DNA of 64,000 nucleotides from an uncultured Erythrobacter sp. (lineage in GTDB: Bacteria > Pseudomonadota > Alphaproteobacteria > Sphingomonadales > Sphingomonadaceae), in the NCBI GenBank assembly GCA_947499095.1, contig CANMMR010000002.1, positions 248,001-312,000 on the forward strand. The letters are read 5' to 3'. The notes under the pieces are model-generated. The model was not told where the DNA came from, made no database searches, and saw only the letters and a list, made by a program, of their open reading frames with translations. This document shows positions 1 to 64,000 of this stretch, in pieces. The position numbers and the translations under genes were made by a program. Each line of letters starts with the position of its first letter. The stretch's first letter is position 1.

Positions 1-1838
1 CCATCGGTGTCGTCTTCGGCGATATCGGCACCAGCCCGCTCTACGCATTCCGCGAGACTTTCTCGGGGTCAGTGGGCATTGCCATCGACCGGATGCACGT
101 GCTGGGCGTGGTCAGCCTGATCTTCTGGTCGATGACGGTTGTCGTGGCGATCCAGTATGTTACGATCCTGATGCGTGCGGACAACAAGGGGCAAGGGGGC
201 AGCCTCGCCCTGATCGCGCTGATCAGTCGCCATATCGGGCAGACGAAATACGCCTGGCTGGTAGTGCTCCTCGGCGTATTCGCGACCTCGCTGTTCTACG
301 GCGACAGCATGATCACGCCCGCAATCTCGGTCCTGTCGGCAGTCGAAGGCCTGACGGTGGTCGACAACCGGCTCGACCCCCTGGTGATTCCTATCGCGCT
401 GGTGCTGCTGGTTGGACTGTTCCTGCTGCAGGCGCGTGGCACGGCCAAGGTCGGTGCTCTCTTTGCGCCGGTGATGATCGTCTATTTCGTGGTGATCGCC
501 GGACTTGGGCTCAACCAGATCGTACAGAACCCGGACATCCTCTGGGCGCTGAATCCGTATTATGCAGTTATGTTCTTCGTGACCGACGGCGTAATCGCTT
601 TCCTTGCGCTGGGCGCGGTCGTGCTGGCGGTGACCGGGGCCGAAGCGCTGTATTCGGACATGGGCCATTTCGGGCGCGGCCCGATGCGATTGAGCTGGTT
701 CGGCTTCGTCATGCCGTGCCTGCTGCTCAACTATTTCGGGCAGGGCGCGATGATCGCAGGTCTGCCCCCGGAGCAGGCGGCCGAAGTCGTCCGCAACCCG
801 TTCTTCCTGCTGGCGAGCGAAGAGTATCGCCTGCCGCTGGTGATCCTCGCCACCATGGCGACCTTCATCGCCAGCCAAGCCGTCATCTCCGGCGCATTCA
901 GCATCACGCATCAGGCGATGCAGCTGGGCTTCATGCCGCGCCTCTCGATCCGCCACACCAGCGAGACCGAGGCGGGGCAGATCTACATACCGGTCATCAA
1001 CTGGGCGCTGATGGTCGCGGTGATCGTACTGGTGCTAACCTTCCAGACCTCGTCCAACCTCGCCGCGGCCTACGGCATCGCAGTGACCGGCGCGGTGACC
1101 ATCGATACGATCCTGATGGGCGTGCTGTTCGTCGGCGTGTGGAAATGGAAATGGTGGGTCGCGCTACCCATCGTGGTGTTCTTCCTGATCGTGGACGGGG
1201 CTTACTTTGCCGCAAACCTCGTGAAGGTGCCCGACGGAGGCTGGTTCCCGCTGGTCGTCGGCCTCGTCGCCTTCACGCTCCTCACCACTTGGGCGCGCGG
1301 GCGCAGGCTGATGCGCGAGCGGATGAGCGAGACGGCGCTGCCGATCGAAATCTTTGCCAAGAGCGCCAAAAACTCCGCCACCCGCGTACCCGGCACCGCC
1401 ATCTTCATGGCCAGCCAGACCGCCGGCGTCCCCAGTGCGCTGCTGCACAATATCAAGCATAACAAGGTGCTGCACGAGCGGGTTATCATCCTGACCGTGC
1501 TGATCGCCGACAGTCCTTATGTCGAAAGCGACAAGCGCTGCGAAATCCACGACCTCGGCGACGGCTTCTACCGCGCGATCCTGCATTATGGCTTCATGCA
1601 GGAAACCAATGTGCCCGAAGGGCTGAAGGAAATGGAGCGTTGCGGCGGCAAGTTCGACATGATGCACACCAGCTTCTTCCTCAGCCGCCAGACCCTGCTC
1701 GCCAGCGACAAGCCAGGCATGCCGATCTGGCGCGAGAAGATATTCGCGTGGATGCTGCGGAATGCCGCAACCGCGATGGATTTCTTCCGCCTGCCGACCA
1801 ATCGTGTGGTCGAATTGGGGAGTCAGGTCGAGATCTGA
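1..1838 (+). CDS. kup: KUP-family potassium uptake permease (5' end outside window)
   Basis: Inner-membrane potassium importer of the KUP/Trk-D type. The frame is open from base 3, and its first visible residues, [15 protein letters not shown], are the conserved opening of KUP proteins, so only a few residues and the start codon are missing. About 611 residues are visible. Hydrophobic segments fill roughly the first 430, and a soluble C-terminal domain of about 170 residues follows, the usual family layout. The next gene, on the same strand, begins about 20 bases after the stop. Identification is secure; transport properties are inferred from the family. Confidence 0.95.
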
Positions 1839-1859
1839 CTCTCCGGCGAAAGCTGCCGT

Positions 1860-2578
1860 TTGACATCGGCGGTCGACCCGTGGACCATCGACCCCGTGGA
1901 GACGCTTCCCCGCCCGCAGATCGACGTTCGCCAGTTCGGTGCTGATCGGCAGCCGGTGGTTGTAATCGACGGCTTCAGCGGTATGGCCGACAGGCTGCGC
2001 GACCAAGCCACGAAAGCTGAATACCAGCCAGGCGGTGCGGCCTATCCGGGCATCCGCGCCTGGGCCGATCCCTCTTATCTCGACCGTCGCCGCGGCCTCA
2101 TGTTCGAGGTTTTGCAAAAGGTTTTCGGAATCAGACGGGGTATCAAGCTCGAAGCTTCGACATTTTCGCTCGTCACGAAGCGTGCGGACGATCTCTCGCC
2201 CGGCCAACGCCGCCGCATTACGACGGCTCTGAAGCCGGACTGATCGCGGTGATGCACTATTTGCTCGGTCCCGAGAGCGGCGGCACCGCCTTTTATCGCC
2301 ACCGCGCAACCGGCTTCGAGGCGATCACCCCCGATCGTCAGGCAAGATACGAGGACGCGGCGCAGGCCGAGGACCATTCGGGCGAACCGGGACCCGCCTA
2401 TCATTATGGCGACAACGACCGATACGAAATGATCGGAGAGATCGAAGCGAAGCCCGACCGGTTCATTCTCTATCGCGGCTGGTCACTTCACTCCGGCGTC
2501 ATTCCGACAAACGCCAATCTGTCCGCCGATCCAAGCGAGGGACGCCTGACCATCAACATGTTTCTCATGGGCGCGTAA
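1860..2578 (+). pseudogene. DUF6445-family (2OG-Fe(II) oxygenase-like) gene split by a frameshift
   Basis: Two adjacent reading frames make one protein. The first part (TTG at 1860) reads well to DLSPGQR and then runs into a stop near 2243. The second frame, read from about 2213, gives PHYDGSEAGLIAVMHYLL and continues through GGTAFYRHRATGFE and YRGWSLHSG to 2578. Together they resemble DUF6445 proteins, which have a cupin-like oxygenase fold and are often found with sugar- or tryptophan-halogenase-related genes. One base appears to be missing in the CGCCGCCG run at about 2208-2216. This is either a real inactivating deletion or a sequencing error. The function is not established. Confidence 0.75.
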
Positions 2579-2626
2579 GGCGGCAAACCAGAAGTCGACC
2601 CACGAACGTCGATGGAAAGGTAGGCC

Positions 2627-3277
2627 TTACGCCGTCGGCGGCTCGTCCTTGGCGACCTCGTCAGCGCCGTCAAGCGCAAGGCCGTGGCGCAGCAGCATCG
2701 GGATCTGGGTGAAGGTGAAGAGGAAGCTGAGCGGCATGAACACCCATAGCTTGGCCCAGAGCCAGCCCTCGAAGTCCATGACCCGCACCAGCACCTCGTT
2801 CAGCGCGGCGAGAGCGAAGAAGAAGAAGCCCCAATTGCGCGAAAGCTTGAGCCAGCCTTCTCGGTCGACGCCCTCGAAGGCCGCTTCGAGCAGGATCTGG
2901 AGCAACGCCTTGCCGCGCAGCCATCCGCCGACGAGCAGGACGCCGAAGAGCAAGTAGATCGCGGTCGGCTTGAACTGGATGAAACGCTCGTCCTGCAACC
3001 AGATGGTCAGGCCGCCGAAGCCCACGATCAGCGCGGTCGAGAGGATCAGCATCGGGCTGACGTGGCCGAACTTGAATTTGCTGAAGACCAGCGCGACGAC
3101 CGCGGCGATCATGAAGGCGATGGTGCCGTAGATGACCGCCGCGATTTCGCCGAAGGTGGAATCGGCGGGCGGCTGGTAGAACTTGTAGACGCAGAGAAAC
3201 ACCAGCAACGGGCCATAGTCGACCAGGATGTTAAGCCAGCCGGACTTGGGCTTGGCCTTGGAATCGGCTTCGGTCAT
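2627..3277 (-). CDS. ispZ: Septation protein A / inner membrane protein IspZ (YciB)
   Basis: Multi-pass inner-membrane protein of the YciB/IspZ family, linked to cell-envelope synthesis and septation. It shows the family pattern LVDYGPLLVFLCVYKFY near the N-terminus, about five to six membrane segments, and the C-terminal stretch RNWGFFFFALAALNEVLVR. At 216 residues it is near the family length. The ATG at 3277 overlaps the ftsY stop as TGATG; a GTG one codon earlier would give a 4-base overlap instead. It is last in the dapF-mtaB-ftsY-ispZ run. The short C-terminal tail is acidic. Confidence 0.92.
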   Translation of the reverse strand: MTEADSKAKPKSGWLNILVDYGPLLVFLCVYKFYQPPADSTFGEIAAVIYGTIAFMIAAVVALVFSKFKFGHVSPMLILSTALIVGFGGLTIWLQDERFIQFKPTAIYLLFGVLLVGGWLRGKALLQILLEAAFEGVDREGWLKLSRNWGFFFFALAALNEVLVRVMDFEGWLWAKLWVFMPLSFLFTFTQIPMLLRHGLALDGADEVAKDEPPTA

Positions 3278-4203
3278 CACGCCACCCCTGCAATCACGCG
3301 AGCCACCAGATCCGGGTCGAAGGGGCGCAAATCGTCGATCTTCTCGCCGACACCGATAGCATGGATCGGCAGGCCATATTGTTCCGCCGCCTGCACCAGC
3401 ACGCCGCCACGTGCCGTGCCGTCGAGCTTGGTCATAACGAGGCCGGTCACGCCCGCGACCTCCTTGAACACGTCGATCTGGCTGAGAGCGTTCTGGCCGT
3501 TGGTCGCGTCCAGCACCAGCACCACGTCATGCGGCGCTTCGGGATTGAGACGACCGAGAACTTTGCGGATCTTGGCCAGCTCGTCCATCAGTTCGCGCTT
3601 GTTCTGCAGGCGTCCTGCCGTGTCGACGATCAGCACGTCGGTGCCGATGTCGGTCGCCTGTTTGACCGCGTCGAACACGATCGAGGCGGGATCGCCGCCT
3701 TCGGGGCCGCGCACGATCGGCACGTCGATGCGATCGGCCCAGGTCTTCAGCTGACCGATCGCGGCGGCGCGGAAGGTGTCGCCTGCTGCCAGCATCACGG
3801 CATAGTCGTCTTCCTGGAACAGGTGGGCGAGCTTGGCGATGGTGGTGGTCTTGCCGCTGCCGTTGACGCCGATCACCAGCAGTACCTGCGGGCGCGGGAA
3901 GGCAGTGATCTCGAGCGGCTTAGCCACCGGGCGCAGGATCGCGGCAATTTCCTCGGCGACGGCTTCTTTGAGCTCCTGTTCGGAAATCTCGAGACCAAAG
4001 CGTTTCTCGCGCAGCTTTTCGCGGATGCGAGCGGCGGCGCTGGGGCCGAGGTCGGAGAGGATCAGCGCATCCTCGACATCGTCCAGCGTCGCATCGTCGA
4101 GCTTGGCGGTGCCCACCACTTCGGTGAGGTTGCTGGTCAGCTTTTCGGAAGTCTTGCGGAAGCCGCCGAACAGGCGCTCTGTCCAGCTGGGTTTGTCGCT
4201 CAT
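3277..4203 (-). CDS. ftsY: Signal recognition particle receptor FtsY
   Basis: GTPase receptor that docks SRP-ribosome complexes at the inner membrane for co-translational insertion. At 308 residues it lacks the long acidic A domain of E. coli FtsY, as is common in alphaproteobacteria. The helical N domain covers about residues 1-95. The G domain carries the P-loop GVNGSGKTT (112-120), DTAGR (194-198), and TKLD (258-261). Its start overlaps the mtaB stop by 4 bases and its stop overlaps the ispZ start, so the genes are probably translationally coupled. Confidence 0.97.
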   Translation of the reverse strand: MSDKPSWTERLFGGFRKTSEKLTSNLTEVVGTAKLDDATLDDVEDALILSDLGPSAAARIREKLREKRFGLEISEQELKEAVAEEIAAILRPVAKPLEITAFPRPQVLLVIGVNGSGKTTTIAKLAHLFQEDDYAVMLAAGDTFRAAAIGQLKTWADRIDVPIVRGPEGGDPASIVFDAVKQATDIGTDVLIVDTAGRLQNKRELMDELAKIRKVLGRLNPEAPHDVVLVLDATNGQNALSQIDVFKEVAGVTGLVMTKLDGTARGGVLVQAAEQYGLPIHAIGVGEKIDDLRPFDPDLVARVIAGVA

Positions 4204-5375
4204 AGCAGCAGGCCGTTCTCGTATCGGGTGGGCGTCACGGTGAGGATGTCACCGACGCAGGTGCCTTCGGGCACGGAAATTCTTGCGAAGTGCGGGGTGT
4301 AGCCCGTCCCGTCGCGCTCTGCGAGCACGCTGTGCGGCTTATCGACGAGCGACGCCAGCCACGCGTCGCGCGTCGTGCTGGCGGCGGCGCGCAGTTCGGC
4401 AGCGCGTCGCTTCACGATGGCGCGGTCGACTTGAGGCATGCGCGCAGCGGGTGTGCCGGGGCGGGGCGAGTAAGGGAAGATGTGGGCGTGGACGATGCCG
4501 AGTTCGCGGATGATGGCGAGGTTGGCTGCGTGGTGTTCCTCGGTCTCGGTCGGGAAACCGGCGATGAGATCCGCGCCGATGGCGATTGCGGGGCGTTTAG
4601 CCTTGAGGCGCTGGACGAGGTCCAGCGCATCGCCGCGCAGGTGCCGTCGCTTCATCCGCTTGAGGATGAGGTCGTGCCCGTGTTGCAGCGAGAGATGCAG
4701 GTGCGGCATCAGCCGCTCCTCGCTCGCGAACAGGTCGAACAGCAGCGGATCGATCTCGACCCCGTCGAGCGAGGACATGCGCAGGCGCTGGAGGTCGGGA
4801 AATGTGTCGAGCACCGCCTGCACCAGCGCGCCGAGCCGTGGCGTATCGGGCAGATCGTGGCCCCAGGAGGTCACATCCACGCCGGTTAGCACGATTTCCG
4901 GCGCGCCATGCGCCAGATGACGCTCCACCTCGGCCAGCACTTGGAGGATGGTCAGCGAGCGGCTCGGCCCGCGCCCCTGGGGAATGACGCAAAAGGTGCA
5001 GGCATGGTCGCAGCCGTTCTGGACTGCGATGAAGGCGCGGGTGCGATCCTGCGGGACTGGCGGCGTGTCGACCGGCACATTCCACGCCCGCGCATCGAGC
5101 TTGGCGATGTTGGCTACCAGTCCATCCACCTCGGGCATGGCGGCGAGTTGCTCGCGTTCGATATCGGCAGCACATCCCGTCACCAGCAAGCGCGCCTGCG
5201 GGTTGGCGCGGCGCGCGCGGCGGATCGCCTGTCGCGTCTGGCGGACGGCTTCGCTGGTCACGGCGCAGCTGTTGACGACCACGACGTCGCGTTCCTGGGC
5301 CAGCATGGCGCGGATCTGCTCGCTCTCGGAAATGTTGAGCCTGCAGCCGAGCGAGATGACTTGAGATTCGCTCAC
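4200..5375 (-). CDS. mtaB: tRNA (t6A37) methylthiotransferase MtaB
   Basis: Radical-SAM enzyme that adds a 2-methylthio group to t6A at position 37 of tRNAs reading ANN codons. It has the N-terminal methylthiotransferase domain with cysteines at about 11, 37 and 68. The radical-SAM CxxxCxxC motif is at 122-129 (CDHACTFC), and a TRAM-like C-terminal region follows. The 391-residue length and the opening ISLGCRLNISESE fit MtaB rather than MiaB or RimO. It overlaps dapF upstream (stop 5372) and ftsY downstream by 4 bases each. Confidence 0.93.
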   Translation of the reverse strand: MSESQVISLGCRLNISESEQIRAMLAQERDVVVVNSCAVTSEAVRQTRQAIRRARRANPQARLLVTGCAADIEREQLAAMPEVDGLVANIAKLDARAWNVPVDTPPVPQDRTRAFIAVQNGCDHACTFCVIPQGRGPSRSLTILQVLAEVERHLAHGAPEIVLTGVDVTSWGHDLPDTPRLGALVQAVLDTFPDLQRLRMSSLDGVEIDPLLFDLFASEERLMPHLHLSLQHGHDLILKRMKRRHLRGDALDLVQRLKAKRPAIAIGADLIAGFPTETEEHHAANLAIIRELGIVHAHIFPYSPRPGTPAARMPQVDRAIVKRRAAELRAAASTTRDAWLASLVDKPHSVLAERDGTGYTPHFARISVPEGTCVGDILTVTPTRYENGLLL

Positions 5376-6181
5376 GCGAAATCACCCCATTCGAAACTGC
5401 CGCGAAAGCTTTCGGTCGCGGGGCCGGTCATGCGGATGCGATTGTCCTCGCCCCATGCGATCTCGAGATCGCCGCCGGGCAGGGTGACAGTCACCTCGCG
5501 CTCGACAAGGCCGCGCCGCATCGCGTGGACCGCCGTAGCACACGCGCCGGTGCCGCAAGCACGGGTCAAGCCTGCGCCGCGCTCCCACACGCGCAGGCGG
5601 ATATGCGTACGGCTCTCGATGGTAGCCACGTTCGCGTTCACGCGTTCTGGAAACAGCGGATCGGTTTCGATCTCCGGTCCGATCCTGTCGAGCGGCACTG
5701 TGTCGGTATCCTCGACGAAGAAGATCACATGCGGATTGCCGACATTGACCGCGCCCGGCTGGTCGAGGCCGTCCCAGCCGACCGGCATTGCGGCCGTATC
5801 CATCGCGTATTCGAGAGGGATTGAGTTCCAATCGAAGCGGGGTTCGCCCATATCGACGCTGGCGCCATTTTCCGTCGGTTCCACCCTGATCGTGCCGCCA
5901 GACGTCTCGACGCTCGCCGCAGTGCCATGTAGCAGGGCCACCGCGCGGCTGGCATTGCCGCAGGCCCCGACCTCGCCGCCATCGTGATTGAAGATGCGCA
6001 TGCGGAAGTCCGCAATCTCGCTCGGCTCCAGCACGATCAGCTGGTCGCAGCCGATCCCCGTACGCCGGTCCGCCAGCGCACGCGCGACATTGGTGTCGAT
6101 GGCAGGCAAACTGACCACGCGCGCATCGAGCACGATGAAGTCGTTGCCGAGACCGTGCATCTTGGAGAATTCGACGCGCAT
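5372..6181 (-). CDS. dapF: Diaminopimelate epimerase
   Basis: Cofactor-independent racemase that converts LL- to meso-diaminopimelate for lysine and peptidoglycan synthesis. The start MRVEFSKMHGLGNDF is the standard DapF N-terminus. The two catalytic cysteines are visible in GACGNASRA (C74) and ACGTGACATA (C209). An in-frame ATG four codons upstream (6193) is possible, but neither start has a strong ribosome binding site; the chosen one matches family length. The stop overlaps the mtaB start by 4 bases. The GGDEF-EAL gene ends about 50 bases upstream on the same strand. Confidence 0.95.
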   Translation of the reverse strand: MRVEFSKMHGLGNDFIVLDARVVSLPAIDTNVARALADRRTGIGCDQLIVLEPSEIADFRMRIFNHDGGEVGACGNASRAVALLHGTAASVETSGGTIRVEPTENGASVDMGEPRFDWNSIPLEYAMDTAAMPVGWDGLDQPGAVNVGNPHVIFFVEDTDTVPLDRIGPEIETDPLFPERVNANVATIESRTHIRLRVWERGAGLTRACGTGACATAVHAMRRGLVEREVTVTLPGGDLEIAWGEDNRIRMTGPATESFRGSFEWGDFA

Positions 6182-6233
6182 GATGCCGCGCATCTATGCA
6201 CTGGCAGCCGCAGCGTCCAGTGTGCAGCGCGGT

Positions 6234-7955
6234 TTAGCTGGCCCGTGCGTCGCTTTCACGAGGCGTAGGCCCATTGTCGCCGAAATCGACTGCGGTCACA
6301 TTACCCGCCTTGTCCTCGGACAAGCGGCCCTCTCTCTGCAGGCGCTCGATCACCTTGTCGGCAGGTTCGGGGCGACCATAATGATAACCCTGGCCCTTGA
6401 GCTTGCCCATTGCCCTCAGCGCCTCGAGCACCTGCTCGTTCTCGACGCCCTCGGCCGTGATCGGCAGTTTGAGCCCTTCGCCCATCGAGATGATCGCATC
6501 GACCAGCTTGCCGCCATGCGCCTCGTCGGTGAGCTCCGAAATGAACGCGCGGTCGATCTTGAGCCGGTCGAAAGGCAGGGTGCGAAGCTGCGAGAGACTG
6601 GAGTAGCCGGTTCCGAAATCGTCCAGACTGACATGCACCCCCTGGTTGCGCAGCGAGGTGATGATCGAGCGGACCATGCCGATATTCTCGTGCAGGCAGC
6701 TTTCGGTGATCTCGATGTCCAGACGGTTGGGCGGGAAATTGTGCTTTACCATCAGCTTGAGCAGCTTCTGCGCGAACCACGGATCGCGAATCTGCACGGG
6801 CGAAATATTGACCGACAACGTCAGTTCCGGCGCCCACTGCTTGGCATCCTCGAACGCCTGCGAGATCAACCGTTCGCTCATCTCGCCGATGACGCCGATC
6901 TCCTCGGCAATGGGAATGAAGATGTCGGGGCCGATCACGCCGAGTTCGGGCGAGTCCCAGCGGGCCAGCATTTCGAAGCCCGTCAACTCGCCCGTTTCGA
7001 GGTCCACTTGCTGCTCGTAATAAGGGCGGAATTCCCCCTGCGCGATGCCGCGGCGAATGCCGGTTTCCAATTCGTTGCGGAAGCGCAGCTCGTTTTCCAT
7101 CGGCGGCTCGAACCAGAAGAAGCGGTTTTTGCCCTGCTTCTTGGCGTGATACATGGCGATATCCGCCTTGTGCATAAGCTTCTGGGCCGAGACGGTGCCC
7201 TGACCGGTGAGCTCCAACTGGGTGCTCGATGCGATGCCGACCGAAATCGTGACGTCGATCGAATTACCTTCGTGATCGACCGGCACGGCGACGCTTTCGA
7301 TCATGCGCGAGGCAAGCTGGTCGATCCGGTCCGGGACCTGAGGGTGGTAAGGGACGACGCACAGGAACTCGTCGCCGCCCAGGCGCGCGAGCAGGCCGCC
7401 CTCGGGCATAAGGCGCTGTATCCGGCGCGCGATCGCCTGCAGGACTTCGTCTCCGGCAAGGTGCCCGTTGAGATCGTTGATTTGCTTGAAATTATCGAGA
7501 TCGACGGCGACAGCGGCCAGCGCGCGTTCGCGATTGGCTTTCTCAGCGAGCAGTTCGGCGAGGGCGACCGTCAGGCTGCGGCGGTTGAAGCAGCCCGTGA
7601 GGTGATCCATGTCGGCGAGGCGGCGCGCCTCTTCCTCCGAAGCGCAGCGGCGCATGAGTTCTGCGTTCAACGCCTTGTAGCGATTCCAGCCCAGCAGAAT
7701 GAGTGCGATGTTGAGCAAAAGTGCATTTGTCAGCGCGATGTCGGGCGACGGGGCGCCGCCCTGGAAGGCGCGAATGAGGGTCGGCAGGACGACGCCGGCC
7801 GTACCGACGAAGAGGATGATCGCGGCAATCGCGATGCCGAGCGTGACGATATCGTGATCGCGGCGCGCGCGCGGTACAGGGCGACCGGCTCGCTCTGCCT
7901 TCGACGACGCTGACGATTGCTCAGACAATGAGGGCCCCCAAGATTCGATTTTCAC
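6234..7955 (-). CDS. Membrane-anchored GGDEF-EAL protein (cyclic di-GMP turnover)
   Basis: 573-residue bifunctional cyclic-di-GMP enzyme. Two hydrophobic segments lie at about residues 35-60 and 75-92. A GGDEF domain follows, with intact LARLGGDEF. The EAL domain has the signature changed to EML (GFEMLARW) but keeps the other landmark residues: NISPVQ, LDIEITES, DDFGTGYSSL, LKIDRAF and AEGVEN. Both synthase and phosphodiesterase activity are therefore possible. No sensory domain such as PAS is apparent; the membrane segments may sense the signal. It sits upstream of dapF on the same strand. Confidence 0.92.
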   Translation of the reverse strand: MKIESWGPSLSEQSSASSKAERAGRPVPRARRDHDIVTLGIAIAAIILFVGTAGVVLPTLIRAFQGGAPSPDIALTNALLLNIALILLGWNRYKALNAELMRRCASEEEARRLADMDHLTGCFNRRSLTVALAELLAEKANRERALAAVAVDLDNFKQINDLNGHLAGDEVLQAIARRIQRLMPEGGLLARLGGDEFLCVVPYHPQVPDRIDQLASRMIESVAVPVDHEGNSIDVTISVGIASSTQLELTGQGTVSAQKLMHKADIAMYHAKKQGKNRFFWFEPPMENELRFRNELETGIRRGIAQGEFRPYYEQQVDLETGELTGFEMLARWDSPELGVIGPDIFIPIAEEIGVIGEMSERLISQAFEDAKQWAPELTLSVNISPVQIRDPWFAQKLLKLMVKHNFPPNRLDIEITESCLHENIGMVRSIITSLRNQGVHVSLDDFGTGYSSLSQLRTLPFDRLKIDRAFISELTDEAHGGKLVDAIISMGEGLKLPITAEGVENEQVLEALRAMGKLKGQGYHYGRPEPADKVIERLQREGRLSEDKAGNVTAVDFGDNGPTPRESDARAS

Positions 7956-8081
7956 GAATTATCGGGCGCGCCCTAAGAAGCAGTTAACCTCGCAGTTTCC
8001 GGCCGCGGGTCTGGCCACGGCAACCGCCAGAGGCTACGCCGCGCCCGCAAGACCCGGAACTCGAACAGGACGAAGCACGCG

Positions 8082-8489
8082 ATGCGCTATTGGCTGATGA
8101 AATCGGAACCCTTCAAATATAGCTGGGATGACCTCGTCGCCGAGAAGGAAGGCACGTGGGACGGCGTCCGAAATCACCGCGCCAAGAACAATCTCGCTGC
8201 CATGGAAGTAGGCGATCAGGCCTTCTTCTACCATTCACGCGAAGGGCTTGAGATAGTTGGCATTTGCGAGGTGAGCGTGGCAGGGATCACCGATCCGACC
8301 GACCCGGAAGGCAAGTGGGCCGCCGTGAAGGTGAAGCCCAAGACCAAGCTGCCGAGCCCGGTTACGCTCAAGCAGATCAAGGCAGAGCCGCAACTGGCAG
8401 ACTGCGAACTGGTGAAACTGTCGCGCCTGTCGGTCGCGGAGATCAAGCCGAAGGAATGGTCGGTCATTCTCGAGATGGCGGGCATCTGA
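8082..8489 (+). CDS. EVE domain-containing protein
   Basis: 135-residue single-domain EVE protein (PUA-like fold) of the thymocyte-nuclear-protein type, a family thought to bind modified bases in DNA or RNA. The opening RYWLMKSEP and the internal WDGVRNHRAKNNL and FFYHS are the family signatures. A GATC-like specificity cannot be read from the sequence. It is divergent from the GGDEF-EAL gene and is followed by the SDR gene. It stands alone, with no restriction-modification genes nearby, so a housekeeping role is more likely than defence. Confidence 0.92.
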   Translation: MRYWLMKSEPFKYSWDDLVAEKEGTWDGVRNHRAKNNLAAMEVGDQAFFYHSREGLEIVGICEVSVAGITDPTDPEGKWAAVKVKPKTKLPSPVTLKQIKAEPQLADCELVKLSRLSVAEIKPKEWSVILEMAGI

Positions 8490-8503
8490 CGCGGCGAAGC
8501 AAA

Positions 8504-8529
8504 GGAACGGGGCCGCAGGGCACGTGGTT
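8504..8529 (+). promoter_or_regulatory. Weak EcfG-type promoter candidate upstream of the SDR gene
   Basis: GGAAC at 8504-8508, then 17 bases, then GGTT at 8526-8529. This is one mismatch from the GGAAC-N16/17-CGTT consensus of the alphaproteobacterial general stress sigma factor EcfG. Its position 38 bases before the expected SDR start is suitable, but the -10 is imperfect and chance occurrence is possible. Confidence 0.3.
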
Positions 8530-8566
8530 GGTGGGTTGAAGCAAATTCACTCACCAGGAGAACCCC

Positions 8567-9316
8567 GCGAACCGTTTCGAAAACAGGACTGTTCTGATTA
8601 CCGGCGGCACCAGCGGCTTCTACCTCGAAGCCGCCAAGACGATCGCCAGCGAAGGCGGCCGTTTGGCCGTCACCGACCATAGCGACGACCATCTCGAGGA
8701 TGCGCGCCAGGCATTGCCCGAAGGGTCGCTCGTGCTCAAGAACGATGCCTCCGATCCCGCCGCAGTTGCGGAGCTTGCAGAAGCGGTGCGCGAGAAGTGG
8801 GACGGCATTGACGGGCTGAGGCTCAATGCCGGTTATGGCAAATTCCGCCCGAACCAGAAAAACGACGCGGATTTCTTCGACCAGATGATGAACACTAAAG
8901 TTCGCGGGCCGGTCTTGCAGATGGCCGAGCTGATGGACGACCTCAAAGATGGTGGCGCGGTGCTGCTCAGCGCTTCGGTTGCGCCCTATCTCGGCCAGGC
9001 ACAAGGCGCCGTCTACGCCGCGACCAAGGCTGCCTGCCTCTCGCCCACACGCAGCTGGGCCAGTGCGCTGGCCGAGCGGAACATCAGGGTGAATGCAGTG
9101 TCGCCCGGCCCGATCGAGACGAACTTCATCCAGCGCGCCGACATGGACGAGAAGCGCGAAGAGCAATTTCGCGAACAGGTGAAGTCGCAGGTCCCGCTCG
9201 GGCGGTTCGGAGATGCGGAAGAAGTCGCCAACGTCGCGCTGTTCCTGCTTTGCGATGCTGCGTCTTACGTAACGGGGTCGGAATATATGGTCGATGGCGG
9301 GATGACGAAGCGTTGA
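8567..9316 (+). CDS. SDR-family oxidoreductase lacking a recognisable start codon
   Basis: Short-chain dehydrogenase/reductase, about 249 codons from the expected start. The catalytic pieces are present: SAS, then YAATK, then RVNAVSPGPIETNF and the C-terminal YMVDGGM. The coding signal begins in the codons NRFENRTVLITGGTSG. A good AGGAG lies at 8556-8560, but the place where ATG is expected (8567-8569) reads GCG. The cofactor motif is TGGTSGFYL instead of TGxxxGIGL, and the usual NNAG reads LNAG. The first TTG is at 8663, inside the Rossmann domain. The gene may be decaying, or translation may start unusually. Confidence 0.65.
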   Translation, partial: ANRFENRTVLITGGTSGFYLEAAKTIASEGGRLAVTDHSDDHLEDARQALPEGSLVLKNDASDPAAVAELAEAVREKWDGIDGLRLNAGYGKFRPNQKNDADFFDQMMNTKVRGPVLQMAELMDDLKDGGAVLLSASVAPYLGQAQGAVYAATKAACLSPTRSWASALAERNIRVNAVSPGPIETNFIQRADMDEKREEQFREQVKSQVPLGRFGDAEEVANVALFLLCDAASYVTGSEYMVDGGMTKR

Positions 9317-9359
9317 GTTCGGCTGGCCGCGCTGTCGTTTCGTACTGGCGCAACCAAGC

Positions 9360-9384
9360 GGAACCGCCGGAGTGAACCGCCGTT
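9360..9384 (+). promoter_or_regulatory. EcfG (general stress sigma factor) promoter of csbD
   Basis: GGAAC at 9360-9364 and CGTT at 9381-9384 are separated by exactly 16 bases, matching the established EcfG consensus GGAAC-N16/17-CGTT. It lies 52 bases upstream of the csbD start, in the gap after the SDR gene. CsbD proteins are classic general-stress proteins, so motif and gene agree. Confidence 0.75.
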
Positions 9385-9436
9385 AATTGTTTGTAACAGC
9401 GCAGAAAATTGCGCTCCACAGCATAGGAGAGAACCC

Positions 9437-9607
9437 ATGGGTGAACTTACCGAAAAGATCAAAGGCAATGCCAACGAAGCCGCCGGCAACGTGAAGCAGC
9501 AGTCGAATGATCCTGAGACCCGCGCCGAAGGCCGTCAGCAGGAAGCCAAGGGCGAAGCCCAGCAGTTCAAGGGCGAAGTCGAAGGCAAGCTTGGCAACGA
9601 CATTTAA
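9437..9607 (+). CDS. csbD: CsbD-family stress protein
   Basis: 56-residue, highly charged, glutamine-rich soluble protein. The sequence starts MGELTEKIKGNANEAAGNVKQ and repeats the KGEAxQxKGEVEGKLG pattern of the CsbD family. CsbD-like proteins accumulate under general stress in many bacteria; their molecular role is unknown. AGGAGAG (9425-9431) is correctly spaced before the ATG. A strong EcfG promoter lies upstream and an intrinsic terminator follows. Confidence 0.9.
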   Translation: MGELTEKIKGNANEAAGNVKQQSNDPETRAEGRQQEAKGEAQQFKGEVEGKLGNDI

Positions 9608-9627
9608 GGCTTTCTAACCGACGAGAA

Positions 9628-9663
9628 AGAAGGGCCGTTCCGGACTGCCGGGGCGGCCCTTCT
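9628..9663. terminator. Intrinsic terminator between csbD and the convergent ThDP-enzyme gene
   Basis: Perfect 10-bp stem AGAAGGGCCG (9628-9637) with CGGCCCTTCT (9654-9663) and a 16-base loop. It sits between convergent genes and is probably used from both sides. Confidence 0.8.
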
Positions 9664-9669
9664 TCGTAC

Positions 9670-11337
9670 TTAGCTTTCGCGCAACCCGCTGACGCTTGCG
9701 CCGCTCGCTGCAAGTTGTTCGATATCGATGCGGCAATGGATCAGACGCAATCCGCTGCGGCGTTCGGCGGCCACAAGCGCGTCCTTGAACTGTTCCGTCG
9801 TCTCTGCGGTCGCGGACCAGCCGCCGAAGGCTTCGGCCATTTTCGCGAAATCGGGATTGGCGAGGCGCGTCGCGCTGATCCGATCCTCGCCCGGGAACTC
9901 GCGTTCCTGATGCATGCGGATCGTACCGTAAGCACCATTGTCGACGATGATCACGATCAGGTTTGCGCCGTGCTGAACGGCAGTCGCCAACTCCTGCCCG
10001 TTCATCAGGAAATCGCCATCGCCCGCTGCGGCCACAACCGTCCGCTCGGGAAAGCGCAGCGCGGCAGCCACGGCGGCAGGCACGCCATAGCCCATCGCAC
10101 CGCAGGTCGGGGCAAGCTGGCTGGGGAAGCCGTTGTAGTGCCAGTATCGATGCCACCAGCCGGCGAAATTCCCCGCCCCGTTGCAAACGATCGTGTCGGT
10201 AGGGAGCGTATCGCGCATGAACTGGACAGCCTGCCCCATGTCGAGCGTGTGTCCGTTGGGATGGGCGGTGGCCCACTCTTCCCATTCGGCATGCGCCTCG
10301 GCACCGGCATCAAAATCAATCACCTCGCCCTCGTCCCACAGCGCGGCGCTTTCGGCGAATTCGTCCATGCTGGCGCAGATCGCGAGATCGGCGGGATAGA
10401 CGCTGTTGAGCTCGTTCGCATCCGGGTGGATGTGGATCAGTGTGCGGTCCGGCGCGGTCAGCGGCGGGACGGTATAGCCGTCGGTCGTCGCCTCGCCGAG
10501 CCGAGCACCGACGGCCAGGATCAGGTCGGCATCTTTCGCCCGCTCGACCAGCTTCGGGTTGGGTCCGTAGCCGAGATTGCCGGCGTATACCGGGCTGGTC
10601 GGCGAAATCGCGTCCTGCCGGCGGAAAGCCGTCGCCACGGGTATGCCGAGCCGTTCGGCAAACAGCTGGAAGCGCTCGCGTGTCTTGGCGTTCCAGCCCG
10701 CACCGCCGACGATCGCGAGCGGCGCGGCGGCGTCGGCGATCAGCGCCATCATCGCCTGCATCGCATCGGGGCAGGGTGCCTGCGCCGGACGCTCGACTCT
10801 CGGGCGCGGCGTGGCATCGGTGTCGCGGCTCAGCATGTCCTCGGGCAGCGCCAGCACGACCGGGCCCGGCCGGCCCGAGATGGCGGTCGCATAAGCGCGG
10901 GCGACATATTCCGGAATGCGGTCCGCGCTGTCGATCCGCGCCGCCCATTTGGCGATCGGCGTGAAGAAGGCGGTAAAATCTACCTCCTGGAATCCTTCGC
11001 GGTCGCGCATCGAGCTGTCGACGTCGCCGACGAACAGGATCATCGGCTGCGAATCCTGCATCGCGACATGCACGCCGATGCTCGCATTGGTCGCGCCCGG
11101 GCCGCGGGTGACGAACGCCACGCCGGGCCTTCCTGTCATCGCCCCGTCGGAGCAGGCCATGAAGGCGACGCCGCCCTCCTGTCGGCAGGTGACGACATCG
11201 ATCGCATCCTGCTGGCCCAGACCGTCGAGCACCTGGAGGAAGCTTTCGCCGGGGACGGTGAAGATCCGGTCGCATCCCTGCTCGATGAGGCAATCGACCA
11301 GCAGGCGGGCGGCGGCGGGGGTGTGGGTCTCTCTCAT
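9670..11337 (-). CDS. Thiamine-diphosphate enzyme, acetolactate-synthase large-subunit-like
   Basis: 555-residue enzyme of the acetolactate synthase/benzoylformate decarboxylase superfamily. It has the N-terminal pyrimidine-binding domain with the catalytic glutamate in TCRQEGGVAFMA, a central domain, and the C-terminal ThDP-binding motif GDGDF...VDNGAYGT. There is no small regulatory subunit gene beside it, so it is unlikely to be the main IlvB of branched-chain synthesis; substrate unknown. The ATG at 11337 (MRETHTPAAARLL) matches family length; longer in-frame starts exist. It is flanked by a terminator and a divergent small gene. Confidence 0.85.
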   Translation of the reverse strand: MRETHTPAAARLLVDCLIEQGCDRIFTVPGESFLQVLDGLGQQDAIDVVTCRQEGGVAFMACSDGAMTGRPGVAFVTRGPGATNASIGVHVAMQDSQPMILFVGDVDSSMRDREGFQEVDFTAFFTPIAKWAARIDSADRIPEYVARAYATAISGRPGPVVLALPEDMLSRDTDATPRPRVERPAQAPCPDAMQAMMALIADAAAPLAIVGGAGWNAKTRERFQLFAERLGIPVATAFRRQDAISPTSPVYAGNLGYGPNPKLVERAKDADLILAVGARLGEATTDGYTVPPLTAPDRTLIHIHPDANELNSVYPADLAICASMDEFAESAALWDEGEVIDFDAGAEAHAEWEEWATAHPNGHTLDMGQAVQFMRDTLPTDTIVCNGAGNFAGWWHRYWHYNGFPSQLAPTCGAMGYGVPAAVAAALRFPERTVVAAAGDGDFLMNGQELATAVQHGANLIVIIVDNGAYGTIRMHQEREFPGEDRISATRLANPDFAKMAEAFGGWSATAETTEQFKDALVAAERRSGLRLIHCRIDIEQLAASGASVSGLRES

Positions 11338-11470
11338 GCCAGCGCGACTACTCCGGCCCCCTTCGCCTGGCAATCGGCGAACATGGTTAATTTGCGCCGT
11401 TTCGTACCGTTTTGCGACAGTTGAAAGCCGGGGGGATACCAAACAGTTAAGAAAGCGTTAACTGCTCACT

Positions 11471-11665
11471 ATGAGACGTGCACTTGTCCTTTCGAGCGAA
11501 GCCGCCCGGCACTGGTTCCGGGCAAGTCTGCCACAGCGCCGCCTGGCCTTTGCCGATATGCCGGCGAACGAGCCGGTCAGCTGGGCTCTTACCGCCAGCG
11601 ATGTGCGCGGTGTTGCGACGACTTATTTCGCGACCGTCGCTGCCGTGCTCGCCTTCATCATCTAG
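11471..11665 (+). CDS. Small protein with a C-terminal membrane segment
   Basis: 64-residue ORF starting MRRALVLSSEAARHWFRASL and ending in a hydrophobic stretch (TYFATVAAVLAFII). Nothing recognisable. It fills the space between the ThDP enzyme and the LplT-like gene, and its stop overlaps the stop of the latter by 4 bases. Base composition resembles neighbouring coding DNA. It could be a tail-anchored membrane peptide; expression is unproven. Confidence 0.5.
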   Translation: MRRALVLSSEAARHWFRASLPQRRLAFADMPANEPVSWALTASDVRGVATTYFATVAAVLAFII

Positions 11666-12999
11666 GCCCCTGCTGCGGCCGCTGCTTCGGCTGCGGCATT
11701 CTCCGCTGCGACCAGTCGCTTGCCCAGCCATGCCGAGAACAGACACATCGCCGCGCACAGCAGCACCTGTTCGGTGATCGGCACGCCCGCTGCGCTCAGC
11801 GCCATGGCAGCCAGCGAGCCGGCCACCATCGCTCCCGAATTGACGATATTGTTTGCCGCGATCGTACGCGATGCGCGGTCGGGCGAGACACGGGTGGTGA
11901 GGAAGGCGTAAAGCGGCACTACGAACATACCCCCGGCGATAGAGATGCCCAGCAAGCACAGCAGCAGCACGGCCGCCATGGGCCACGCGATGAACTCGCT
12001 GACTGAGAGCAGTGTCTCCGGCTGGTCGGCCTGCCACATCTTCGCGACCACATAGAACGCGACGACGAACAGCCCCATGACGATCACCGAGATGGGGGAA
12101 TAGCGCGCCGACACACGGCCTTTCAGCAATACATTGACCGCGACCGACCCGATGGCCACGCCGATGGAGAAGACCACGAGGAACAGGCTCGCTACCTCCG
12201 GGCTGGCCATGATCGTGTTTTTGGCGAGCGGCGGGAACTGGATGAACAGCACTGCACCGATGGTCCAGAAGAAGCTGATCGCCAGGATCGCGTAATAGAC
12301 TTCCTTGTTGTGCATCGTGTCGCGCACCAGCTTCACCGATGCGCGCAGGATATGCCAGTCGAGCTTCTCGATCTCGCCCATCGGCGGGGCTGCAGGCACT
12401 TGCCGGCTGACGAGATAGCCGATGCAGGCGATGACGATAATGCCGATGGCCGCCCACCCGGTGTAGTCCACCGCGATCGGCCCGGCGAGGATCGTGCCCG
12501 CGAGGATCGCGACATAAGTCCCCGCCTCGACCAGTCCGGTGCCCGCCAGCACCTCGTCCTTCTTCAGATGCTGCGGCAGGATCGCGTATTTGATCGGGCC
12601 GAGGAAGGTCGACTGCACGCCCGTCAGGAACAGCGCCAGCAGCAGCAGCGGGATCGCCACCGTGTGCACCATGATGTCGTTGTAAGCGAGGTAGAGCCCG
12701 CTGGCGCCGATGATCATCAGCCCGATCTCGCACGCCTTCACCGTGCGGATGATCTTCGCCTTGTCGCGCATGTCGGCCAATTGCCCGGCCAGCGCGGACA
12801 GGAGGAAGAAGGGCAGGATGAACAGCCCCGATGCCAGCCCGCTGAAACTCGCCTCGGTCGCCGGATCGCTGTAGACCGCATAGACCACGAACAGGACCAT
12901 GGTGGTCTTGTAGAGGTTGTCGTTGAAGGCGTTGAACAGCTGCGTGACGAAAAGCGGCAAGAACCGCCTCGTGCGCAGCAGATGCGTGGATGTAAGCAT
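11662..12999 (-). CDS. MFS transporter, LplT-like (lysophospholipid transporter type)
   Basis: 445-residue major facilitator with about 12 membrane segments. The opening LFVTQLFNAFNDNLYKTTMVLF is typical of the LplT/MFS subgroup that flips lysophospholipids, often fused to or adjacent to acyltransferases in other bacteria. No Aas acyltransferase is next to it here; pgsA, a phospholipid gene, is divergent. The ATG at 12999 (MLTSTHLLRTRRFL) is preferred over upstream in-frame codons because homology begins there. The C-terminus is alanine-rich. Confidence 0.82.
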   Translation of the reverse strand: MLTSTHLLRTRRFLPLFVTQLFNAFNDNLYKTTMVLFVVYAVYSDPATEASFSGLASGLFILPFFLLSALAGQLADMRDKAKIIRTVKACEIGLMIIGASGLYLAYNDIMVHTVAIPLLLLALFLTGVQSTFLGPIKYAILPQHLKKDEVLAGTGLVEAGTYVAILAGTILAGPIAVDYTGWAAIGIIVIACIGYLVSRQVPAAPPMGEIEKLDWHILRASVKLVRDTMHNKEVYYAILAISFFWTIGAVLFIQFPPLAKNTIMASPEVASLFLVVFSIGVAIGSVAVNVLLKGRVSARYSPISVIVMGLFVVAFYVVAKMWQADQPETLLSVSEFIAWPMAAVLLLCLLGISIAGGMFVVPLYAFLTTRVSPDRASRTIAANNIVNSGAMVAGSLAAMALSAAGVPITEQVLLCAAMCLFSAWLGKRLVAAENAAAEAAAAAGA

Positions 13000-13111
13000 G
13001 ACCCCCCGGGAATGGCCCCGTCTCTCGCGCCCTAGTAGAGGCGCAACGCCGTAGCGGACAAGGACAATCGGCGACTTTTGCGGCGAGCCGTAACTCGCTA
13101 GGGGAGGGGCG

Positions 13112-13705
13112 ATGCTGACCTTGCCCAACATCCTGACGCTGACGCGCATATTCGCGATCCCGTTGCTGGCCTTCCTGCTGTGGTGGCCGGGGTGGGAGCA
13201 AGGCTATCTCGCCGCCTTCGTGCTCTACTGCGCGATGGGCATCACCGACTATTTCGACGGCTACCTCGCGCGCACCAGCGGGACGGTGTCGAAGCTCGGC
13301 ATCTTCCTCGATCCGATCGCCGACAAGATCATGGTCGCCGCGGTGATCCTCGTGCTGGCGGCGCAGGGGGTGCTGCGCGGGCCTTATGTGGGCGACGCGC
13401 ATGTGATCGCCGGGCTGATCATCCTGATGCGCGAGATCGCCGTGTCGGGCCTGCGCGAATTCCTCGGCCCGCTGCAAGTCTCGGTCCCGGTCAGCCGCCT
13501 GGCCAAGTGGAAGACGACCTTCCAGATGGTCGCGCTGGGATCGCTTATTCTTGGTCGAGCTTTGCCGAACTGGGAAGTGACGGTCGGCGGCGTCGCAGCC
13601 AACGTGCCGCATACCGTCGGCCTTGCGACCTTGTGGGCGGCGGCAGTGCTGACGGTCGTCACCGGCTGGGATTACCTGAGGGTCGGTCTGAAGCACATGG
13701 ACTAG
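13112..13705 (+). CDS. pgsA: CDP-diacylglycerol-glycerol-3-phosphate 3-phosphatidyltransferase
   Basis: Makes phosphatidylglycerol phosphate, the committed step to phosphatidylglycerol and cardiolipin, at the inner membrane. The CDP-alcohol phosphatidyltransferase signature is complete: D46-Y-F-D49-G-Y-L-A-R54, then G and D further on in KLGIFLDPIADK. Four or more membrane segments, 197 residues, normal length. GGGGAGGGGCG lies just before the ATG. It is convergent with the acyltransferase gene, with a 24-base gap in which I see no clear terminator. Confidence 0.94.
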   Translation: MLTLPNILTLTRIFAIPLLAFLLWWPGWEQGYLAAFVLYCAMGITDYFDGYLARTSGTVSKLGIFLDPIADKIMVAAVILVLAAQGVLRGPYVGDAHVIAGLIILMREIAVSGLREFLGPLQVSVPVSRLAKWKTTFQMVALGSLILGRALPNWEVTVGGVAANVPHTVGLATLWAAAVLTVVTGWDYLRVGLKHMD

Positions 13706-13729
13706 CGCCGGGCGACTTACAGGCTGAAT

Positions 13730-15718
13730 TCAACCATCGTTTCGCGGAAGGTTCAGGAGCCCGTCGCCCATCAATCTGCGAAGGAGCCACTCTGACCCTG
13801 CCTGGCTAAGATGGTCGTCATCCTGGTAAAGAATAGTCTCGCCAAGTTGGACGACGCATTCTTTCGGACATAGGATATCCCCGGGGGCGATCGCCTGCGC
13901 CTGATGACGCGAAACCACGGCGTCGATAATTGCGTTCGTGTCGCGCGCACGGCGAAGGTAGTCGGTGCGATCTAGAACATTAAGCTCGTTGCCCGTCCAC
14001 GCCTGACGTACCAGTGCCTTGGGGACATCATAGCCGAATTCGGGCGTCGGACGCATAACAATGACCCGCAGGCCTTCTTCCGTCAGTTCTCGCACAGTCG
14101 TATCCAGGCCACGGAACATCAAGGTTTCCGAAGATACGCCCTCAGCATTCTCGACCGGCGCCAAAACCGCCTCCGTTCCGGCTTCGCCTGCTGCGCGATC
14201 CCCTTCGGCCAGCAGCGCCCAGCGGCTGATAAGAAGAACGGTGGTATCCTCCGGAACTTGCCGAATTTCCCCAAGCACCCACTCATTGTGCGTAGCGCAT
14301 TCTCGTCCGTCATGCTTGTCCGATCGAACCACGCCGATGAGGGACGCGCAGGCGGGCCGGACATAGGCAACGCCGGTCAAATCGCGTTCGTCCAGGACCT
14401 CGTCGAAGGCATTCAGCATGGCGAGGGAATGAGAATCCCCCCAAACGACTACATCCGGTTCGCCCTGTGCGTCCCACCGCTCCCCAATTTTGCATCCCGA
14501 TCCCGCTGCGGACCGAGTTTCGCATTCGGCCGAAAGCGGGCCGCGATCCTTGGCCAGGCGGTAAGACATCTGCGTTTCCGGCGGCACCCGATGCGGAAAT
14601 CCAGCGAAGGAAAAGGGCAACAGGGCTATAGCGGACGCGGCGGCGATGCCCGATGCGGACCACGCCAGCACTCTTTTCGAGCCAACTCTCGGCCTACCAC
14701 CTCCAACCCGGAAAGGCTGCTCGATGTGGCGCCAGGACAGGGCGGCAAGAATGAGAGATGACAAGACACAGGCGAGGGCGACTTCAAGGGAAAGATCGGC
14801 AGTGGCTAGCCAGATCCGCGTGAAAACGATCAACGGCCAATGCCAGAGATAGAGGGAGTAAGAGATAAGGCCGATGGCAACGAACGGTCGCCATGCCAAG
14901 GCCTTTGCTATCGTGGTCGGCCGATCGCTGCCGCTCCAGATCAGGAGGCAGGTTCCCAGGCATGCAGGAAGCGCAAGCCATCCCGGGAAAGTCATCGTTT
15001 CCTCAATCAGCAAAATGCTGGCAACAACCAGGAAGAGGCCGAAAAAGGCTGACGCTTCTGCCGTCACTCGATTGCGCGCAGCGGGAATGACGCCCATAGC
15101 AAGAAGAGCACCAAAGCCCAATTCCCAGAATCGGGTTGGCAGGAGGTAGAACGTGGCTATCTGGTCGCGGGACACTCCATAGACAGACAGGGCGAAGGAA
15201 GCGACGCATAGACCGCTCAGTATCGCGAGCCGATAGCGGGATAATGGTCCCAACAGCACCAACAAAAGAGCGGGAAAGAAAAGGTAGAACTGTTCTTCAA
15301 CTGCGAGCGACCAAGTGTGCAGCAGCGGATCGAAAGCGACCCCGGCTCCGAAATAGTCCGATCCTGCCACGAAAAACCTGATATTGGATACAAAGCCAAT
15401 CGCCGCGATACTGGAAACACCAAGGGAAGAGTATTCATCGGGCAAAAGAATGAACCATCCCGTGACGAGGCAGGCGAGAATGACACTGAGGGCTGCCGGC
15501 AGGATTCGCCGCGCCCTGCGCTCGTAGAATCGGGCCAGCGAAAATGAGCCTCGATGGATATCAGCCAGCAGAATACCGGTGATGAGGTAGCCTGAGATGA
15601 CGAAAAACACGTCGACGCCGATGAAACCGCCCGCAAACAGCGGAAATCCCGCGTGACACAGGACAACAGGCATGACCGCGAGACAGCGGATTCCATCGAT
15701 ATCGGGCCGGTGTTTCAT
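13730..15718 (-). CDS. OafA/YrhL-type membrane O-acyltransferase with SGNH domain
   Basis: 662-residue protein in two parts. Residues about 1-370 form an acyltransferase-3 domain with about ten membrane segments, starting HRPDIDGIRCLAV and containing the family pattern GVDVFFVISGYLI. Residues about 400-650 are a periplasmic SGNH-hydrolase-like domain (VVWGDSHSLAMLNAF; DDDHLSQAGSEWL near the end). Such proteins O-acetylate surface polysaccharides or peptidoglycan. No polysaccharide cluster is nearby, so the acceptor is unknown. Composition is slightly lower in GC than the neighbours. Confidence 0.88.
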   Translation of the reverse strand: MKHRPDIDGIRCLAVMPVVLCHAGFPLFAGGFIGVDVFFVISGYLITGILLADIHRGSFSLARFYERRARRILPAALSVILACLVTGWFILLPDEYSSLGVSSIAAIGFVSNIRFFVAGSDYFGAGVAFDPLLHTWSLAVEEQFYLFFPALLLVLLGPLSRYRLAILSGLCVASFALSVYGVSRDQIATFYLLPTRFWELGFGALLAMGVIPAARNRVTAEASAFFGLFLVVASILLIEETMTFPGWLALPACLGTCLLIWSGSDRPTTIAKALAWRPFVAIGLISYSLYLWHWPLIVFTRIWLATADLSLEVALACVLSSLILAALSWRHIEQPFRVGGGRPRVGSKRVLAWSASGIAAASAIALLPFSFAGFPHRVPPETQMSYRLAKDRGPLSAECETRSAAGSGCKIGERWDAQGEPDVVVWGDSHSLAMLNAFDEVLDERDLTGVAYVRPACASLIGVVRSDKHDGRECATHNEWVLGEIRQVPEDTTVLLISRWALLAEGDRAAGEAGTEAVLAPVENAEGVSSETLMFRGLDTTVRELTEEGLRVIVMRPTPEFGYDVPKALVRQAWTGNELNVLDRTDYLRRARDTNAIIDAVVSRHQAQAIAPGDILCPKECVVQLGETILYQDDDHLSQAGSEWLLRRLMGDGLLNLPRNDG

Positions 15719-15867
15719 GCCGTGATTTGAAGCCGCCGGAACGGCTGCGACAAGTTAATTGTGCGGCCCTATCCCAATGAACCCCGACGAATCACTTTAG
15801 TGGTATTTCGCCGATACTTCGGCTCGTCACAGGCTGGGTCGGTCTTGTCCAATATCGGGAGAAATTA

Positions 15868-16764
15868 TCACCCCGCCCGCAATTCCGCGGCCAACAGCTC
15901 GAAATCGTCCCGGCGCGGAGAATTTTTCCGCCATATCAACGCGATCTCGCGGGTGGCGCTCTTGCTCTTGAGGGGGCGTGCGACGACTTTGGTGCCGTTC
16001 AATATGCCCGCATCGACGGCCATTTTCGGCAGCATGGTCAGGCCAAGGCCGTTGTCGACCATCTGCACCAGCGTGTGCAGGCTGGTGCCGATCATGGTGG
16101 TCGAACCGCGCAGTTCGGGGCGGTTGCAGGCGGCGAGCGCGTGGTCTTTCAGGCAGTGGCCGTCTTCCAGCAGCAGTAGGCGGCCATCGTCGATCATGCT
16201 CGGCGGCACGCTCTCGGGCGGATCGCGCGGGTCGTTTTCGGGGAAGGCGACGTAAAGCTCGTCGTCGGCGATATGCGCCGTCTCCACCTCGCCGGTCGGA
16301 AAGGGCAGGGCGAGCAGCACGCAATCGACCCGCCCGTGCTGCAGGGACTCGACCGCGTCGTGGCTTGTTTCCTCGCGCAGGAACAGTTCCAGATCGGGGC
16401 GCTCCTTGCGCAAGCGCGGCAGGAAGCGCGGCAGGAGGAAGGGCGCGATCGTCGGGATCACGCCCATGCGGAGCTGCCCCGCGAGCGGCTTGCCTGCGGC
16501 CTGTACCAGGTCCGCCAGATCCTCCGCCTCGCGCAGAATGCGGTGCGCCTTGTCCACCACCTGGTTGCCGAGCGCGGTGAAGCGCACGACCCGGCGGCTA
16601 CGCTCGACCAGCGTCACGCCGAGCAGCGATTCAAGCTCGCGAATGCCGGCGGAGAGCGTCGACTGCGACACGAAGCTCGCCTCCGCCGCGCGGCCGAAAT
16701 GGCCATGCTCGTGCAGCGCCACGAGGTATTGCAGCTGCTTGAGGGTGGGGAGGTAGGTGCTCAC
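15868..16764 (-). CDS. oxyR: Hydrogen-peroxide sensor and LysR-type activator OxyR
   Basis: 298-residue LysR-family regulator. The N-terminal helix-turn-helix spans about 1-60. The redox pair is visible in LLLLEDGHCLKDHALAAC, giving C204 and C213, nine residues apart like C199 and C208 of E. coli OxyR. Start is the GTG at 16764, overlapping the rnd stop as GTGA, so it is probably coupled to rnd translation. It is not divergent from a catalase or AhpC gene, as OxyR often is elsewhere; its targets lie outside this window. Confidence 0.9.
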   Translation of the reverse strand: MSTYLPTLKQLQYLVALHEHGHFGRAAEASFVSQSTLSAGIRELESLLGVTLVERSRRVVRFTALGNQVVDKAHRILREAEDLADLVQAAGKPLAGQLRMGVIPTIAPFLLPRFLPRLRKERPDLELFLREETSHDAVESLQHGRVDCVLLALPFPTGEVETAHIADDELYVAFPENDPRDPPESVPPSMIDDGRLLLLEDGHCLKDHALAACNRPELRGSTTMIGTSLHTLVQMVDNGLGLTMLPKMAVDAGILNGTKVVARPLKSKSATREIALIWRKNSPRRDDFELLAAELRAG

Positions 16765-17963
16765 TCCGCCGCCTGCGTTTCGACCATCTCGCTTTGCATT
16801 TCGTCGATGTGGGTCATCAGCAGGCGGCCGTCGCGCACGGCGAAGGCCATGCGGCCCTCGACCAGTTCGAGCGCGTCCTTGCCGAACACCTCGTAGCGCC
16901 AACCCTGCAGGATCGGCAGGTCGCGCACGCCGGCGGCGAGGGCTTCCATCTCGTCCGCCTTGGTCAGCAGACGGGCGGCGACGTCGATTTCGCGGGCGCG
17001 GATCTTGAGCAGCAGCTTTAGGAGGTCCGCCACTAGCGCACCTTCCTTGCCCAGCGGCGCACCGCGCTTGGGCTTGTCGGGCATTTCGTCCTTGGGCAGC
17101 GGCTCCGCCTTTTCGAGCACTTTCATAAGACGCTTGCCGATGTCGTTGTCTTTCCACGCATTCGACAGGCCGCGTACCTTGGTGAGGTCGGGCTGCTTCT
17201 TGGGCGGGTGGCTGGCGATATCGGCCAGCGTCTCGTCGCGCATGATCCGGCCGCGCGGGATGTTCTTGTGCTGCGCCTCGCCTTCGCGCCAGGCGGCCAG
17301 CGCCTTCAACCGGCCGAGCACCTGCGGATTGCGGCCGGGCGAGCGGATGCGCTTCCACGCCTGGCCCGCATCGTTGGCGTAGTTCGCCGGATCGGCCAGC
17401 TTGTCCATCTCCGCATCGAGCCAGCCGCCGCGTTCGGTCTTGATCAGTTTCCTGAGGATCTTGGGGAAAATGGTCGACAGATGCGTAACGTCGCCGATGG
17501 CATATTCGATCTGCCGGTCGGTCAGCGGGCGGCGGCTCCAGTCGGTAAAACGCGCGCCCTTGTCGACCGTGATGCCGAGCCAGCTTTCGACGAGATTGGC
17601 ATAGCCGATCTGTTCGGATTGGCTGATCGCCATCATCGCGATCTGCGTGTCGAAGATCGGATGCGGGGTTTTGCCGGTGAAGTTATAGACGATCTCGACG
17701 TCCTGCCCGCCCGCATGGAAAACCTTCAGTACGTCCTCATTGTCGCACATGAGGTCCCACAGGGGTGCAAGGTCGATGCCGTCGGCCAGCGGATCGATCG
17801 CCGCGGCCTCTTCCTCGTTTGCGATCTGCACCAGGCACAGTTCGGGCCAATAGGTGTTCTCGCGCATGAATTCGGTATCGACGGTGACGAAATCGCTTTT
17901 CGCCAGACGCTCGCACAGGTCGGCCAGCGCGTCGGAAGTGGTAATCAGATCGTGTATCTTCAT
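16761..17963 (-). CDS. rnd: Ribonuclease D
   Basis: 3'-5' exoribonuclease for tRNA 3' maturation. The DEDD exonuclease domain has D29 and E31 in VTVDTEFMRE, a later Asp in FHAGGQDVEIVYNF, and the final motif YAIGDVTHL. An HRDC region follows (about 210-290), then a C-terminal extension. It is 400 residues long, normal for the family. Start MKIHDLITTSDALADLCERL at 17963. The oxyR start codon overlaps its stop by 4 bases. The divergent aspS lies 165 bases away. Confidence 0.94.
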   Translation of the reverse strand: MKIHDLITTSDALADLCERLAKSDFVTVDTEFMRENTYWPELCLVQIANEEEAAAIDPLADGIDLAPLWDLMCDNEDVLKVFHAGGQDVEIVYNFTGKTPHPIFDTQIAMMAISQSEQIGYANLVESWLGITVDKGARFTDWSRRPLTDRQIEYAIGDVTHLSTIFPKILRKLIKTERGGWLDAEMDKLADPANYANDAGQAWKRIRSPGRNPQVLGRLKALAAWREGEAQHKNIPRGRIMRDETLADIASHPPKKQPDLTKVRGLSNAWKDNDIGKRLMKVLEKAEPLPKDEMPDKPKRGAPLGKEGALVADLLKLLLKIRAREIDVAARLLTKADEMEALAAGVRDLPILQGWRYEVFGKDALELVEGRMAFAVRDGRLLMTHIDEMQSEMVETQAAE

Positions 17964-18128
17964 CGTGTCTTTTCTGTCTGTCGGGCGGAGTACCGCCCTC
18001 GGCCGCTGCGAGCCTTGACAAAAAGCCGCAGGTGCCCTGTTAGCGCGCGCGTTTCCTGCTAGAGGAGCGCGTCGCCCCAAAGTCGGGACGCCCCTAGCGC
18101 CATAGCTCCGAAAATGGAAAGATTTTAG

Positions 18129-19994
18129 ATGCACGCCTATCGTACCCACAATTGCGCACAGCTGACGAAGGACAATGTCGGCGATACCGTCCGCCTGTCG
18201 GGCTGGGTGCACAACAAGCGCGACCATGGCGGTGTGCTGTTCGTCGACCTGCGCGATCATTACGGCATCACCCAGATCGTGGCGGACGAGGATAGCGAGG
18301 CGCTGCCCATCCTCGACCGGATCAAGCTTGAATCGGTCGTCACCATCGACGGGACGGTGAAGGCGCGCGACGATGTGGCGGTGAACAAGAACTTGCCGAC
18401 CGGCGAGATCGAAGTCTTCGCCCGCTCGGTCGAGGTGCAGAGCCGCGCCGAGGACCTGCCGCTGATCGTGAACAGCGCCGAGGATTATCCGGAGGAAACG
18501 CGCCTCAAGTACCGGTTCGTCGATTTGCGGCGCGAGCGGGTGCACAAGAACATAATGCTGCGCAACCAGGTGATCACCAGCCTGCGCCGCCGCATGACCG
18601 ACCAGGGCTTCAGCGAGTTTCAGACCCCGATCCTGGGCGCCTCCAGTCCCGAAGGCGCGCGCGACTATCTCGTGCCCAGTCGCCTCCACCCGGGCCGCTT
18701 CTACGCGCTCCCGCAGGCGCCGCAGATGTTCAAGCAGCTGCTGATGGTCGCCGGTTTCGATCGCTATTTCCAGATCGCCCCTTGCTTCCGCGACGAGGAC
18801 TTGCGCGCCGACCGCAGTCCGGAATTCTACCAGCTCGACTTCGAAATGAGCTTCGTCACGCAGGAAGACGTCTTCCAGGCGATCGAGCCGGTGCTCGCGG
18901 GTGTGTTCGAGGAATTCGCCGACGGCAAAAGCGTGACGCCCGCGGGCGAGTTCCCCCGCATCCCCTATGCCGAAGCGATGCTGAAATACGGCAGCGACAA
19001 GCCCGATTTGCGCAACCCGCTGATCATTTCGGACGTGACCGACCATTTCGAAAAAAGCGGGTTCGGCCTGTTCGAAAAAATCGTCGGCGGCGGTGGCCGG
19101 GTCCGCGTGATCCCTGCACCGAACACGCATGAGAAGAGCCGCAAGTTCTTCGACGAGATGAACGACTGGGCGCGCCGCGAAGGCTTTGCCGGGCTTGGGT
19201 ACGTCACCCGCAAGGGCGGCGAGTTCGGCGGCCCGATCGCCAAGAATCATGGCGCGGAGGGCATGGAAAAACTTTATGTCGATCTGGGGCTGGGCGAGAA
19301 TGACGGCCTGTTCTTCGCCGCGGGCAAGGAAAAGGATGCCGCCAAACTTGCCGGGGCCGCGCGCACCCGCGTCGCGGAAGAGCTCGGCCTGATCGAGGAG
19401 GGCTGCTTCAAGTTCTGCTGGATCGTCGACTTTCCGATGTTCGAATATGACGAGGACCAGAAGAAGATCGACTTCAGCCACAACCCCTTCTCCATGCCGC
19501 AGGGCGAAATGGAAGCGCTGGAGACCAAGGACCCGCTCGATATCTTGGCCTGGCAATACGACATCGTTTGCAACGGCTACGAATTGTCGAGCGGCGCAAT
19601 CCGTAACCACCGCCCGGACATCATGTACAAAGCTTTCGAAATCGCCGGCTATACGCAGGAAGACGTCGATGCGAACTTCAGCGGCATGATCGAAGCGTTC
19701 AAGCTCGGCGCACCGCCGCACGGTGGCTCCGCGCCCGGCATCGACCGCATCGTGATGCTCCTCGCCGACGAGCCGAACATCCGCGAGGTGATCGCCTTCC
19801 CGCTCAACCAGAAGGCGCAAGACCTGATGATGGGCGCGCCGAGCGTGGTCGCACCCAGCCAGCTGCGCGATGTGCATATCCGCCTGGGCGGAGCAGCGCT
19901 GGAAGCGCAAAAAGCCGCCAGCGAGGCCGAGAAAACCGACATGAACAGCAACGCCACCCAGCGCGACGTACCCGAGCGCAGCGACGATACCTGA
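18129..19994 (+). CDS. aspS: Aspartyl-tRNA synthetase
   Basis: 621-residue class II synthetase charging tRNA-Asp. It starts [18 protein letters not shown] and has the N-terminal anticodon-binding OB fold ([13 protein letters not shown]) and motif 2 ([20 protein letters not shown]). The bacterial GAD insertion domain follows, and motif 3 is [14 protein letters not shown]. The C-terminus carries about 25 extra polar residues after the usual end. A strong terminator follows directly. Confidence 0.97.
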
Positions 19995-20001
19995 CACGAA
20001 A

Positions 20002-20027
20002 AAGGGCGCGGATCGCTCCGCGCCCTT
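20002..20027. terminator. Intrinsic terminator after aspS
   Basis: Perfect 11-bp stem AAGGGCGCGGA (20002-20012) with TCCGCGCCCTT (20017-20027) and a TCGC tetraloop, preceded by an A-run. It lies between convergent aspS and the DUF2383 gene and can serve both. Confidence 0.9.
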
Positions 20028-20048
20028 CCGTTCTGACTGATTGAGGGA

Positions 20049-20480
20049 TCAGTCGTACTGTTTTTCGATCATGTCGCCGAACCGTTCGCCTTCACAGATC
20101 TCGTTGTAGCACTGCTGCACGATAGCCCGCTCCTGGGCTTCCAGCTGGTCGCTATCGAGGGCTTCCTGGAACTTGGTCTTGATATAGTCTTCGCCTTCCT
20201 CGATCCGCTCCGCGACGTTTTCGTCGCTATTGCCGAACATGCTGGTGATGCTCTGCCACATCTGGTGGACTTCGCCGGTGACGGTCCCCTTGGTGACGAG
20301 TTCGTCGCCCTGACGCTCGAGCTCGGCGTTCATCTGCCGAAGCGTTCCCTCGCGCTGCTGGAGGCGCCGGTTCAGTGCCTGCGTGAGCTGCGGACTGTCC
20401 GCTTTCTCGGCGGCTTGGCGATAGCCCTCGACTGAGTCGAACGTCGTGTCGGTAAGACTCTTGAATGTACTGCTGCTCAT
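20049..20480 (-). CDS. DUF2383 (PA2169-like) four-helix-bundle protein
   Basis: 143-residue soluble, almost all-helical protein. The pattern FKSLTDTTFDSVEGYRQAAEKA and the later RQMNAELERQGDEL match the DUF2383 ferritin-like family seen in stress-related loci of proteobacteria; function unknown. Start ATG at 20480 with GGGAAG before it; an upstream in-frame extension is ignored because homology starts at MSSSTFKSL. Conserved Glu residues recall ferritin-like folds, but a full metal site is not obvious. Confidence 0.8.
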   Translation of the reverse strand: MSSSTFKSLTDTTFDSVEGYRQAAEKADSPQLTQALNRRLQQREGTLRQMNAELERQGDELVTKGTVTGEVHQMWQSITSMFGNSDENVAERIEEGEDYIKTKFQEALDSDQLEAQERAIVQQCYNEICEGERFGDMIEKQYD

Positions 20481-20578
20481 GGTGTGCTTCCCTTTTATAA
20501 TAGGCTGATATCGAACCAACCCCTCACTCCGTAAATAGGTCCATGAGCAGCAGCAGTATGGCGCGCAATTCTATCGGT

Positions 20579-22558
20579 TCAGCCTGCTTCCTCGACGAAG
20601 ACGTAATTATGCTGGGCATCCAGTAGCGTAAGCGTGCGTTTGCCGTCGCTTTCGCCGACTACCAGCGGGAAACCGAAGAAGCCCGGCGTCATCATGATGA
20701 TCGATTGCGTACCGTCGTCGTTGGCCTTGGTGCCGATCGCGGTTTTGCCGGAGGTAACGGTGGCATAGGTCGTGCCGCCCTCGTTGCTGATGGTCAGCGG
20801 TCCCAGTTCGTCATTCACGTAGCGCGGGGCGAGGGCGGCCAGAACTTCGGCATCGCCCTTCTCGACGATCCCCTCGCGGCCCTTCTCGCGCGCTTCCGCC
20901 CCCAGCCTGACCGCTGCGGCAAGGTTTTCGTCCGCTTCCTCGTCGCCATCGTACAGCACTTCGAGCAGCTTGCGCTGGAACAGGCCGAGCAGGCCCTGGC
21001 CGGTGTCCGAATTGGTCAGCAGCACCGCCGCCACGCCGTCTTCGGGAATGAACCAGAAATTGCTCTTGAAGCCGATGAGGCTACCGCCGTGATAATAGAT
21101 CGACTTGCCGAGGTTGGCGCTCTCCATCAGGCCCATGCCGTACCAGCTGTCTTCCCCGATCGGCACGTAACGCTCGCGGCGTTTGAGCAGGTTCTCCGCC
21201 GAAACGAGATCGGTCCCGTCGGACAGCGTACCTTCCCGCAGTTCGTTGAGCGCATAAAGCGCCATGTCGTGCGCGGTGGACCATACGCCGCCTGCGGGGC
21301 GATAGGGGTAGACCATCCAGTTCCACTGCATCGGCGCGGTTTCGACCGGGCCTGCGAAGCCGCGCGCATGCGGCCTTGCCCAATTATCGTCCATCGCCTT
21401 GACGTAGTCGAAGGTCGTGCGCGTCATGCCGAGCGGCCCGAAGATCCGCTCGTTCATGGCGCGGTCGAAGGCGGCGCCGATTTCCATATCGGGATAAATC
21501 AGGTGTCCGCCGATATAGCCCGCCGCACTGGCCATCAGGTTGTTGTACTGGAACACCTCGCCGAAGCCGCTGGTCGGTTCGGTCGCGGCGAGTTGGACGA
21601 AGGTGTCGCTCGCCGGCGTGTCGCGGCTGGTGTTCATCACCCACTGCATGTCCTTGCGGGGGAGGCCGGTGCAGGCGCAGATGAGGTGTTCGACCAATAC
21701 GCTGTCGGTCGTCTCTGCACTGCCGAGGCGGAATTCGGGATAGATCTCGGTCACCTTTTGGTCCCAGGCGAGCCTGCCTTCGTCGACCAGCGTGGAGAGC
21801 AGCAGTGTGGCCATGCCTTTGGTGTTCGAGGCGACCATGAAGCTGGTGTCCTCGTCGACTTCCTGCGCGCCCCCGATCTCTGTCGTGCCGAGGCCGCCTT
21901 CCCACACGATCCGGTCGTTCTGCACCAGCGCCAGCCCGACTCCGGGTATCTCGAGCCCTTCCATCGCCTCGGTGAGATAGCCGGTCAGCTCCGCGATCCG
22001 CGCCGGCGTCAGTTCCTTGGCATCGCGGCCGGCGAAGCTCTCGCGCTCGAAATCCGTCGGTCGCAGGGATCCGAAGGCCTGATTGAGCTGTGCCCCCCGC
22101 TTGGCAATGGTCGCGATCGCGCCATTGATCAGCACCACGGTCCAGGTGTCGCCCTTGCGCAGACCGATGCCTTGTATGGCGAGCTGCTCGGCCGGAGACG
22201 TCTTATAGTTTACCACGGTGATCTGGTCCCAGCCTTCGCGGGCCGGGGGATCCTGTGCGATCAGCACCTCGCGATCGAAAGCCGGGTCCAGCTTCGCCCA
22301 GGCGGCGGCCACCGCAGCAGCGCCATCGGCAGCTTGGTCCACCCCGACGATCGCGGCAGTGGCATCGCCCTCGGGCGCGGTGAACACCGTCGCCTCGCCC
22401 CGCATCTCGCGGTTCCAGCCCGGGATCGGCGTCATCTGCGCGCCCGTGCCGGTATCGAGGATCGCGGCGCTTTCCTGCGGCGCGGCATCTTGCGCCAGAA
22501 GCGGGAGCGGCGAGACGGCGGCGAGCAGGGCGGATGCGGCAAAAGCGAGGCGTTTCAT
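20579..22558 (-). CDS. Secreted serine hydrolase (class C beta-lactamase family)
   Basis: 659-residue exported protein with an N-terminal signal peptide (LAFAASALLAAVSPLPLLAQ). The beta-lactamase/penicillin-binding fold has the nucleophile motif SNTK in MVASNTKGMATL, a tyrosine motif YNN in FQYNNLMASA, and an HGG motif in YYHGGSLIGFK. About 190 residues before the catalytic domain and a C-terminal lipocalin-like region flank it. Such enzymes are typically D-aminopeptidases or esterases; a beta-lactam role should not be assumed. It is divergent from acpP. Confidence 0.87.
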   Translation of the reverse strand: MKRLAFAASALLAAVSPLPLLAQDAAPQESAAILDTGTGAQMTPIPGWNREMRGEATVFTAPEGDATAAIVGVDQAADGAAAVAAAWAKLDPAFDREVLIAQDPPAREGWDQITVVNYKTSPAEQLAIQGIGLRKGDTWTVVLINGAIATIAKRGAQLNQAFGSLRPTDFERESFAGRDAKELTPARIAELTGYLTEAMEGLEIPGVGLALVQNDRIVWEGGLGTTEIGGAQEVDEDTSFMVASNTKGMATLLLSTLVDEGRLAWDQKVTEIYPEFRLGSAETTDSVLVEHLICACTGLPRKDMQWVMNTSRDTPASDTFVQLAATEPTSGFGEVFQYNNLMASAAGYIGGHLIYPDMEIGAAFDRAMNERIFGPLGMTRTTFDYVKAMDDNWARPHARGFAGPVETAPMQWNWMVYPYRPAGGVWSTAHDMALYALNELREGTLSDGTDLVSAENLLKRRERYVPIGEDSWYGMGLMESANLGKSIYYHGGSLIGFKSNFWFIPEDGVAAVLLTNSDTGQGLLGLFQRKLLEVLYDGDEEADENLAAAVRLGAEAREKGREGIVEKGDAEVLAALAPRYVNDELGPLTISNEGGTTYATVTSGKTAIGTKANDDGTQSIIMMTPGFFGFPLVVGESDGKRTLTLLDAQHNYVFVEEAG

Positions 22559-22710
22559 GACGATGGTCTCCTAGCGTATTGCGCGGATAATACGCTTAGC
22601 GTGTGACAGGTCAATTGCATGCGAGATGCGCCAGCCCCTTGCGCTCGCTCGCGGCGTTCATTAGGGCGAAAGCCAATCTCCAAACCCCCATGAATTCGAG
22701 AGGGATAAAA

Positions 22711-22947
22711 ATGAGCGATACTGCCGACCGCGTGCAGAAGATTGTCGTCGAGCACCTCGGCGTCGAAGCCGACAAGGTGACCCAGGAAGCCAGCTTCATC
22801 GACGATCTCGGTGCAGACAGCCTCGACATCGTCGAGCTGGTCATGGCCTTCGAAGAAGAATTCGGCGTGGAAATCCCCGACGATGCAGCCGAGAAGATCT
22901 CGACCGTCGGCGATGCAACCAAGTACATCGAAGAGCACAAGGGCTAA
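22711..22947 (+). CDS. acpP: Acyl carrier protein
   Basis: 78-residue acidic carrier of growing fatty acyl chains. The phosphopantetheine attachment serine is S37 in [12 protein letters not shown]. Start [19 protein letters not shown], preceded by AGAGGGA. The gene precedes fabF, as in many bacteria. A terminator-like hairpin lies between them. Confidence 0.97.
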
Positions 22948-23002
22948 GCCAAGGGGTTACGCTCGCCGCTTTTCGGCAAACCTGCTTCTTTGGCGGGAAC
23001 GG

Positions 23003-23040
23003 ACAGGCCCGACCCGATAAGGGCCGGGCCTGTTGTCTTT
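23003..23040 (+). terminator. Intrinsic terminator/attenuator between acpP and fabF
   Basis: Stem ACAGGCCCG (23003-23011) pairs perfectly with CGGGCCTGT (23025-23033), followed by a T-rich tract (TGTCTTTTATT). Placed between two cotranscribed lipid genes, it probably makes acpP more abundant than fabF by partial termination. Confidence 0.8.
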
Positions 23041-23055
23041 TATTCGGAGAAATAC

Positions 23056-24315
23056 ATGCGTCGTGTGGTCGTTACCGGTCTTGGCCTCGTCACCCCCCTG
23101 GGCGGCGATGTGGAAACCAGCTGGTCCAACCTGATCGCGGGCAAGAGCGGGGCGGGGCCGATCACCCGCTTCGACGCCAGCAACCAGAAGGCGCAAATCG
23201 CCTGCGAGGTGAAGCCCAAGGACCACGAATGGGGCTTCGATCCGGACAAGCGTGTCGATCCCAAGATCCAGCGGCAGGTCGATCCCTTCATCGTCTACGG
23301 CCTCGACGCTGCCGGGCAGGCGCTGGAAGATGCCGGGCTGACCGAGATGGACCAGGCAACCAAGGAACGCGCCGGCGTATCGATCGGCGCAGGCATCGGC
23401 GGCCTGCCAGGGATCGAGCAGGAGTCGGTCAATCTCCACGAACGCGGTCCGGGCCGGGTCAGCCCGCACTTCGTCCACGGCCGGATCATCAATCTCGTCA
23501 GCGGGCAGGTCTCCATCCGTTACGGCCTGATGGGGCCGAACCACGCCGTCGTGACTGCCTGTTCTACGGGGGCACACTCGATCGGCGATGCCGCGCGCAT
23601 GATCCGCGACGACGATGCCGACATCATGTTGGCGGGCGGTTCCGAGTCGACCATCAATCCGCTCGGTATTGCCGGGTTCGCGCAGGCGCGCGCGCTCAAC
23701 ACCGGCTACAACGACCGGCCCGAGCAGGCCAGCCGACCCTATGACAAGAACCGCGAGGGCTTCGTGCTGGGCGAAGGCGCGGGCGTGGTGGTGCTGGAGG
23801 AATACGAGCATGCCAAGGCCCGCGGCGCGAAAATCTATGCCGAGGTGGTCGGTTACGGCCTGTCGGGCGATGCCTATCACGTCACCGCCCCGCACCCCGA
23901 AGGAAAAGGCGCCGAACTCGCCATGCGCATGGCGCTGAAGAAGGCGGGCATGGAGGCGAGCGATATCGACTACGTCAATGCCCACGGCACCTCGACCATG
24001 GCCGATACGATCGAACTCGGCGCGGTCAAGCGCGTGCTGGGCGACAATCTCGACGGCGCATCGATGAGCTCGACCAAGTCGGCCATCGGCCATCTGCTCG
24101 GCGGCGCCGGCGCGGTGGAAGCGATCTTCTGCATCCTTTCGATCCGCGACCAGGTCGTCCCGCCGACGCTCAATCTCGACGATCCGGACGAGGGCACCGA
24201 AGGCGTGGACCTCGTGCCGCACACTGCCAAAAAGCGGGAAGTGCATGCCGCGCTCAACAACAGTTTCGGTTTCGGCGGGACCAATGCCTCGCTGATCGTC
24301 AAGAAAGTCGACTGA
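23056..24315 (+). CDS. fabF: Beta-ketoacyl-ACP synthase II
   Basis: Condensing enzyme of fatty-acid elongation. The active-site cysteine is C169 in VTACSTGAHSIGDAA; the two histidines are in VNAHGTSTMADT and KSAIGHLLGGAGAVE. The 419-residue length and start MRRVVVTGLGLVTPLGGD are standard for FabF. GGAGA precedes the ATG. The downstream mltG begins one base after its stop. Confidence 0.97.
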   Translation: MRRVVVTGLGLVTPLGGDVETSWSNLIAGKSGAGPITRFDASNQKAQIACEVKPKDHEWGFDPDKRVDPKIQRQVDPFIVYGLDAAGQALEDAGLTEMDQATKERAGVSIGAGIGGLPGIEQESVNLHERGPGRVSPHFVHGRIINLVSGQVSIRYGLMGPNHAVVTACSTGAHSIGDAARMIRDDDADIMLAGGSESTINPLGIAGFAQARALNTGYNDRPEQASRPYDKNREGFVLGEGAGVVVLEEYEHAKARGAKIYAEVVGYGLSGDAYHVTAPHPEGKGAELAMRMALKKAGMEASDIDYVNAHGTSTMADTIELGAVKRVLGDNLDGASMSSTKSAIGHLLGGAGAVEAIFCILSIRDQVVPPTLNLDDPDEGTEGVDLVPHTAKKREVHAALNNSFGFGGTNASLIVKKVD

Positions 24316-24316
24316 C

Positions 24317-25291
24317 GTGAAAAAGACCGGTGCGCTGATTATCGGCGCGATTGCCGCGCTCGTCCTGGCGATCGGCGCGATCTGGTTCGCCTCCGGCTGG
24401 TGGGGCGGCGCGGATGTCGAGGAGGATACGAACTTCATCGTCCCCTCCGGCGCGACGTTGACGTCGGTGGCGAACAAGCTGGAGGACGAGGGGCTTATCG
24501 GTTCCGCCGACGGCTTTCTGCTGCGCGCGAAGATTCTCGGTTCGGGCGATCCGATCAAGGCGGGCGAGTTCCTGCTGCCGTCGGGTGCCAGCCCGGCGCG
24601 CATTCTCGACACGTTCCAGCACGGCGAGGTGATCCGCCGTTTCGTGACCATTCCCGAAGGCCTGCCTTCGATCATGGTCTACGAGCGGCTGATGGCGGAA
24701 GATCTGCTGACCGGCGAGATCCCGGTCCCCGCAGAAGGATCGGTCCTGCCCGATACATACGACTTCGAGCGTGGCGAAAGCCGGGGCGAGGTGCTTGCGC
24801 GCATGCAGGCGGCGATGAAGAACTACCTCGCCGAAGCCTGGCCCAAGCGCGGCGACGACATCGCCGTCGACAGCATCGAGGAAGCGGTAATCCTCGCTTC
24901 GATCGTGGAGAAGGAAACCGGCGTTGCGCGCGAGCGCAAAATGGTGGCCGGCCTCTATTCCAATCGCGTCAAGGACGGCATGCTGCTGCAGGCGGACCCG
25001 ACGATCATCTATCCGATCACTAAGGGCAAGCCGCTCGGCCGCCGGATCCGCCAGTCGGAAATCGCGGCGATTAACGACTACAATACCTACACCATGGTCG
25101 GCCTGCCCAAGGGGCCGATTACCAATCCGGGCCGCAAATCCATCGCGGCAGTACTGAACCCGGCGGAGACGACGGCGCGCTACATGGTGGCCGACGGAAC
25201 CGGCGGGCATGCCTTTGCCGAGACGCTCGACGAGCACAACGCCAATGTCGCGAAGTGGTTCGAGATCCGCCGCCAGCGCGGTGAGATGTGA
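24317..25291 (+). CDS. mltG: Endolytic transglycosylase MltG
   Basis: Single-pass inner-membrane protein that cleaves nascent peptidoglycan and influences glycan chain length. A membrane anchor lies at about residues 5-28. A LysM-like region follows, then the YceG domain with the catalytic glutamate in ILASIVEKETGVARER and the LQADPTIIYPITKG motif. 324 residues. GTG start one base after the fabF stop; its own stop overlaps the start of the next gene (GTGA). The fabF-mltG order is common in alphaproteobacteria. Confidence 0.95.
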   Translation: MKKTGALIIGAIAALVLAIGAIWFASGWWGGADVEEDTNFIVPSGATLTSVANKLEDEGLIGSADGFLLRAKILGSGDPIKAGEFLLPSGASPARILDTFQHGEVIRRFVTIPEGLPSIMVYERLMAEDLLTGEIPVPAEGSVLPDTYDFERGESRGEVLARMQAAMKNYLAEAWPKRGDDIAVDSIEEAVILASIVEKETGVARERKMVAGLYSNRVKDGMLLQADPTIIYPITKGKPLGRRIRQSEIAAINDYNTYTMVGLPKGPITNPGRKSIAAVLNPAETTARYMVADGTGGHAFAETLDEHNANVAKWFEIRRQRGEM

Positions 25292-25815
25292 GCGAGGGCG
25301 ATGCCCCGCTTATCCTGACGGCGCAGCTGCCCGATGACATGCACGCGCGCTACACCGCGCTGCGCAACGCGCATTTTCCGCCCGAGCGCAATTATCTCGA
25401 AGCGCATGTGACGCTGTTCCACGCGCTGCCGGGAATGTGCGAGGGCGAGGTGGTCACGGTGTGCGAGCGCATGGCGCGCGATTTCGCACCGGTGCCGGGC
25501 GAGGTGGTCGGCCTCATGTCGCTCGGTGGGGGGACGGCGATCAAGCTCGAGAGCCCGGCCCTGCTGCGCCTGCGCGACCTGCTCGCCGACGGTTTCCATG
25601 GCCTCCTCACCCAGCAGGACCAGCACCGCCCGCGCCTGCACGTCACCATCCAGAACAAGGTCAGCGGCAAGGAGGCCAAGGCCTTGCAAGCGCAGCTCGA
25701 CGGCACGATCCTGCCCCGCAGTTTCCGTTTTCCAGGCCTCTCCCTCTTCCACTATCGCGGCGGCCCGTGGGAGCATGTGAAGACCTTCGCTTTCCGCGGC
25801 AAAGATACCGCGTAA
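25288..25815 (+). CDS. 2H phosphoesterase (2'-5' RNA ligase family)
   Basis: 175-residue protein with two H-x-T-type motifs, EAHVTLFHALPG near residue 35 and RLHVTIQNKV near residue 115, the signature of the 2H phosphoesterase superfamily. It starts with GTG overlapping the mltG stop by 4 bases, so it is coupled to mltG. The natural substrate is unknown; family members act on 2',3'- or 2',5'-linked nucleotides. Confidence 0.85.
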   Translation: MSEGDAPLILTAQLPDDMHARYTALRNAHFPPERNYLEAHVTLFHALPGMCEGEVVTVCERMARDFAPVPGEVVGLMSLGGGTAIKLESPALLRLRDLLADGFHGLLTQQDQHRPRLHVTIQNKVSGKEAKALQAQLDGTILPRSFRFPGLSLFHYRGGPWEHVKTFAFRGKDTA

Positions 25816-25856
25816 ACTTGCTCCGAAATAAAATTGCGTAGCCGTGAATTGCGCGG

Positions 25857-25885
25857 TTGACCCCATGCCCCCTGCGCCGTAAATG
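25857..25885 (+). promoter_or_regulatory. Candidate sigma-70 promoter for tRNA-Met
   Basis: TTGACC at 25857-25862, a 17-base spacer, and TAAATG at 25880-25885. Good -35, weak -10. It would give a leader of about 50 bases before the tRNA. Confidence 0.4.
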
Positions 25886-25942
25886 CGCCGCCTGCCGCGC
25901 GGGCCGAAAGCCCCGGCATGCCTCCCAAGGCAGACTTGGTGC

Positions 25943-26019
25943 GGCGGAGTAGCTCAGGTGGTTAGAGCAGCGGAATCATAATCCGCGTGTCGGGGGTTCG
26001 AGTCCCTCCTCCGCTACCA
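25943..26019 (+). tRNA. tRNA-Met (CAT)
   Basis: 77 bases including an encoded CCA. The acceptor stem GGCGGAG/CTCCGCT closes with a G-T pair at 1-72. The anticodon loop ATCATAA on the stem GCGGA/TCCGC places CAT at the anticodon. The D loop and T arm (GGGGGTTCGAGTCCCTC) are canonical. The form fits elongator tRNA-Met; the tRNA-Ile2 that also has a CAT gene anticodon is not excluded by sequence alone. Confidence 0.95.
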
Positions 26020-26096
26020 TCCCTTCAAAGCGGTAACTGGAACACATTTCGGCATGTGGCGCTGTTTGCGAAGGCGAAAAATGCGGATCGCACCCC

Positions 26097-26124
26097 TTCA
26101 CATTGCGCGCGGCTCGGCTATAGG
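26097..26124 (+). promoter_or_regulatory. Promoter of tRNA-Gln
   Basis: TTCACA at 26097-26102, 16-base spacer, TATAGG at 26119-26124, ending 13 bases before the tRNA 5' end. The GC-rich region between -10 and start fits a stable-RNA promoter. Confidence 0.55.
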
Positions 26125-26137
26125 GGCGCACGCCTGC

Positions 26138-26212
26138 TGGGGTGTAGCCAAGCGGTAAGGCACCGGTTTTTGGTACCGGCATGCGCAGGTTCGAATCCTG
26201 CCACCCCAGCCA
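26138..26212 (+). tRNA. tRNA-Gln (TTG)
   Basis: 75 bases with encoded CCA. Acceptor TGGGGTG pairs with CACCCCA; the anticodon stem CCGGT/ACCGG with loop TTTTGGT places TTG at the anticodon; T arm GCAGGTTCGAATCCTGC. A T-run follows directly. Its 3' end is duplicated downstream in a tandem repeat. Confidence 0.96.
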
Positions 26213-26430
26213 GTTTTTTTCCGCGCGACACCAGCCCAGGATCGAACCTGCTCGCGAAGCGACCGGCAGGTTCGGAGGCGGAGCGCGGCACGCGCGGAGC
26301 TGGCCGAAGGTCAATCCTGCCACCCCAGCCAGTTTTTTTCCGCGCGACACCAGCCCAGGATCGAACCTGCTCGCGAAGTGAAGGCAGATTCGGAGGCGCA
26401 GCGCGGAGCTGACTGAAGGTCAATCCTGCC
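26194..26430 (+). repeat. 119-bp tandem repeat beginning in the tRNA-Gln 3' end
   Basis: Bases 26194-26259 and 26313-26378 are identical over 66 bases. The rest of each unit is similar with small deletions, and each ends in AAGGTCAATCCTGCC. The repeat carries the last 19 bases of tRNA-Gln, the T-run, and CAGGATCGAACCTGC, which is nearly the reverse complement of the T arm. It may be the trace of integrase-type insertions at the tRNA or of replication slippage. No integrase is nearby. Confidence 0.85.
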
Positions 26431-26451
26431 CGCGCAGCCGTCATCTCCCAG

Positions 26452-27303
26452 CTAAAGCGTCTTGCTCTCGAAGTCGGCGGCCGAATGCCGTTCGAGAAGC
26501 TGGGTGTCTTCGTCGCCCCACGCCTTGTTGACGATCCGCCCGCGTTTCACGGCGGGGCGCGCGGCTATCTGCTTCGCCCAGCGCTCTACGTTTGCGTACA
26601 CGTGGATCGAGAGGAACTTGCGCGCTTCGTTATAGATGGTGCCCTCGACGAAGGGAATCATCCACGGTGCTGCTGCCATGTCGGCGATCGTGTAGTCGCT
26701 GCCGCCGAGATATTCCGATTGTGCAAGGCGCTGGTCCGCGACATCGAACAGGCGCTTGGTTTCCATGGCGTAGCGGTTGATCGGATATTCGAACTTTTCG
26801 GGCGCATAGGCATAGAAGTGGCCGAACCCGCCGCCGATGAAGGGCGCGCTGCCGATCTGCCAGAAGAGCCAGCTGAGCACCTCGGCGCGGGTGTGATCGG
26901 TCGGCACGAAAGCGCCGAATTTCTCGGCGAGGTGGAGCAGGATCGCGCCGCTCTCGAAAACCCGGACAGGTTTGTCGCCGCTGCGGTCGAGAAGCGCGGG
27001 GATCTTGCTGTTGGGATTGATGTCCACGAAGCCGCTGCTGAATTGCTGTGCTTCGCCGATATTGATCGTCCACGCGTCGTACTCCGCGCCGGAGTATCCC
27101 GCTTCGAGCAGCTCCTCGAACATCACGGTGGCCTTCACGCCATTGGGCGTAGCGAGGGAGTAGAGCTGGAAGTCGTGCTCGCCTACGGGGAGGTCCTTCT
27201 CTTCTCGAGCGCCAGCAGTCGGGCGATTGATATTGGCGAACTTTCCGCCGTTCTCGGCATCGTGGGTCCAGACTTCGGGCGGGGTATAGGTTGCATCGGC
27301 CAT
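26452..27303 (-). CDS. yghU: Glutathione-dependent disulfide-bond oxidoreductase, YghU type
   Basis: 283-residue two-domain glutathione transferase-like enzyme, close to YghU/YfcG, which reduces disulfides and peroxides with glutathione. The N-terminal thioredoxin-fold part contains FQLYSLATPNGVKATVMFEE and SKIPALLD; the long YghU-type N-terminal extension (about 40 residues) is present. The C-terminal helical domain includes YTIADMAAAPW. Start MADATYTPPEVWTHDAENGG at 27303. It is divergent from topoisomerase IB. Confidence 0.9.
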   Translation of the reverse strand: MADATYTPPEVWTHDAENGGKFANINRPTAGAREEKDLPVGEHDFQLYSLATPNGVKATVMFEELLEAGYSGAEYDAWTINIGEAQQFSSGFVDINPNSKIPALLDRSGDKPVRVFESGAILLHLAEKFGAFVPTDHTRAEVLSWLFWQIGSAPFIGGGFGHFYAYAPEKFEYPINRYAMETKRLFDVADQRLAQSEYLGGSDYTIADMAAAPWMIPFVEGTIYNEARKFLSIHVYANVERWAKQIAARPAVKRGRIVNKAWGDEDTQLLERHSAADFESKTL

Positions 27304-27358
27304 TTGTGGTCTCCTCTGGCACATGGGCTAGTTCGCCCTTTCATTCGTCGCAAGGTGG

Positions 27359-27384
27359 GGAACCGTGACAGCCCACCCACGGTT
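27359..27384 (+). promoter_or_regulatory. Weak EcfG-type promoter candidate for topoisomerase IB
   Basis: GGAAC at 27359-27363, 17-base spacer, GGTT at 27381-27384; one mismatch in the -10. It ends only 12 bases before the ATG. The same variant occurs before the SDR gene at 8504. Confidence 0.3.
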
Positions 27385-27396
27385 TATCGCTACGCC

Positions 27397-28401
27397 ATGA
27401 CGAAGCTCATCTATGTCGACGACGATCTGCCCGGTATCACCCGCAAGGGTGCAGGGAAGGGATGGGCCTATTACGATCCGAAAGGACGGCTGATTACCGA
27501 CCGGGTTGAAAAACGGCGGCTCAATGCGATCGCCCTGCCACCGGCCTATGTCGATGAATGGTTCTGCCCTGCACCCAACGGCCATATTCTCGCCACCGGC
27601 ATCGATGCCAAGGGCCGCAAGCAATATCGCTACCACCCCGATTTCCGCGCCGAGCGAGAGGGTGAGAAGTTTGACCGCTGCATCGCATTCGGAAACCTCC
27701 TGCCTCTGGTACGCAAGCAGGTCGAGGAGGATTTGAAAGGAAGCAAGCTGACGCGCGAGCGGGCGACTGCCAGCGTCATCCGCCTTCTCGATCTCGGTGC
27801 CGTACGCGTCGGCAACGAAGGATATGCAGAGCGCAACAAGAGTTACGGCGCAACGACCCTGCGGCGCAAGCATGCGGAGGTAACCGGCAAAACGCTCAAG
27901 CTGCGTTACAAGGGCAAGTCGGGCAAGATGCGCGAAGTCACTCTGACCGATGGTAGCCTCGCCCGCGCTGTGCGCAAGATGCAGGACCTGGCCGGCCAGA
28001 ACGTCTTCAAATATATCGACGAAGATGGCGAGGTGCAGACTGTGGATTCCGGTGACGTGAACGAATACCTCGAAGCCTGCATGGGCGAGCGCTTCACCGC
28101 GAAGAACTTCCGCACCTGGCACGCCAGCGTGATGGGGTTCGAATGCCTGCGAGATGGTGAGGGCCGGATGCCGATGAAGGCGCTGCTCGACTGTGTAGCT
28201 GGGCAGTTAGGCAATACGCCGGCGGTTACCCGCAAGAGCTACATTCACCCGGCTGTCATCGACCTTGTCGATCGACAAGAGGAGTGGCGCAAGAACCTGG
28301 GTCTGCCGCGTGCAACGCGCTGGCTGACACGAGAAGAGCGTGGTCTAATCGAATTGTTGCAGCAAAGCCCCAGCGCGGCCGATTTGCTCGCCGCAGCTTG
28401 A
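27397..28401 (+). CDS. DNA topoisomerase IB
   Basis: 334-residue poxvirus/bacterial type IB topoisomerase that relaxes DNA by nicking and rejoining one strand. Recognisable parts are YRYHPDFRAERE, the catalytic arginine region RVGNEGYAERNKSYGATTLRRKH, NFRTWHASV, and the nucleophile tyrosine in TRKSYIHPAVID. Start MTKLIYVDDDLPGITRKG. In alphaproteobacteria such genes are accessory and often stress-linked, which agrees with the possible EcfG site. Confidence 0.93.
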   Translation: MTKLIYVDDDLPGITRKGAGKGWAYYDPKGRLITDRVEKRRLNAIALPPAYVDEWFCPAPNGHILATGIDAKGRKQYRYHPDFRAEREGEKFDRCIAFGNLLPLVRKQVEEDLKGSKLTRERATASVIRLLDLGAVRVGNEGYAERNKSYGATTLRRKHAEVTGKTLKLRYKGKSGKMREVTLTDGSLARAVRKMQDLAGQNVFKYIDEDGEVQTVDSGDVNEYLEACMGERFTAKNFRTWHASVMGFECLRDGEGRMPMKALLDCVAGQLGNTPAVTRKSYIHPAVIDLVDRQEEWRKNLGLPRATRWLTREERGLIELLQQSPSAADLLAAA

Positions 28402-28529
28402 CCGGGCGCAAGAAGAGTCGACAGGTTGCAATAATCTCAATATAAGAACAAAGCCGATACCCCGGGGTGTTTCGGTGTTCCTGACTGCAGCACGCTGACG
28501 GAACTGGCTTCCCCGACGGGAGAGACGGG

Positions 28530-29543
28530 GTGCAGCGTCTCGCGGAATTCGATGTCAGTCGGCAATTCATTACTCGCCGCGGGAAGCTCGCGGCGCAGCT
28601 GACCTTTGGCTTCATATGTGCGGCGGCCATTATCGGGCTACGGTCGCTCTACGACATTTGGGCACCGGAATCAGGCCCTTTCGCAATGATCTATCCGACC
28701 GTCTTGCTTGCGACGTTCTATGGACACTGGCGGGCGGGGCTGGTGTCTTTCGTCGTCACCTTCTCCTGGGCGTGGTACTTCGTGCTGCCAGAGCAGTCGG
28801 CCTTCCTCTTCAGCAATCCGACTGATCCGGCTCGGGTTCTACTCAACGCGACTTGCTGTTTGATCGTCATCATATTCGCTGAGGCGTTCCGACGGGCAGC
28901 GCAAAGCACCATGAAGGAAATCCGCGATCGCGCGGACAAGCGGCTGACGCTGCTCGCCGAACTCGAGCATCGGACGAAGAACAGCTTCGCGCTGGTGGCC
29001 AGCCTGCTCGAAATCCAGAAGCGGCAGATGCCCGACCCCGCCCTGCATGGGGCGCTCGAGGATGCCGTCGGCCGCGTGCGGACCTTCGCTGATGCCTATT
29101 CCAGTTTGACGATGGACCACGGAGAAGGCGGCGATGTCGCGATGAAACCCTATCTCGATGTCCTGCTGGACCGGATCGAGCGCGCGGCCTTGACCGACAA
29201 TATCCAAGTCTACCGCGAGATCGAGCCGATGAGGCTGCCGAGCGAAACGGCAGTGGCTATCGGTCTGTATCTGAACGAAGCGATTTCGAATTGTTCGAAG
29301 TACGCATTCCCTGGCGGACGCTACGGCAAGATCGGCGTGTTCCTCCAATTGGTGGATGGTGGGTGGCGACTGACCATCGAAGATGACGGGGTCGGCGAAG
29401 AGGCAATCAAGCTCAATCCCGGAGGTCTGGGCAACAATCTGATGCTTGCCTTTGCGCATCAGGCCGGTGCTTCGCATTCGGCAGGCCCGGTGCTCAACGG
29501 GTTCCGCAACGAGATGGCAGAGAAGCGCGACGCGCTTGCATAA
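28530..29543 (+). CDS. Membrane sensor histidine kinase, HisKA_2 type
   Basis: 337-residue kinase. Three to four membrane segments at about residues 20-125 resemble DUF4118. A HisKA_2/HWE-type dimerisation region follows, with the phosphoacceptor histidine in LAELEHRTKNSFALVASLLE. The ATPase domain has the N box NEAISNCSKYAF and a G-box-like DDGVGEE and GGLGNNLM. No response regulator is adjacent, so the partner is unknown. HWE/HisKA_2 kinases often feed the PhyR-EcfG stress pathway; that is only a possibility here. Start is GTG at 28530 after GGGAGAG. Confidence 0.88.
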   Translation: MQRLAEFDVSRQFITRRGKLAAQLTFGFICAAAIIGLRSLYDIWAPESGPFAMIYPTVLLATFYGHWRAGLVSFVVTFSWAWYFVLPEQSAFLFSNPTDPARVLLNATCCLIVIIFAEAFRRAAQSTMKEIRDRADKRLTLLAELEHRTKNSFALVASLLEIQKRQMPDPALHGALEDAVGRVRTFADAYSSLTMDHGEGGDVAMKPYLDVLLDRIERAALTDNIQVYREIEPMRLPSETAVAIGLYLNEAISNCSKYAFPGGRYGKIGVFLQLVDGGWRLTIEDDGVGEEAIKLNPGGLGNNLMLAFAHQAGASHSAGPVLNGFRNEMAEKRDALA

Positions 29544-29566
29544 GGTATCCCTAAAAGATACCGCCT

Positions 29567-29824
29567 GTGTCCATGCACCGTGCCGGAGCCAGAATTCGCG
29601 CCTTCAGGGAAGCCCATGATCCCCCGCTGACCGCCGCCGAATTCGGCGAGCGGTATGGTGAGCCGGAGCCATGGCCGAGCAGAACAGTTTATGGCTGGGA
29701 GGCCAAGGGCCGCATCGCCCGCGCGGCTGTCCAGCTCCGCTTAGCCGACCTTGGAATTTGCCGGCCGGCCGATTGGCTGGAGCCAGCGGCTGCCGATCCC
29801 GCACTCAAGGAAGAACCGAGACCG
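29567..29824 (+). other. In-frame DNA-binding-like N-terminal extension of NAD synthetase
   Basis: 86 codons, open and in frame with nadE, with no stop in between. The peptide (ARIRAFREAHDPPLTAAEFG, then PSRTVYGWEAKGRIARAAVQ) looks like the small XRE-type helix-turn-helix proteins of sphingomonads. It ends at PRP before the canonical NadE start. Either NadE carries a fused HTH, or a small HTH gene has lost its stop and both starts are used. A possible internal ribosome binding site (AAGGAAG) lies before the 29825 ATG. Confidence 0.6.
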
Positions 29825-31888
29825 ATGAGTCAAAGCAATACGCACCAGTTCTACGATCTGCACACGCATGGCTTCGTCCGGGTCGCCACTGCAACGCCGA
29901 GCACACGCACGGCCGATGTGGCGTTCAATGCTGCGGGTATCGTCGAGCAGGCGCGAATGGCGCATGATCGTCACGTCGACCTGCTACTCTATCCCGAACT
30001 CAGCCTCTCGTCCTACGCCATCGACGATCTGCATCTGCAAACAGCCCTGCTGGATGCTGTCGAGCGCCATCTTGGCGAAGTGTGCGAAGCGACTCGAGAT
30101 CTCTCTCCGGTCCTCGTCATCGGCGCGCCGTTGCGGCGCAATGGCCGGATTTACAATTGCGCTGTCGTCCTTTCGCGTGGCGAAGTGCTGGGTGCCGTGC
30201 CCAAGAGCTTTCTGCCGAACTACCGTGAATTTTACGAAAAGCGCTGGTTCAGCCATGGCCGCGATTGTGTGGGGCTGGATATCGAACTCGGTGGCAAGGC
30301 GGTCCCCTTCGGCACCGATCTGCTGTTTTCCGCCAGCGACTTCCCCGGCTTCACCTTCGGGATCGAGATCTGCGAGGATTTCTGGTCGCCCAATCCGCCC
30401 GGCGCTCTGGCCGCGCTGGCGGGCGCGACGATCCTCTGTAACCTCTCGGCGTCCAACATAACCATCGGCAAATCGGACGAACGACACATGTTGTCCCGCG
30501 CCAGCTCGTCGCGCCTCGTTTGCGCCTATGCCTATTCGGCCAGCGGGCATGGCGAGAGCACGACCGATCTCGCATGGGACGGGCAGGGCATGGTTTACGA
30601 GCTGGGCGACCTGCTGGTCGAGAGCGTACGCTTCGACCTCGCGCCCGAACTCTGTGTGACCGATGTCGACACCAAGCGCGTGCTCGCCGAACGTATGCGC
30701 ATGCAGACATGGGGCGATGCCGCCGATGCTGCGAGGCGGCCCGAAGACTGGTTCCGCCGGGTGGCGTTCGAGCATGCACCGACGCCCGGCGACAAGGGGC
30801 TGGAACGCCCGATCCGCCGCTTCCCCTTCGTGCCCAACCGCGCGCACAAGCTGGACGAGGATTGCTACGAGGCCTTCAATATCCAGGTTGATGCGCTGAT
30901 GCGCAGGATCCAGGCGACCGGTGCGAAATCGCTCGTGATCGGTATCTCCGGTGGGCTCGACAGCACGCATGCCTTGCTGGTTGCAGCCAAGGCGATGGAT
31001 CGACTCGGGCGCCCGCGCAGCGACATTCGCGGCTACACCATGCCCGGCTTTGCGACGTCGGACGACACCAAGTCGAACGCATGGAAGCTCATGAAAGCGT
31101 TCGAGATCACCGCGGAGGAAATCGACATCAAGCCGACCGCGCGGCAGATGTTGGAAGATATGGGCCACCCCTTCGCCGACGGTGAGCCGCATTACGATGT
31201 GACGTTCGAGAACGTGCAGGCCGGGCTGCGTACCGACTATCTCTTCCGCCTGGCGGGCCATCATTCGGGCTTCGTTATCGGCACGGGCGATCTATCGGAA
31301 CTGGCGCTCGGCTGGTGCACTTATGGCGTGGGCGACCAGATGAGCCATTATGCAGTCAACGCAGGCGTTCCCAAGACGCTGATCCAGTACCTTATCCGCT
31401 GGACGACGACGACCAGCCAGTTCGACGAGCAGTGCGACGGAGTGCTGCTCGCCATTCTCGATACCGAGATCAGCCCGGAGCTGGTGCCTGCGGGTGAGGA
31501 CGGCGCGATCCAGTCCACCCAGTCGATCATCGGGCCCTACGAGTTGAACGACTTCTTCCTCCACCACATTGTCCGCTGGGGACAGAGTCCGAGCCATGTC
31601 GCGTTCCTTGCGTGGCATGCGTGGAAGGATGCGAAGGACGGTCTGTGGCCGATCGACTTTCCCGAAGAGCGCAAGAACGAATACGACCTCGCCACGATCG
31701 CGAAGTGGCTCGAGAATTTCGTGAAGCGCTTCTTCGCCTTCAGCCAGTTCAAGCGCAGCGCCTTGCCCAATGGCCCGAAGGTAAGCGCAGGCGGGGCGCT
31801 CTCCCCGCGTGGCGACTGGCGCGCACCGAGCGATGCGGTGGCCGATCTGTGGCTCGACGACCTGAAACGAAACGTGCCGGAAAGCTGA
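29825..31888 (+). CDS. nadE: Glutamine-hydrolysing NAD+ synthetase
   Basis: Amidates nicotinic acid adenine dinucleotide to NAD+ with glutamine-derived ammonia. The N-terminal nitrilase-fold glutaminase has catalytic E58 (LLLYPELS), K127 (AVPKSFLPNY), and C183 (GIEICEDFW). The C-terminal synthetase has the ATP loop SGGLDS at 375-380. From this ATG the protein is 687 residues, the expected size. The reading frame can be extended 86 codons upstream to 29567, adding the HTH-like segment. A hairpin overlaps its stop codon. Confidence 0.93.
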   Translation: MSQSNTHQFYDLHTHGFVRVATATPSTRTADVAFNAAGIVEQARMAHDRHVDLLLYPELSLSSYAIDDLHLQTALLDAVERHLGEVCEATRDLSPVLVIGAPLRRNGRIYNCAVVLSRGEVLGAVPKSFLPNYREFYEKRWFSHGRDCVGLDIELGGKAVPFGTDLLFSASDFPGFTFGIEICEDFWSPNPPGALAALAGATILCNLSASNITIGKSDERHMLSRASSSRLVCAYAYSASGHGESTTDLAWDGQGMVYELGDLLVESVRFDLAPELCVTDVDTKRVLAERMRMQTWGDAADAARRPEDWFRRVAFEHAPTPGDKGLERPIRRFPFVPNRAHKLDEDCYEAFNIQVDALMRRIQATGAKSLVIGISGGLDSTHALLVAAKAMDRLGRPRSDIRGYTMPGFATSDDTKSNAWKLMKAFEITAEEIDIKPTARQMLEDMGHPFADGEPHYDVTFENVQAGLRTDYLFRLAGHHSGFVIGTGDLSELALGWCTYGVGDQMSHYAVNAGVPKTLIQYLIRWTTTTSQFDEQCDGVLLAILDTEISPELVPAGEDGAIQSTQSIIGPYELNDFFLHHIVRWGQSPSHVAFLAWHAWKDAKDGLWPIDFPEERKNEYDLATIAKWLENFVKRFFAFSQFKRSALPNGPKVSAGGALSPRGDWRAPSDAVADLWLDDLKRNVPES

Positions 31889-31906
31889 TCGAGCTTCCCG
31901 GCACGT
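31872..31906. terminator. Terminator-like hairpin at the nadE 3' end
   Basis: 15-base arms, 31872-31886 and 31892-31906, pair with a single mismatch around a GATCG loop. The left arm includes the first base of the nadE stop. No long T-run follows. It lies between convergent nadE and azoR. Confidence 0.65.
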
Positions 31907-31939
31907 CGCTGGCGCGTAAGGGAGGGGAGGGTCGGAGGA

Positions 31940-32524
31940 TTACGCGGCCAGCCGTTCGACTTCCTGATGGGCCGCGACGATCTTCTCTTCGCCGCCTTCG
32001 CCCATGATGCCGTCCGCTGCGACTATCCTCACATCGGTCATGCCGAGGAAGCCGAGGAAGAACTTCAACCAGGGCGACATGAAATCGATATCGCTGCCGA
32101 TCGCCGTTCCGCCGGTCGCCGCTGTGACATAAACCGTCTTGCCGGTGAGAAGGCCTTCCGGCCCGTTCTGCGTGTAGCGGAAGGTCCGCCCGGCGCGCGC
32201 GACGAGATCGGCCCAGGCCTTCAGCGTGGCGGGAATCGTGAAGTTGTAGACCGGTACGCTGAAGACGATCGTATCGGCCGCCTCGAGTTCGTCGATCAGC
32301 TCGTCGGCGATCTTCGCTAGACCATGCTGCACCTCTGAACGGTCGGCGTAGGGCGCAAGGTTGGCCGCATGCCGCTCGGCATCAATGAACGGGAGGTCGT
32401 TTTTGGCGAGGTCGCGCGTGACGACGTTCTTGCCGGCGAGCTTTTCGACCAGTCTGTTGCCGAGGCTGGTCGAAACGCTGTCATCGCCGCGGATGCTGCT
32501 GGTAATGTGAAGGATGTTCGTCAT
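31940..32524 (-). CDS. azoR: FMN-dependent NADH-azoreductase
   Basis: 194-residue flavodoxin-fold reductase that uses NADH to reduce quinones and azo compounds. It starts MTNILHITSSIRGDDSVST and has the FMN-binding patterns VPVYNFTIPATLKAW and TAATGG. It is the second gene of a pirin-azoR operon, starting 14 bases after the pirin stop. A LysR regulator is divergent from the operon and probably controls it in response to an electrophile or quinone. Confidence 0.9.
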   Translation of the reverse strand: MTNILHITSSIRGDDSVSTSLGNRLVEKLAGKNVVTRDLAKNDLPFIDAERHAANLAPYADRSEVQHGLAKIADELIDELEAADTIVFSVPVYNFTIPATLKAWADLVARAGRTFRYTQNGPEGLLTGKTVYVTAATGGTAIGSDIDFMSPWLKFFLGFLGMTDVRIVAADGIMGEGGEEKIVAAHQEVERLAA

Positions 32525-32538
32525 GGTTTTACTCCTGC

Positions 32539-33240
32539 TCAGGCCGCATCGACGAGGACGAGTTCGCTATCCTCGAGGGCGGTGATGGTGATGCTCTCTT
32601 CCTTGGTGATGGCGATGCCGTCGCGGGCCTGCGCCTCGATATCGCCCACGCGGATGCTGCCGGTGGCCGGCACGAGATAGAGGTGACGGTCGGCAGTGCG
32701 CGGCGTGTAGGTCACGCTTTCGCCCGCCTTGACGGTCGCGCCGAGCACGCGGGCATCGGTGCGGATGGGTAATGCGTCGTCGTCGTTCGCCACGCCGCTG
32801 GCGAGGGGCACGAATTGTCCGGCGCGATCGCCTTTCGGAAACTGTCGCGCGCCCCAGTCGGGATCGCCGCCGCGCTCTTCCGGGATGATCCAGATCTGGA
32901 ACAGCGTGGTATCTTCGTCTTCCAGGTTGAATTCCGAATGCGCGACGCCGCGCCCGGCGCTCATGACCTGTACGTCGCCCGCTTCGGTGCGGCCTTCGTT
33001 GCCCATGCTGTCGCGATGGGTGATGGCCCCGGTGCGGACGTAGGTGATAATTTCCATGTCGTTATGCGGATGGGTAGGGAAGCCGCTCTTCGGCGCGATC
33101 TTGTCGTCGTTCCACACGCGCAGCGCGCCCCAGTTGACGCGCGAGGGGTTATGGTAACCGGCGAAGGAGAAGTGGTGGTTCGCATCCAGCCAGCCATGGT
33201 TGGCCTTGCCGAGACTGCTGAAGGGGCGGTGTTCGATCAT
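32539..33240 (-). CDS. Pirin-family protein
   Basis: 233-residue bicupin. The N-terminal cupin holds the metal-binding histidines in FPTHPHNDMEIITYV and GRGVAHSEFN. Pirins include quercetinases and redox-sensing cofactors; which this is cannot be decided. AAGGAG precedes the ATG at 33240. It is the first gene of the operon with azoR and is divergent from the LysR gene. Confidence 0.9.
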   Translation of the reverse strand: MIEHRPFSSLGKANHGWLDANHHFSFAGYHNPSRVNWGALRVWNDDKIAPKSGFPTHPHNDMEIITYVRTGAITHRDSMGNEGRTEAGDVQVMSAGRGVAHSEFNLEDEDTTLFQIWIIPEERGGDPDWGARQFPKGDRAGQFVPLASGVANDDDALPIRTDARVLGATVKAGESVTYTPRTADRHLYLVPATGSIRVGDIEAQARDGIAITKEESITITALEDSELVLVDAA

Positions 33241-33286
33241 ATGCCTGCTCCTTTGAAGGAATGTGTCGTTGAACAAGCAGATAGAC

Positions 33287-33326
33287 CTTGCCGCGTGTTC
33301 CAATAACTGCGATAAAATACGGCAAG
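33287..33326. promoter_or_regulatory. Candidate operator between pirin-azoR and the LysR gene
   Basis: Perfect 7-bp inverted repeat CTTGCCG (33287-33293) and CGGCAAG (33320-33326) with a 26-base AT-rich centre containing TAAAAT. It lies in the 106-base divergent intergenic region, where LysR-type regulators bind. The arms are wider apart than a classic T-N11-A box. Confidence 0.45.
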
Positions 33327-33346
33327 ATGTTCAGGAAATCCGAACA

Positions 33347-34249
33347 GTGAAGCTTGGGGGACCGAGCCTCGACCAGTTGCGCATCTTCCTCGCGGTGGCT
33401 GAAGAGGGAAGTTTCGGCGCAGCCGCGCGCAAGATGGGGCGAGCGGTATCTGCCGTCAGCTACGGCATTTCGCAAATGGAGGCTCAACTTGGCATCACCC
33501 TGTTCGAACGCGAAGGATCGCGCCGCCCGGTGCTGACCGAGGCTGGCAAGGGCCTGCTGGTCGAAGCCAAGGCGGTGGCCGACGGCATCGACACGCTCCT
33601 GGCGAAAACGCAGAGCCTCCACGCGGGCCTCGAGAGCGAGGTCTCGCTGGTCGTCGATGTGATGTTGCCAGGCGAAGTTACGGCGACTGTCCTGCGTCGA
33701 TTCCGGACGATGTTCCCTACCACCGCGCTGCGGCTACAAGTCGAAGCATTGGGAGCAGTGGCCGCATGCCTGCTGGACGGCGCCGCCGACCTTGCCATCG
33801 GCGGCCCCGTGCTGGCCGGCCACGAGGAGCTCGAACGGCAGGCTATCGGCCGGGTCGAGCTGGTGCCGGTCGCCGCGCCGGATCATCCCTTGGCGCGATC
33901 AGGTGTGAAGCCAGGCGAAAGTCGCAAGCACCTGCAGCTTGTCCTGTCGGATCGTTCGCCACTGACCGAAGGGCGGGAGTTCTCCGTCCTGTCTCCGCAA
34001 AGCTGGCGGCTGGCCGATCTCGGCGCGAAGCATGCCCTGCTGAAAGAAGGGATCGGCTGGGGCAACATGCCGCGACACACTATCGCTGCCGATTTAGTGG
34101 AAGGGCGATTGTGCCAGCTCGATCTGCCGGAAAGACCAGGCGCCGATTACACGCTCAGCGCTTTGTGGCGGCGCGATGCCCGGCCGAGGACGGCCGCCAG
34201 CTGGCTGATCGATGCGATGCGCGATGCCTTGAAGGAATGCGCTGACTGA
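33347..34249 (+). CDS. LysR-family transcriptional regulator
   Basis: 300 residues from the GTG at 33347 (KLGGPSLDQLRIFLAVAEEG), with an N-terminal winged HTH (about 5-65) and a substrate-binding domain. The upstream GTG at 33263 would add 28 residues without homology and place the start inside the probable operator, so the shorter start is preferred. Divergent from pirin-azoR, which it probably regulates. It ends against the convergent STAS-like gene with stop codons sharing TGATCA. Confidence 0.88.
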   Translation: MKLGGPSLDQLRIFLAVAEEGSFGAAARKMGRAVSAVSYGISQMEAQLGITLFEREGSRRPVLTEAGKGLLVEAKAVADGIDTLLAKTQSLHAGLESEVSLVVDVMLPGEVTATVLRRFRTMFPTTALRLQVEALGAVAACLLDGAADLAIGGPVLAGHEELERQAIGRVELVPVAAPDHPLARSGVKPGESRKHLQLVLSDRSPLTEGREFSVLSPQSWRLADLGAKHALLKEGIGWGNMPRHTIAADLVEGRLCQLDLPERPGADYTLSALWRRDARPRTAASWLIDAMRDALKECAD

Positions 34250-34633
34250 TCAGCGATCGGCGCGCAGCCATTGCAGCGCTTCGGGTTTCGTGTCGAAGAA
34301 CTCGACAATCACATCCGGCGCGACACGTTTGTACTGCATGCGCATCAGCACCGGGGCACCGTAGATCGCGGTCCGGTTAAGGCCGAATTGCTTGGCGGTG
34401 CGAAGATAGTCGCCGATTTTTTCCGCAGTATCGCGATCCTGGGGCACGGCAGTGGTGAAATCGCCGAGCGAATAGATCGCCTTGCGCTGCTTGACCAAGG
34501 GCAGGCAGGCCTCGTTGAGGCAGACGAACAACTCGTCAATCGATTGTACGTCCCACAAACCGCCGCAGCGGTAATGCAGTTCGTCATGCGCCTCGTCGAG
34601 ATGGGCGGTTACGATACGGTCGGTCGTGCTCAT
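34250..34633 (-). CDS. Hypothetical protein, possibly STAS/SpoIIAA-like
   Basis: 127-residue soluble protein. The alternating strand-helix pattern (KAIYSLGDFTTAVPQDRDTA, then LNRTAIYGAPVLMRMQYK) and the length resemble SpoIIAA-like STAS proteins, but no signature is clear. Start ATG at 34633. Stop abuts that of the LysR gene. No operon partner on this strand upstream within 40 bases; ilvE lies further on. Confidence 0.7.
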   Translation of the reverse strand: MSTTDRIVTAHLDEAHDELHYRCGGLWDVQSIDELFVCLNEACLPLVKQRKAIYSLGDFTTAVPQDRDTAEKIGDYLRTAKQFGLNRTAIYGAPVLMRMQYKRVAPDVIVEFFDTKPEALQWLRADR

Positions 34634-34689
34634 CGCCCTTGTATAGCCCGCAGACCTTGAAGGAGCGTAAACTGCGCGTGGCAGGCGTC

Positions 34690-35769
34690 TTACAGCCGCA
34701 TCACCCAGCCGTTCGTATCAGCGACGCGGCCCTTCTGGATGCCGACCAGTTTTTCCCGAACTTTGGTGGTTATTTGCCCAGTGCCGCCGCTGCCGATGGT
34801 GAATTCGCCATCCGGGCCGAGGACCGTGCCGACCGGTGTGACGACCGCAGCCGTTCCGCAAGCCATGGTCTCGAGCAGCTTGCCCGTAGTGGCGTCGGCG
34901 CGCCATTGATCGATGCTGTAGGGTTCCTCGCGCACCTGCAGGCCCTCTTCGCGTAGCAACTGGATCAGGCTGTCGCGCGTGATGCCGGGCAGGATCGTAC
35001 CGGTGAGCGGCGGCGTTATCACTGTGCCGTCGTCGAAGACGAAGAACAGGTTCATGCCGCCCAGCTCCTCGATCCACTTCTTCTCGACCGCATCGAGGAA
35101 GACGACCTGGTCGCAACCGTTTTCGATGCCTTCCGCCTGCGGAACGAGGCTGGCGGCGTAATTGCCACCGGTCTTGGCTGCGCCCGTGCCGCCGGGGGCG
35201 GCGCGCGTGTAGTTGCGGCTGACCCAGATCTTCACCGGCTTGGCGCCGCCCTTGAAATATGGGCCGACGGGGCTGGCAATCAGGATATATTTGTACTGCC
35301 GGGCCGGGCGCACGCCGAGGAAGGCTTCGGAGGCGAACATGAAGGGGCGCAGGTAAAGCGAGCCGTCGGGATCGCTCGGCACCCAGTCGCGGTCCGCGCC
35401 GACCAGTTGCCGGATCGACTCGAGGAACAGCTCTTCCGGCAGCTCGGGCATCGCCATCCGTCGCGCGCTTTCGTTGAAGCGGCGCGCATTCCGCTCGGGG
35501 CGAAACAGGGCGAGGCCATCGTCCGGCTGCTTGTAGGCTTTCATGCCCTCGAAGATTTCCTGCGCATAGTGCAGGACGGCCGCTGCCGGATCGAGACTGA
35601 TCGGCTCGCGCGGACCGAGCGTCGCCTTGTGCCATCCGCCCTTATCTGCATCGTAATCGATCACGACCATGTGGTCGGTGAAGAGCTTGCCGAAGCCCGG
35701 GTCCTGCAACGCCTGGTGGCGCGTTTCGCCGGGGACCGGGGCGGGGTGGGGAAGGTGCTCGAAATCCAT
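34690..35769 (-). CDS. ilvE: Branched-chain amino acid aminotransferase
   Basis: 359-residue fold-IV PLP transaminase for the last step of valine, leucine and isoleucine synthesis. Type II features are FEGMKAYKQPD, the PLP lysine in GAAKTGGNYAASL, and EELGGMNLFFVF. Start MDFEHLPHPAPVPGETRHQA at 35769. An upstream in-frame run of 24 codons to 35841 shows no homology. A 600-base non-coding region with inverted repeats lies upstream. Confidence 0.95.
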   Translation of the reverse strand: MDFEHLPHPAPVPGETRHQALQDPGFGKLFTDHMVVIDYDADKGGWHKATLGPREPISLDPAAAVLHYAQEIFEGMKAYKQPDDGLALFRPERNARRFNESARRMAMPELPEELFLESIRQLVGADRDWVPSDPDGSLYLRPFMFASEAFLGVRPARQYKYILIASPVGPYFKGGAKPVKIWVSRNYTRAAPGGTGAAKTGGNYAASLVPQAEGIENGCDQVVFLDAVEKKWIEELGGMNLFFVFDDGTVITPPLTGTILPGITRDSLIQLLREEGLQVREEPYSIDQWRADATTGKLLETMACGTAAVVTPVGTVLGPDGEFTIGSGGTGQITTKVREKLVGIQKGRVADTNGWVMRL

Positions 35770-35891
35770 GCTTGCGCGCGTAAGGCCAGCAGGGATTTTT
35801 CGCAAGATTTGGGAGAGAAGCTTTTGTCGCGTGGTGAGCACATCCGTGCTTCCCTACGGCACCGGCCCGCTCTCGATGCTTTTCTTGGTGC

Positions 35892-35913
35892 GCTATCGAC
35901 ATCCATCGATAGC
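35892..35913. repeat. Small inverted repeat upstream of ilvE
   Basis: Arms GCTATCGA (35892-35899) and TCGATAGC (35906-35913) with a 6-base loop, directly beside a larger inverted repeat. Possibly a regulator site or part of the ilvE leader structure. Confidence 0.7.
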
Positions 35914-35915
35914 TT

Positions 35916-35998
35916 GCTGTTCCATCCCGCTCCCCCACCCGACCACCCACGGCACGGTATTCTATGGGTGGCCGGGTGGGGGAGCGGGATGGAACAGC
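35916..35998 (-). repeat. 34-bp inverted repeat upstream of ilvE
   Basis: Arms 35916-35949 and 35965-35998 are complementary at 33 of 34 positions, with a 15-base loop. The one mismatch would be G-U in RNA from the minus strand and A-C on the plus strand, so the hairpin is best formed in a transcript running toward ilvE. No T-run follows. I see no coding signal here; the rest of 35770-36368 holds only the other hairpins and the small ORF listed separately. Confidence 0.85.
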
Positions 35999-36042
35999 CC
36001 AAGGGCCGGACGGATGTCCAGCCCGCACGCTGCAGATAATGA

Positions 36043-36078
36043 GAAGGCCAGCCTCGCCCTAAGGAGAGACTGGCCTTC
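36043..36078 (-). terminator. Terminator-like hairpin after the small ORF
   Basis: Arms GAAGGCCAG (36043-36051) and CTGGCCTTC (36070-36078) pair perfectly. On the minus strand the stem is followed by TCATTATCT. A second hairpin, AGCGGC/GCCGCT, lies at 36087-36105. Confidence 0.6.
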
Positions 36079-36130
36079 GCATGGTCAGCGGCCGGAAGCG
36101 CCGCTCACGTAGCCTTACTCGGCAGGAATG

Positions 36131-36187
36131 TTACCGAATATGCTCCGTAGGGATCTTCACCGACCTCGCTACTGAACCATGAGACAT
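36131..36187 (-). CDS. Tiny ORF behind an unusually strong Shine-Dalgarno sequence
   Basis: 18-codon ORF (MSHGSVARSVKIPTEHIR) on the minus strand. It is preceded by AAAGGAGGTGATCCG, the near-perfect complement of the 16S rRNA 3' end, at ideal spacing. It is followed by two hairpins. Another frame over the same bases is open for longer (WFSSEVGEDPYGAYSVTFLP, then stop at 36105) but has no start codon. It could be a leader peptide, an sRNA with a decoy site, or a frameshifted small protein. Nothing recognised. Confidence 0.4.
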   Translation of the reverse strand: MSHGSVARSVKIPTEHIR

Positions 36188-36368
36188 CGGATCACCTCCT
36201 TTCAAGCTTGTGAGCTACATCCCCGTTTCACCGGGAAAGAAGACCGCGTGCGCCGCTGATCTTGAATACAATTTGAGTCTTTTCGAGACCCAAAACAAGG
36301 CTTGTAAAAAAGTTTTCCCACGTCAGAATTGTCGCTTGTGGCCCGGCAGATTTGCGCGGGCCTTTTTG

Positions 36369-36935
36369 CTATCTGCGACAGTCCTCGACCACGCGCGTCA
36401 CCTCCGCCCAGGCAGGGAGATAGAGCGCGGGTCGGCCCGGCACCTCCATGGCGAAACGACCACGGGTGAGCGCGATCGCGTCGAGCAATGGATCGCGTGC
36501 CTGAACCGTCGCCACCGTGGTCGGCTGCGCCGAGCCCGATGCTTGTGCGGCTAGCGTACGGCTCGCCGTTTCGGTGCGGATAGTGACCGTGGCCGATCCG
36601 TTTGCGCGACCGGCCCGCGCCAGACCCACCACCCGCTCTCCCACGCGGCACGAAAGGACCGCCTGGGCCTCACCCGCAGTATCCGTAAAAATCGCTAGCG
36701 TTTCGCCGGGTTCGCTGACGTAGCGCCAGTTACCCGCGGTCTGCGGGCGATCGATCCAGTTCGCCTCCACCGGCGGTGGCGGCAGGGTCGAGCTCGGCGT
36801 GGGAGTCGGAGTCGGAGTCGGTGTAGTTGTCGCAACCTGCTCGGGAGCTGGCGTCGAGTCTGGCGCCGGTACGCAGGCGGCGATGGTGAAACTCAGCGCG
36901 AGCGCGCCTGCGGCATGGGCATAGATCGGTTTCAT
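36369..36935 (-). CDS. Putative lipoprotein with a proline-threonine linker
   Basis: 188 residues. A signal peptide with lipobox-like IAAC (cysteine near residue 21) is followed by a low-complexity TPTPTPTPTP linker and a globular domain of about 130 residues (NWRYVSEPGETLAIFTDTAG). I do not recognise the domain. It is divergent from tlyA. Likely anchored in the outer or inner membrane, facing the periplasm. Confidence 0.75.
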   Translation of the reverse strand: MKPIYAHAAGALALSFTIAACVPAPDSTPAPEQVATTTPTPTPTPTPSSTLPPPPVEANWIDRPQTAGNWRYVSEPGETLAIFTDTAGEAQAVLSCRVGERVVGLARAGRANGSATVTIRTETASRTLAAQASGSAQPTTVATVQARDPLLDAIALTRGRFAMEVPGRPALYLPAWAEVTRVVEDCRR

Positions 36936-36969
36936 ATACCCTCAATGCCCGCTAGGCGCTTTCTTTCCG

Positions 36970-37707
<738 letters not shown>

Positions 37708-37761
37708 CGCTTTGGCTCGCTCGGCTCTAGGCGCTTAGCTGAGAGATTTTACGGAGAGAGC

Positions 37762-39294
37762 ATGTCCGCCAATATCGCCGAAATGGAACGTCGCCGCGAA
37801 GCAGCCGAGATGGGCGGCGGGCAGAAACGCATCGATGCGCAGCACGCCAAGGGCAAGCTGACCGCGCGCGAGCGGCTCGATGTGCTGCTGGACGAGGGCA
37901 GCTTCGAAGAGCTCGACCGCTATGTCGAGCACGACTGCGTCGATTTCGGCATGGAGGACCAGAAGATCCCCGGCGACGGGGTGGTTACCGGGTCGGGCAC
38001 CATCAACGGTCGTCTGGTCTATGTCTTCTCGCAGGATTTCACCGTCTTCGGCGGATCTCTTTCCAAGCGACATGCAGAGAAGATCTGCAAGGTCATGGAC
38101 ACCGCGATGAAGGTCGGCGCGCCGGTCATCGGCCTCAACGACAGTGGCGGTGCACGCATTCAAGAAGGCGTGGCCAGCCTCGGCGGCTATGCCGAGGTGT
38201 TCCAGCGCAATGTTCTGGCCAGCGGCGTGGTGCCGCAGATCAGCCTGATCATGGGACCGTGCGCGGGCGGGGCGGTCTACAGCCCCGCGATGACCGACTT
38301 CATCTTCATGGTGGAAGACAGCAGCTACATGTTCGTCACCGGCCCCGATGTGGTCAAGACGGTGACCAACGAAGTCGTCACGCAGGAGGAACTGGGCGGG
38401 GCGCAGACGCATACGACCAAGACCTCGGTGGCCGACAATGCGTTCGAGAACGACATCGAAACCCTGCTCGCGACCCGCAATTTTGTCGATTACCTGCCGC
38501 TGTCGAACCGCGAAGAAGTGCCCGAGCGCCCGACAGCCGACGCGTGGGACCGCGAAGAGCCCAGCCTCGACACGTTGATCCCCGACAATGCCAACCAGCC
38601 TTACGACATGCACGAGGTCATCCGGAAGACGCTGGACGAGGGCGATTTCTTCGAGATTCAGACGAACCATGCGGCCAACATCATCTGTGGTTTCGGTCGG
38701 GTGGAGGGGCGCACGGTGGGCGTGGTGGCGAACCAGCCGATGGTGCTTGCCGGCGTGCTCGACATCGCATCGTCCAAGAAGGCCGCGCGCTTCGTGCGCT
38801 TCTGCGACGCCTTCGAGATTCCGATCCTGACTTTCGTCGATGTGCCCGGCTTCCTTCCCGGCACGGCGCAGGAGCATAACGGCATCATCAAGCACGGCGC
38901 GAAGCTGCTGTTCGCCTATGCCGAGGCGACCGTGCCCAAGATCACCGTTATCACCCGCAAGGCCTATGGCGGCGCCTACGACGTGATGGCCTCCAAGCAC
39001 CTGCGCGGCGACTTGAACTACGCCTGGCCCACCGCCGAAATCGCCGTGATGGGCGCAAAGGGCGCGGTGGAGATCATCTTTCGCCAGGACCGCGACGATC
39101 CCGACAAGATCGCGGAGAAGACCAAGGAATACGAAGACCGCTTCGCCAACCCCTTCGTTGCAGCAAGCCGCGGCTATATCGACGAAGTGATCTACCCGCA
39201 CTCCACGCGGCGACGGATCGCACTAGGGCTACGCAAGCTGCGGACGAAGCAGCTCGAGAACCCGTGGAAGAAGCATGACAATATCCCGTTGTGA
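37762..39294 (+). CDS. pccB: Propionyl-CoA carboxylase beta subunit
   Basis: 510-residue carboxyltransferase subunit that moves CO2 from carboxybiotin to propionyl-CoA, giving methylmalonyl-CoA. Family marks include [47 protein letters not shown], and [20 protein letters not shown]. Length is normal. It begins the rightward block containing mce, scpA, bioB and pccA. The next ORF, with foreign composition, starts at its stop codon. Confidence 0.95.
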
Positions 39295-39956
39295 GCGTAA
39301 GTCAGTCCACTCAGGCGCTTGAGGCGCGAGCAGTCGAAGCTGCGGAAGAATCAGTCATTCAAGCCGAAAGAGCAGTAGATGCATCTTTTTTGTCCATCGG
39401 ACTAAGTGTTCTTGCATTCATCGCTCTTATGGTCACGATCTTCCAAGGGCGAAGCGCGCTTAAAAAAGCTGAAAGCGCAAATCAAATCGCGTCCGATTCC
39501 GCCGAGAAACAGCTTCGTGCATATCTTTCGGTCGAGCCAATGGGTGTTACGGTCCCAGAGGAAAACTGGATGGCGGTTCCTATAAATATCTTCAATCACG
39601 GTGCGACCCCAGCATAACAGATTGAAGTTGCCGGTGATGTTCTAGTGATTTCTGGGGACCCTCGAGAATTCAATCCGAAGGAAAGTGGTCGAATTACAGA
39701 TCAATCGCTGAAATCGGAAAATATGATTGGTCCAAATTCAAACCGGTTCCACCATGCAAAGTTACCTGATCATTTTCTACAAGGGCACATGGAAGACATC
39801 CGAGATATGAATTCTGCAATCATCCATTATGGGTGGATTGGATACACCGATACTTTCGGCAAAAGGCACAGGACCAACTTTGCATTCTATCATTGGGGCG
39901 AGGAACTTAGTGCCGATGCAAGTAAGCGATGTCGCTTTGGCAACAATGCGACCTAG
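39291..39956 (+). pseudogene. AT-rich membrane-protein gene interrupted by an in-frame TAA
   Basis: One reading frame of 222 codons with a stop at 39615-39617. Before it the frame encodes a membrane segment (SIGLSVLAFIALMVTIF) and a soluble part RAYLSVEPMGVTV...NHGATPA; after it the same frame continues QIEVAGDVLVISGDPREFNP to the end. A single A-to-T change of an AAA or AAG codon would explain it. Similar hypothetical proteins are common in accessory regions. It overlaps the pccB stop by 4 bases (GTGA). Base use is clearly AT-richer than the neighbours, suggesting transfer. Confidence 0.75.
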
Positions 39957-40138
39957 GGCTTCGGCGATTGGACGGGTCCGTGTGAAAGATATCTTCTCGT
40001 CGAATTCCCCAGTGAGAAGGCTTTGACGCTTGCAGCATTGCGCTAGAAGATGATCGTCGAGTCTCGTCGAATTGCAATTCTAGACTCCCCTCCCTCTCCA
40101 CGATAGCCTCCCTCCCGAAATCAGGAGGAGGCATTTCG

Positions 40139-42178
40139 ATGAAGAAGACCTTGCTGGCAGCCTCGGCGCTTGCCGCTTCGACCATGATGACGGGTGTCGG
40201 CCATGCCGAACATCACGCGCTGTCCGAATACGAACTGATCGACCGCAGCGAATTGTTCGGTAATCCAGTCGCCAGCCAGGGGCGGATCAGCCCGGATGGC
40301 GAGTGGGTCAGCTGGATCGCGCCGGACGACGGCGTGATGAATGTCTGGGTCGCGCCGGCCTCCGATCCTTCCAACGGGAAGGTCGTCACCGACGACCGCC
40401 ATCGCGGGATTTCCAACCATCTCTGGTCGGTCGACAGCAAATATGTCTTGTTCGTGAAGGACAATGACGGGGACGAGAATTACCACGTCTATGCCACCGA
40501 CCCGCGCACCGGCGAAACGCGCGACCTCACTCCGCTTGACGACGGTATCCGTGCGCAGCTGATGGGCGCCAGCCGCGACAGGCCGGGCGTGATCCTGGTC
40601 GGCACGAACGAGCGCAATCCGCAGCTGACCGATCTCTACGAATACAATATCGAGACCGGCGAGCGGAGGCTGATTGCCGAAAACCCCGGCTATGCGTCCT
40701 TCATCACCGACAACACCTACAAGCCGCGCATGGCGATGATCCCGCAACCCGACGGCGGGATGCAGGCGGTCTATCTCAACGAGGACCTGACGCCGGGCGA
40801 GGTGTTCGCGGACATTCCCAGCGAGGACATGTTGAACACCAACATCGTCCAGTTCTCGCGCGACAACAACACGGTCTACATGATCGACAGCCGCGACCGT
40901 AACCTCGCGGCGGGTGTCGCGGTCGACCTCACGACCGGCGAACGGCGCGTGATCGTGGAGCCGGAGCAGGCCGATCTGAGCGGCATTATGGTCGATAACG
41001 ATACCTACGAGCCGATCGCCTATTCGACCAATTACCTGAAGAGCGAATGGACCGCTCTAAACGACGAGGCACAGGCCGAGCTCGACTTCCTCGACGCCAA
41101 TCTGGAGGGCGAATTCTCGGTCACCTCGCGCTCGCAGGATGACAACATCTGGATCGTCTACGACGGCTCGGCACAGTCACCCGGCCAGTATTACGTCTAT
41201 GACCGCACCGCCGATACGCTGACGCCGTGGTTCGCCACCCGGCCCGATCTTGCCGATGCGCCGCTGCAGCCGATGCATCCGCTGGAGCTGAAGTCCCGCG
41301 ACGGCAAGACGCTGGTGTCCTACCTCACCCTGCCGCCGGGCAGCGATGCCGATGGCGACGGGCGGCCGGACGAGGCTGTGCCGATGCTGCTGTGGGTCCA
41401 CGGCGGCCCGTGGGCGCGCGACGGCTATGGCTACAACACGATCCACCAATGGATGGCCAATCGCGGCTATGCGGTGTTGAGCGTCAACTACCGTGGCTCC
41501 ACCGGCTTCGGGAAGGAATTCACCAATGCAGCGGTCGGCGAATTCTCCGGCAAGATGCATGACGACCTGATCGACGCGGTCGACTGGGCCGTGGGCGAGG
41601 GCATCGCGCAGCAAGACAAGGTCGCCATCGGCGGCGGCAGCTATGGTGGCTACGCAACGTTGATCGGCGTGACCTTCACGCCGGACAAGTTTGCCTGCGG
41701 AGTCGATATCGTCGGCCCGTCCAGCCTCGTCACGCTGATCGAGAGCTTCCCCGAATACTGGAAGCCATTCCTGGCCGGCACCTGGTATCGCTATGTCGGC
41801 GATCCGAGCGATCCTCAGGCCCGTGAGGACCTGCTGGCCCGCTCTGCCATCAGCCGGATCGACGATATCAAGGTGCCCCTGCTGGTCGGGCAGGGCGGCA
41901 ACGATCCGCGCGTGACCAAGACCGAGGCCGACAACTTGGTCGCGGCGATGCAGGCGAAAAACCTGCCGGTGACCTACATCAACTATCCCGACGAAGGGCA
42001 CGGCTTCCAGAAGCCGGAGAACCGCCAGAGCTTCTTCGCGGCGATGGAGGGTTTCCTCGGCACCTGCCTCGGCGGGCGCGTGCAGCCGATCGGCGACAGC
42101 TTCGAAGGCAGCTCGGCCGAAATCCTCGCGGGCGCGGAATATGTCGAAGGGCTGGGGGATATCTCCACTGGCGAATGA
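40139..42178 (+). CDS. Secreted S9-family prolyl oligopeptidase
   Basis: 679 residues with a signal peptide (KKTLLAASALAASTMMTGV, then AEHH). An N-terminal beta-propeller is followed by the alpha/beta-hydrolase domain with the serine in GGGSYGGYATL, the aspartate in GQGGNDPRVT, and the histidine in DEGHGFQKPENR. Probably a periplasmic dipeptidyl- or acylaminoacyl-peptidase. AGGAGGAGG precedes the ATG. It sits within the propionate block but has no obvious link to it. Confidence 0.92.
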   Translation: MKKTLLAASALAASTMMTGVGHAEHHALSEYELIDRSELFGNPVASQGRISPDGEWVSWIAPDDGVMNVWVAPASDPSNGKVVTDDRHRGISNHLWSVDSKYVLFVKDNDGDENYHVYATDPRTGETRDLTPLDDGIRAQLMGASRDRPGVILVGTNERNPQLTDLYEYNIETGERRLIAENPGYASFITDNTYKPRMAMIPQPDGGMQAVYLNEDLTPGEVFADIPSEDMLNTNIVQFSRDNNTVYMIDSRDRNLAAGVAVDLTTGERRVIVEPEQADLSGIMVDNDTYEPIAYSTNYLKSEWTALNDEAQAELDFLDANLEGEFSVTSRSQDDNIWIVYDGSAQSPGQYYVYDRTADTLTPWFATRPDLADAPLQPMHPLELKSRDGKTLVSYLTLPPGSDADGDGRPDEAVPMLLWVHGGPWARDGYGYNTIHQWMANRGYAVLSVNYRGSTGFGKEFTNAAVGEFSGKMHDDLIDAVDWAVGEGIAQQDKVAIGGGSYGGYATLIGVTFTPDKFACGVDIVGPSSLVTLIESFPEYWKPFLAGTWYRYVGDPSDPQAREDLLARSAISRIDDIKVPLLVGQGGNDPRVTKTEADNLVAAMQAKNLPVTYINYPDEGHGFQKPENRQSFFAAMEGFLGTCLGGRVQPIGDSFEGSSAEILAGAEYVEGLGDISTGE

Positions 42179-42258
42179 TTTAACCCGCATAGGCATTGCA
42201 TTGGGTGGCGCGGTTCCGTTAGCGGGATCGCGCCATTCGTTTTTGCAGGAGCAGGCGC

Positions 42259-42720
42259 ATGAAACTCGGCCGTCTCAATCACATCGGCGTCGCCACGCCC
42301 TCGATCGAAGAATCGATCGCCTATTACCGCGACGTGATGGGCGCGACGAAGATCCGCGAGCCGTTCGATCTGGAAGAGCAGGGCGTGAAGGTCTGCTTCG
42401 TCGATACGCCCGGCGATACGACCGAGAGCGGCCCCAGCTTCGGCACACAGATCGAGCTTATCGAGCCGCTGTCCGATGCCTCCCCCATCGCCGGTTTCCT
42501 CGCCAAGAACCCCGCAGGCGGGCAGCACCATTTGTGTTACGAAGTCGAGGATATTGAGGAAGCGCGCAGCTGGTTCGAGGAGAAGGGCAAACGCATCCTC
42601 GGCCCCACGCGCATCGGCGCGCATGGCACGCCGATCTTCTTCCTCCACCCGAAGGACATGATGGGCCAGCTGACCGAGATCATGGAAACACCCAAGGACG
42701 ACGCGCACTGGTCGAACTGA
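42259..42720 (+). CDS. mce: Methylmalonyl-CoA epimerase
   Basis: Interconverts S- and R-methylmalonyl-CoA so that the mutase can use the carboxylase product. 153 residues, vicinal-oxygen-chelate fold. Metal ligands are in RLNHIGVATPS, AGGQHHLCYEVEDIEEA and MMGQLTEIME. Start MKLGRLNHIG at 42259 after AGGAGCAGG. Next gene: a GST. Confidence 0.95.
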   Translation: MKLGRLNHIGVATPSIEESIAYYRDVMGATKIREPFDLEEQGVKVCFVDTPGDTTESGPSFGTQIELIEPLSDASPIAGFLAKNPAGGQHHLCYEVEDIEEARSWFEEKGKRILGPTRIGAHGTPIFFLHPKDMMGQLTEIMETPKDDAHWSN

Positions 42721-42743
42721 CCGGCGCGGGAGAGAGGATCGCA

Positions 42744-43355
42744 ATGCTATTCTACGACAGCCCGAACCCGGCGCCCAATCCGCGCCGCGTGCGCATCTTT
42801 GCAGCTGAGAAGGGCATCGAGCTGCCGATGCAGGAAGTCTCGATCCCCAAGCGAGAGCAGAAGGCTCCCGACTTCGTGGCCAAGAACCCGCGCGGGCAGA
42901 CGCCGATCCTCGAGCTCGACGATGGCACGGTGATTGCCGAAAGCGTGGCGATCATGCGCTATCTCGAAGCGCTGCACCCTGAGCCGCCGCTGTTCGGCAC
43001 TGAACCGCTCGAAATTGCGGAGATCGAAATGTGGAGCCGCCGGGTCGAAATGATCGCGATGCCACCCATTGCTGCGGTGTGGGTACACACCCATCCCTTC
43101 ACCGCCGCGCTGCCCGGCCGCAATGCCGAGTGGGGCGAGGCAAACCGCCCGCGTGTCGTCGAAGCCTTCCGTTTCTTCGACCAGTCGCTGGCGGACCGCG
43201 ACTTTCTCGCCGGATCGGCCTATAGCGCGGCCGACATCCTCCTGCTGACGACAGTCGATTTCGCCGAGTTCGTCGGTTGCGGCATGCCCGAAGAGTGCGA
43301 AAACCTGCGCGGCTGGCACGAACGCGTGTCCGCCCGCCCGAGTGCAAAAGCCTGA
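42744..43355 (+). CDS. Glutathione S-transferase family protein
   Basis: 203 residues: thioredoxin-fold N-terminal domain ([20 protein letters not shown], with [17 protein letters not shown]) and an all-helical C-terminal domain. The likely catalytic serine is in the SPNPAPN loop. It is cotranscribed between mce and scpA; substrate unknown. AGAGAGGAT precedes the ATG. Confidence 0.88.
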
Positions 43356-43363
43356 GTGCGATC

Positions 43364-45523
43364 ATGACCCACAAGACCTCGACCTACGACGACTGGAAGC
43401 CCCTTGCCGACAAGGAGGTGAAGGGCCGCGACCTGACCTGGCACACGCCCGAGGGTATCGAGGTGAAGCCGCTGTACACCAGCGAGGACACTGCCGATGT
43501 CGATTCGGGCGTTCCCGGCATCGCGCCGTTCACGCGCGGGCCCTATGCCTCGATGTACACCGGCCGTCCGTGGACCATCCGCCAGTATGCGGGCTTCTCG
43601 ACCGCCGAGGAATCGAACGCCTTCTATCGCCGCAACCTCGCGGCGGGGCAGAAGGGCCTTTCGGTCGCTTTCGACCTCGCCACCCACCGCGGCTATGACA
43701 GCGACCACCCGCGCGTGGTCGGCGATGTCGGCAAGGCGGGCGTCGCGATCGATACCGTACGCGACATGGAAATCCTGTTCGACCAGATCCCGCTCGACAC
43801 CATGAGCGTGTCGATGACGATGAACGGCGCAGTGATCCCCGTGCTGGCCTTCTACATCGTTGCGGCAGAGCGGCAGGGGGTGAGCCAGGACAAGCTCGCC
43901 GGGACCATCCAGAACGACATCCTCAAGGAGTTCATGGTCCGCAATACCTATATCTACCCGCCCGAACCGAGCATGCGGATCGTTTCGGACATCATTGCCT
44001 ATACCTCGGCCAACATGCCGAAATTCAACAGCATTTCGATTTCGGGCTATCATATGCACGAGGCCGGGGCGACCGCGGTACAGGAATTGGCCTTCACCAT
44101 CGCCGATGGCAAGGAATACGCCAAGCGCGCCATGGAAGCGGGACTCGATATCGACGCGTTTGCGCCGCGCCTGTCCTTCTTCTGGGGCATCGGCATGAAC
44201 TTCTTCATGGAGATCGCCAAGATGCGCGCCGCGCGGCATTTGTGGCACGATGTCATGGAAGGGCTGGGGGCGCAGAACCCCAAGTCGAAGATGCTGCGCA
44301 CGCATTGCCAGACGTCCGGTGTCTCGCTGCAGGAGCAGGACCCCTACAACAACGTCATCCGCACCACGATCGAAGCGATGGCAGCGGTGCTGGGCGGAAC
44401 GCAGTCGCTCCATACCAACGCGCTCGACGAGGCGATCGCGCTCCCCACCGACTTCTCCGCCCGCATCGCGCGCAACACGCAGCTGGTGATCCAGGAGGAG
44501 ACCGGCATCACCAATGTCGCCGATCCGCTGGGCGGCAGCTATTACATCGAAAGTTTGACCGCCGCGCTGGTGGACGAGGCGAAGAAGATGCTCGACGAGG
44601 TCGAGGCGGCGGGCGGCATGACCGAATATGTCGCCAGCGGCAAACCCAAGGCGCAGATCGAGCAGGCGGCAGCCGCCAAGCAGGCCAGCGTCGACCGGGG
44701 CGAGACAGTGATCGTGGGCGTCAACAAGTATCGCCGCGACAAGGAAGACGAGATCGACACGCTCGATATCGACAACCATGCCGTGCGTCAGAGCCAGATT
44801 GCGCGCCTCGAACAGGTTCGCGCAGGCCGCGACGAATTCGCCTGCAAGGCCGCGCTCGACGCGCTGGCACGCGGCGCTGCGCAGCGAGAGGGCAATTTGC
44901 TCGAACTTGCGGTTGAGGCGGCGCGCCACGATGCAACGCTTGGCGAGATCAGCCAGGCGATGGAAGACGCCTATGGCCGCTACGACACCATGCCCAAGCC
45001 CGTGCGCGGGGTGTATTCCGAAGCCTATTCGGACGACGATCGTTACCGCCAAGTGGTTGAAGGGGTGAAGGCTGTCGAGCGCCGTCTTGGCCGCGCGCCC
45101 AAGCTGATGGTCGCCAAGATGGGCCAGGACGGCCACGACCGCGGGGCGAACGTCATCGCCAGCGCCTTTGCCGACATGGGCTTCGAGGTCGTCTCCGGCC
45201 CGCTGTTCCAGACCCCTGCGGAAACGCGCGACATGGCGCTGGAGAACGAGGTCGACGCCATCGGCGCGAGCAGCCTCGCGGCGGGGCACAAGACGCTGAT
45301 CCCCGAACTGATCGGCCTGCTGAAGGATGCAGGCCGCAACGACATCAAGGTGATCGCCGGCGGCGTGATCCCGCAGAAGGACTACGATTTCCTGCGCGAT
45401 GCCGGGGTGCAGGGAATTTATGGACCGGGCAGCAATGTGGTCGAATGCGCGGCGGACGTGCTGCGCCTGCTCGGCCACAACATGCCGCCCGCGGGCGAGG
45501 ATCTGGACGAGGCGGCGGAGTGA
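43364..45523 (+). CDS. scpA: Methylmalonyl-CoA mutase
   Basis: Adenosylcobalamin-dependent isomerase turning R-methylmalonyl-CoA into succinyl-CoA. 719 residues in one chain. The N-terminal barrel includes [20 protein letters not shown] and [17 protein letters not shown]; the C-terminal cobalamin domain has [19 protein letters not shown] with the base-off histidine. The ATG at 43364 is chosen because the barrel homology begins right after it. The foreign-looking ORF starts four bases after its stop. Confidence 0.95.
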
Positions 45524-45527
45524 ACGA

Positions 45528-46082
45528 ATGCATGTGACGATCGAAAATTTGTCAGTTTCTAAACACAGGGACACGCGTCTTTTTGAACAATGGATGCGTC
45601 AAGTTGGGCCTCTTATTTATGAGTTTTGGGAATGCGATAATTTCGACCCTATGGGGGAAGGGGAGCGGGCAGCCGTAAGTGTTTTGCTAGGAGCGGCTGC
45701 GCGGTGCGGTTTCACCCCCGCTGCCGAATCTAAGAACACAAAAACAACTGGTGGAGTGCATGGACCTGGATGGGCCGACCTCTGGTTCAATATCGGCCAA
45801 ACCGCTCGATGTTTCGAGTTCAAGGATTGGCGGGGTCAAGCAAAAGGGCGAGACGATCTTGAGCACACAATGACCCTTGCCTTGGGGGATGCTGGGAAAC
45901 TGGATGATCAGCCGGCAGATGAAACCTATGGCGGGGTTGTCGCACGAATCTCGAATCCACTTGGCTCGCAAGCTTGTCGCGATTTCGTCCCTAGCTGTGA
46001 TTTCGCTTTCCGATTTGCCTTTGAAGATGGCTACGAGCTTTTTCTCTTCTTCCGCAACCTCGAAGGCTATCTATCCGAATGA
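45528..46082 (+). CDS. Hypothetical protein of atypical base composition, nuclease-like motif
   Basis: 184 residues, no family recognised. The segment [20 protein letters not shown] has an Asp followed 13 residues later by E-F-K, which recalls the PD-(D/E)xK nuclease core; this is a weak inference. AT-richer than the flanking scpA and bioB, so probably acquired. Its TGA overlaps the bioB ATG by 4 bases, meaning an inserted gene now runs into bioB translation. Confidence 0.7.
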
Positions 46083-47095
46083 CCCAGATCCGCACCGACT
46101 GGTCCCGCGAGGAAATCGCGGAGATCTTCGACCTGCCCTTTACCGAGCTGCTCTTCCGAGCCGCCACGGTCCACCGCGAGTTCCATCCGCCCGAGCAGAT
46201 CCAGCTCTGCACGCTGCTGTCGATCAAGACCGGCGGGTGTCCGGAGGATTGCGGTTATTGCTCGCAGTCGGTGAAGGCCGACAGCGGGGTCGAGGCGACC
46301 AAGCTGATGGAGGTGCAGTCTGTCCTCCAGCGCGCGGCGCAGGCGAAGGATCAAGGCTCCCAGCGCTTCTGCATGGGCGCGGCGTGGCGCAACCCCAAGG
46401 ACCGCGACATGCCCGCTATTGTCGAGATCGTGAAGGGCGTGCGCGCGATGGGTCTGGAGACCTGCATGACGCTGGGCATGCTGACGCCCAAACAGGCGGA
46501 TATGCTCAAGGAAGCGGGCCTCGATTACTACAACCACAATGTCGATACCGGGCCGGAATATTACGAGCGCGTGATCTCGACCCGCAATTACCAGGACCGG
46601 CTCGATACGCTCCAGAACGTGCGCGATGCGGGCATCAATGTGTGCAGCGGCGGGATCGTCGGCATGGGCGAGACGCGCGAGGATCGCGTCGGCTTCGTCC
46701 ACACGCTCGCCACGCTCGAACGCCATCCCGAAAGCGTACCGGTCAACGCTCTGGTGCCGGTCAAAGGCACGGTTCTGGGCGACATGCTGGCCGATACGCC
46801 GCTCGCCAAGATCGACGACATCGAATTCGTCCGCACGGTGGCGGTGGCGCGCATCACCATGCCGATGAGCATGGTGCGCCTCTCCGCAGGCCGCGAGAGC
46901 ATGAGCGAAGCCACGCAGGCGCTGTGCTTCCTCGCCGGCGCGAACTCGATCTTCACCGGCGACAAGCTGCTGACCGCGCCCAATGCGGGCGACGACAGCG
47001 ACAGTGCGCTGCTGGCCAAGCTCGGCATGACGGCGCTGCAGCAGGAAGAACCGATGCGGGCCTGCAAGGTGGCGGAGCGCGAGCCGGCGGAGTGA
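46079..47095 (+). CDS. bioB: Biotin synthase
   Basis: Radical-SAM enzyme inserting sulfur into dethiobiotin. The 4Fe-4S motif is C54-P-E-D-C58-G-Y-C61; the auxiliary cluster residues follow in [15 protein letters not shown] and [13 protein letters not shown]. 338 residues. Biotin is the cofactor of the PccA encoded 1.4 kb downstream, so placement in the propionate block is functionally sensible. No other bio genes are in the window. Confidence 0.96.
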
Positions 47096-47105
47096 CACTA
47101 CTCAC

Positions 47106-47246
47106 CGTCATTGCGAGCGGCGAAGCCGCGCGGCAATCCATCTCCCGAGCTGTCCGCCGTCGCAGCGCGATGGATTGCCGCGTCGCCTGCAGCTCCTCGC
47201 AATCCGCGATGGATTGCCGCGTCGCCTACAGCGCCTCGCAATGACG
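47106..47246. repeat. REP-like palindromic repeat with internal tandem duplication
   Basis: Ends CGTCATTGCGAG (47106-47117) and CTCGCAATGACG (47235-47246) are perfect inverted copies. Inside, CGGCAATCCA faces TGGATTGCCG. The right half is duplicated in tandem with a 39-base period (47167-47205 and 47206-47242). This is the layout of the extragenic CGTCATTGCGAG/TGGATTGC palindromes found many times in proteobacterial genomes. Not coding. Confidence 0.85.
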
Positions 47247-47254
47247 AGGGAGAG

Positions 47255-48049
47255 ATGACCCTAGGTTTCTCTGTCGACGAACTGCTGCCCCGCGCTCGGG
47301 GTGGAGGCGTGCTCAAGATGGGGCTTGCCAAAATGCGCGAGGGCGAGTGGCTCCAACCCGATCCCGACCTTGAAGCGCGTGCCGAAGGCTTTGCTACCTA
47401 CCCCGAAGGTATCCAGCTCTCACCCGAAAGCGAGGCACCTGGGGCAGAACTCGCCATGATGCTCGGCCTGTCTGGCGGCCTGCCCGAAGCAGCGCGCGCG
47501 CATCACGAGGATATGTGCCTCCTCACCCTGCGTCCCGGCGAAGACCAATACCGCCTCGTCGGCGCGGCGGTCGCGTGGCCGTCCGACTGGACGCCGGCCG
47601 ACAAGTTGGGGCTGCCCCTGCGCTCGCTCCACGCGCCCATCCACGGCTATCAGGAGCAGCTCGCCAGCGGGGTCGACAACTTTATGGCCAAGCTGAAACC
47701 CGGCACGATTTACGGCCGCTGCAACTGGTTCATCGCCGCTACCGGCAAAAAGCGCTGGGTCGCCGAGCCGCCTCGACAGGCGTTCGCCCATGTCACGCCC
47801 GAGAAAGCAGGTAATACGCTGTTCGTCCGCTCGGAACGCCAGACGTTGCGCCGCCTGCCGCAGACCGGCGCAATCCTCTTCACGATCGGCATCTACGTTG
47901 CGCCGTTCGGAGAGCTTTCGCAGCCGAACCGCCAGCGCCTCGCCGCAGCTATCGGAAGCCTTATCGAAGGCGAGGGCGACCGGCGCGGCGCGGGGGCTTA
48001 CGCTGGCGCGTTAATCGGCTATGCGAACCGGCGAGAGGAAACGTCATGA
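47255..48049 (+). CDS. DUF3445 protein (heme-dependent oxidative N-demethylase type)
   Basis: 264-residue protein of the DUF3445 family, related to the alpha subunit of heme-dependent oxidative N-demethylases. Characteristic parts are HEDMCLLT, GAAVAWPSDWTPADKLGLPL, HAPIHGYQEQL, and NWFIAATGKKRW. Partner subunits (reductase-type) are not next to it. Start MTLGFSVDELLPRARGG at 47255. Stop overlaps the lprI-like start by 4 bases. Confidence 0.83.
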   Translation: MTLGFSVDELLPRARGGGVLKMGLAKMREGEWLQPDPDLEARAEGFATYPEGIQLSPESEAPGAELAMMLGLSGGLPEAARAHHEDMCLLTLRPGEDQYRLVGAAVAWPSDWTPADKLGLPLRSLHAPIHGYQEQLASGVDNFMAKLKPGTIYGRCNWFIAATGKKRWVAEPPRQAFAHVTPEKAGNTLFVRSERQTLRRLPQTGAILFTIGIYVAPFGELSQPNRQRLAAAIGSLIEGEGDRRGAGAYAGALIGYANRREETS

Positions 48050-48465
48050 GCCTAATCGCCGCTGCGCTGGTCATGGCCGCGCAGGCCGCCACAAAGCCCA
48101 ATCCGCTGCCGCCCTGCGACCGCGCGCGGGCCGAGCGCGGGGTGCAAAGCGCAATGAATTTCTGTGCACACCATGACTATCTCAAGGCCGATCGCGCGCT
48201 GAACGTTCAATGGAAGAAGACCGCCGCGGCAATGCGCGCCATGGATCGGGGCGACTTTGTGCCGGATGACGGCAGGCCGACTTATTTCGATACGCTGCTG
48301 AAGTCCCAGCGCGCCTGGATCGCCTATCGCGACGCGCATTGCGCCAGCGCGGGCTATCAGGCACGGGGCGGCACCATGGAACCCATGTTGGTGAGCTTCT
48401 GCCTCACCGACCTCACTCAAGAACGCACGAAACAGTTGCGCGAACTGGCGGAGAGCCCCGAATAA
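48046..48465 (+). CDS. LprI-like exported protein (DUF1311, lysozyme-inhibitor type)
   Basis: 139 residues with a signal peptide (SLIAAALVMAAQAAT) and a helical DUF1311 domain: CDRARAERGVQSAMNFCAHH, SQRAWIAYRDAHCAS and a C-terminal cysteine pair. Several cysteines suggest disulfides in the periplasm. LprI-like proteins can inhibit lysozyme; the role here is unproven. Start overlaps DUF3445; the pccA ATG shares one base with its stop (TAATG). Confidence 0.85.
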   Translation: MSLIAAALVMAAQAATKPNPLPPCDRARAERGVQSAMNFCAHHDYLKADRALNVQWKKTAAAMRAMDRGDFVPDDGRPTYFDTLLKSQRAWIAYRDAHCASAGYQARGGTMEPMLVSFCLTDLTQERTKQLRELAESPE

Positions 48466-50522
48466 TGTTCTCGAAAATTCTGATTGCCAATCGCGGCGAG
48501 ATCGCCTGCCGCGTCATCAAGACCGCCCGGCGGATGGGGATTGCCACCGTCGCCGTCTACTCGGATGCCGATGCGCGCGCGCCCTTCGTGCGGATGGCGG
48601 ACGAAGCGGTGCATATCGGACCGGCGCAGGCGTCCGAAAGCTATCTCGTCGCGGACAAGATCATCGCCGCTTGCAAGCAGACCGGGGCCGAAGCGGTGCA
48701 TCCGGGCTACGGCTTCCTGTCCGAGCGTGCGAGCTTCGTGGAAGCTCTGGCAGCCGAGAACATTGCCTTCATCGGCCCGCCCGCCGAAGCGATCGCCGCA
48801 ATGGGCGACAAGATCGAATCCAAGAAGATCGCGCGCGAGGCGGGGGTGAACGTCGTCCCCGGCTTCGTCGGCGAAATCCGCGATACGGACCATGCGGTCG
48901 AGATCAGCGACGGCATCGGCTATCCGGTGATGATGAAGGCCAGCGCGGGCGGCGGGGGCAAGGGCATGCGTCTCGCCTATAGCGAGAAGGACGTGCGCGA
49001 AGGCTTCGAGGCGACCAAGCGCGAGGGCCTCAATTCCTTCGGCGACGACCGCGTTTTCATCGAGAAATTCATCGAGGATCCGCGCCACATCGAAATCCAG
49101 ATCCTCGGCGACAAGCACGGCAACATCGTCTATCTCAACGAGCGCGAATGCAGCATCCAGCGCCGCCACCAGAAGGTGGTGGAAGAAGCGCCTTCGCCCT
49201 TCGTCACACCCAAGATGCGCAAGGCCATGGGCGAGCAGTGCGTGGCGCTGTCGAAGGCCGTCGGCTATCACAGCGCGGGCACCGTCGAACTGATTGTCAG
49301 CGGCGCGGACAAGACCGGCGAGAGCTTCTACTTCCTCGAAATGAACACCCGCCTGCAGGTGGAGCATCCGGTGACCGAGATGATCACCGGCGTGGACCTG
49401 GTCGAATGGATGATCCGCGTGGCAGCCGGCGAGAAGCTCGCCATGACGCAGGACGATGTGAAGATCGACGGCTGGGCGATCGAGAATCGCGTGTATGCGG
49501 AGGATCCCTATCGCGGCTTCCTGCCGAGCATCGGGCGACTAGTGCATTACCAGCCACCGGTCGAACCTTGGACCGACGATGGATCCGAGAACGGCCGCCG
49601 CGGTGTCGACGGCATTCGCGTCGACGATGGCGTTTACGAGGGCGGCGAAGTCTCGATTCACTACGACCCGATGATCGCCAAGCTGGTGACCTGGGGCGAG
49701 ACACGCGACGAGGCGGCGGACCTGCAGGTCAAGGCGCTCGACGCCTTCCGGATCGAGGGGCTGGGCCACAATGTCGATTTCCTCAGCGCGATCATGCAGC
49801 ATCCGCGCTTCCGCTCGGGAGAGCTGACGACCGGCTTTATCGCCAAGGAATATCCCGAGGGCTTCGAAGGCGCACCCGCCGATACGCAGCTTACGCGCGT
49901 TCTCGCGGCCGTCGGCGGTGTGATTGCCACCGCCGATGCCGACCGTGCGCGGCGGATCGACCAGCAGCTCGATAGCGACTTCTACGCCCCGGGCGATTGG
50001 AGTATCCGTATAGGCGAACGCGAGGAAGGTTCGACCACTCACGAGGTGAGACTGGTCGAGGAAGCGATTACCGTCGACGGCGAGCCGGTGGTGCTGGAGA
50101 TGGAATACACGCCGGGCGAGACCATGGTCGAAGTCGCGCTTTTCGGAAAGGAATCTGCCGAGCCCGAAGCGACCTACACGCTGCAACTCTCGCCGACGCG
50201 CACCGGCTACGCCGTCACCACCCGCGGCGCGACGCATCAGCTGCGCATTCTGCAGAGCCGTATCGCCCATCTTGCCGGTCACATGATCGAGAAAGAGCCG
50301 CCCGATCTCTCCAAGATGCTCCTCTGTCCGATGCCGGGCCTGCTGGTGAAGCTGCATGTCGCTGAGGGCGATGAAGTCCAGCCGGGTCAACCGCTCGCCA
50401 CCGTCGAAGCGATGAAGATGGAAAACATCCTGCGCGCCGAGAAAGAGGCCGTCGTCAGCAAGATCAACGCCGGAGAAGGCGATAGTCTCGCAGTCGATGA
50501 GGTCATTCTGGAGCTCGAATAA
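48465..50522 (+). CDS. pccA: Propionyl-CoA carboxylase alpha subunit (biotin carboxylase and carrier)
   Basis: 685-residue subunit that carboxylates biotin with ATP and bicarbonate. The biotin carboxylase domain (1-450) starts MFSKILIANRGEIACRVIKT and has the ATP loop KASAGGGGKGMRL and EMNTRLQVEHPVTE. A BT domain and the C-terminal biotinyl domain with the carrier lysine in VEAMKMEN follow. Start ATG at 48465 shares a base with the previous stop. It completes the pathway of pccB, mce and scpA. Confidence 0.95.
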   Translation: MFSKILIANRGEIACRVIKTARRMGIATVAVYSDADARAPFVRMADEAVHIGPAQASESYLVADKIIAACKQTGAEAVHPGYGFLSERASFVEALAAENIAFIGPPAEAIAAMGDKIESKKIAREAGVNVVPGFVGEIRDTDHAVEISDGIGYPVMMKASAGGGGKGMRLAYSEKDVREGFEATKREGLNSFGDDRVFIEKFIEDPRHIEIQILGDKHGNIVYLNERECSIQRRHQKVVEEAPSPFVTPKMRKAMGEQCVALSKAVGYHSAGTVELIVSGADKTGESFYFLEMNTRLQVEHPVTEMITGVDLVEWMIRVAAGEKLAMTQDDVKIDGWAIENRVYAEDPYRGFLPSIGRLVHYQPPVEPWTDDGSENGRRGVDGIRVDDGVYEGGEVSIHYDPMIAKLVTWGETRDEAADLQVKALDAFRIEGLGHNVDFLSAIMQHPRFRSGELTTGFIAKEYPEGFEGAPADTQLTRVLAAVGGVIATADADRARRIDQQLDSDFYAPGDWSIRIGEREEGSTTHEVRLVEEAITVDGEPVVLEMEYTPGETMVEVALFGKESAEPEATYTLQLSPTRTGYAVTTRGATHQLRILQSRIAHLAGHMIEKEPPDLSKMLLCPMPGLLVKLHVAEGDEVQPGQPLATVEAMKMENILRAEKEAVVSKINAGEGDSLAVDEVILELE

Positions 50523-50702
50523 GGCAGCGTGGAAAGCTGAAGGCATCGGTGCGTAGCAACAATGTGGCCGAAAGGCGGTTTTTTGCGACTATTATGTCTC
50601 TGCACGAGGCAAATGGAGTGAACGCGCTTTGAACGACTCGGCCCATGACCGATACTGTGCGTCTTCGGATCGCTTCTGAGGCACCACGCACAGGAGTTAC
50701 GC

Positions 50703-50963
50703 ATGGCACACAGGGGAACAGGGTTCTTCGATACGCGGGGCAATTACCATAAGACCCCGGAGGACGCGACGATCGCGGACCTCGCAGGCATTCTCGGCAA
50801 AATCGGCGATGGCGACAGCCTCGCCTCCGGCATCGCGCAGATCCTGCTTCAACGGCGCAGCGAGATCGAGCGGTTGTTTGCCGAACACGACGCGATGATG
50901 GCGGATTACCAGCCGGTCGGCGCCGGGTCGAAGGTCACCCGGCTCGAGCCACGAGCCAGCTGA
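50703..50963 (+). CDS. Small hypothetical protein
   Basis: 86-residue soluble protein starting MAHRGTGFFDTRGNYHKTPE. It contains a helical core (ADLAGILGKIGDGDSLASGI) with conserved-looking glycines, but no family is recognised. Codon usage matches the region. Its stop and that of the convergent cyclase gene share TGATCA. The 180 bases upstream of it hold no other gene that I can see. Confidence 0.7.
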   Translation: MAHRGTGFFDTRGNYHKTPEDATIADLAGILGKIGDGDSLASGIAQILLQRRSEIERLFAEHDAMMADYQPVGAGSKVTRLEPRAS

Positions 50964-51743
50964 TCAGTCGATTATCGCGACCGCGCGGATCCATCCCGCG
51001 CTGGCGCGTTCGATCTTGACCGGGAAGCAGCTCACGGTGAAGCCATGCGCGGGCAGTGCGGCGAGATTGGTGAGCTTTTCGATCTGGTAATAGGACCGGA
51101 TGCGACCCGCTTTGTGACCTTCCCAGATGATCGCCGGATCGCGCTCCTGCGCCCATCGCTTCGCCGTGTGGCTGAAGGGCGCATCCCAGCTCCAGGCATC
51201 GGTGCCGACGACTTCGACGCCGCGTTCGGTCAGCCATAGGGTGGCCTCCGCACCGAGGCCGACGCCCTGGTCGGTGAAGTCCTCCGTGCCGTAGATCGCG
51301 CCGGACTGGACCAGCACGATGTCGAGCGGCTGAATTTTGTAATCGATCTTGGTGAACGCTTGCTCAACCTCGGCTCCGCTGACCACATGGCCGTGCGGAA
51401 GGTGGCTGAAATCGAGCTTCACACCGGGCCGCAGGAAACGGTCGAGCGGCGCTTCGTCGATGCTGGGAGCGGGGCTGGCACCGCTGTCCGTGGTGGAGTG
51501 ATAGTGCCACGGCGCATCCATATGCGTGCCGTTGTGCGTCGAGAGCTCCAGCATCTCGACCGCCCAGCCTTCGCCATCCGGCAGGTCGTCCTGTTCCAGC
51601 CCGGGAAAGAACATCGCGATCTGCTCCCACGTGCTGTCGTGGGTCATGTACTGGATCTTCGGACGCATCACTTCGGGGTCGGAGACGACGTCGTTCGTAA
51701 TGGGGATCGATAGGTCGATAAAGTGCGGCATGCTGCGCAGCAT
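50964..51743 (-). CDS. Cyclase-family metal hydrolase (kynurenine-formamidase fold)
   Basis: 259-residue member of the cyclase/KynB superfamily. The metal-binding motif is HNGTHMDAPWHYH, and HLPHGHVVSGAEV follows. The substrate is unknown; it may be a formamidase or another cyclic-amide hydrolase. The ATG at 51743 is chosen; the next ATG (51731) or the TTG at 51767 that overlaps the aroB stop are possible. It is the last gene of the aroK-aroB run. Confidence 0.85.
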   Translation of the reverse strand: MLRSMPHFIDLSIPITNDVVSDPEVMRPKIQYMTHDSTWEQIAMFFPGLEQDDLPDGEGWAVEMLELSTHNGTHMDAPWHYHSTTDSGASPAPSIDEAPLDRFLRPGVKLDFSHLPHGHVVSGAEVEQAFTKIDYKIQPLDIVLVQSGAIYGTEDFTDQGVGLGAEATLWLTERGVEVVGTDAWSWDAPFSHTAKRWAQERDPAIIWEGHKAGRIRSYYQIEKLTNLAALPAHGFTVSCFPVKIERASAGWIRAVAIID

Positions 51744-51763
51744 GGGCGCAGCATTTTCGCCCG

Positions 51764-52885
51764 TCAATGCGCCTGCAGTTGCGCGTCGAGGAACGCCCCG
51801 ACGTCTGCCAGATCGACGTCTTTCGCGAGGTACGCCTCGCCGATACCACGCAGCAGGATGAAGGGCAGCGTGCCGCCCGCGTCCATCTTCTTGTCATGCA
51901 GCATGTGCGCCACCAGCGCGCTGCCGTCGCATTCGAGCTCCAGAGCGGCGATCTCTGCAGGCAGTCCAGCTTTGTCGATAGCGCGAGTCACGCGTACCGC
52001 ATTGTCTTCGGAGATTTCGCCCCGCCGCGCCGAAAAGCGAGCGGCCAGCACCATGCCGAGCGCGACGCCTTCGCCGTGCAGCAGGCGATCGGAAAAGCTG
52101 GTCTCCGCTTCGAGCGCATGGCCGAAGGTATGGCCGAGATTGAGCAGCGCGCGGGTGCCGGTCGTCTCGCGCTCGTCCTCGGCAACGATGCGGGCTTTCG
52201 CGGCGACGCTGGTCGCGACGGCGTGTTCGAGCGGCGCATCTTCGAGTCCGAGCACCTTGTTGACATGCTCTTCCAGCCAGTCGAAAAAACCTGCATCGCC
52301 GAGAACCCCGTATTTCAACACCTCGGCATAACCTGCGCGCATCTCGCGATCGGGCAAAGTCGCCAACGCATCGAGATCGGCCAGCACCAGAGAGGGCTGG
52401 TGGAACGCGCCGACAAGATTTTTGCCCGCCGAGGTGTTTATGGCCGTCTTGCCGCCGACCGAACTGTCGACCTGGGCGAGGAGCGTCGTGGGCAATTGCA
52501 CGAAGCCGCAGCCGCGCTTGACGATGGAGCAGGCGAAACCGGTGAGGTCGCCGACCACGCCGCCGCCGAAGGCGAAAACATGGTCGCCGCGCGTAATGCC
52601 GAGACCGAGCAGCCAGTCGACCAGATCCTGCAATCCTGCCCAGCTTTTAGCCGCTTCGCCCGGCTCGACGAGGTACCAGGCGATTTCAAAGCCGTCCGCT
52701 GCCAGCGAATGCGCGAGGCGCTCGCCATGGTGCTTCAATGCGTTGCGATCGGCTACGACCGGTACTTTGCGTCCATGGTAAGGCTCGATGAAAGCGCGTG
52801 CGAGCGAGAGCGCTTCGTCCAGCAGCCCCTTGCGCACATGCACTTCGTAGTTTCGGCCCGCGAGTTCGACCGGGATCACAGCCAT
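51764..52885 (-). CDS. aroB: 3-dehydroquinate synthase
   Basis: 373-residue NAD- and metal-dependent enzyme for the second step of the shikimate pathway. Recognisable motifs: [39 protein letters not shown], and the metal ligand region [11 protein letters not shown]. Start ATG at 52885, overlapping aroK by 10 bases. The aroK-aroB order is standard. Confidence 0.96.
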
Positions 52886-53442
52886 GCGTCGATCGCCTCC
52901 AATATGCGCAGCGCGGTCTGGTGATGCGGCCCGTCGTCGGTCACCACATGCAACTGTGCCTGCGCGTACGCGCCGCTGCGCTGATCTTTCAGATTGGTGA
53001 GAATCTCTCTCGGGTCGCCCTTTTTCAGCAGGGGTCGGGTGTTGCGCCTGCCGGTGCGCTCGACCAGCGTGTCAATATCGCAATCGAGCCACACGGCGAT
53101 GGCCTTGTCGACGATCAGCGCCCGGGTCTCGACGTCGATGAATGCCCCGCCGCCTGTCGCAATGACGCCATGGTCTTCCTCCATCAGCCGCGCGATCACG
53201 CGGCGTTCGCCTTCACGGAAATAGGCTTCCCCGTGCGCCTCGAAGATCTCGCCGATGCTGCGGTCCGCCGCGCGCTCTATCTCGTCGTCTGCATCGATAA
53301 AGTTTGTCTGCATCAACGCTGCCAGCCGCCGCCCGACCGTGGATTTGCCGACTCCCATCAAGCCGACCAGCACCACCGGCCGGTCGATCCGCCTGACGAT
53401 CGCGGAAATGGCATCTTGTGTAATGGAAGGCGCTTCGGTCAT
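52876..53442 (-). CDS. aroK: Shikimate kinase
   Basis: 188-residue P-loop kinase phosphorylating shikimate. ATP loop GLMGVGKST at residues 27-35; shikimate-binding DADDEIER and ATGGGAF; lid region TRPLL. The ATG at 53442 gives family length; upstream in-frame sequence has no homology. First gene of the leftward aroK-aroB-cyclase run. Confidence 0.95.
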
Positions 53443-53517
53443 TGCCGCCGTGCCTAGAGATGGGCTAGGGCGCGGGCAAGGTATCAGCACTTGAAGCGGG
53501 ACGCGAAAAACTTGGCC

Positions 53518-53652
53518 ATGGACAGCAAGCGGATCGGAGGCATCGCGGTGTTGATTATCGTCGCGCTCTGCATCCTGGCCTGGATCGATGGCGGCGAAGA
53601 ACCGCTGCATCCGATCGAGCAGGAGATCACGTTGCCGGGAGCGGCGCGATGA
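53518..53652 (+). CDS. 44-residue membrane protein
   Basis: Short ORF MDSKRIGGIAVLIIVALCIL followed by an acidic tail (AWIDGGEEPLHPIEQE). One clear membrane segment at residues about 7-24. Its TGA overlaps the ATG of the next gene (ATGA), so the two are translationally coupled and likely functionally linked. Not recognised. The position next to xerD and aroK is stable in related genomes as far as I know. Confidence 0.65.
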   Translation: MDSKRIGGIAVLIIVALCILAWIDGGEEPLHPIEQEITLPGAAR

Positions 53653-55505
53653 AGGCTGCCTGGCTGGCTGGCGGCGCGGCATTGGCGCTATGTTCCTCGC
53701 TCGTGCTCGCGCAATCCGCGCCGACCGATCTGCTGCCGCCGGGCTTCGACGAACCTGCGCCGACACCCACCCCCACGCAGCGCCCGTCTCCTGCACCTTC
53801 GGCAACGCCGGGTTCCGGTGCAACGCCTTCAGGCGCCGGTCAATCCGGCGAGATCGTCCAGCCGATCCCCGATCAGCCCGCCGAAAGCCCAAGTTCCAAT
53901 TCGAGCAGTCTCGACCTCTCGCGTCTGCCGACGCTGGAGCAGCTGGAAAATATGTCGACCGACGAACTCGACGAGCTGTTCGGCCTGAAACCCAAATTCG
54001 ACATTCCGCCCGCCGCCCGGCGCTCGACCGAGCGTGCGGGAGTGATTTCGACGGCTGAGGGCGGCTTGCCCGGTGCATCGCTGGCGCGGCAGCCAGCCGC
54101 TCTCGTCCGCGCCGCACTGGGCGGGACGCAAGCGCCTCTGGTCTCGCGTTGGGGCCACATCCTGCTTCGCCGTGCGCTCGCCAGCCGTCTGGCCGCGCCC
54201 GACGGCATGGACCCGATCGAATTCGCCACGCTGCGTGTGCGAGCCCTGAACGCGATGGGCGAATATGCGGTCGCGCGCGCCCTCGTGCAGGATATCGACA
54301 CGGCAAACTATTCGCCCGCGCTCGTCGATGCCGCGATTGAAGCCTACATCGGTACGGCCGACATTGTCGGGGCCTGTCCGGCAGTGCGCCTGGTCGACAC
54401 CGACCGCGAGGATCCGCAATGGAACATGCTGGCGGGCATCTGCAATGCTTACGCCGGCGAAGCCACCCGCGCGCAGAACGACCTGCGCCGCCTGCAGTCC
54501 CGCGGGCAGGGCGAAACCATCGATGTCCTCTTTGCCCAAAGGTTTGCCGGGGCGGCAGGAGATGGTCGGCGCGCGGTGACCATCGAGTGGGATGGCGTGG
54601 AGCAGATCACGCCCTGGCGCTTCGCCATGGCCAACGCCCTGGGCGAGCCGATCCCCGAAGACCTCATGGAAGGGCTCGGGCCAGAGCTTTTGAAGAGCGC
54701 GGCGCTCACTCCCGCACTTGGCGCTGCCGAGCGTTCCGATGCAGCCGATATTGCGGCGCAGAGCGGCATCTTCTCGGCCAGTGCGATGGTCGATCTCTAC
54801 AGCCAGATCTTCGCCGATGGGGGCGAGGACAGCGAAGCCTATCGCCGCGCCTCGCGCCTTCGCGAAGCCTATGTCGGCAGCGATGCTTCCACTCGCCTTG
54901 GCGCCATCCGCGACGTGTGGGGAGACGGCGGAGACTTCGGTTATGGACGCCGCGTGCTGACCGCCTATGCCACGGCGCGCTTGCCTGCGGACGATGCGCT
55001 GGAAGACGAAGCAGGCGAACTCATTGCTTCCATGCTTACCGCCGGCCTCGACCGTGACGCCATGCGCTGGTCAGGCGTCGTCGACGAGGGAAGCCTCGGC
55101 TGGGCCCTGCTGGCCCTGGCCGCGCCGACGCGTAGCGAAGCTGTCACCGATGGCGAACTCGACAGTTTCGTCGATGCCGATGAATCGGGCGGGCAACGCA
55201 AGTCGCGCATGTTTCTTGCCGGGCTTGCCGGGTTGGAACGTGTAGGATCGGGCGAGATCGACGAATACAGCGGTCGGCTTTCCATGAGCCTTGGCGGCCA
55301 AACGCGCTGGACCCGGGCTATCGAGGCGGCGGCGAACGCGGGCAATCCGGCGCTGGTGGCCATTCTCGCCGGCCTCGGCATGCAGGGCGATAGCTGGGGC
55401 CGCATGACGGCTCGGCACCTCTTCCATATCGTTTCCGCGCTGCGCCGCGTGGGACTGGAAGCCGAAGCTCGCATGATCGCCGCGGAGGCGGTTGCGCGGG
55501 CCTGA
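53649..55505 (+). CDS. Large exported protein of unknown function
   Basis: 618 residues: signal peptide (KAAWLAGGAALALCSSLVLA), a disordered Pro/Thr/Ser-rich segment (about 35-90), then an almost all-alpha region rich in Ala and Leu that looks like tetratricopeptide-type helical repeats (ALNAMGEYAVARALVQDIDT, AYAGEATRAQNDLRRLQSRG). No catalytic motif. Coupled to the 44-residue membrane protein and followed by xerD. A periplasmic scaffold or envelope role is an inference. Confidence 0.75.
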   Translation: MKAAWLAGGAALALCSSLVLAQSAPTDLLPPGFDEPAPTPTPTQRPSPAPSATPGSGATPSGAGQSGEIVQPIPDQPAESPSSNSSSLDLSRLPTLEQLENMSTDELDELFGLKPKFDIPPAARRSTERAGVISTAEGGLPGASLARQPAALVRAALGGTQAPLVSRWGHILLRRALASRLAAPDGMDPIEFATLRVRALNAMGEYAVARALVQDIDTANYSPALVDAAIEAYIGTADIVGACPAVRLVDTDREDPQWNMLAGICNAYAGEATRAQNDLRRLQSRGQGETIDVLFAQRFAGAAGDGRRAVTIEWDGVEQITPWRFAMANALGEPIPEDLMEGLGPELLKSAALTPALGAAERSDAADIAAQSGIFSASAMVDLYSQIFADGGEDSEAYRRASRLREAYVGSDASTRLGAIRDVWGDGGDFGYGRRVLTAYATARLPADDALEDEAGELIASMLTAGLDRDAMRWSGVVDEGSLGWALLALAAPTRSEAVTDGELDSFVDADESGGQRKSRMFLAGLAGLERVGSGEIDEYSGRLSMSLGGQTRWTRAIEAAANAGNPALVAILAGLGMQGDSWGRMTARHLFHIVSALRRVGLEAEARMIAAEAVARA

Positions 55506-55514
55506 GGTCGGGCC

Positions 55515-56393
55515 GTGAGCGCCATCGACGATTTTCTGGCCATGCTCTCCGCAGAGCACGGAGCCGCTCGAAACACGATCCTCGCCTATGGCCGCGATCT
55601 CGATCAGGCGGAGGAAATGCTTGGCGGCGAGCTGGCGCAAGCGCAACCTGCGCAACTGGCGAAGCTGGCCCAAGGCTGGTCCGCTCTCGCCCCGTCGACG
55701 GTCGCGCGCAAGATGTCCGCGCTGAGGCAGTTCTTCGGCTTCCTTGTCGACGAAGGCATGCGGTCGGACGATCCTACCCACGCCCTGCCGCGTCCGACGA
55801 CGCAAAGGCCGCTCCCCAAAATTCTCTCTCACGACGAGATCGAACGATTGTTCAGGACCGCGGAAGAGGAGGCCGCCGGCGATTCTCCTCAGGCGATCCG
55901 AATGCTCGTCATGTTGGAAATGCTTTACGGCTCGGGATTGCGGGCGACAGAGCTGGTCTCGCTACCGCTTGCTGCCGTCCCGCGCGACGCGCCGTTCCTG
56001 ACGGTGACAGGAAAGGGCGGACAAGCGCGCATGGTGCCGGTCAGTCGCCGTGCCAAGGCTGCCCTGTCGTGCTGGCTGGCGGTCCGGCCAAATGGCTCGC
56101 CATGGCTGTTTCCGTCGCGCAGCAGGCATCTTTCGCGCGTTCGCCTGTTCCAGCTTGTCAAGGCATTGGCGGTTCGTGCCGGTCTGGCGCCCGAAAAGCT
56201 CAGCCCGCATGTGCTGCGCCATGCCTTTGCGACGCATCTGTTGGAGGGCGGAGCGGACTTGCGCGCGCTCCAGACCCTGCTGGGGCACGCCGATATTTCC
56301 ACCACGCAGATCTACACGCATGTCGATGCCGCGCGGCTGGTCGAACTGGTCAACCAGCGCCACCCGCTTGCGAAAGCGCGCGCATCGGACTAG
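55515..56393 (+). CDS. xerD: Tyrosine recombinase XerD
   Basis: 292-residue site-specific recombinase that resolves chromosome dimers at dif with XerC. All catalytic residues are present: R143 (GLRATELVSL), K167 (TGKGGQAR), H232 and R235 (PHVLRHAFA), H258 (LLGHAD), Y267 (QIYTHV). The chromosomal context (aroK on one side, accA on the other) supports XerD rather than a phage or integron integrase. GTG start at 55515. Confidence 0.92.
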   Translation: MSAIDDFLAMLSAEHGAARNTILAYGRDLDQAEEMLGGELAQAQPAQLAKLAQGWSALAPSTVARKMSALRQFFGFLVDEGMRSDDPTHALPRPTTQRPLPKILSHDEIERLFRTAEEEAAGDSPQAIRMLVMLEMLYGSGLRATELVSLPLAAVPRDAPFLTVTGKGGQARMVPVSRRAKAALSCWLAVRPNGSPWLFPSRSRHLSRVRLFQLVKALAVRAGLAPEKLSPHVLRHAFATHLLEGGADLRALQTLLGHADISTTQIYTHVDAARLVELVNQRHPLAKARASD

Positions 56394-56402
56394 CGGAGCG
56401 CG

Positions 56403-57347
56403 ATGATTTCCTACCTCGAATTCGAGAAGCCGGTCGCCGAGCTTGAACAGCGCATCGCCGAATTGCGCGCCGCCGCAGAAGGCGACGATGTCGATATCTC
56501 CAACGAGCTGCAGCGGCTCGAGCTGAAGAGCTCGGCGCTCCTCACCAGCACATACGAAACGCTGACCCCGTGGCAGAAGACGCAGGTCGCTCGCCATCCC
56601 TCGCGCCCGCATTTCCGCGATTACGTGGAGTATGCTTTCGACGAGTTCGTCCCGCTCGGCGGAGATCGGTCTTACGGCGAGGACGAGGCAATCCTTGGCG
56701 GTTTCGCCAAACTCGATGGGCGCAAGGTCGTCCTGATCGGTCACGAGAAAGGCAACGACACGGCCAGCCGCCTGCGCCACAATTTCGGCATGGGCAAGCC
56801 GGAAGGCTATCGCAAGGCGATCCGGCTGATGGAGCTGGCGGGGCGCTTCGATCTGCCGGTCGTTACGCTGGTCGACACTTCGGGCGCGTTTCCCGGCGTC
56901 GAGGCCGAGGAGCGCGGGCAGGCGGAAGCCATCGCCCGCTCGACCGAGGCGTGCCTCGCGCTACCGGTTCCCATGGTCGCAGCAATTGTGGGCGAGGGCG
57001 GGTCCGGCGGTGCCGTCGCTCTCGCGAGCGCCGAGCGCGTGCTCATGATGGAGCACGCGGTCTACTCGGTGATTTCCCCCGAAGGCTGCGCTTCGATCCT
57101 CTGGCGCACGGCCGAAAAAGCGCCCGATGCAGCCGAGGCGATGAAGGTGACAGCGCAAGATCTCGAAGGCCTCGGCGTGATCGATCGAATCGTCGCCGAA
57201 CCCGTCGGTGGTGCTCATCGCGATCCGCGTGCAGCGGCAACTTCGCTGGGCGATGCGATTGCCGAAGAATTGGACAAGCTCGGTCGCCATTCGGCAGACG
57301 AGCTCAAACAGATGCGCGAAGAGCGTTTTCTCCGCATCGCAGGCTAG
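56403..57347 (+). CDS. accA: Acetyl-CoA carboxylase carboxyltransferase alpha subunit
   Basis: 314-residue subunit of acetyl-CoA carboxylase, the first committed step of fatty acid synthesis. Starts MISYLEFEKPVAELEQRIAE and has the carboxyltransferase features FVPLGGDRSYGEDEAILGG, TLVDTSGAFPGVEAEERGQA and EGGSGGAVALAS. The accD partner is not in the window. Nine bases separate it from xerD. Confidence 0.96.
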   Translation: MISYLEFEKPVAELEQRIAELRAAAEGDDVDISNELQRLELKSSALLTSTYETLTPWQKTQVARHPSRPHFRDYVEYAFDEFVPLGGDRSYGEDEAILGGFAKLDGRKVVLIGHEKGNDTASRLRHNFGMGKPEGYRKAIRLMELAGRFDLPVVTLVDTSGAFPGVEAEERGQAEAIARSTEACLALPVPMVAAIVGEGGSGGAVALASAERVLMMEHAVYSVISPEGCASILWRTAEKAPDAAEAMKVTAQDLEGLGVIDRIVAEPVGGAHRDPRAAATSLGDAIAEELDKLGRHSADELKQMREERFLRIAG

Positions 57348-57365
57348 CGATGCATTCGCTCGGCG

Positions 57366-57391
57366 GGAACAAAGCGACCCGCCGCCATGTT
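57366..57391 (+). promoter_or_regulatory. Weak EcfG-type promoter candidate before the M48 protease
   Basis: GGAAC at 57366-57370, 17-base spacer, TGTT at 57388-57391; one mismatch from consensus. 61 bases before the ATG. Low confidence. Confidence 0.25.
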
Positions 57392-57452
57392 CTCTCATGC
57401 GTACACGAACTTAGACCGCCAACCGGCGCTCGTTACGCAAGGGGAACACCTC

Positions 57453-58928
57453 ATGTCGCGCTCCAAGTCCATACTCGCTGCAACAACCGCATCGCTGTCG
57501 CTCGCCCTGGCGGGATGCGCGGCCGTCGGGAGCGGACCGATCCCCGATTCGTCGGCTCCGATTACGCAGAGCGAGGCACAGATGGGTGCCGAGGCCCACC
57601 CGCAGCTCCTGAGCGAATTCGGCGGCGCCATGACCGGGTCGCAAGCGCAATACGTCGAGCAGGTCGGCCAGAATATCGCGGTGCAGTCGGGGCTGGGCAA
57701 TGCTCGCAGCGCCTTTACGGTGTCGCTGCTCAACAGCTCGGTCAACAACGCTTTCGCTATCCCAGGCGGCTATGTCTACACGACGCGCCAGCTCGTTGCC
57801 CTGATGAACAACGAGGCCGAGCTTGCCGGTGTTCTCGGCCATGAAGTCGGCCACGTGGCCGCACGCCACTCGCAGCGCCGCCAACAGGCCGCGCAGCGCA
57901 ACACTTTGCTCGGAGCAGCCGGCGCGATCCTGTCGGGAATCCTTCTCGGCAATTCCGGCCTCGGCCAGCAGGTCGGACAGACGCTGCTCCAAGGTTCGCA
58001 GCTTCTGACACTGCGCTTCTCGCGCTCGCAGGAATTGGAGGCCGATGAACTCGGCATTCGCTACCTCAACCAGGCCGGCTACGACCCGCGAGCGATGGCA
58101 ACGGTGCTGAACAGTCTCGCCCAGCAGAATGCGCTCGACGCCCGTGTGCAGGGCCGCGATAATGCGACTGTACCGGAATGGGCATCGACTCACCCGGATC
58201 CCGCCAGCCGTGTCCAGACCGCGCTGTCCAAGGCTCAAGGAATGACCGGTGTCACCAATCGCGACACGTTCCTCAGCCGGATCGACGGTTTGCTCTATGG
58301 CGACGATCCCCAGCAAGGGGTGATCGAGGGGCGTGAATTCATTCACCCCGAACTCCGCCTCGCCTTCAGCGCACCGCAGGGTTTCTACATGGTCAACGGC
58401 ACGCGGGCGGTAACCGTCAACGGGCAGAGCGGCCGCGCGCAATTTACGCTCGCGCCGTACCGTGGCGACCTTAATTCCTACGTCTCGACGGTATTTGCCA
58501 ATCTAAGCTCGGAACAGAACCTGCGTCCGCAATCGATCCAGCGCACGACGGTGAATGGCTTGCCGGCAGCTTATGGCTCGGCTCGCGTGCAGTCGGGCAA
58601 TGGCCAGGTCGACGTGACGGTGTTCGCATACGAGTTCGCCAACGATCGCGCTTATCACTTCACTGCGATCACACCTGCAGGCCAGGCGAGCGCGTTCAAC
58701 GCGATGTTCTCGTCCATGCGACGCATCAGCGCGCAGCAGGCGGGCACTGTGATCCCGCGCGTCGTCGATGTGGTGACGGTGCGCAGCGGCGATTCGGTGG
58801 CATCGCTCGCACGCAACATGGCCTATGACGACAACCAGGTTGCGCGCTTCCGCGTGCTCAACGGCTTGTCCTCGAACGAGGAAGTCAGGGCCGGCCAGAA
58901 AGTGAAGGTCGTCGTCCGCGGCCGCTAA
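57453..58928 (+). CDS. M48-family lipoprotein metalloprotease with LysM-like C-terminus
   Basis: 491 residues. Lipoprotein signal with the lipobox cysteine at about 22 (SLALAGCAAV). The zinc site is H130-E-V-G-H134 with a third ligand later in ELEADELGIRYL. A central region resembles BepA/YfgC-type envelope proteases. The C-terminus (VVTVRSGDSVASLARNM) looks like a LysM peptidoglycan-binding module. Probably works in outer-membrane protein quality control. A longer in-frame start at 57387 is ignored. Confidence 0.88.
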   Translation: MSRSKSILAATTASLSLALAGCAAVGSGPIPDSSAPITQSEAQMGAEAHPQLLSEFGGAMTGSQAQYVEQVGQNIAVQSGLGNARSAFTVSLLNSSVNNAFAIPGGYVYTTRQLVALMNNEAELAGVLGHEVGHVAARHSQRRQQAAQRNTLLGAAGAILSGILLGNSGLGQQVGQTLLQGSQLLTLRFSRSQELEADELGIRYLNQAGYDPRAMATVLNSLAQQNALDARVQGRDNATVPEWASTHPDPASRVQTALSKAQGMTGVTNRDTFLSRIDGLLYGDDPQQGVIEGREFIHPELRLAFSAPQGFYMVNGTRAVTVNGQSGRAQFTLAPYRGDLNSYVSTVFANLSSEQNLRPQSIQRTTVNGLPAAYGSARVQSGNGQVDVTVFAYEFANDRAYHFTAITPAGQASAFNAMFSSMRRISAQQAGTVIPRVVDVVTVRSGDSVASLARNMAYDDNQVARFRVLNGLSSNEEVRAGQKVKVVVRGR

Positions 58929-58958
58929 TTCGAAGGCGCATCGACGATAGGCAAAGAA

Positions 58959-58988
58959 AAAGGCGGCGGGGAAATCCCCACCGCCTTT
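58959..58988. terminator. Intrinsic terminator between the M48 gene and flp pilin
   Basis: Arms AAAGGCGGCGGGGA (58959-58972) and TCCCCACCGCCTTT (58975-58988) pair with one mismatch and are followed by TCTCTTT. It lies between convergent genes. Confidence 0.85.
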
Positions 58989-59006
58989 CTCTTTAGGTTC
59001 GACGGA

Positions 59007-59186
59007 TTAGGCCGAGGTGTTCGCCGAAGCAAGCTCGGTGTCGACCTTGTTGAAGGTCGTCGAGAGTTCGTCGCCCAGGCTGTCCATTGCAGTGATGGCA
59101 GCAACTGCGATGAGCGCAGCAATCAGGCCGTATTCGATAGCGGTGGCGCCTTCTTCGTTACGGCGCAGCTTGTTGAAAAACTTCAT
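59007..59186 (-). CDS. flp: Flp/Fap-type pilin
   Basis: 59-residue pre-pilin: basic leader ending in glycine, then the prepilin cleavage pattern G-A-T-A-I-E-Y-G-L-I, followed by a membrane helix. The protein starts MKFFNKLRRNEEGATAIEYG. It would form the Tad pilus fibre; no tad assembly genes are in this window. GGAGAC precedes the ATG. A second copy lies 120 bases away. Confidence 0.92.
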   Translation of the reverse strand: MKFFNKLRRNEEGATAIEYGLIAALIAVAAITAMDSLGDELSTTFNKVDTELASANTSA

Positions 59187-59304
59187 GTGTCGTCTCCTGG
59201 TTCAGTCTTCATTCCCGGCCCTCTCCGAACAATCGGTTCGAGCGATCCTTGAATTGCCATCGACGTGTTGAAAAATTCCTAACACAATCGATTGCCTGTT
59301 TCCC

Positions 59305-59484
59305 TCACGCTCCCGTAACGGCCACAATCGCGGCCTCAACATTGTTCCACATCGTAATCGTCTGAGTGCCGAATGACTCTACAGCACCGATCATGGCGAG
59401 GAAGATGAGGGCGAGGATCAGCCCGTATTCGACGGCAGTCGCACCGCGTTCGTCGCGTCCCAGAACTTTCAGGAATTTGACCAT
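59305..59484 (-). CDS. Second Flp/Fap-type pilin
   Basis: 59-residue paralogue of the neighbouring pilin, starting MVKFLKVLGRDERGATAVEYGL with the same G-A-T-A-V-E-Y processing site. The C-terminal half differs (ESFGTQTITMWNNVEAAIVA). The ATG at 59484 matches the partner; upstream in-frame extensions to 59574 are not homologous. Two pilins in tandem suggest a major and a minor subunit or recent duplication. Confidence 0.9.
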   Translation of the reverse strand: MVKFLKVLGRDERGATAVEYGLILALIFLAMIGAVESFGTQTITMWNNVEAAIVAVTGA

Positions 59485-59575
59485 TTGAACGATGCCTCTT
59501 TCGCCGCGTTGTCGAAGCTGACATCGGCGGGATACGAGTTGGACCGTTAAGAAAAAGTTGAGGAGCTTCTCCACT

Positions 59576-59998
59576 TTGCAAAAAATTCCGACATGGATCC
59601 CGGTGGTCGCTCTGGCTTTAAGGGATGGTCATGGGCGCTGGCTGATGCATCGCCGACCGGCAGGCAAACACCACGCCGGCCTGTGGGAATTTCCCGGCGG
59701 AAAGGTCGAGAACGGCGAGAATCCGTCACAGGCCCTGTGTCGCGAGATAGAGGAAGAGCTTGGGTACCGTCTCGAAAACGATGCGTTACAGCCGGCGGGT
59801 TTCGCGCAGGAGCGGACGTCGGACAGTAGCACGCAAATTGTAATTCTTCTTTACACTTTGGTGTGGGACGGGAGCGCAGTGTCGCCATTAGAGGGAGGTC
59901 AAGTCGGCTGGTTCCGGCCAGAGGAGATCGACATGCTGGACAAGCCGCCGCTCGACGTGGCGCTGGCTCGCGGTCTGTTCGAAAAAGCTTTGCATTAG
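59576..59998 (+). CDS. Nudix hydrolase, MutT-like
   Basis: 140-residue (deoxy)nucleoside triphosphate pyrophosphohydrolase. The Nudix box GGKVENGENPSQALCREIEE plus ELG is complete, and the WLMHRRPAGKHHAGLWEFPG lead-in is MutT-like, so removal of oxidised dGTP is likely. No ATG is available; the TTG at 59576 with AGGAG ten bases upstream is preferred over the TTG at 59558. It is divergent from the second flp gene. The tRNA-Arg promoter starts just after its stop. Confidence 0.88.
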   Translation: MQKIPTWIPVVALALRDGHGRWLMHRRPAGKHHAGLWEFPGGKVENGENPSQALCREIEEELGYRLENDALQPAGFAQERTSDSSTQIVILLYTLVWDGSAVSPLEGGQVGWFRPEEIDMLDKPPLDVALARGLFEKALH

Positions 59999-60001
59999 GG
60001 A

Positions 60002-60029
60002 TTGCCAAGGCATGGCGCCCCCCTTATGT
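60002..60029 (+). promoter_or_regulatory. Promoter of tRNA-Arg
   Basis: TTGCCA at 60002-60007, 16-base spacer, TTATGT at 60024-60029, 13 bases before the tRNA. The geometry is the same as for the tRNA-Gln promoter. Confidence 0.5.
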
Positions 60030-60042
60030 GGCCCCCTCCAAC

Positions 60043-60119
60043 GCGCCAGTAGCTCAGCTGGATAGAGTACCTGACTACGAATCAGGCGGTCGGAGGTTCG
60101 AATCCTTCCTGGCGCGCCA
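60043..60119 (+). tRNA. tRNA-Arg (ACG)
   Basis: 77 bases with encoded CCA. Acceptor GCGCCAG pairs with CTGGCGC. Anticodon stem CCTGA/TCAGG with loop CTACGAA places ACG at the anticodon, the form that reads CGN after A-to-I editing. A terminator follows directly. Confidence 0.97.
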
Positions 60120-60156
60120 AAAAAGCCCATGACCTGTGAAGGTCGTGGGCTTTTTT
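60119..60156 (+). terminator. Intrinsic terminator after tRNA-Arg
   Basis: 17-base arms from 60119 and to 60156 pair with one G-T wobble around a GTGA loop, ending in T6. The last A of the tRNA CCA is the first base of the stem. Confidence 0.9.
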
Positions 60157-60239
60157 GGTTCCGGCGTGTGGAAGGCTCGAAGGCCGGGCCGCGATCCAGC
60201 GAAGGCCAATCCAATCCGCAAACTGTCGAAGGCGCTCTG

Positions 60240-60632
60240 TCAGGCTTCGTCTTCGAGACGGTGCATGTCGTCGTCGCTGAAGCCGAAATGATGACCCGCC
60301 TCATGCACCACCACGTGGCGGACGAGATCGTGCATCTGCACGCCGGTCGCGCGCCATTCGGCGATCAGCGGCTCTCGGAACAGCCATATGCGGGCCGGCA
60401 TGCGCCCACTGCTCCAGATCGACCGGTCGGGTAGCGCTTCGCCTTCGTACAGCCCGGTCAGCTCCCATTTGTCCGACAAGTCGACCGCCTCGAGTTGTTC
60501 GGGGGTAGCGAAATCTTCCACCTGCAGAACGATATCGCGTATTTTTTCGCGAAATTCGGCGGGGAGGGCACGGACGACCGCTTCGGCCATTTGTTGCATC
60601 TGTTGTGCGCAGGGGCCGGGGCGGTGGTGCAT
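60240..60632 (-). CDS. Zincin-like metallopeptidase family protein
   Basis: 130 residues, the small metallopeptidase family related to MMP-like zincins. The site is HEAGHHFGFSDDDMHRLEDE with the HExxH motif near the C-terminus. LFREPLIAEW precedes it. The ATG at 60632 gives the family length; the longer ORF to 60674 is not supported. Divergent from the hemerythrin gene. Confidence 0.87.
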   Translation of the reverse strand: MHHRPGPCAQQMQQMAEAVVRALPAEFREKIRDIVLQVEDFATPEQLEAVDLSDKWELTGLYEGEALPDRSIWSSGRMPARIWLFREPLIAEWRATGVQMHDLVRHVVVHEAGHHFGFSDDDMHRLEDEA

Positions 60633-60676
60633 GGTGTTCCGGATATGGGAGCCGCAGGTGCCGCGCGCAAGCAAGC

Positions 60677-60701
60677 GGAACCCGTATCACCTTCGCCTGT
60701 T
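60677..60701 (+). promoter_or_regulatory. Probable EcfG promoter of the hemerythrin gene
   Basis: GGAAC at 60677-60681, 16-base spacer, TGTT at 60698-60701; one mismatch from GGAAC-N16-CGTT and the same spacing as the csbD promoter. 22 bases before the ATG. Confidence 0.5.
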
Positions 60702-60723
60702 GAACAGGCAAAGGAGACAAGCC

Positions 60724-61215
60724 ATGGCCACGAACACCGAAATATTCGACCGCCTCAAGCAGGATCACAACACCCATCGCGAGCTGCTCGACAAACTGCT
60801 GGAGACGAGCGGCGACAGCAGCGAACGCGAAGAGCTTTTCACCGAGCTTACCAAGGAGCTGAAAAGCCACGCTGCGGCGGAAGAACAGGCCCTGTACTCG
60901 ACCATGCTCCGCAAGCCTCCCACGACCGACGAGACCCGTCATTCCGTTGCCGAACACCACGAGATCGACGAGGCTCTGAACGATCTTGCGGCGACCGACA
61001 TGTCGTCCAGCGCTTGGCTGACGAAGTTCAAGGAATTCGACCACCAGTATCGCCATCACATCGACGAGGAAGAAGAGGACCATTTCCCGGACTTCGAAAA
61101 TTACCTCGACGATAAGGACCGCGCGCACATGGAAAAGGTCTTCGACCGCCGCAAGGAAGAGGAAAAGGCCGAAGCCGAAGTGACGCCCGAGAAGAAAGAG
61201 GACGCGAAGGAATAG
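60724..61215 (+). CDS. Hemerythrin-domain protein
   Basis: 163 residues; a hemerythrin/HHE four-helix bundle that binds a di-iron centre. Ligand candidates are in KQDHNTHRELLDKL, ELKSHAAAEEQALY, AEHHEIDEAL, and HQYRHHIDEEEEDHFPDFEN. The C-terminal 30 residues are a Lys/Glu tail. Such proteins are often part of the general stress response. AAAGGAGAC precedes the ATG. Confidence 0.9.
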   Translation: MATNTEIFDRLKQDHNTHRELLDKLLETSGDSSEREELFTELTKELKSHAAAEEQALYSTMLRKPPTTDETRHSVAEHHEIDEALNDLAATDMSSSAWLTKFKEFDHQYRHHIDEEEEDHFPDFENYLDDKDRAHMEKVFDRRKEEEKAEAEVTPEKKEDAKE

Positions 61216-61230
61216 GCCGGCGTGGGGGGC

Positions 61231-62769
61231 ATGGACACGCATGAGCAGGATCAAACGCAGATCACCCGGCTCGACGATGGTGTCGAGCCGGGTGTTTGGC
61301 GTTACGAAAAAGTCACCAGAGCGGCGGTGATCATCGATGCGGCGGATTATTTCGCCGCTATGCAGGCGGCGATGCTCAAGGCGAAGCACCGCATCTTTTT
61401 GGTCGGATGGGACTTCGACACTCGTATTCATCTCGCCGAAGGGCGCAGCTGGTGGGAGCGCGGCTACAAGGACAAATACCCGGCGCGTCTGGGCAGCTTC
61501 TTTTCTTGGTTGATGCGCAATCGACCGACGCTTGAAATCCGGATCCTGAAATGGAGCTTCGGGGTCTTCAAATTCGTCGTGCGCGGATCGATGTGGTGGG
61601 ACCTGATGCGATGGGCGCGGCATCGCCGGATCGATTTCAAATTCGATAGCGCACATCCGGTCGGGTGCAGCCACCATCAGAAGATTGCCGTTCTCGACAA
61701 TTCCCTCGCTGTGTGCGGCGGGATCGACATGACGGTCAAGCGGTGGGACACGCGCGACCATGCCGAGGACAATCCGCTGCGCAAAACACCGCGCGGTCAG
61801 GACTATGAGCCCTGGCACGATGCCTCGATGATGATGGAAGGCGATATCGCCGACGCGTTGAGCGAATTGGGCCGCGACCGCTGGATCCGCGCCGGCGGCA
61901 CGCCATTGCTGCCGATCCAGAAAAGGGATGAGAGCCTTTGGCCCAAAGGGCTGGAGGCGACGTTCGAAGACGTCGAGATCGGCATCGCCCGCACGCGTGC
62001 CGAGTATCGCGACTGGGAGGAAGTCCGCGAGATCGAGACCCTGTTCGTCGAGCACATCAAGCGGGCGAAGAAATTCATCTACGCGGAAAGCCAGTATTTC
62101 GCGTCGCGCGCGATCGCCGAAGCGATATTGGAGCGGGTACAGGAAGACGATCCGCCGGAAATCGTGATCGTCCATCCCGCGCATGCCGATGGCTGGCTCG
62201 AGCAACAGGCAATGGACCATGCCCGTGCCAAACTAGTCAAATGCATCGAGGATAATGACAAGAAGGGCCGCTTCAGCATCTGGACCCCGGTCAGCGGTAC
62301 CACGCACATCTACGTCCATGCCAAGATGATGATCGTCGACGACGAGATCTTCCGCATCGGTTCGGCCAATATGAACAACCGGTCGATGGGTCTGGACAGC
62401 GAATGCGACGTTTTCGTCGATTGCACGCGCGAAGGTAACGAGCACGCTTGCGAGGCGATCGCGAAAATTCGCTACTCGCTACTCGCCGAACACTGCGGGT
62501 TGAAGGAGGACGAAGTTCCCGAGCTTATCGAGCGACAGGGATCGATGACGGCGATGATCGATCATTCCATTACCGAGGACGGCCGTAATCTGATCCGGTA
62601 CCATCCGCCCGAATTGAACGATGTGCAGGAAGAGGTCGCCGAGAGCGGCATGCTCGATCCAGAACGTCCGGACGATATGTTCGAGCCGTTTGCCAAAGGC
62701 GGCCTTTTCCGCAAAGGGAGCAGGCTCGAACGGGCTCGCAATCGAGGGAAAGGCAAGTGGCGTAAATGA
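61231..62769 (+). CDS. Phospholipase D family protein (cardiolipin-synthase-like)
   Basis: 512 residues with two HKD motifs: HHQKIAVLDNSLAVCGGID and HAKMMIVDDEIFRIGSANMN. The size and layout match bacterial phospholipase D/cardiolipin synthases, but the lack of N-terminal membrane segments makes a soluble phospholipase or phosphatidyltransferase equally likely. ATG at 61231 chosen; GTG three codons earlier is possible. Stop overlaps folE by 4 bases (ATGA). Confidence 0.88.
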   Translation: MDTHEQDQTQITRLDDGVEPGVWRYEKVTRAAVIIDAADYFAAMQAAMLKAKHRIFLVGWDFDTRIHLAEGRSWWERGYKDKYPARLGSFFSWLMRNRPTLEIRILKWSFGVFKFVVRGSMWWDLMRWARHRRIDFKFDSAHPVGCSHHQKIAVLDNSLAVCGGIDMTVKRWDTRDHAEDNPLRKTPRGQDYEPWHDASMMMEGDIADALSELGRDRWIRAGGTPLLPIQKRDESLWPKGLEATFEDVEIGIARTRAEYRDWEEVREIETLFVEHIKRAKKFIYAESQYFASRAIAEAILERVQEDDPPEIVIVHPAHADGWLEQQAMDHARAKLVKCIEDNDKKGRFSIWTPVSGTTHIYVHAKMMIVDDEIFRIGSANMNNRSMGLDSECDVFVDCTREGNEHACEAIAKIRYSLLAEHCGLKEDEVPELIERQGSMTAMIDHSITEDGRNLIRYHPPELNDVQEEVAESGMLDPERPDDMFEPFAKGGLFRKGSRLERARNRGKGKWRK

Positions 62770-63377
62770 GTAGCCTGGTTGGACCAGACGAAGACGATCC
62801 CCGCGGCAAGCCGCCGGTCCCCGAAAATGTGCAGGATGCGATCCGCACGCTGATCGAATGGACGGGTGACGATCCTTCGCGCGAGGGCTTGCTGGATACG
62901 CCTGCGCGCGTGGCGCGCGCGTGGAAGGAATATTGCCTAGGCTATACCGAAGATCCGGCGGTGCATCTCGATCGCGTATTCGAGGAAGTGGGCGGATATA
63001 ACGAGATCGTCCTGCTCAAGGACATCCCGTTCCAGTCGCATTGCGAACACCACATGGCGCCGATCATCGGGAAGGCAGCGATCGCTTACCTCCCGAAGGA
63101 CCGCGTTGTCGGCATTTCGAAGCTTGCGCGAGTCTTGCATGGCTTCGCACGCCGCTTGCAGGTCCAGGAACGGCTGACAGCCGAAGTCGCCGACTGCATC
63201 TGGGAGAATCTCGAGCCGGAAGGCGTCGCCGTCGTGATCGAGGCCTCGCACAGCTGTATGACCGCACGCGGTGTTCGCACGCCCGGGGTGGGCATGATCA
63301 CCAGCCGCATGATGGGGACCTTCCTCGAAGACCAGCGCAGTCGCAAGGAAGTCCTTAGCCTGATGGGTTACGGCTGA
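62766..63377 (+). CDS. folE: GTP cyclohydrolase I
   Basis: 203-residue zinc enzyme starting folate (dihydroneopterin) synthesis from GTP. Zinc ligands are in PFQSHCEHHMAPI and SHSCMTARGVR. The GISKLARVLHGFARRLQVQE stretch is typical of FolE. The unusual neighbour is the phospholipase D family gene that overlaps its start. Confidence 0.96.
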   Translation: MSSLVGPDEDDPRGKPPVPENVQDAIRTLIEWTGDDPSREGLLDTPARVARAWKEYCLGYTEDPAVHLDRVFEEVGGYNEIVLLKDIPFQSHCEHHMAPIIGKAAIAYLPKDRVVGISKLARVLHGFARRLQVQERLTAEVADCIWENLEPEGVAVVIEASHSCMTARGVRTPGVGMITSRMMGTFLEDQRSRKEVLSLMGYG

Positions 63378-63381
63378 CCGC

Positions 63382-63666
63382 TCAATAGCCGATCAGCTTT
63401 TCCAGAAAGCCGCGAGACTTGCGCTTCGGCGCGGTTTCGCCGGCGAGACCGTACAGGTAGTTGCCGAGCTGCACGGCCTGCTTCCGCGTCAGGAAACAAC
63501 GGAAATCGCGCACGTCGTCGGGCTGGTCAGGCGTTTTGCGGGCGCTCTGCATCAGCAACATGATACGCTGCCTCGCCGGACTCGAATCCCAGCCCAGCAG
63601 CACGCCGAAGTCCTTATCGGCGGATGGCTCGGTCGCTATTCCGGTTTCGCTCTTCTTCGCTCCCAT
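63382..63666 (-). CDS. Hypothetical protein
   Basis: 94 residues. The pattern DFGVLLGWDSSPARQRIMLL and CFLTRKQAVQLGNYLYGLAG looks like a conserved small protein of sphingomonads, but I do not know a function. Start ATG at 63666, with a strong hairpin just upstream. Convergent with folE. Confidence 0.7.
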   Translation of the reverse strand: MGAKKSETGIATEPSADKDFGVLLGWDSSPARQRIMLLMQSARKTPDQPDDVRDFRCFLTRKQAVQLGNYLYGLAGETAPKRKSRGFLEKLIGY

Positions 63667-63678
63667 GCGGAAAAGAAT

Positions 63679-63713
63679 GCGCCCCGCCTTGCGATTCGGG
63701 CAAGGCGGGGCGC
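63679..63713 (-). terminator. Intrinsic terminator of the peroxiredoxin gene
   Basis: 14-bp arms 63679-63692 and 63700-63713 pair perfectly with a 7-base loop. On the minus strand the stem is followed by ATTCTTTTCC, so it terminates leftward transcription from the peroxiredoxin gene. Confidence 0.85.
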
Positions 63714-63745
63714 GCTATTGTCCGCAGCCGGGACGGCTTTCGTGA

Positions 63746-64000
63746 TCAGAGCTGGCCGAGCATGTGCTCCGCGCTGGAAACCGAAAAATCGCCCGGCGCT
63801 TCGACGTTGAGTTCCTTCACGACACCGTCTTCGACGACCATCGAATAACGTTGTCCTCGCTTGCCCATGCCGAAGCCGGAGCCGTCCATTGTGAGACCGA
63901 CCGCTTCCGCGAAGTCGCCATTGCCATCGGCCAGCATGGTAATGTCGTCACTGCCGGCAGACGATTTCCACGCCCCCATTACGAACGCATCGTTCACTGC
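63746..64000 (-). CDS. Peroxiredoxin, Prx5 type (5' end outside window)
   Basis: The last 84 residues of an AhpC/TSA-like peroxiredoxin of the Prx5 class. The visible part reads NDAFVMGAWKSSAGSDDITM then GSGFGMGKRGQRYSMVVEDGV and ends SAEHMLGQL. The catalytic cysteine lies in the missing N-terminal half. The terminator listed separately follows its stop. Confidence 0.85.
   Translation of the reverse strand, partial: AVNDAFVMGAWKSSAGSDDITMLADGNGDFAEAVGLTMDGSGFGMGKRGQRYSMVVEDGVVKELNVEAPGDFSVSSAEHMLGQL

Follow-up and report, generated by a model that had tools for sequence, protein, structure and literature searches.

The minus strand of the window (the 64,000-nucleotide stretch of DNA analyzed here) carries, upstream of the branched-chain aminotransferase gene ilvE, what comparison with relatives identifies as a real, old and widely conserved small-mRNA gene and not a product of chance. 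It is very probably the sphingomonad variant of a kind of gene represented by the CC2171 RNA family and by small mRNAs with an extended Shine-Dalgarno (SD) sequence. We favor, with modest confidence, the reading that ribosome engagement and short translation are what would be selected; the peptide would be a by-product, and the ORF would also supply one side of an RNA rod. This would bring together, in a single conserved gene design, the extended-SD small mRNAs and a curated sRNA family regarded as “non-coding”; the sphingomonads are now added to it, and a question becomes testable: can a frame be kept for ribosome binding and short translation while the amino acids drift freely? Table 1 gives the layout of the locus.

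Table 1. Features of the small-mRNA locus (positions in the window)
Feature	Position	Strand	Basis or remark
-35-like CTTG of candidate promoter	36296-36299	minus	suggested by the upstream-region motif
GACTCA, a GANTC (CcrM-type methylation) site over the likely -10 region	36274-36279	minus	motif; putative
5' leader hairpin CAAGATC...GGTCTT	36239-36264	minus	alignment of relatives
Second leader hairpin CCCGGTGAAACGGGG	36220-36237	minus	alignment and fold
Extended SD GAAAGGAGGTGATCC	36189-36203	minus	15 nt exactly complementary to the 16S 3' tail
ORF MSHGSVARSVKIPTEHIR with TAA stop	36131-36187	minus	18 codons
Closing helix, 5' arm CATGGTTCAG	36172-36181	minus	codons 3-5 and first base of codon 6; pairs with 36080-36089
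Hairpin GAGCGGC-GCTTCC-GGCCGCT	36087-36106	minus	3' strand shared with the rod (alternative pairing)
Closing helix, 3' arm GCTGACCATG	36080-36089	minus	pairs with 36172-36181
Terminator-like 13-bp hairpin, weak T tract	36043-36078	minus	fold and alignment
Rfam RF01867 (CC2171) full-length match	36045-36211	minus	43.5 bits; gathering score 75
Upstream neighbor, 188-aa protein	36369-36935	minus	no Pfam or NCBIfam match

The Shine-Dalgarno sequence and the candidate promoter

The initial annotation had described a near-complete complement of the 16S 3' end, far stronger than the SD sequences of other genes here, in front of an ORF of only 18 codons and followed by two hairpins. Each of these points is borne out. 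A single G separates the SD from the ATG (36187 through 36185), and because the 16S 3' tail of three relatives (L261 through L263) reads GGATCACCTCCTTTCT, the 15-nt complement is exact. The exact 17-nt 16S-end pattern TGGATCACCTCCTTTCT was found in four of eight genomes searched, three of which were read; the window's own assembly gave no match. The calculated SD:16S duplex energy is -28.0 kcal/mol, compared with a best value of -17.5 and a median of -9.5 kcal/mol for the 47 long ORFs of the window, the best start having been generously chosen within the first 40% of each long ORF. The calculation used 22 bases per start, a stretch that ends just after the SD and leaves the SD itself intact. 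Exact 16S matches at the chosen starts of the long ORFs reach at most 7 nt, and the exact 14-mer AAAGGAGGTGATCC has one copy in the genome, with one more place matching at one mismatch.

Substitutions in the SD point the same way. Among one-mismatch matches from the class, 13 of 23 family-level changes in the 15-nt SD keep the 16S pair (15.6% expected for any change), as do 13 of 18 transitions (47% expected; p 0.026), in a set that was chosen by pattern similarity and in which families are not fully independent. The pattern indicates that complementarity to 16S, rather than the letters themselves, is what is kept. From this complementarity we infer ribosome capture; as the SD complements 15 nt of the 16S tail, the RNA could act as a natural probe of free 30S subunits.

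Upstream of the leader hairpins, 91 of 164 distinct upstream regions contain a signature of the form CTTG-N13..19-GANTCA, 88 of them at a spacing of 16; the motif lacking the final A occurs in 92 of the 164, compared with 13 of 3280 control windows. The window has the signature, but just 6 of 30 genus sequences do, compared with 24 of 30 and 66 of 116 in the two remaining sphingomonad sets. A consensus scan of 34500 through 37500 returned no sigma-70 promoter. Terminator-like hits on the minus strand of the same region lie at 36294 through 36272 (weak, over the candidate promoter) and 35062 through 35044, and the 3' hairpin at 36043 through 36078 is not among the hits of this strict scan. Since the weak hairpin at 36294 through 36272 overlaps them, the CTTG and GACTCA bases could also belong to the end of the upstream gene. 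Judging from the position of the candidate promoter, the RNA probably begins near 36264, the outer edge of the first leader hairpin, for which an alignment read by eye contains compensatory changes in two relatives (L015 and L018). CcrM methylates GANTC sites, and GcrA is an activator at some promoters that contain them. The strict CTTG-N16-GANTCA spacing, with a putative CcrM-type site at the likely -10 position, would make cell-cycle control possible. The extended motif proposed for Caulobacter is YGAKTCK in the part of the source consulted (PMC7987155), which the GANTCA of the sphingomonad signature does not fit.

Conservation, reading frame and peptide

Of 37 genomes in the window's genus (Qipengyuania), 35 gave a match to the region in a DNA search (E below 1e-40). 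The two misses are fragmented genomes (G013, 75% complete in 380 contigs; G029, 93% complete in 420 contigs). In an alignment of 30 genus sequences, one of them from the window, neither the SD nor the start varies. At family level the SD-start block GAAAGGAGGTGATCCGATGTC, allowing up to three mismatches, is found in 212 of 249 genomes and 87 of 96 genera, compared with one genome for a reversed-pattern control. Retention on this scale in genus and family argues against chance. The shorter pattern GAAAGGAGGTGATCCNRTG, with at most one mismatch, occurs in 88 of 385 genomes of the class (control, 0) and in 51 of 299 genomes of a phylum sample (control, 1 of 299); counted from the individual rows, the pattern is present in 50 of the 86 Alphaproteobacteria of the phylum sample and in 1 of its 213 other Pseudomonadota. 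As the plus strand reads GGATCACCTCCTTTC, like the 16S end itself, one might suppose a displaced fragment or a chance match of that end. The exact likeness stops at 15 nt, however, and the block is kept together with a start codon and a fold across the class while being nearly absent from the other Pseudomonadota sampled; this class-wide conservation rules out a misplaced fragment, and the idea retains next to no probability.

A scan of named genomes gave at least 119 stretches; among the 80 names listed, 76 are Sphingomonadales by name, and four are named to class or phylum only or are unnamed. With a covariance model built on the sphingomonad form, the window scores 122 bits; scores in the other alphaproteobacterial loci tried are 14.5 to 34.8 bits and probably come in large part from the SD block. 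In an order sample the model matches 61 of 147 genomes: among the 81 rows listed, these are 61 of 64 from the window's family and 0 of 17 from other families, with a further 66 genomes lacking a match. One sphingomonad genome (G072) has both forms: L264 is of the sphingomonad type (103 bits), and L265, at the site of a 68.9-bit RF01867 match, is of the CC2171 type; gene transfer or ancient duplication may account for this. Six contigs from a viral collection (L272 through L277) carry GAAAGGAGGTGATCCNRTGTC and may be prophage edges or phage-borne copies; a plasmid search with 36060 through 36275 gave no match. We found no description of the sphingomonad version in the titles and abstract openings searched, a literature set in which subscription papers are mostly not represented.

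The reading frame is kept across the sphingomonads: all 110 distinct ORFs stop after 15 to 20 codons, compared with 11 of 110 for each of the other two frames, which close earlier in 31 and 21 cases and later in 68 and 78. A second, slightly different set contains 135 ORFs, of which 113 are exactly 18 codons long; the stop codons in use are TAA (78), TGA (39) and TAG (18). The comparison of frames in relatives that the initial annotation had proposed thus singles out the 18-codon frame. That annotation had also pointed to a longer, hydrophobic-aromatic overlapping frame with no start, in which a frameshift or sequence error might hide a small protein. Such a frame exists (VSWFSSEVGEDPYGAYSVTFLPSKAT) and is open for 26 codons in the window, with no ATG, GTG or TTG. 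The alignment of 30 genus sequences has the same short frame throughout, however, and the alternative frames close irregularly in relatives; a longer protein hidden by sequence error or programmed frameshift is thereby ruled out, with only a vanishing probability left to it.

The amino acids themselves are not visibly under purifying selection. For codons 7 through 18 of ORFs with 18 codons, the reading frame gives a pN/pS of 1.56, and the other two frames give 0.78 and 0.52; the calculation took pairs with one to eight differences, which are not phylogenetically independent. Variability is lowest at third codon positions (0.79 bits, compared with 1.11 and 1.13 at the other two). Weak selection on the peptide could still act, because the pN/pS values come from related pairs and RNA pairing restrains third positions. 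That an 18-aa basic peptide functions in the cell as a microprotein, its high production driven by the strong SD, is a reading to be weighed. It would account for a frame and length kept in every one of the 110 distinct ORFs, for a net charge of 0 to +4 and for first five residues that are invariant in all but 2 of 113 ORFs. Against it stand the excess of nonsynonymous change, third positions more conserved than first and second ones, and 74 distinct 18-aa peptides among the 18-codon ORFs; the invariance of the first codons is explained by the closing helix that they form. In a small-protein screen, moreover, a 14-aa Bradyrhizobium peptide and an 18-aa Dinoroseobacter peptide are reported, in the part of the source consulted, as unstructured (PMC7217052). 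We regard a functional microprotein as unlikely. Of the proposal that this is a stand-alone sRNA or small-protein gene, what stands is a stand-alone gene for a small RNA or a small ORF, with an SD of exceptional strength and with hairpins at its 3' end; the “small protein” part is weakened, because the peptide lacks a sign of purifying selection.

Fold of the RNA and relation to known RNAs

Between the SD and the 3' hairpin the RNA is predicted to fold into a rod, one strand of which is the ORF from codon 3 to about codon 16 and the other the sequence downstream of the stop codon. The rod is made up of a closing helix (CATGGTTCAG with GCTGACCATG, before the 3' hairpin), GGUCGG paired with the adjoining GGCCGC side, and an inner helix. 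Its 23 pairs are kept in 37 aligned sequences, with 96.7% of cells paired (99.5% in the closing helix). Two-sided changes number 47 cells, compared with 14.7 (sd 2.8) in shuffles and 5 to 10 in slid versions of the structure, a comparison that favors the rod over the slid versions in that the structure was derived from the same alignment. All seven pairs with two-sided changes belong to the inner helix; the closing helix is nearly invariant in sphingomonads and has no covariation. The alignment comprises 37 of 49 non-redundant sequences, the 12 with long inserts being left out, and of 28 predicted pairs the five within the SD-start block, all invariant, were not counted. An earlier alignment of 50 sequences, mostly 135-nt windows, was dropped because inserts cut off the 3' arm. 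The 3' arm element was found in 150 distinct sequences and unmatched in five, four of them ended by the edge of the record and one a variant (L150). A fold z-score of -3.59 was obtained for 36035 through 36230, where the longer fold encloses both 3' hairpins.

A comparable pairing is detectable outside the sphingomonads. For 62 of 65 sequences from other Alphaproteobacteria (those that passed filters for length and duplication), pairing of the ORF start with the 3' part of the same sequence averages -13.8 kcal/mol, compared with -12.15 (sd 0.27) for permuted partners; none of 5000 permutations was as good. Codons 14 through 19, used as a control, gave no signal. Codons 9 through 14, too, did better than most permutations (7 of 2000 were as good). 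The test is therefore not specific to the ORF start; such a result would be expected if the rod extends. In five loci from other Alphaproteobacteria (L053, L054, L057, L236 and L251) a G-rich stretch followed by a CC(U)UC-like one lies near the end of the ORF and could pair with itself or with the SD. That the SD is open is not certain for the window, since its minimum-energy fold (-99.8 kcal/mol), unlike the consensus, pairs much of the SD with the post-stop stretch, compared with -94.0 kcal/mol when the SD is open. The predicted cost of opening the SD is small beside the -28 kcal/mol of the calculated 16S hybrid.

The locus matches the Rfam model RF01867 (CC2171) over its full length (positions 1 through 159 of 159; E 3.9e-8); the score in the window lies below the gathering cut-off. 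Across the class, RF01867 matches 69 of 289 genomes at E up to 0.01, nine of which reach the cut-off, and in 14 control genomes there were two matches (Caulobacter vibrioides and Deinobacterium chartae), one reaching it. The RF01867 consensus and the window share the GAAAGGAGGUGAUCC block, the start and the UCUCAU that follows it, the last of which is not explained by 16S complementarity. They are also of similar size, and in both the ORF start forms a helix with a site immediately preceding a terminator-like hairpin. They differ in that the consensus (GAAAGGAGGUGAUCC-A-GUG-UCUCAU) starts with GUG and the window gene with ATG, and in that the window gene has different inner helices, an 18-codon ORF and a longer 5' leader with extra hairpins. 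Among 65 distinct sequences from other Alphaproteobacteria, chosen by their SD, 57 have an ORF of 18 to 27 codons; the start is GTG in 34 and ATG in 31, followed by UC in 61 and by the complete UCUCAU in 28.

The extended-SD small mRNAs rreB (Bradyrhizobiaceae) and rreR (Rhodobacter/Roseobacter) were reportedly described by Hahn and coworkers (RNA Biol, 2017) as RNAs of about 165 nt with a 17-nt SD, a GTG start and a product of 14 or 18 aa. They are said to co-sediment with 30S subunits, to be weakly translated and to be stabilized when the start codon is removed. We take the 14-aa Bradyrhizobium and 18-aa Dinoroseobacter peptides of the small-protein screen, which cites Hahn and coworkers, to be their products. 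The window gene resembles rreB and rreR in its extended SD and very short ORF, and probably in being a stand-alone RNA, as its changing downstream neighbors suggest. With 15 nt and an ATG, its SD falls short of the 17 nt and GTG of rreB and rreR and of the minimum of 16 nt of complementarity to the 16S 3' end which that search reportedly required. The orders it is said to have named are Caulobacterales, Rhizobiales, Rhodobacterales and Rhodospirillales; the replacement of AGTG by GATG, which leaves a 15-nt SD, would explain why sphingomonads are reportedly missing from the list.

CC2171, a Caulobacter RNA, is classed as an sRNA in Rfam, whose family line names no ORF, and the RNA could be a base-pairing regulator in which SD and ORF are secondary. 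This is in keeping with a structured RNA that has a 3' hairpin and, in many relatives, a promoter signature. It also accords with ribosome profiling in Caulobacter, where, in the general terms of the part consulted, most intergenic noncoding RNAs are reported as untranslated and two earlier predicted ones as translated (PMC4117421). The most conserved stretch, however, is the 16S complement, followed at a constant distance by an in-frame start and a reading frame that is retained, and many of the conserved bases lie in helices; we therefore consider a base-pairing regulator improbable, to about the same degree as a functional microprotein. In Mesorhizobium huakuii, MH_s33 appears among listed sRNAs as an RF01867 homolog, and 19 annotated Mesorhizobium sRNAs are reported as seen in RNA-seq, according to the part of the source consulted (PMC5596092). 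The second set of coordinates given there for MH_s33, spanning 215 nt, is taken to be the RNA-seq product (PMC5596092).

A broader proposal, that the CC2171 sRNA family, rreB and rreR, and the sphingomonad gene are one ancient element engaging 30S subunits throughout the class, is tentative, and we consider it rather unlikely. Under this proposal the RNA would be a sensor or titrator of free ribosomes, and the ORF would only admit and release ribosomes, its codons serving as a strand of the rod. Were it true, the candidate promoter with a methylation site found in many sphingomonads could tie the RNA to the cell cycle.

Neighboring genes and proposed mode of action

In 107 of the 119 loci listed from the named scan, the gene at 36935 through 36369 precedes the RNA gene in the same orientation. 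ilvE follows on the same strand in all 30 genus loci, the window included, and lies within 1.5 kb downstream in 41 of the 119 listed, some of which are cut near the gene. In 73 other loci, ilvE or the upstream gene is present only in L056 and L061, both from the window's own family, L061 being the window's own locus. Because both neighbors vary across loci, the RNA gene looks like an independent one. Leader peptides of attenuators, such as peTrpL, offer a precedent for a very short ORF followed by hairpins in Alphaproteobacteria, and the constancy of ilvE within the genus would suit a leader peptide or attenuator of that gene. The sphingomonad gene differs from attenuator leaders in having neither a constant downstream operon nor a run of regulatory codons: Ile, Val or Leu codons form no run in the ORF, and ilvE accompanies it far less often than the upstream gene does. 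The inconstant association rules out the ilvE leader, which we rate as highly improbable. A divergent gene for a TlyA-family rRNA 2'-O-methyltransferase occupies 36970 through 37707 and is upstream and divergent in 46 of the 119 loci listed.

On the favored reading, selection acts on ribosome engagement and short translation, and the gene would have its own promoter and yield a stand-alone small mRNA about 220 nt long. A 30S subunit would dock on the SD, the predicted hybrid being far stronger than at any of the 47 long ORFs in the window. As the closing helix (codons 3 through 6) would lie in the landing zone, initiation and short elongation would have to melt the rod, and termination after 18 codons would let it re-form. 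What is selected would be the contact between ribosome and RNA, through which RNA folding, RNA lifetime or 30S occupancy would be coupled to the supply of free ribosomes; the peptide would arise as a by-product. Such a mode of action would be like that reportedly used by rreB and rreR.

Between the RNA gene and ilvE, 35916 through 36000 forms a long, nearly perfect inverted repeat that is REP- or MITE-like. RNA-family matches at 35908 through 36003, mostly to microRNA families, arise from this repeat and were taken as chance. Downstream of the RNA gene, aligned relatives differ in sequence from the inverted-repeat stretch of the window.
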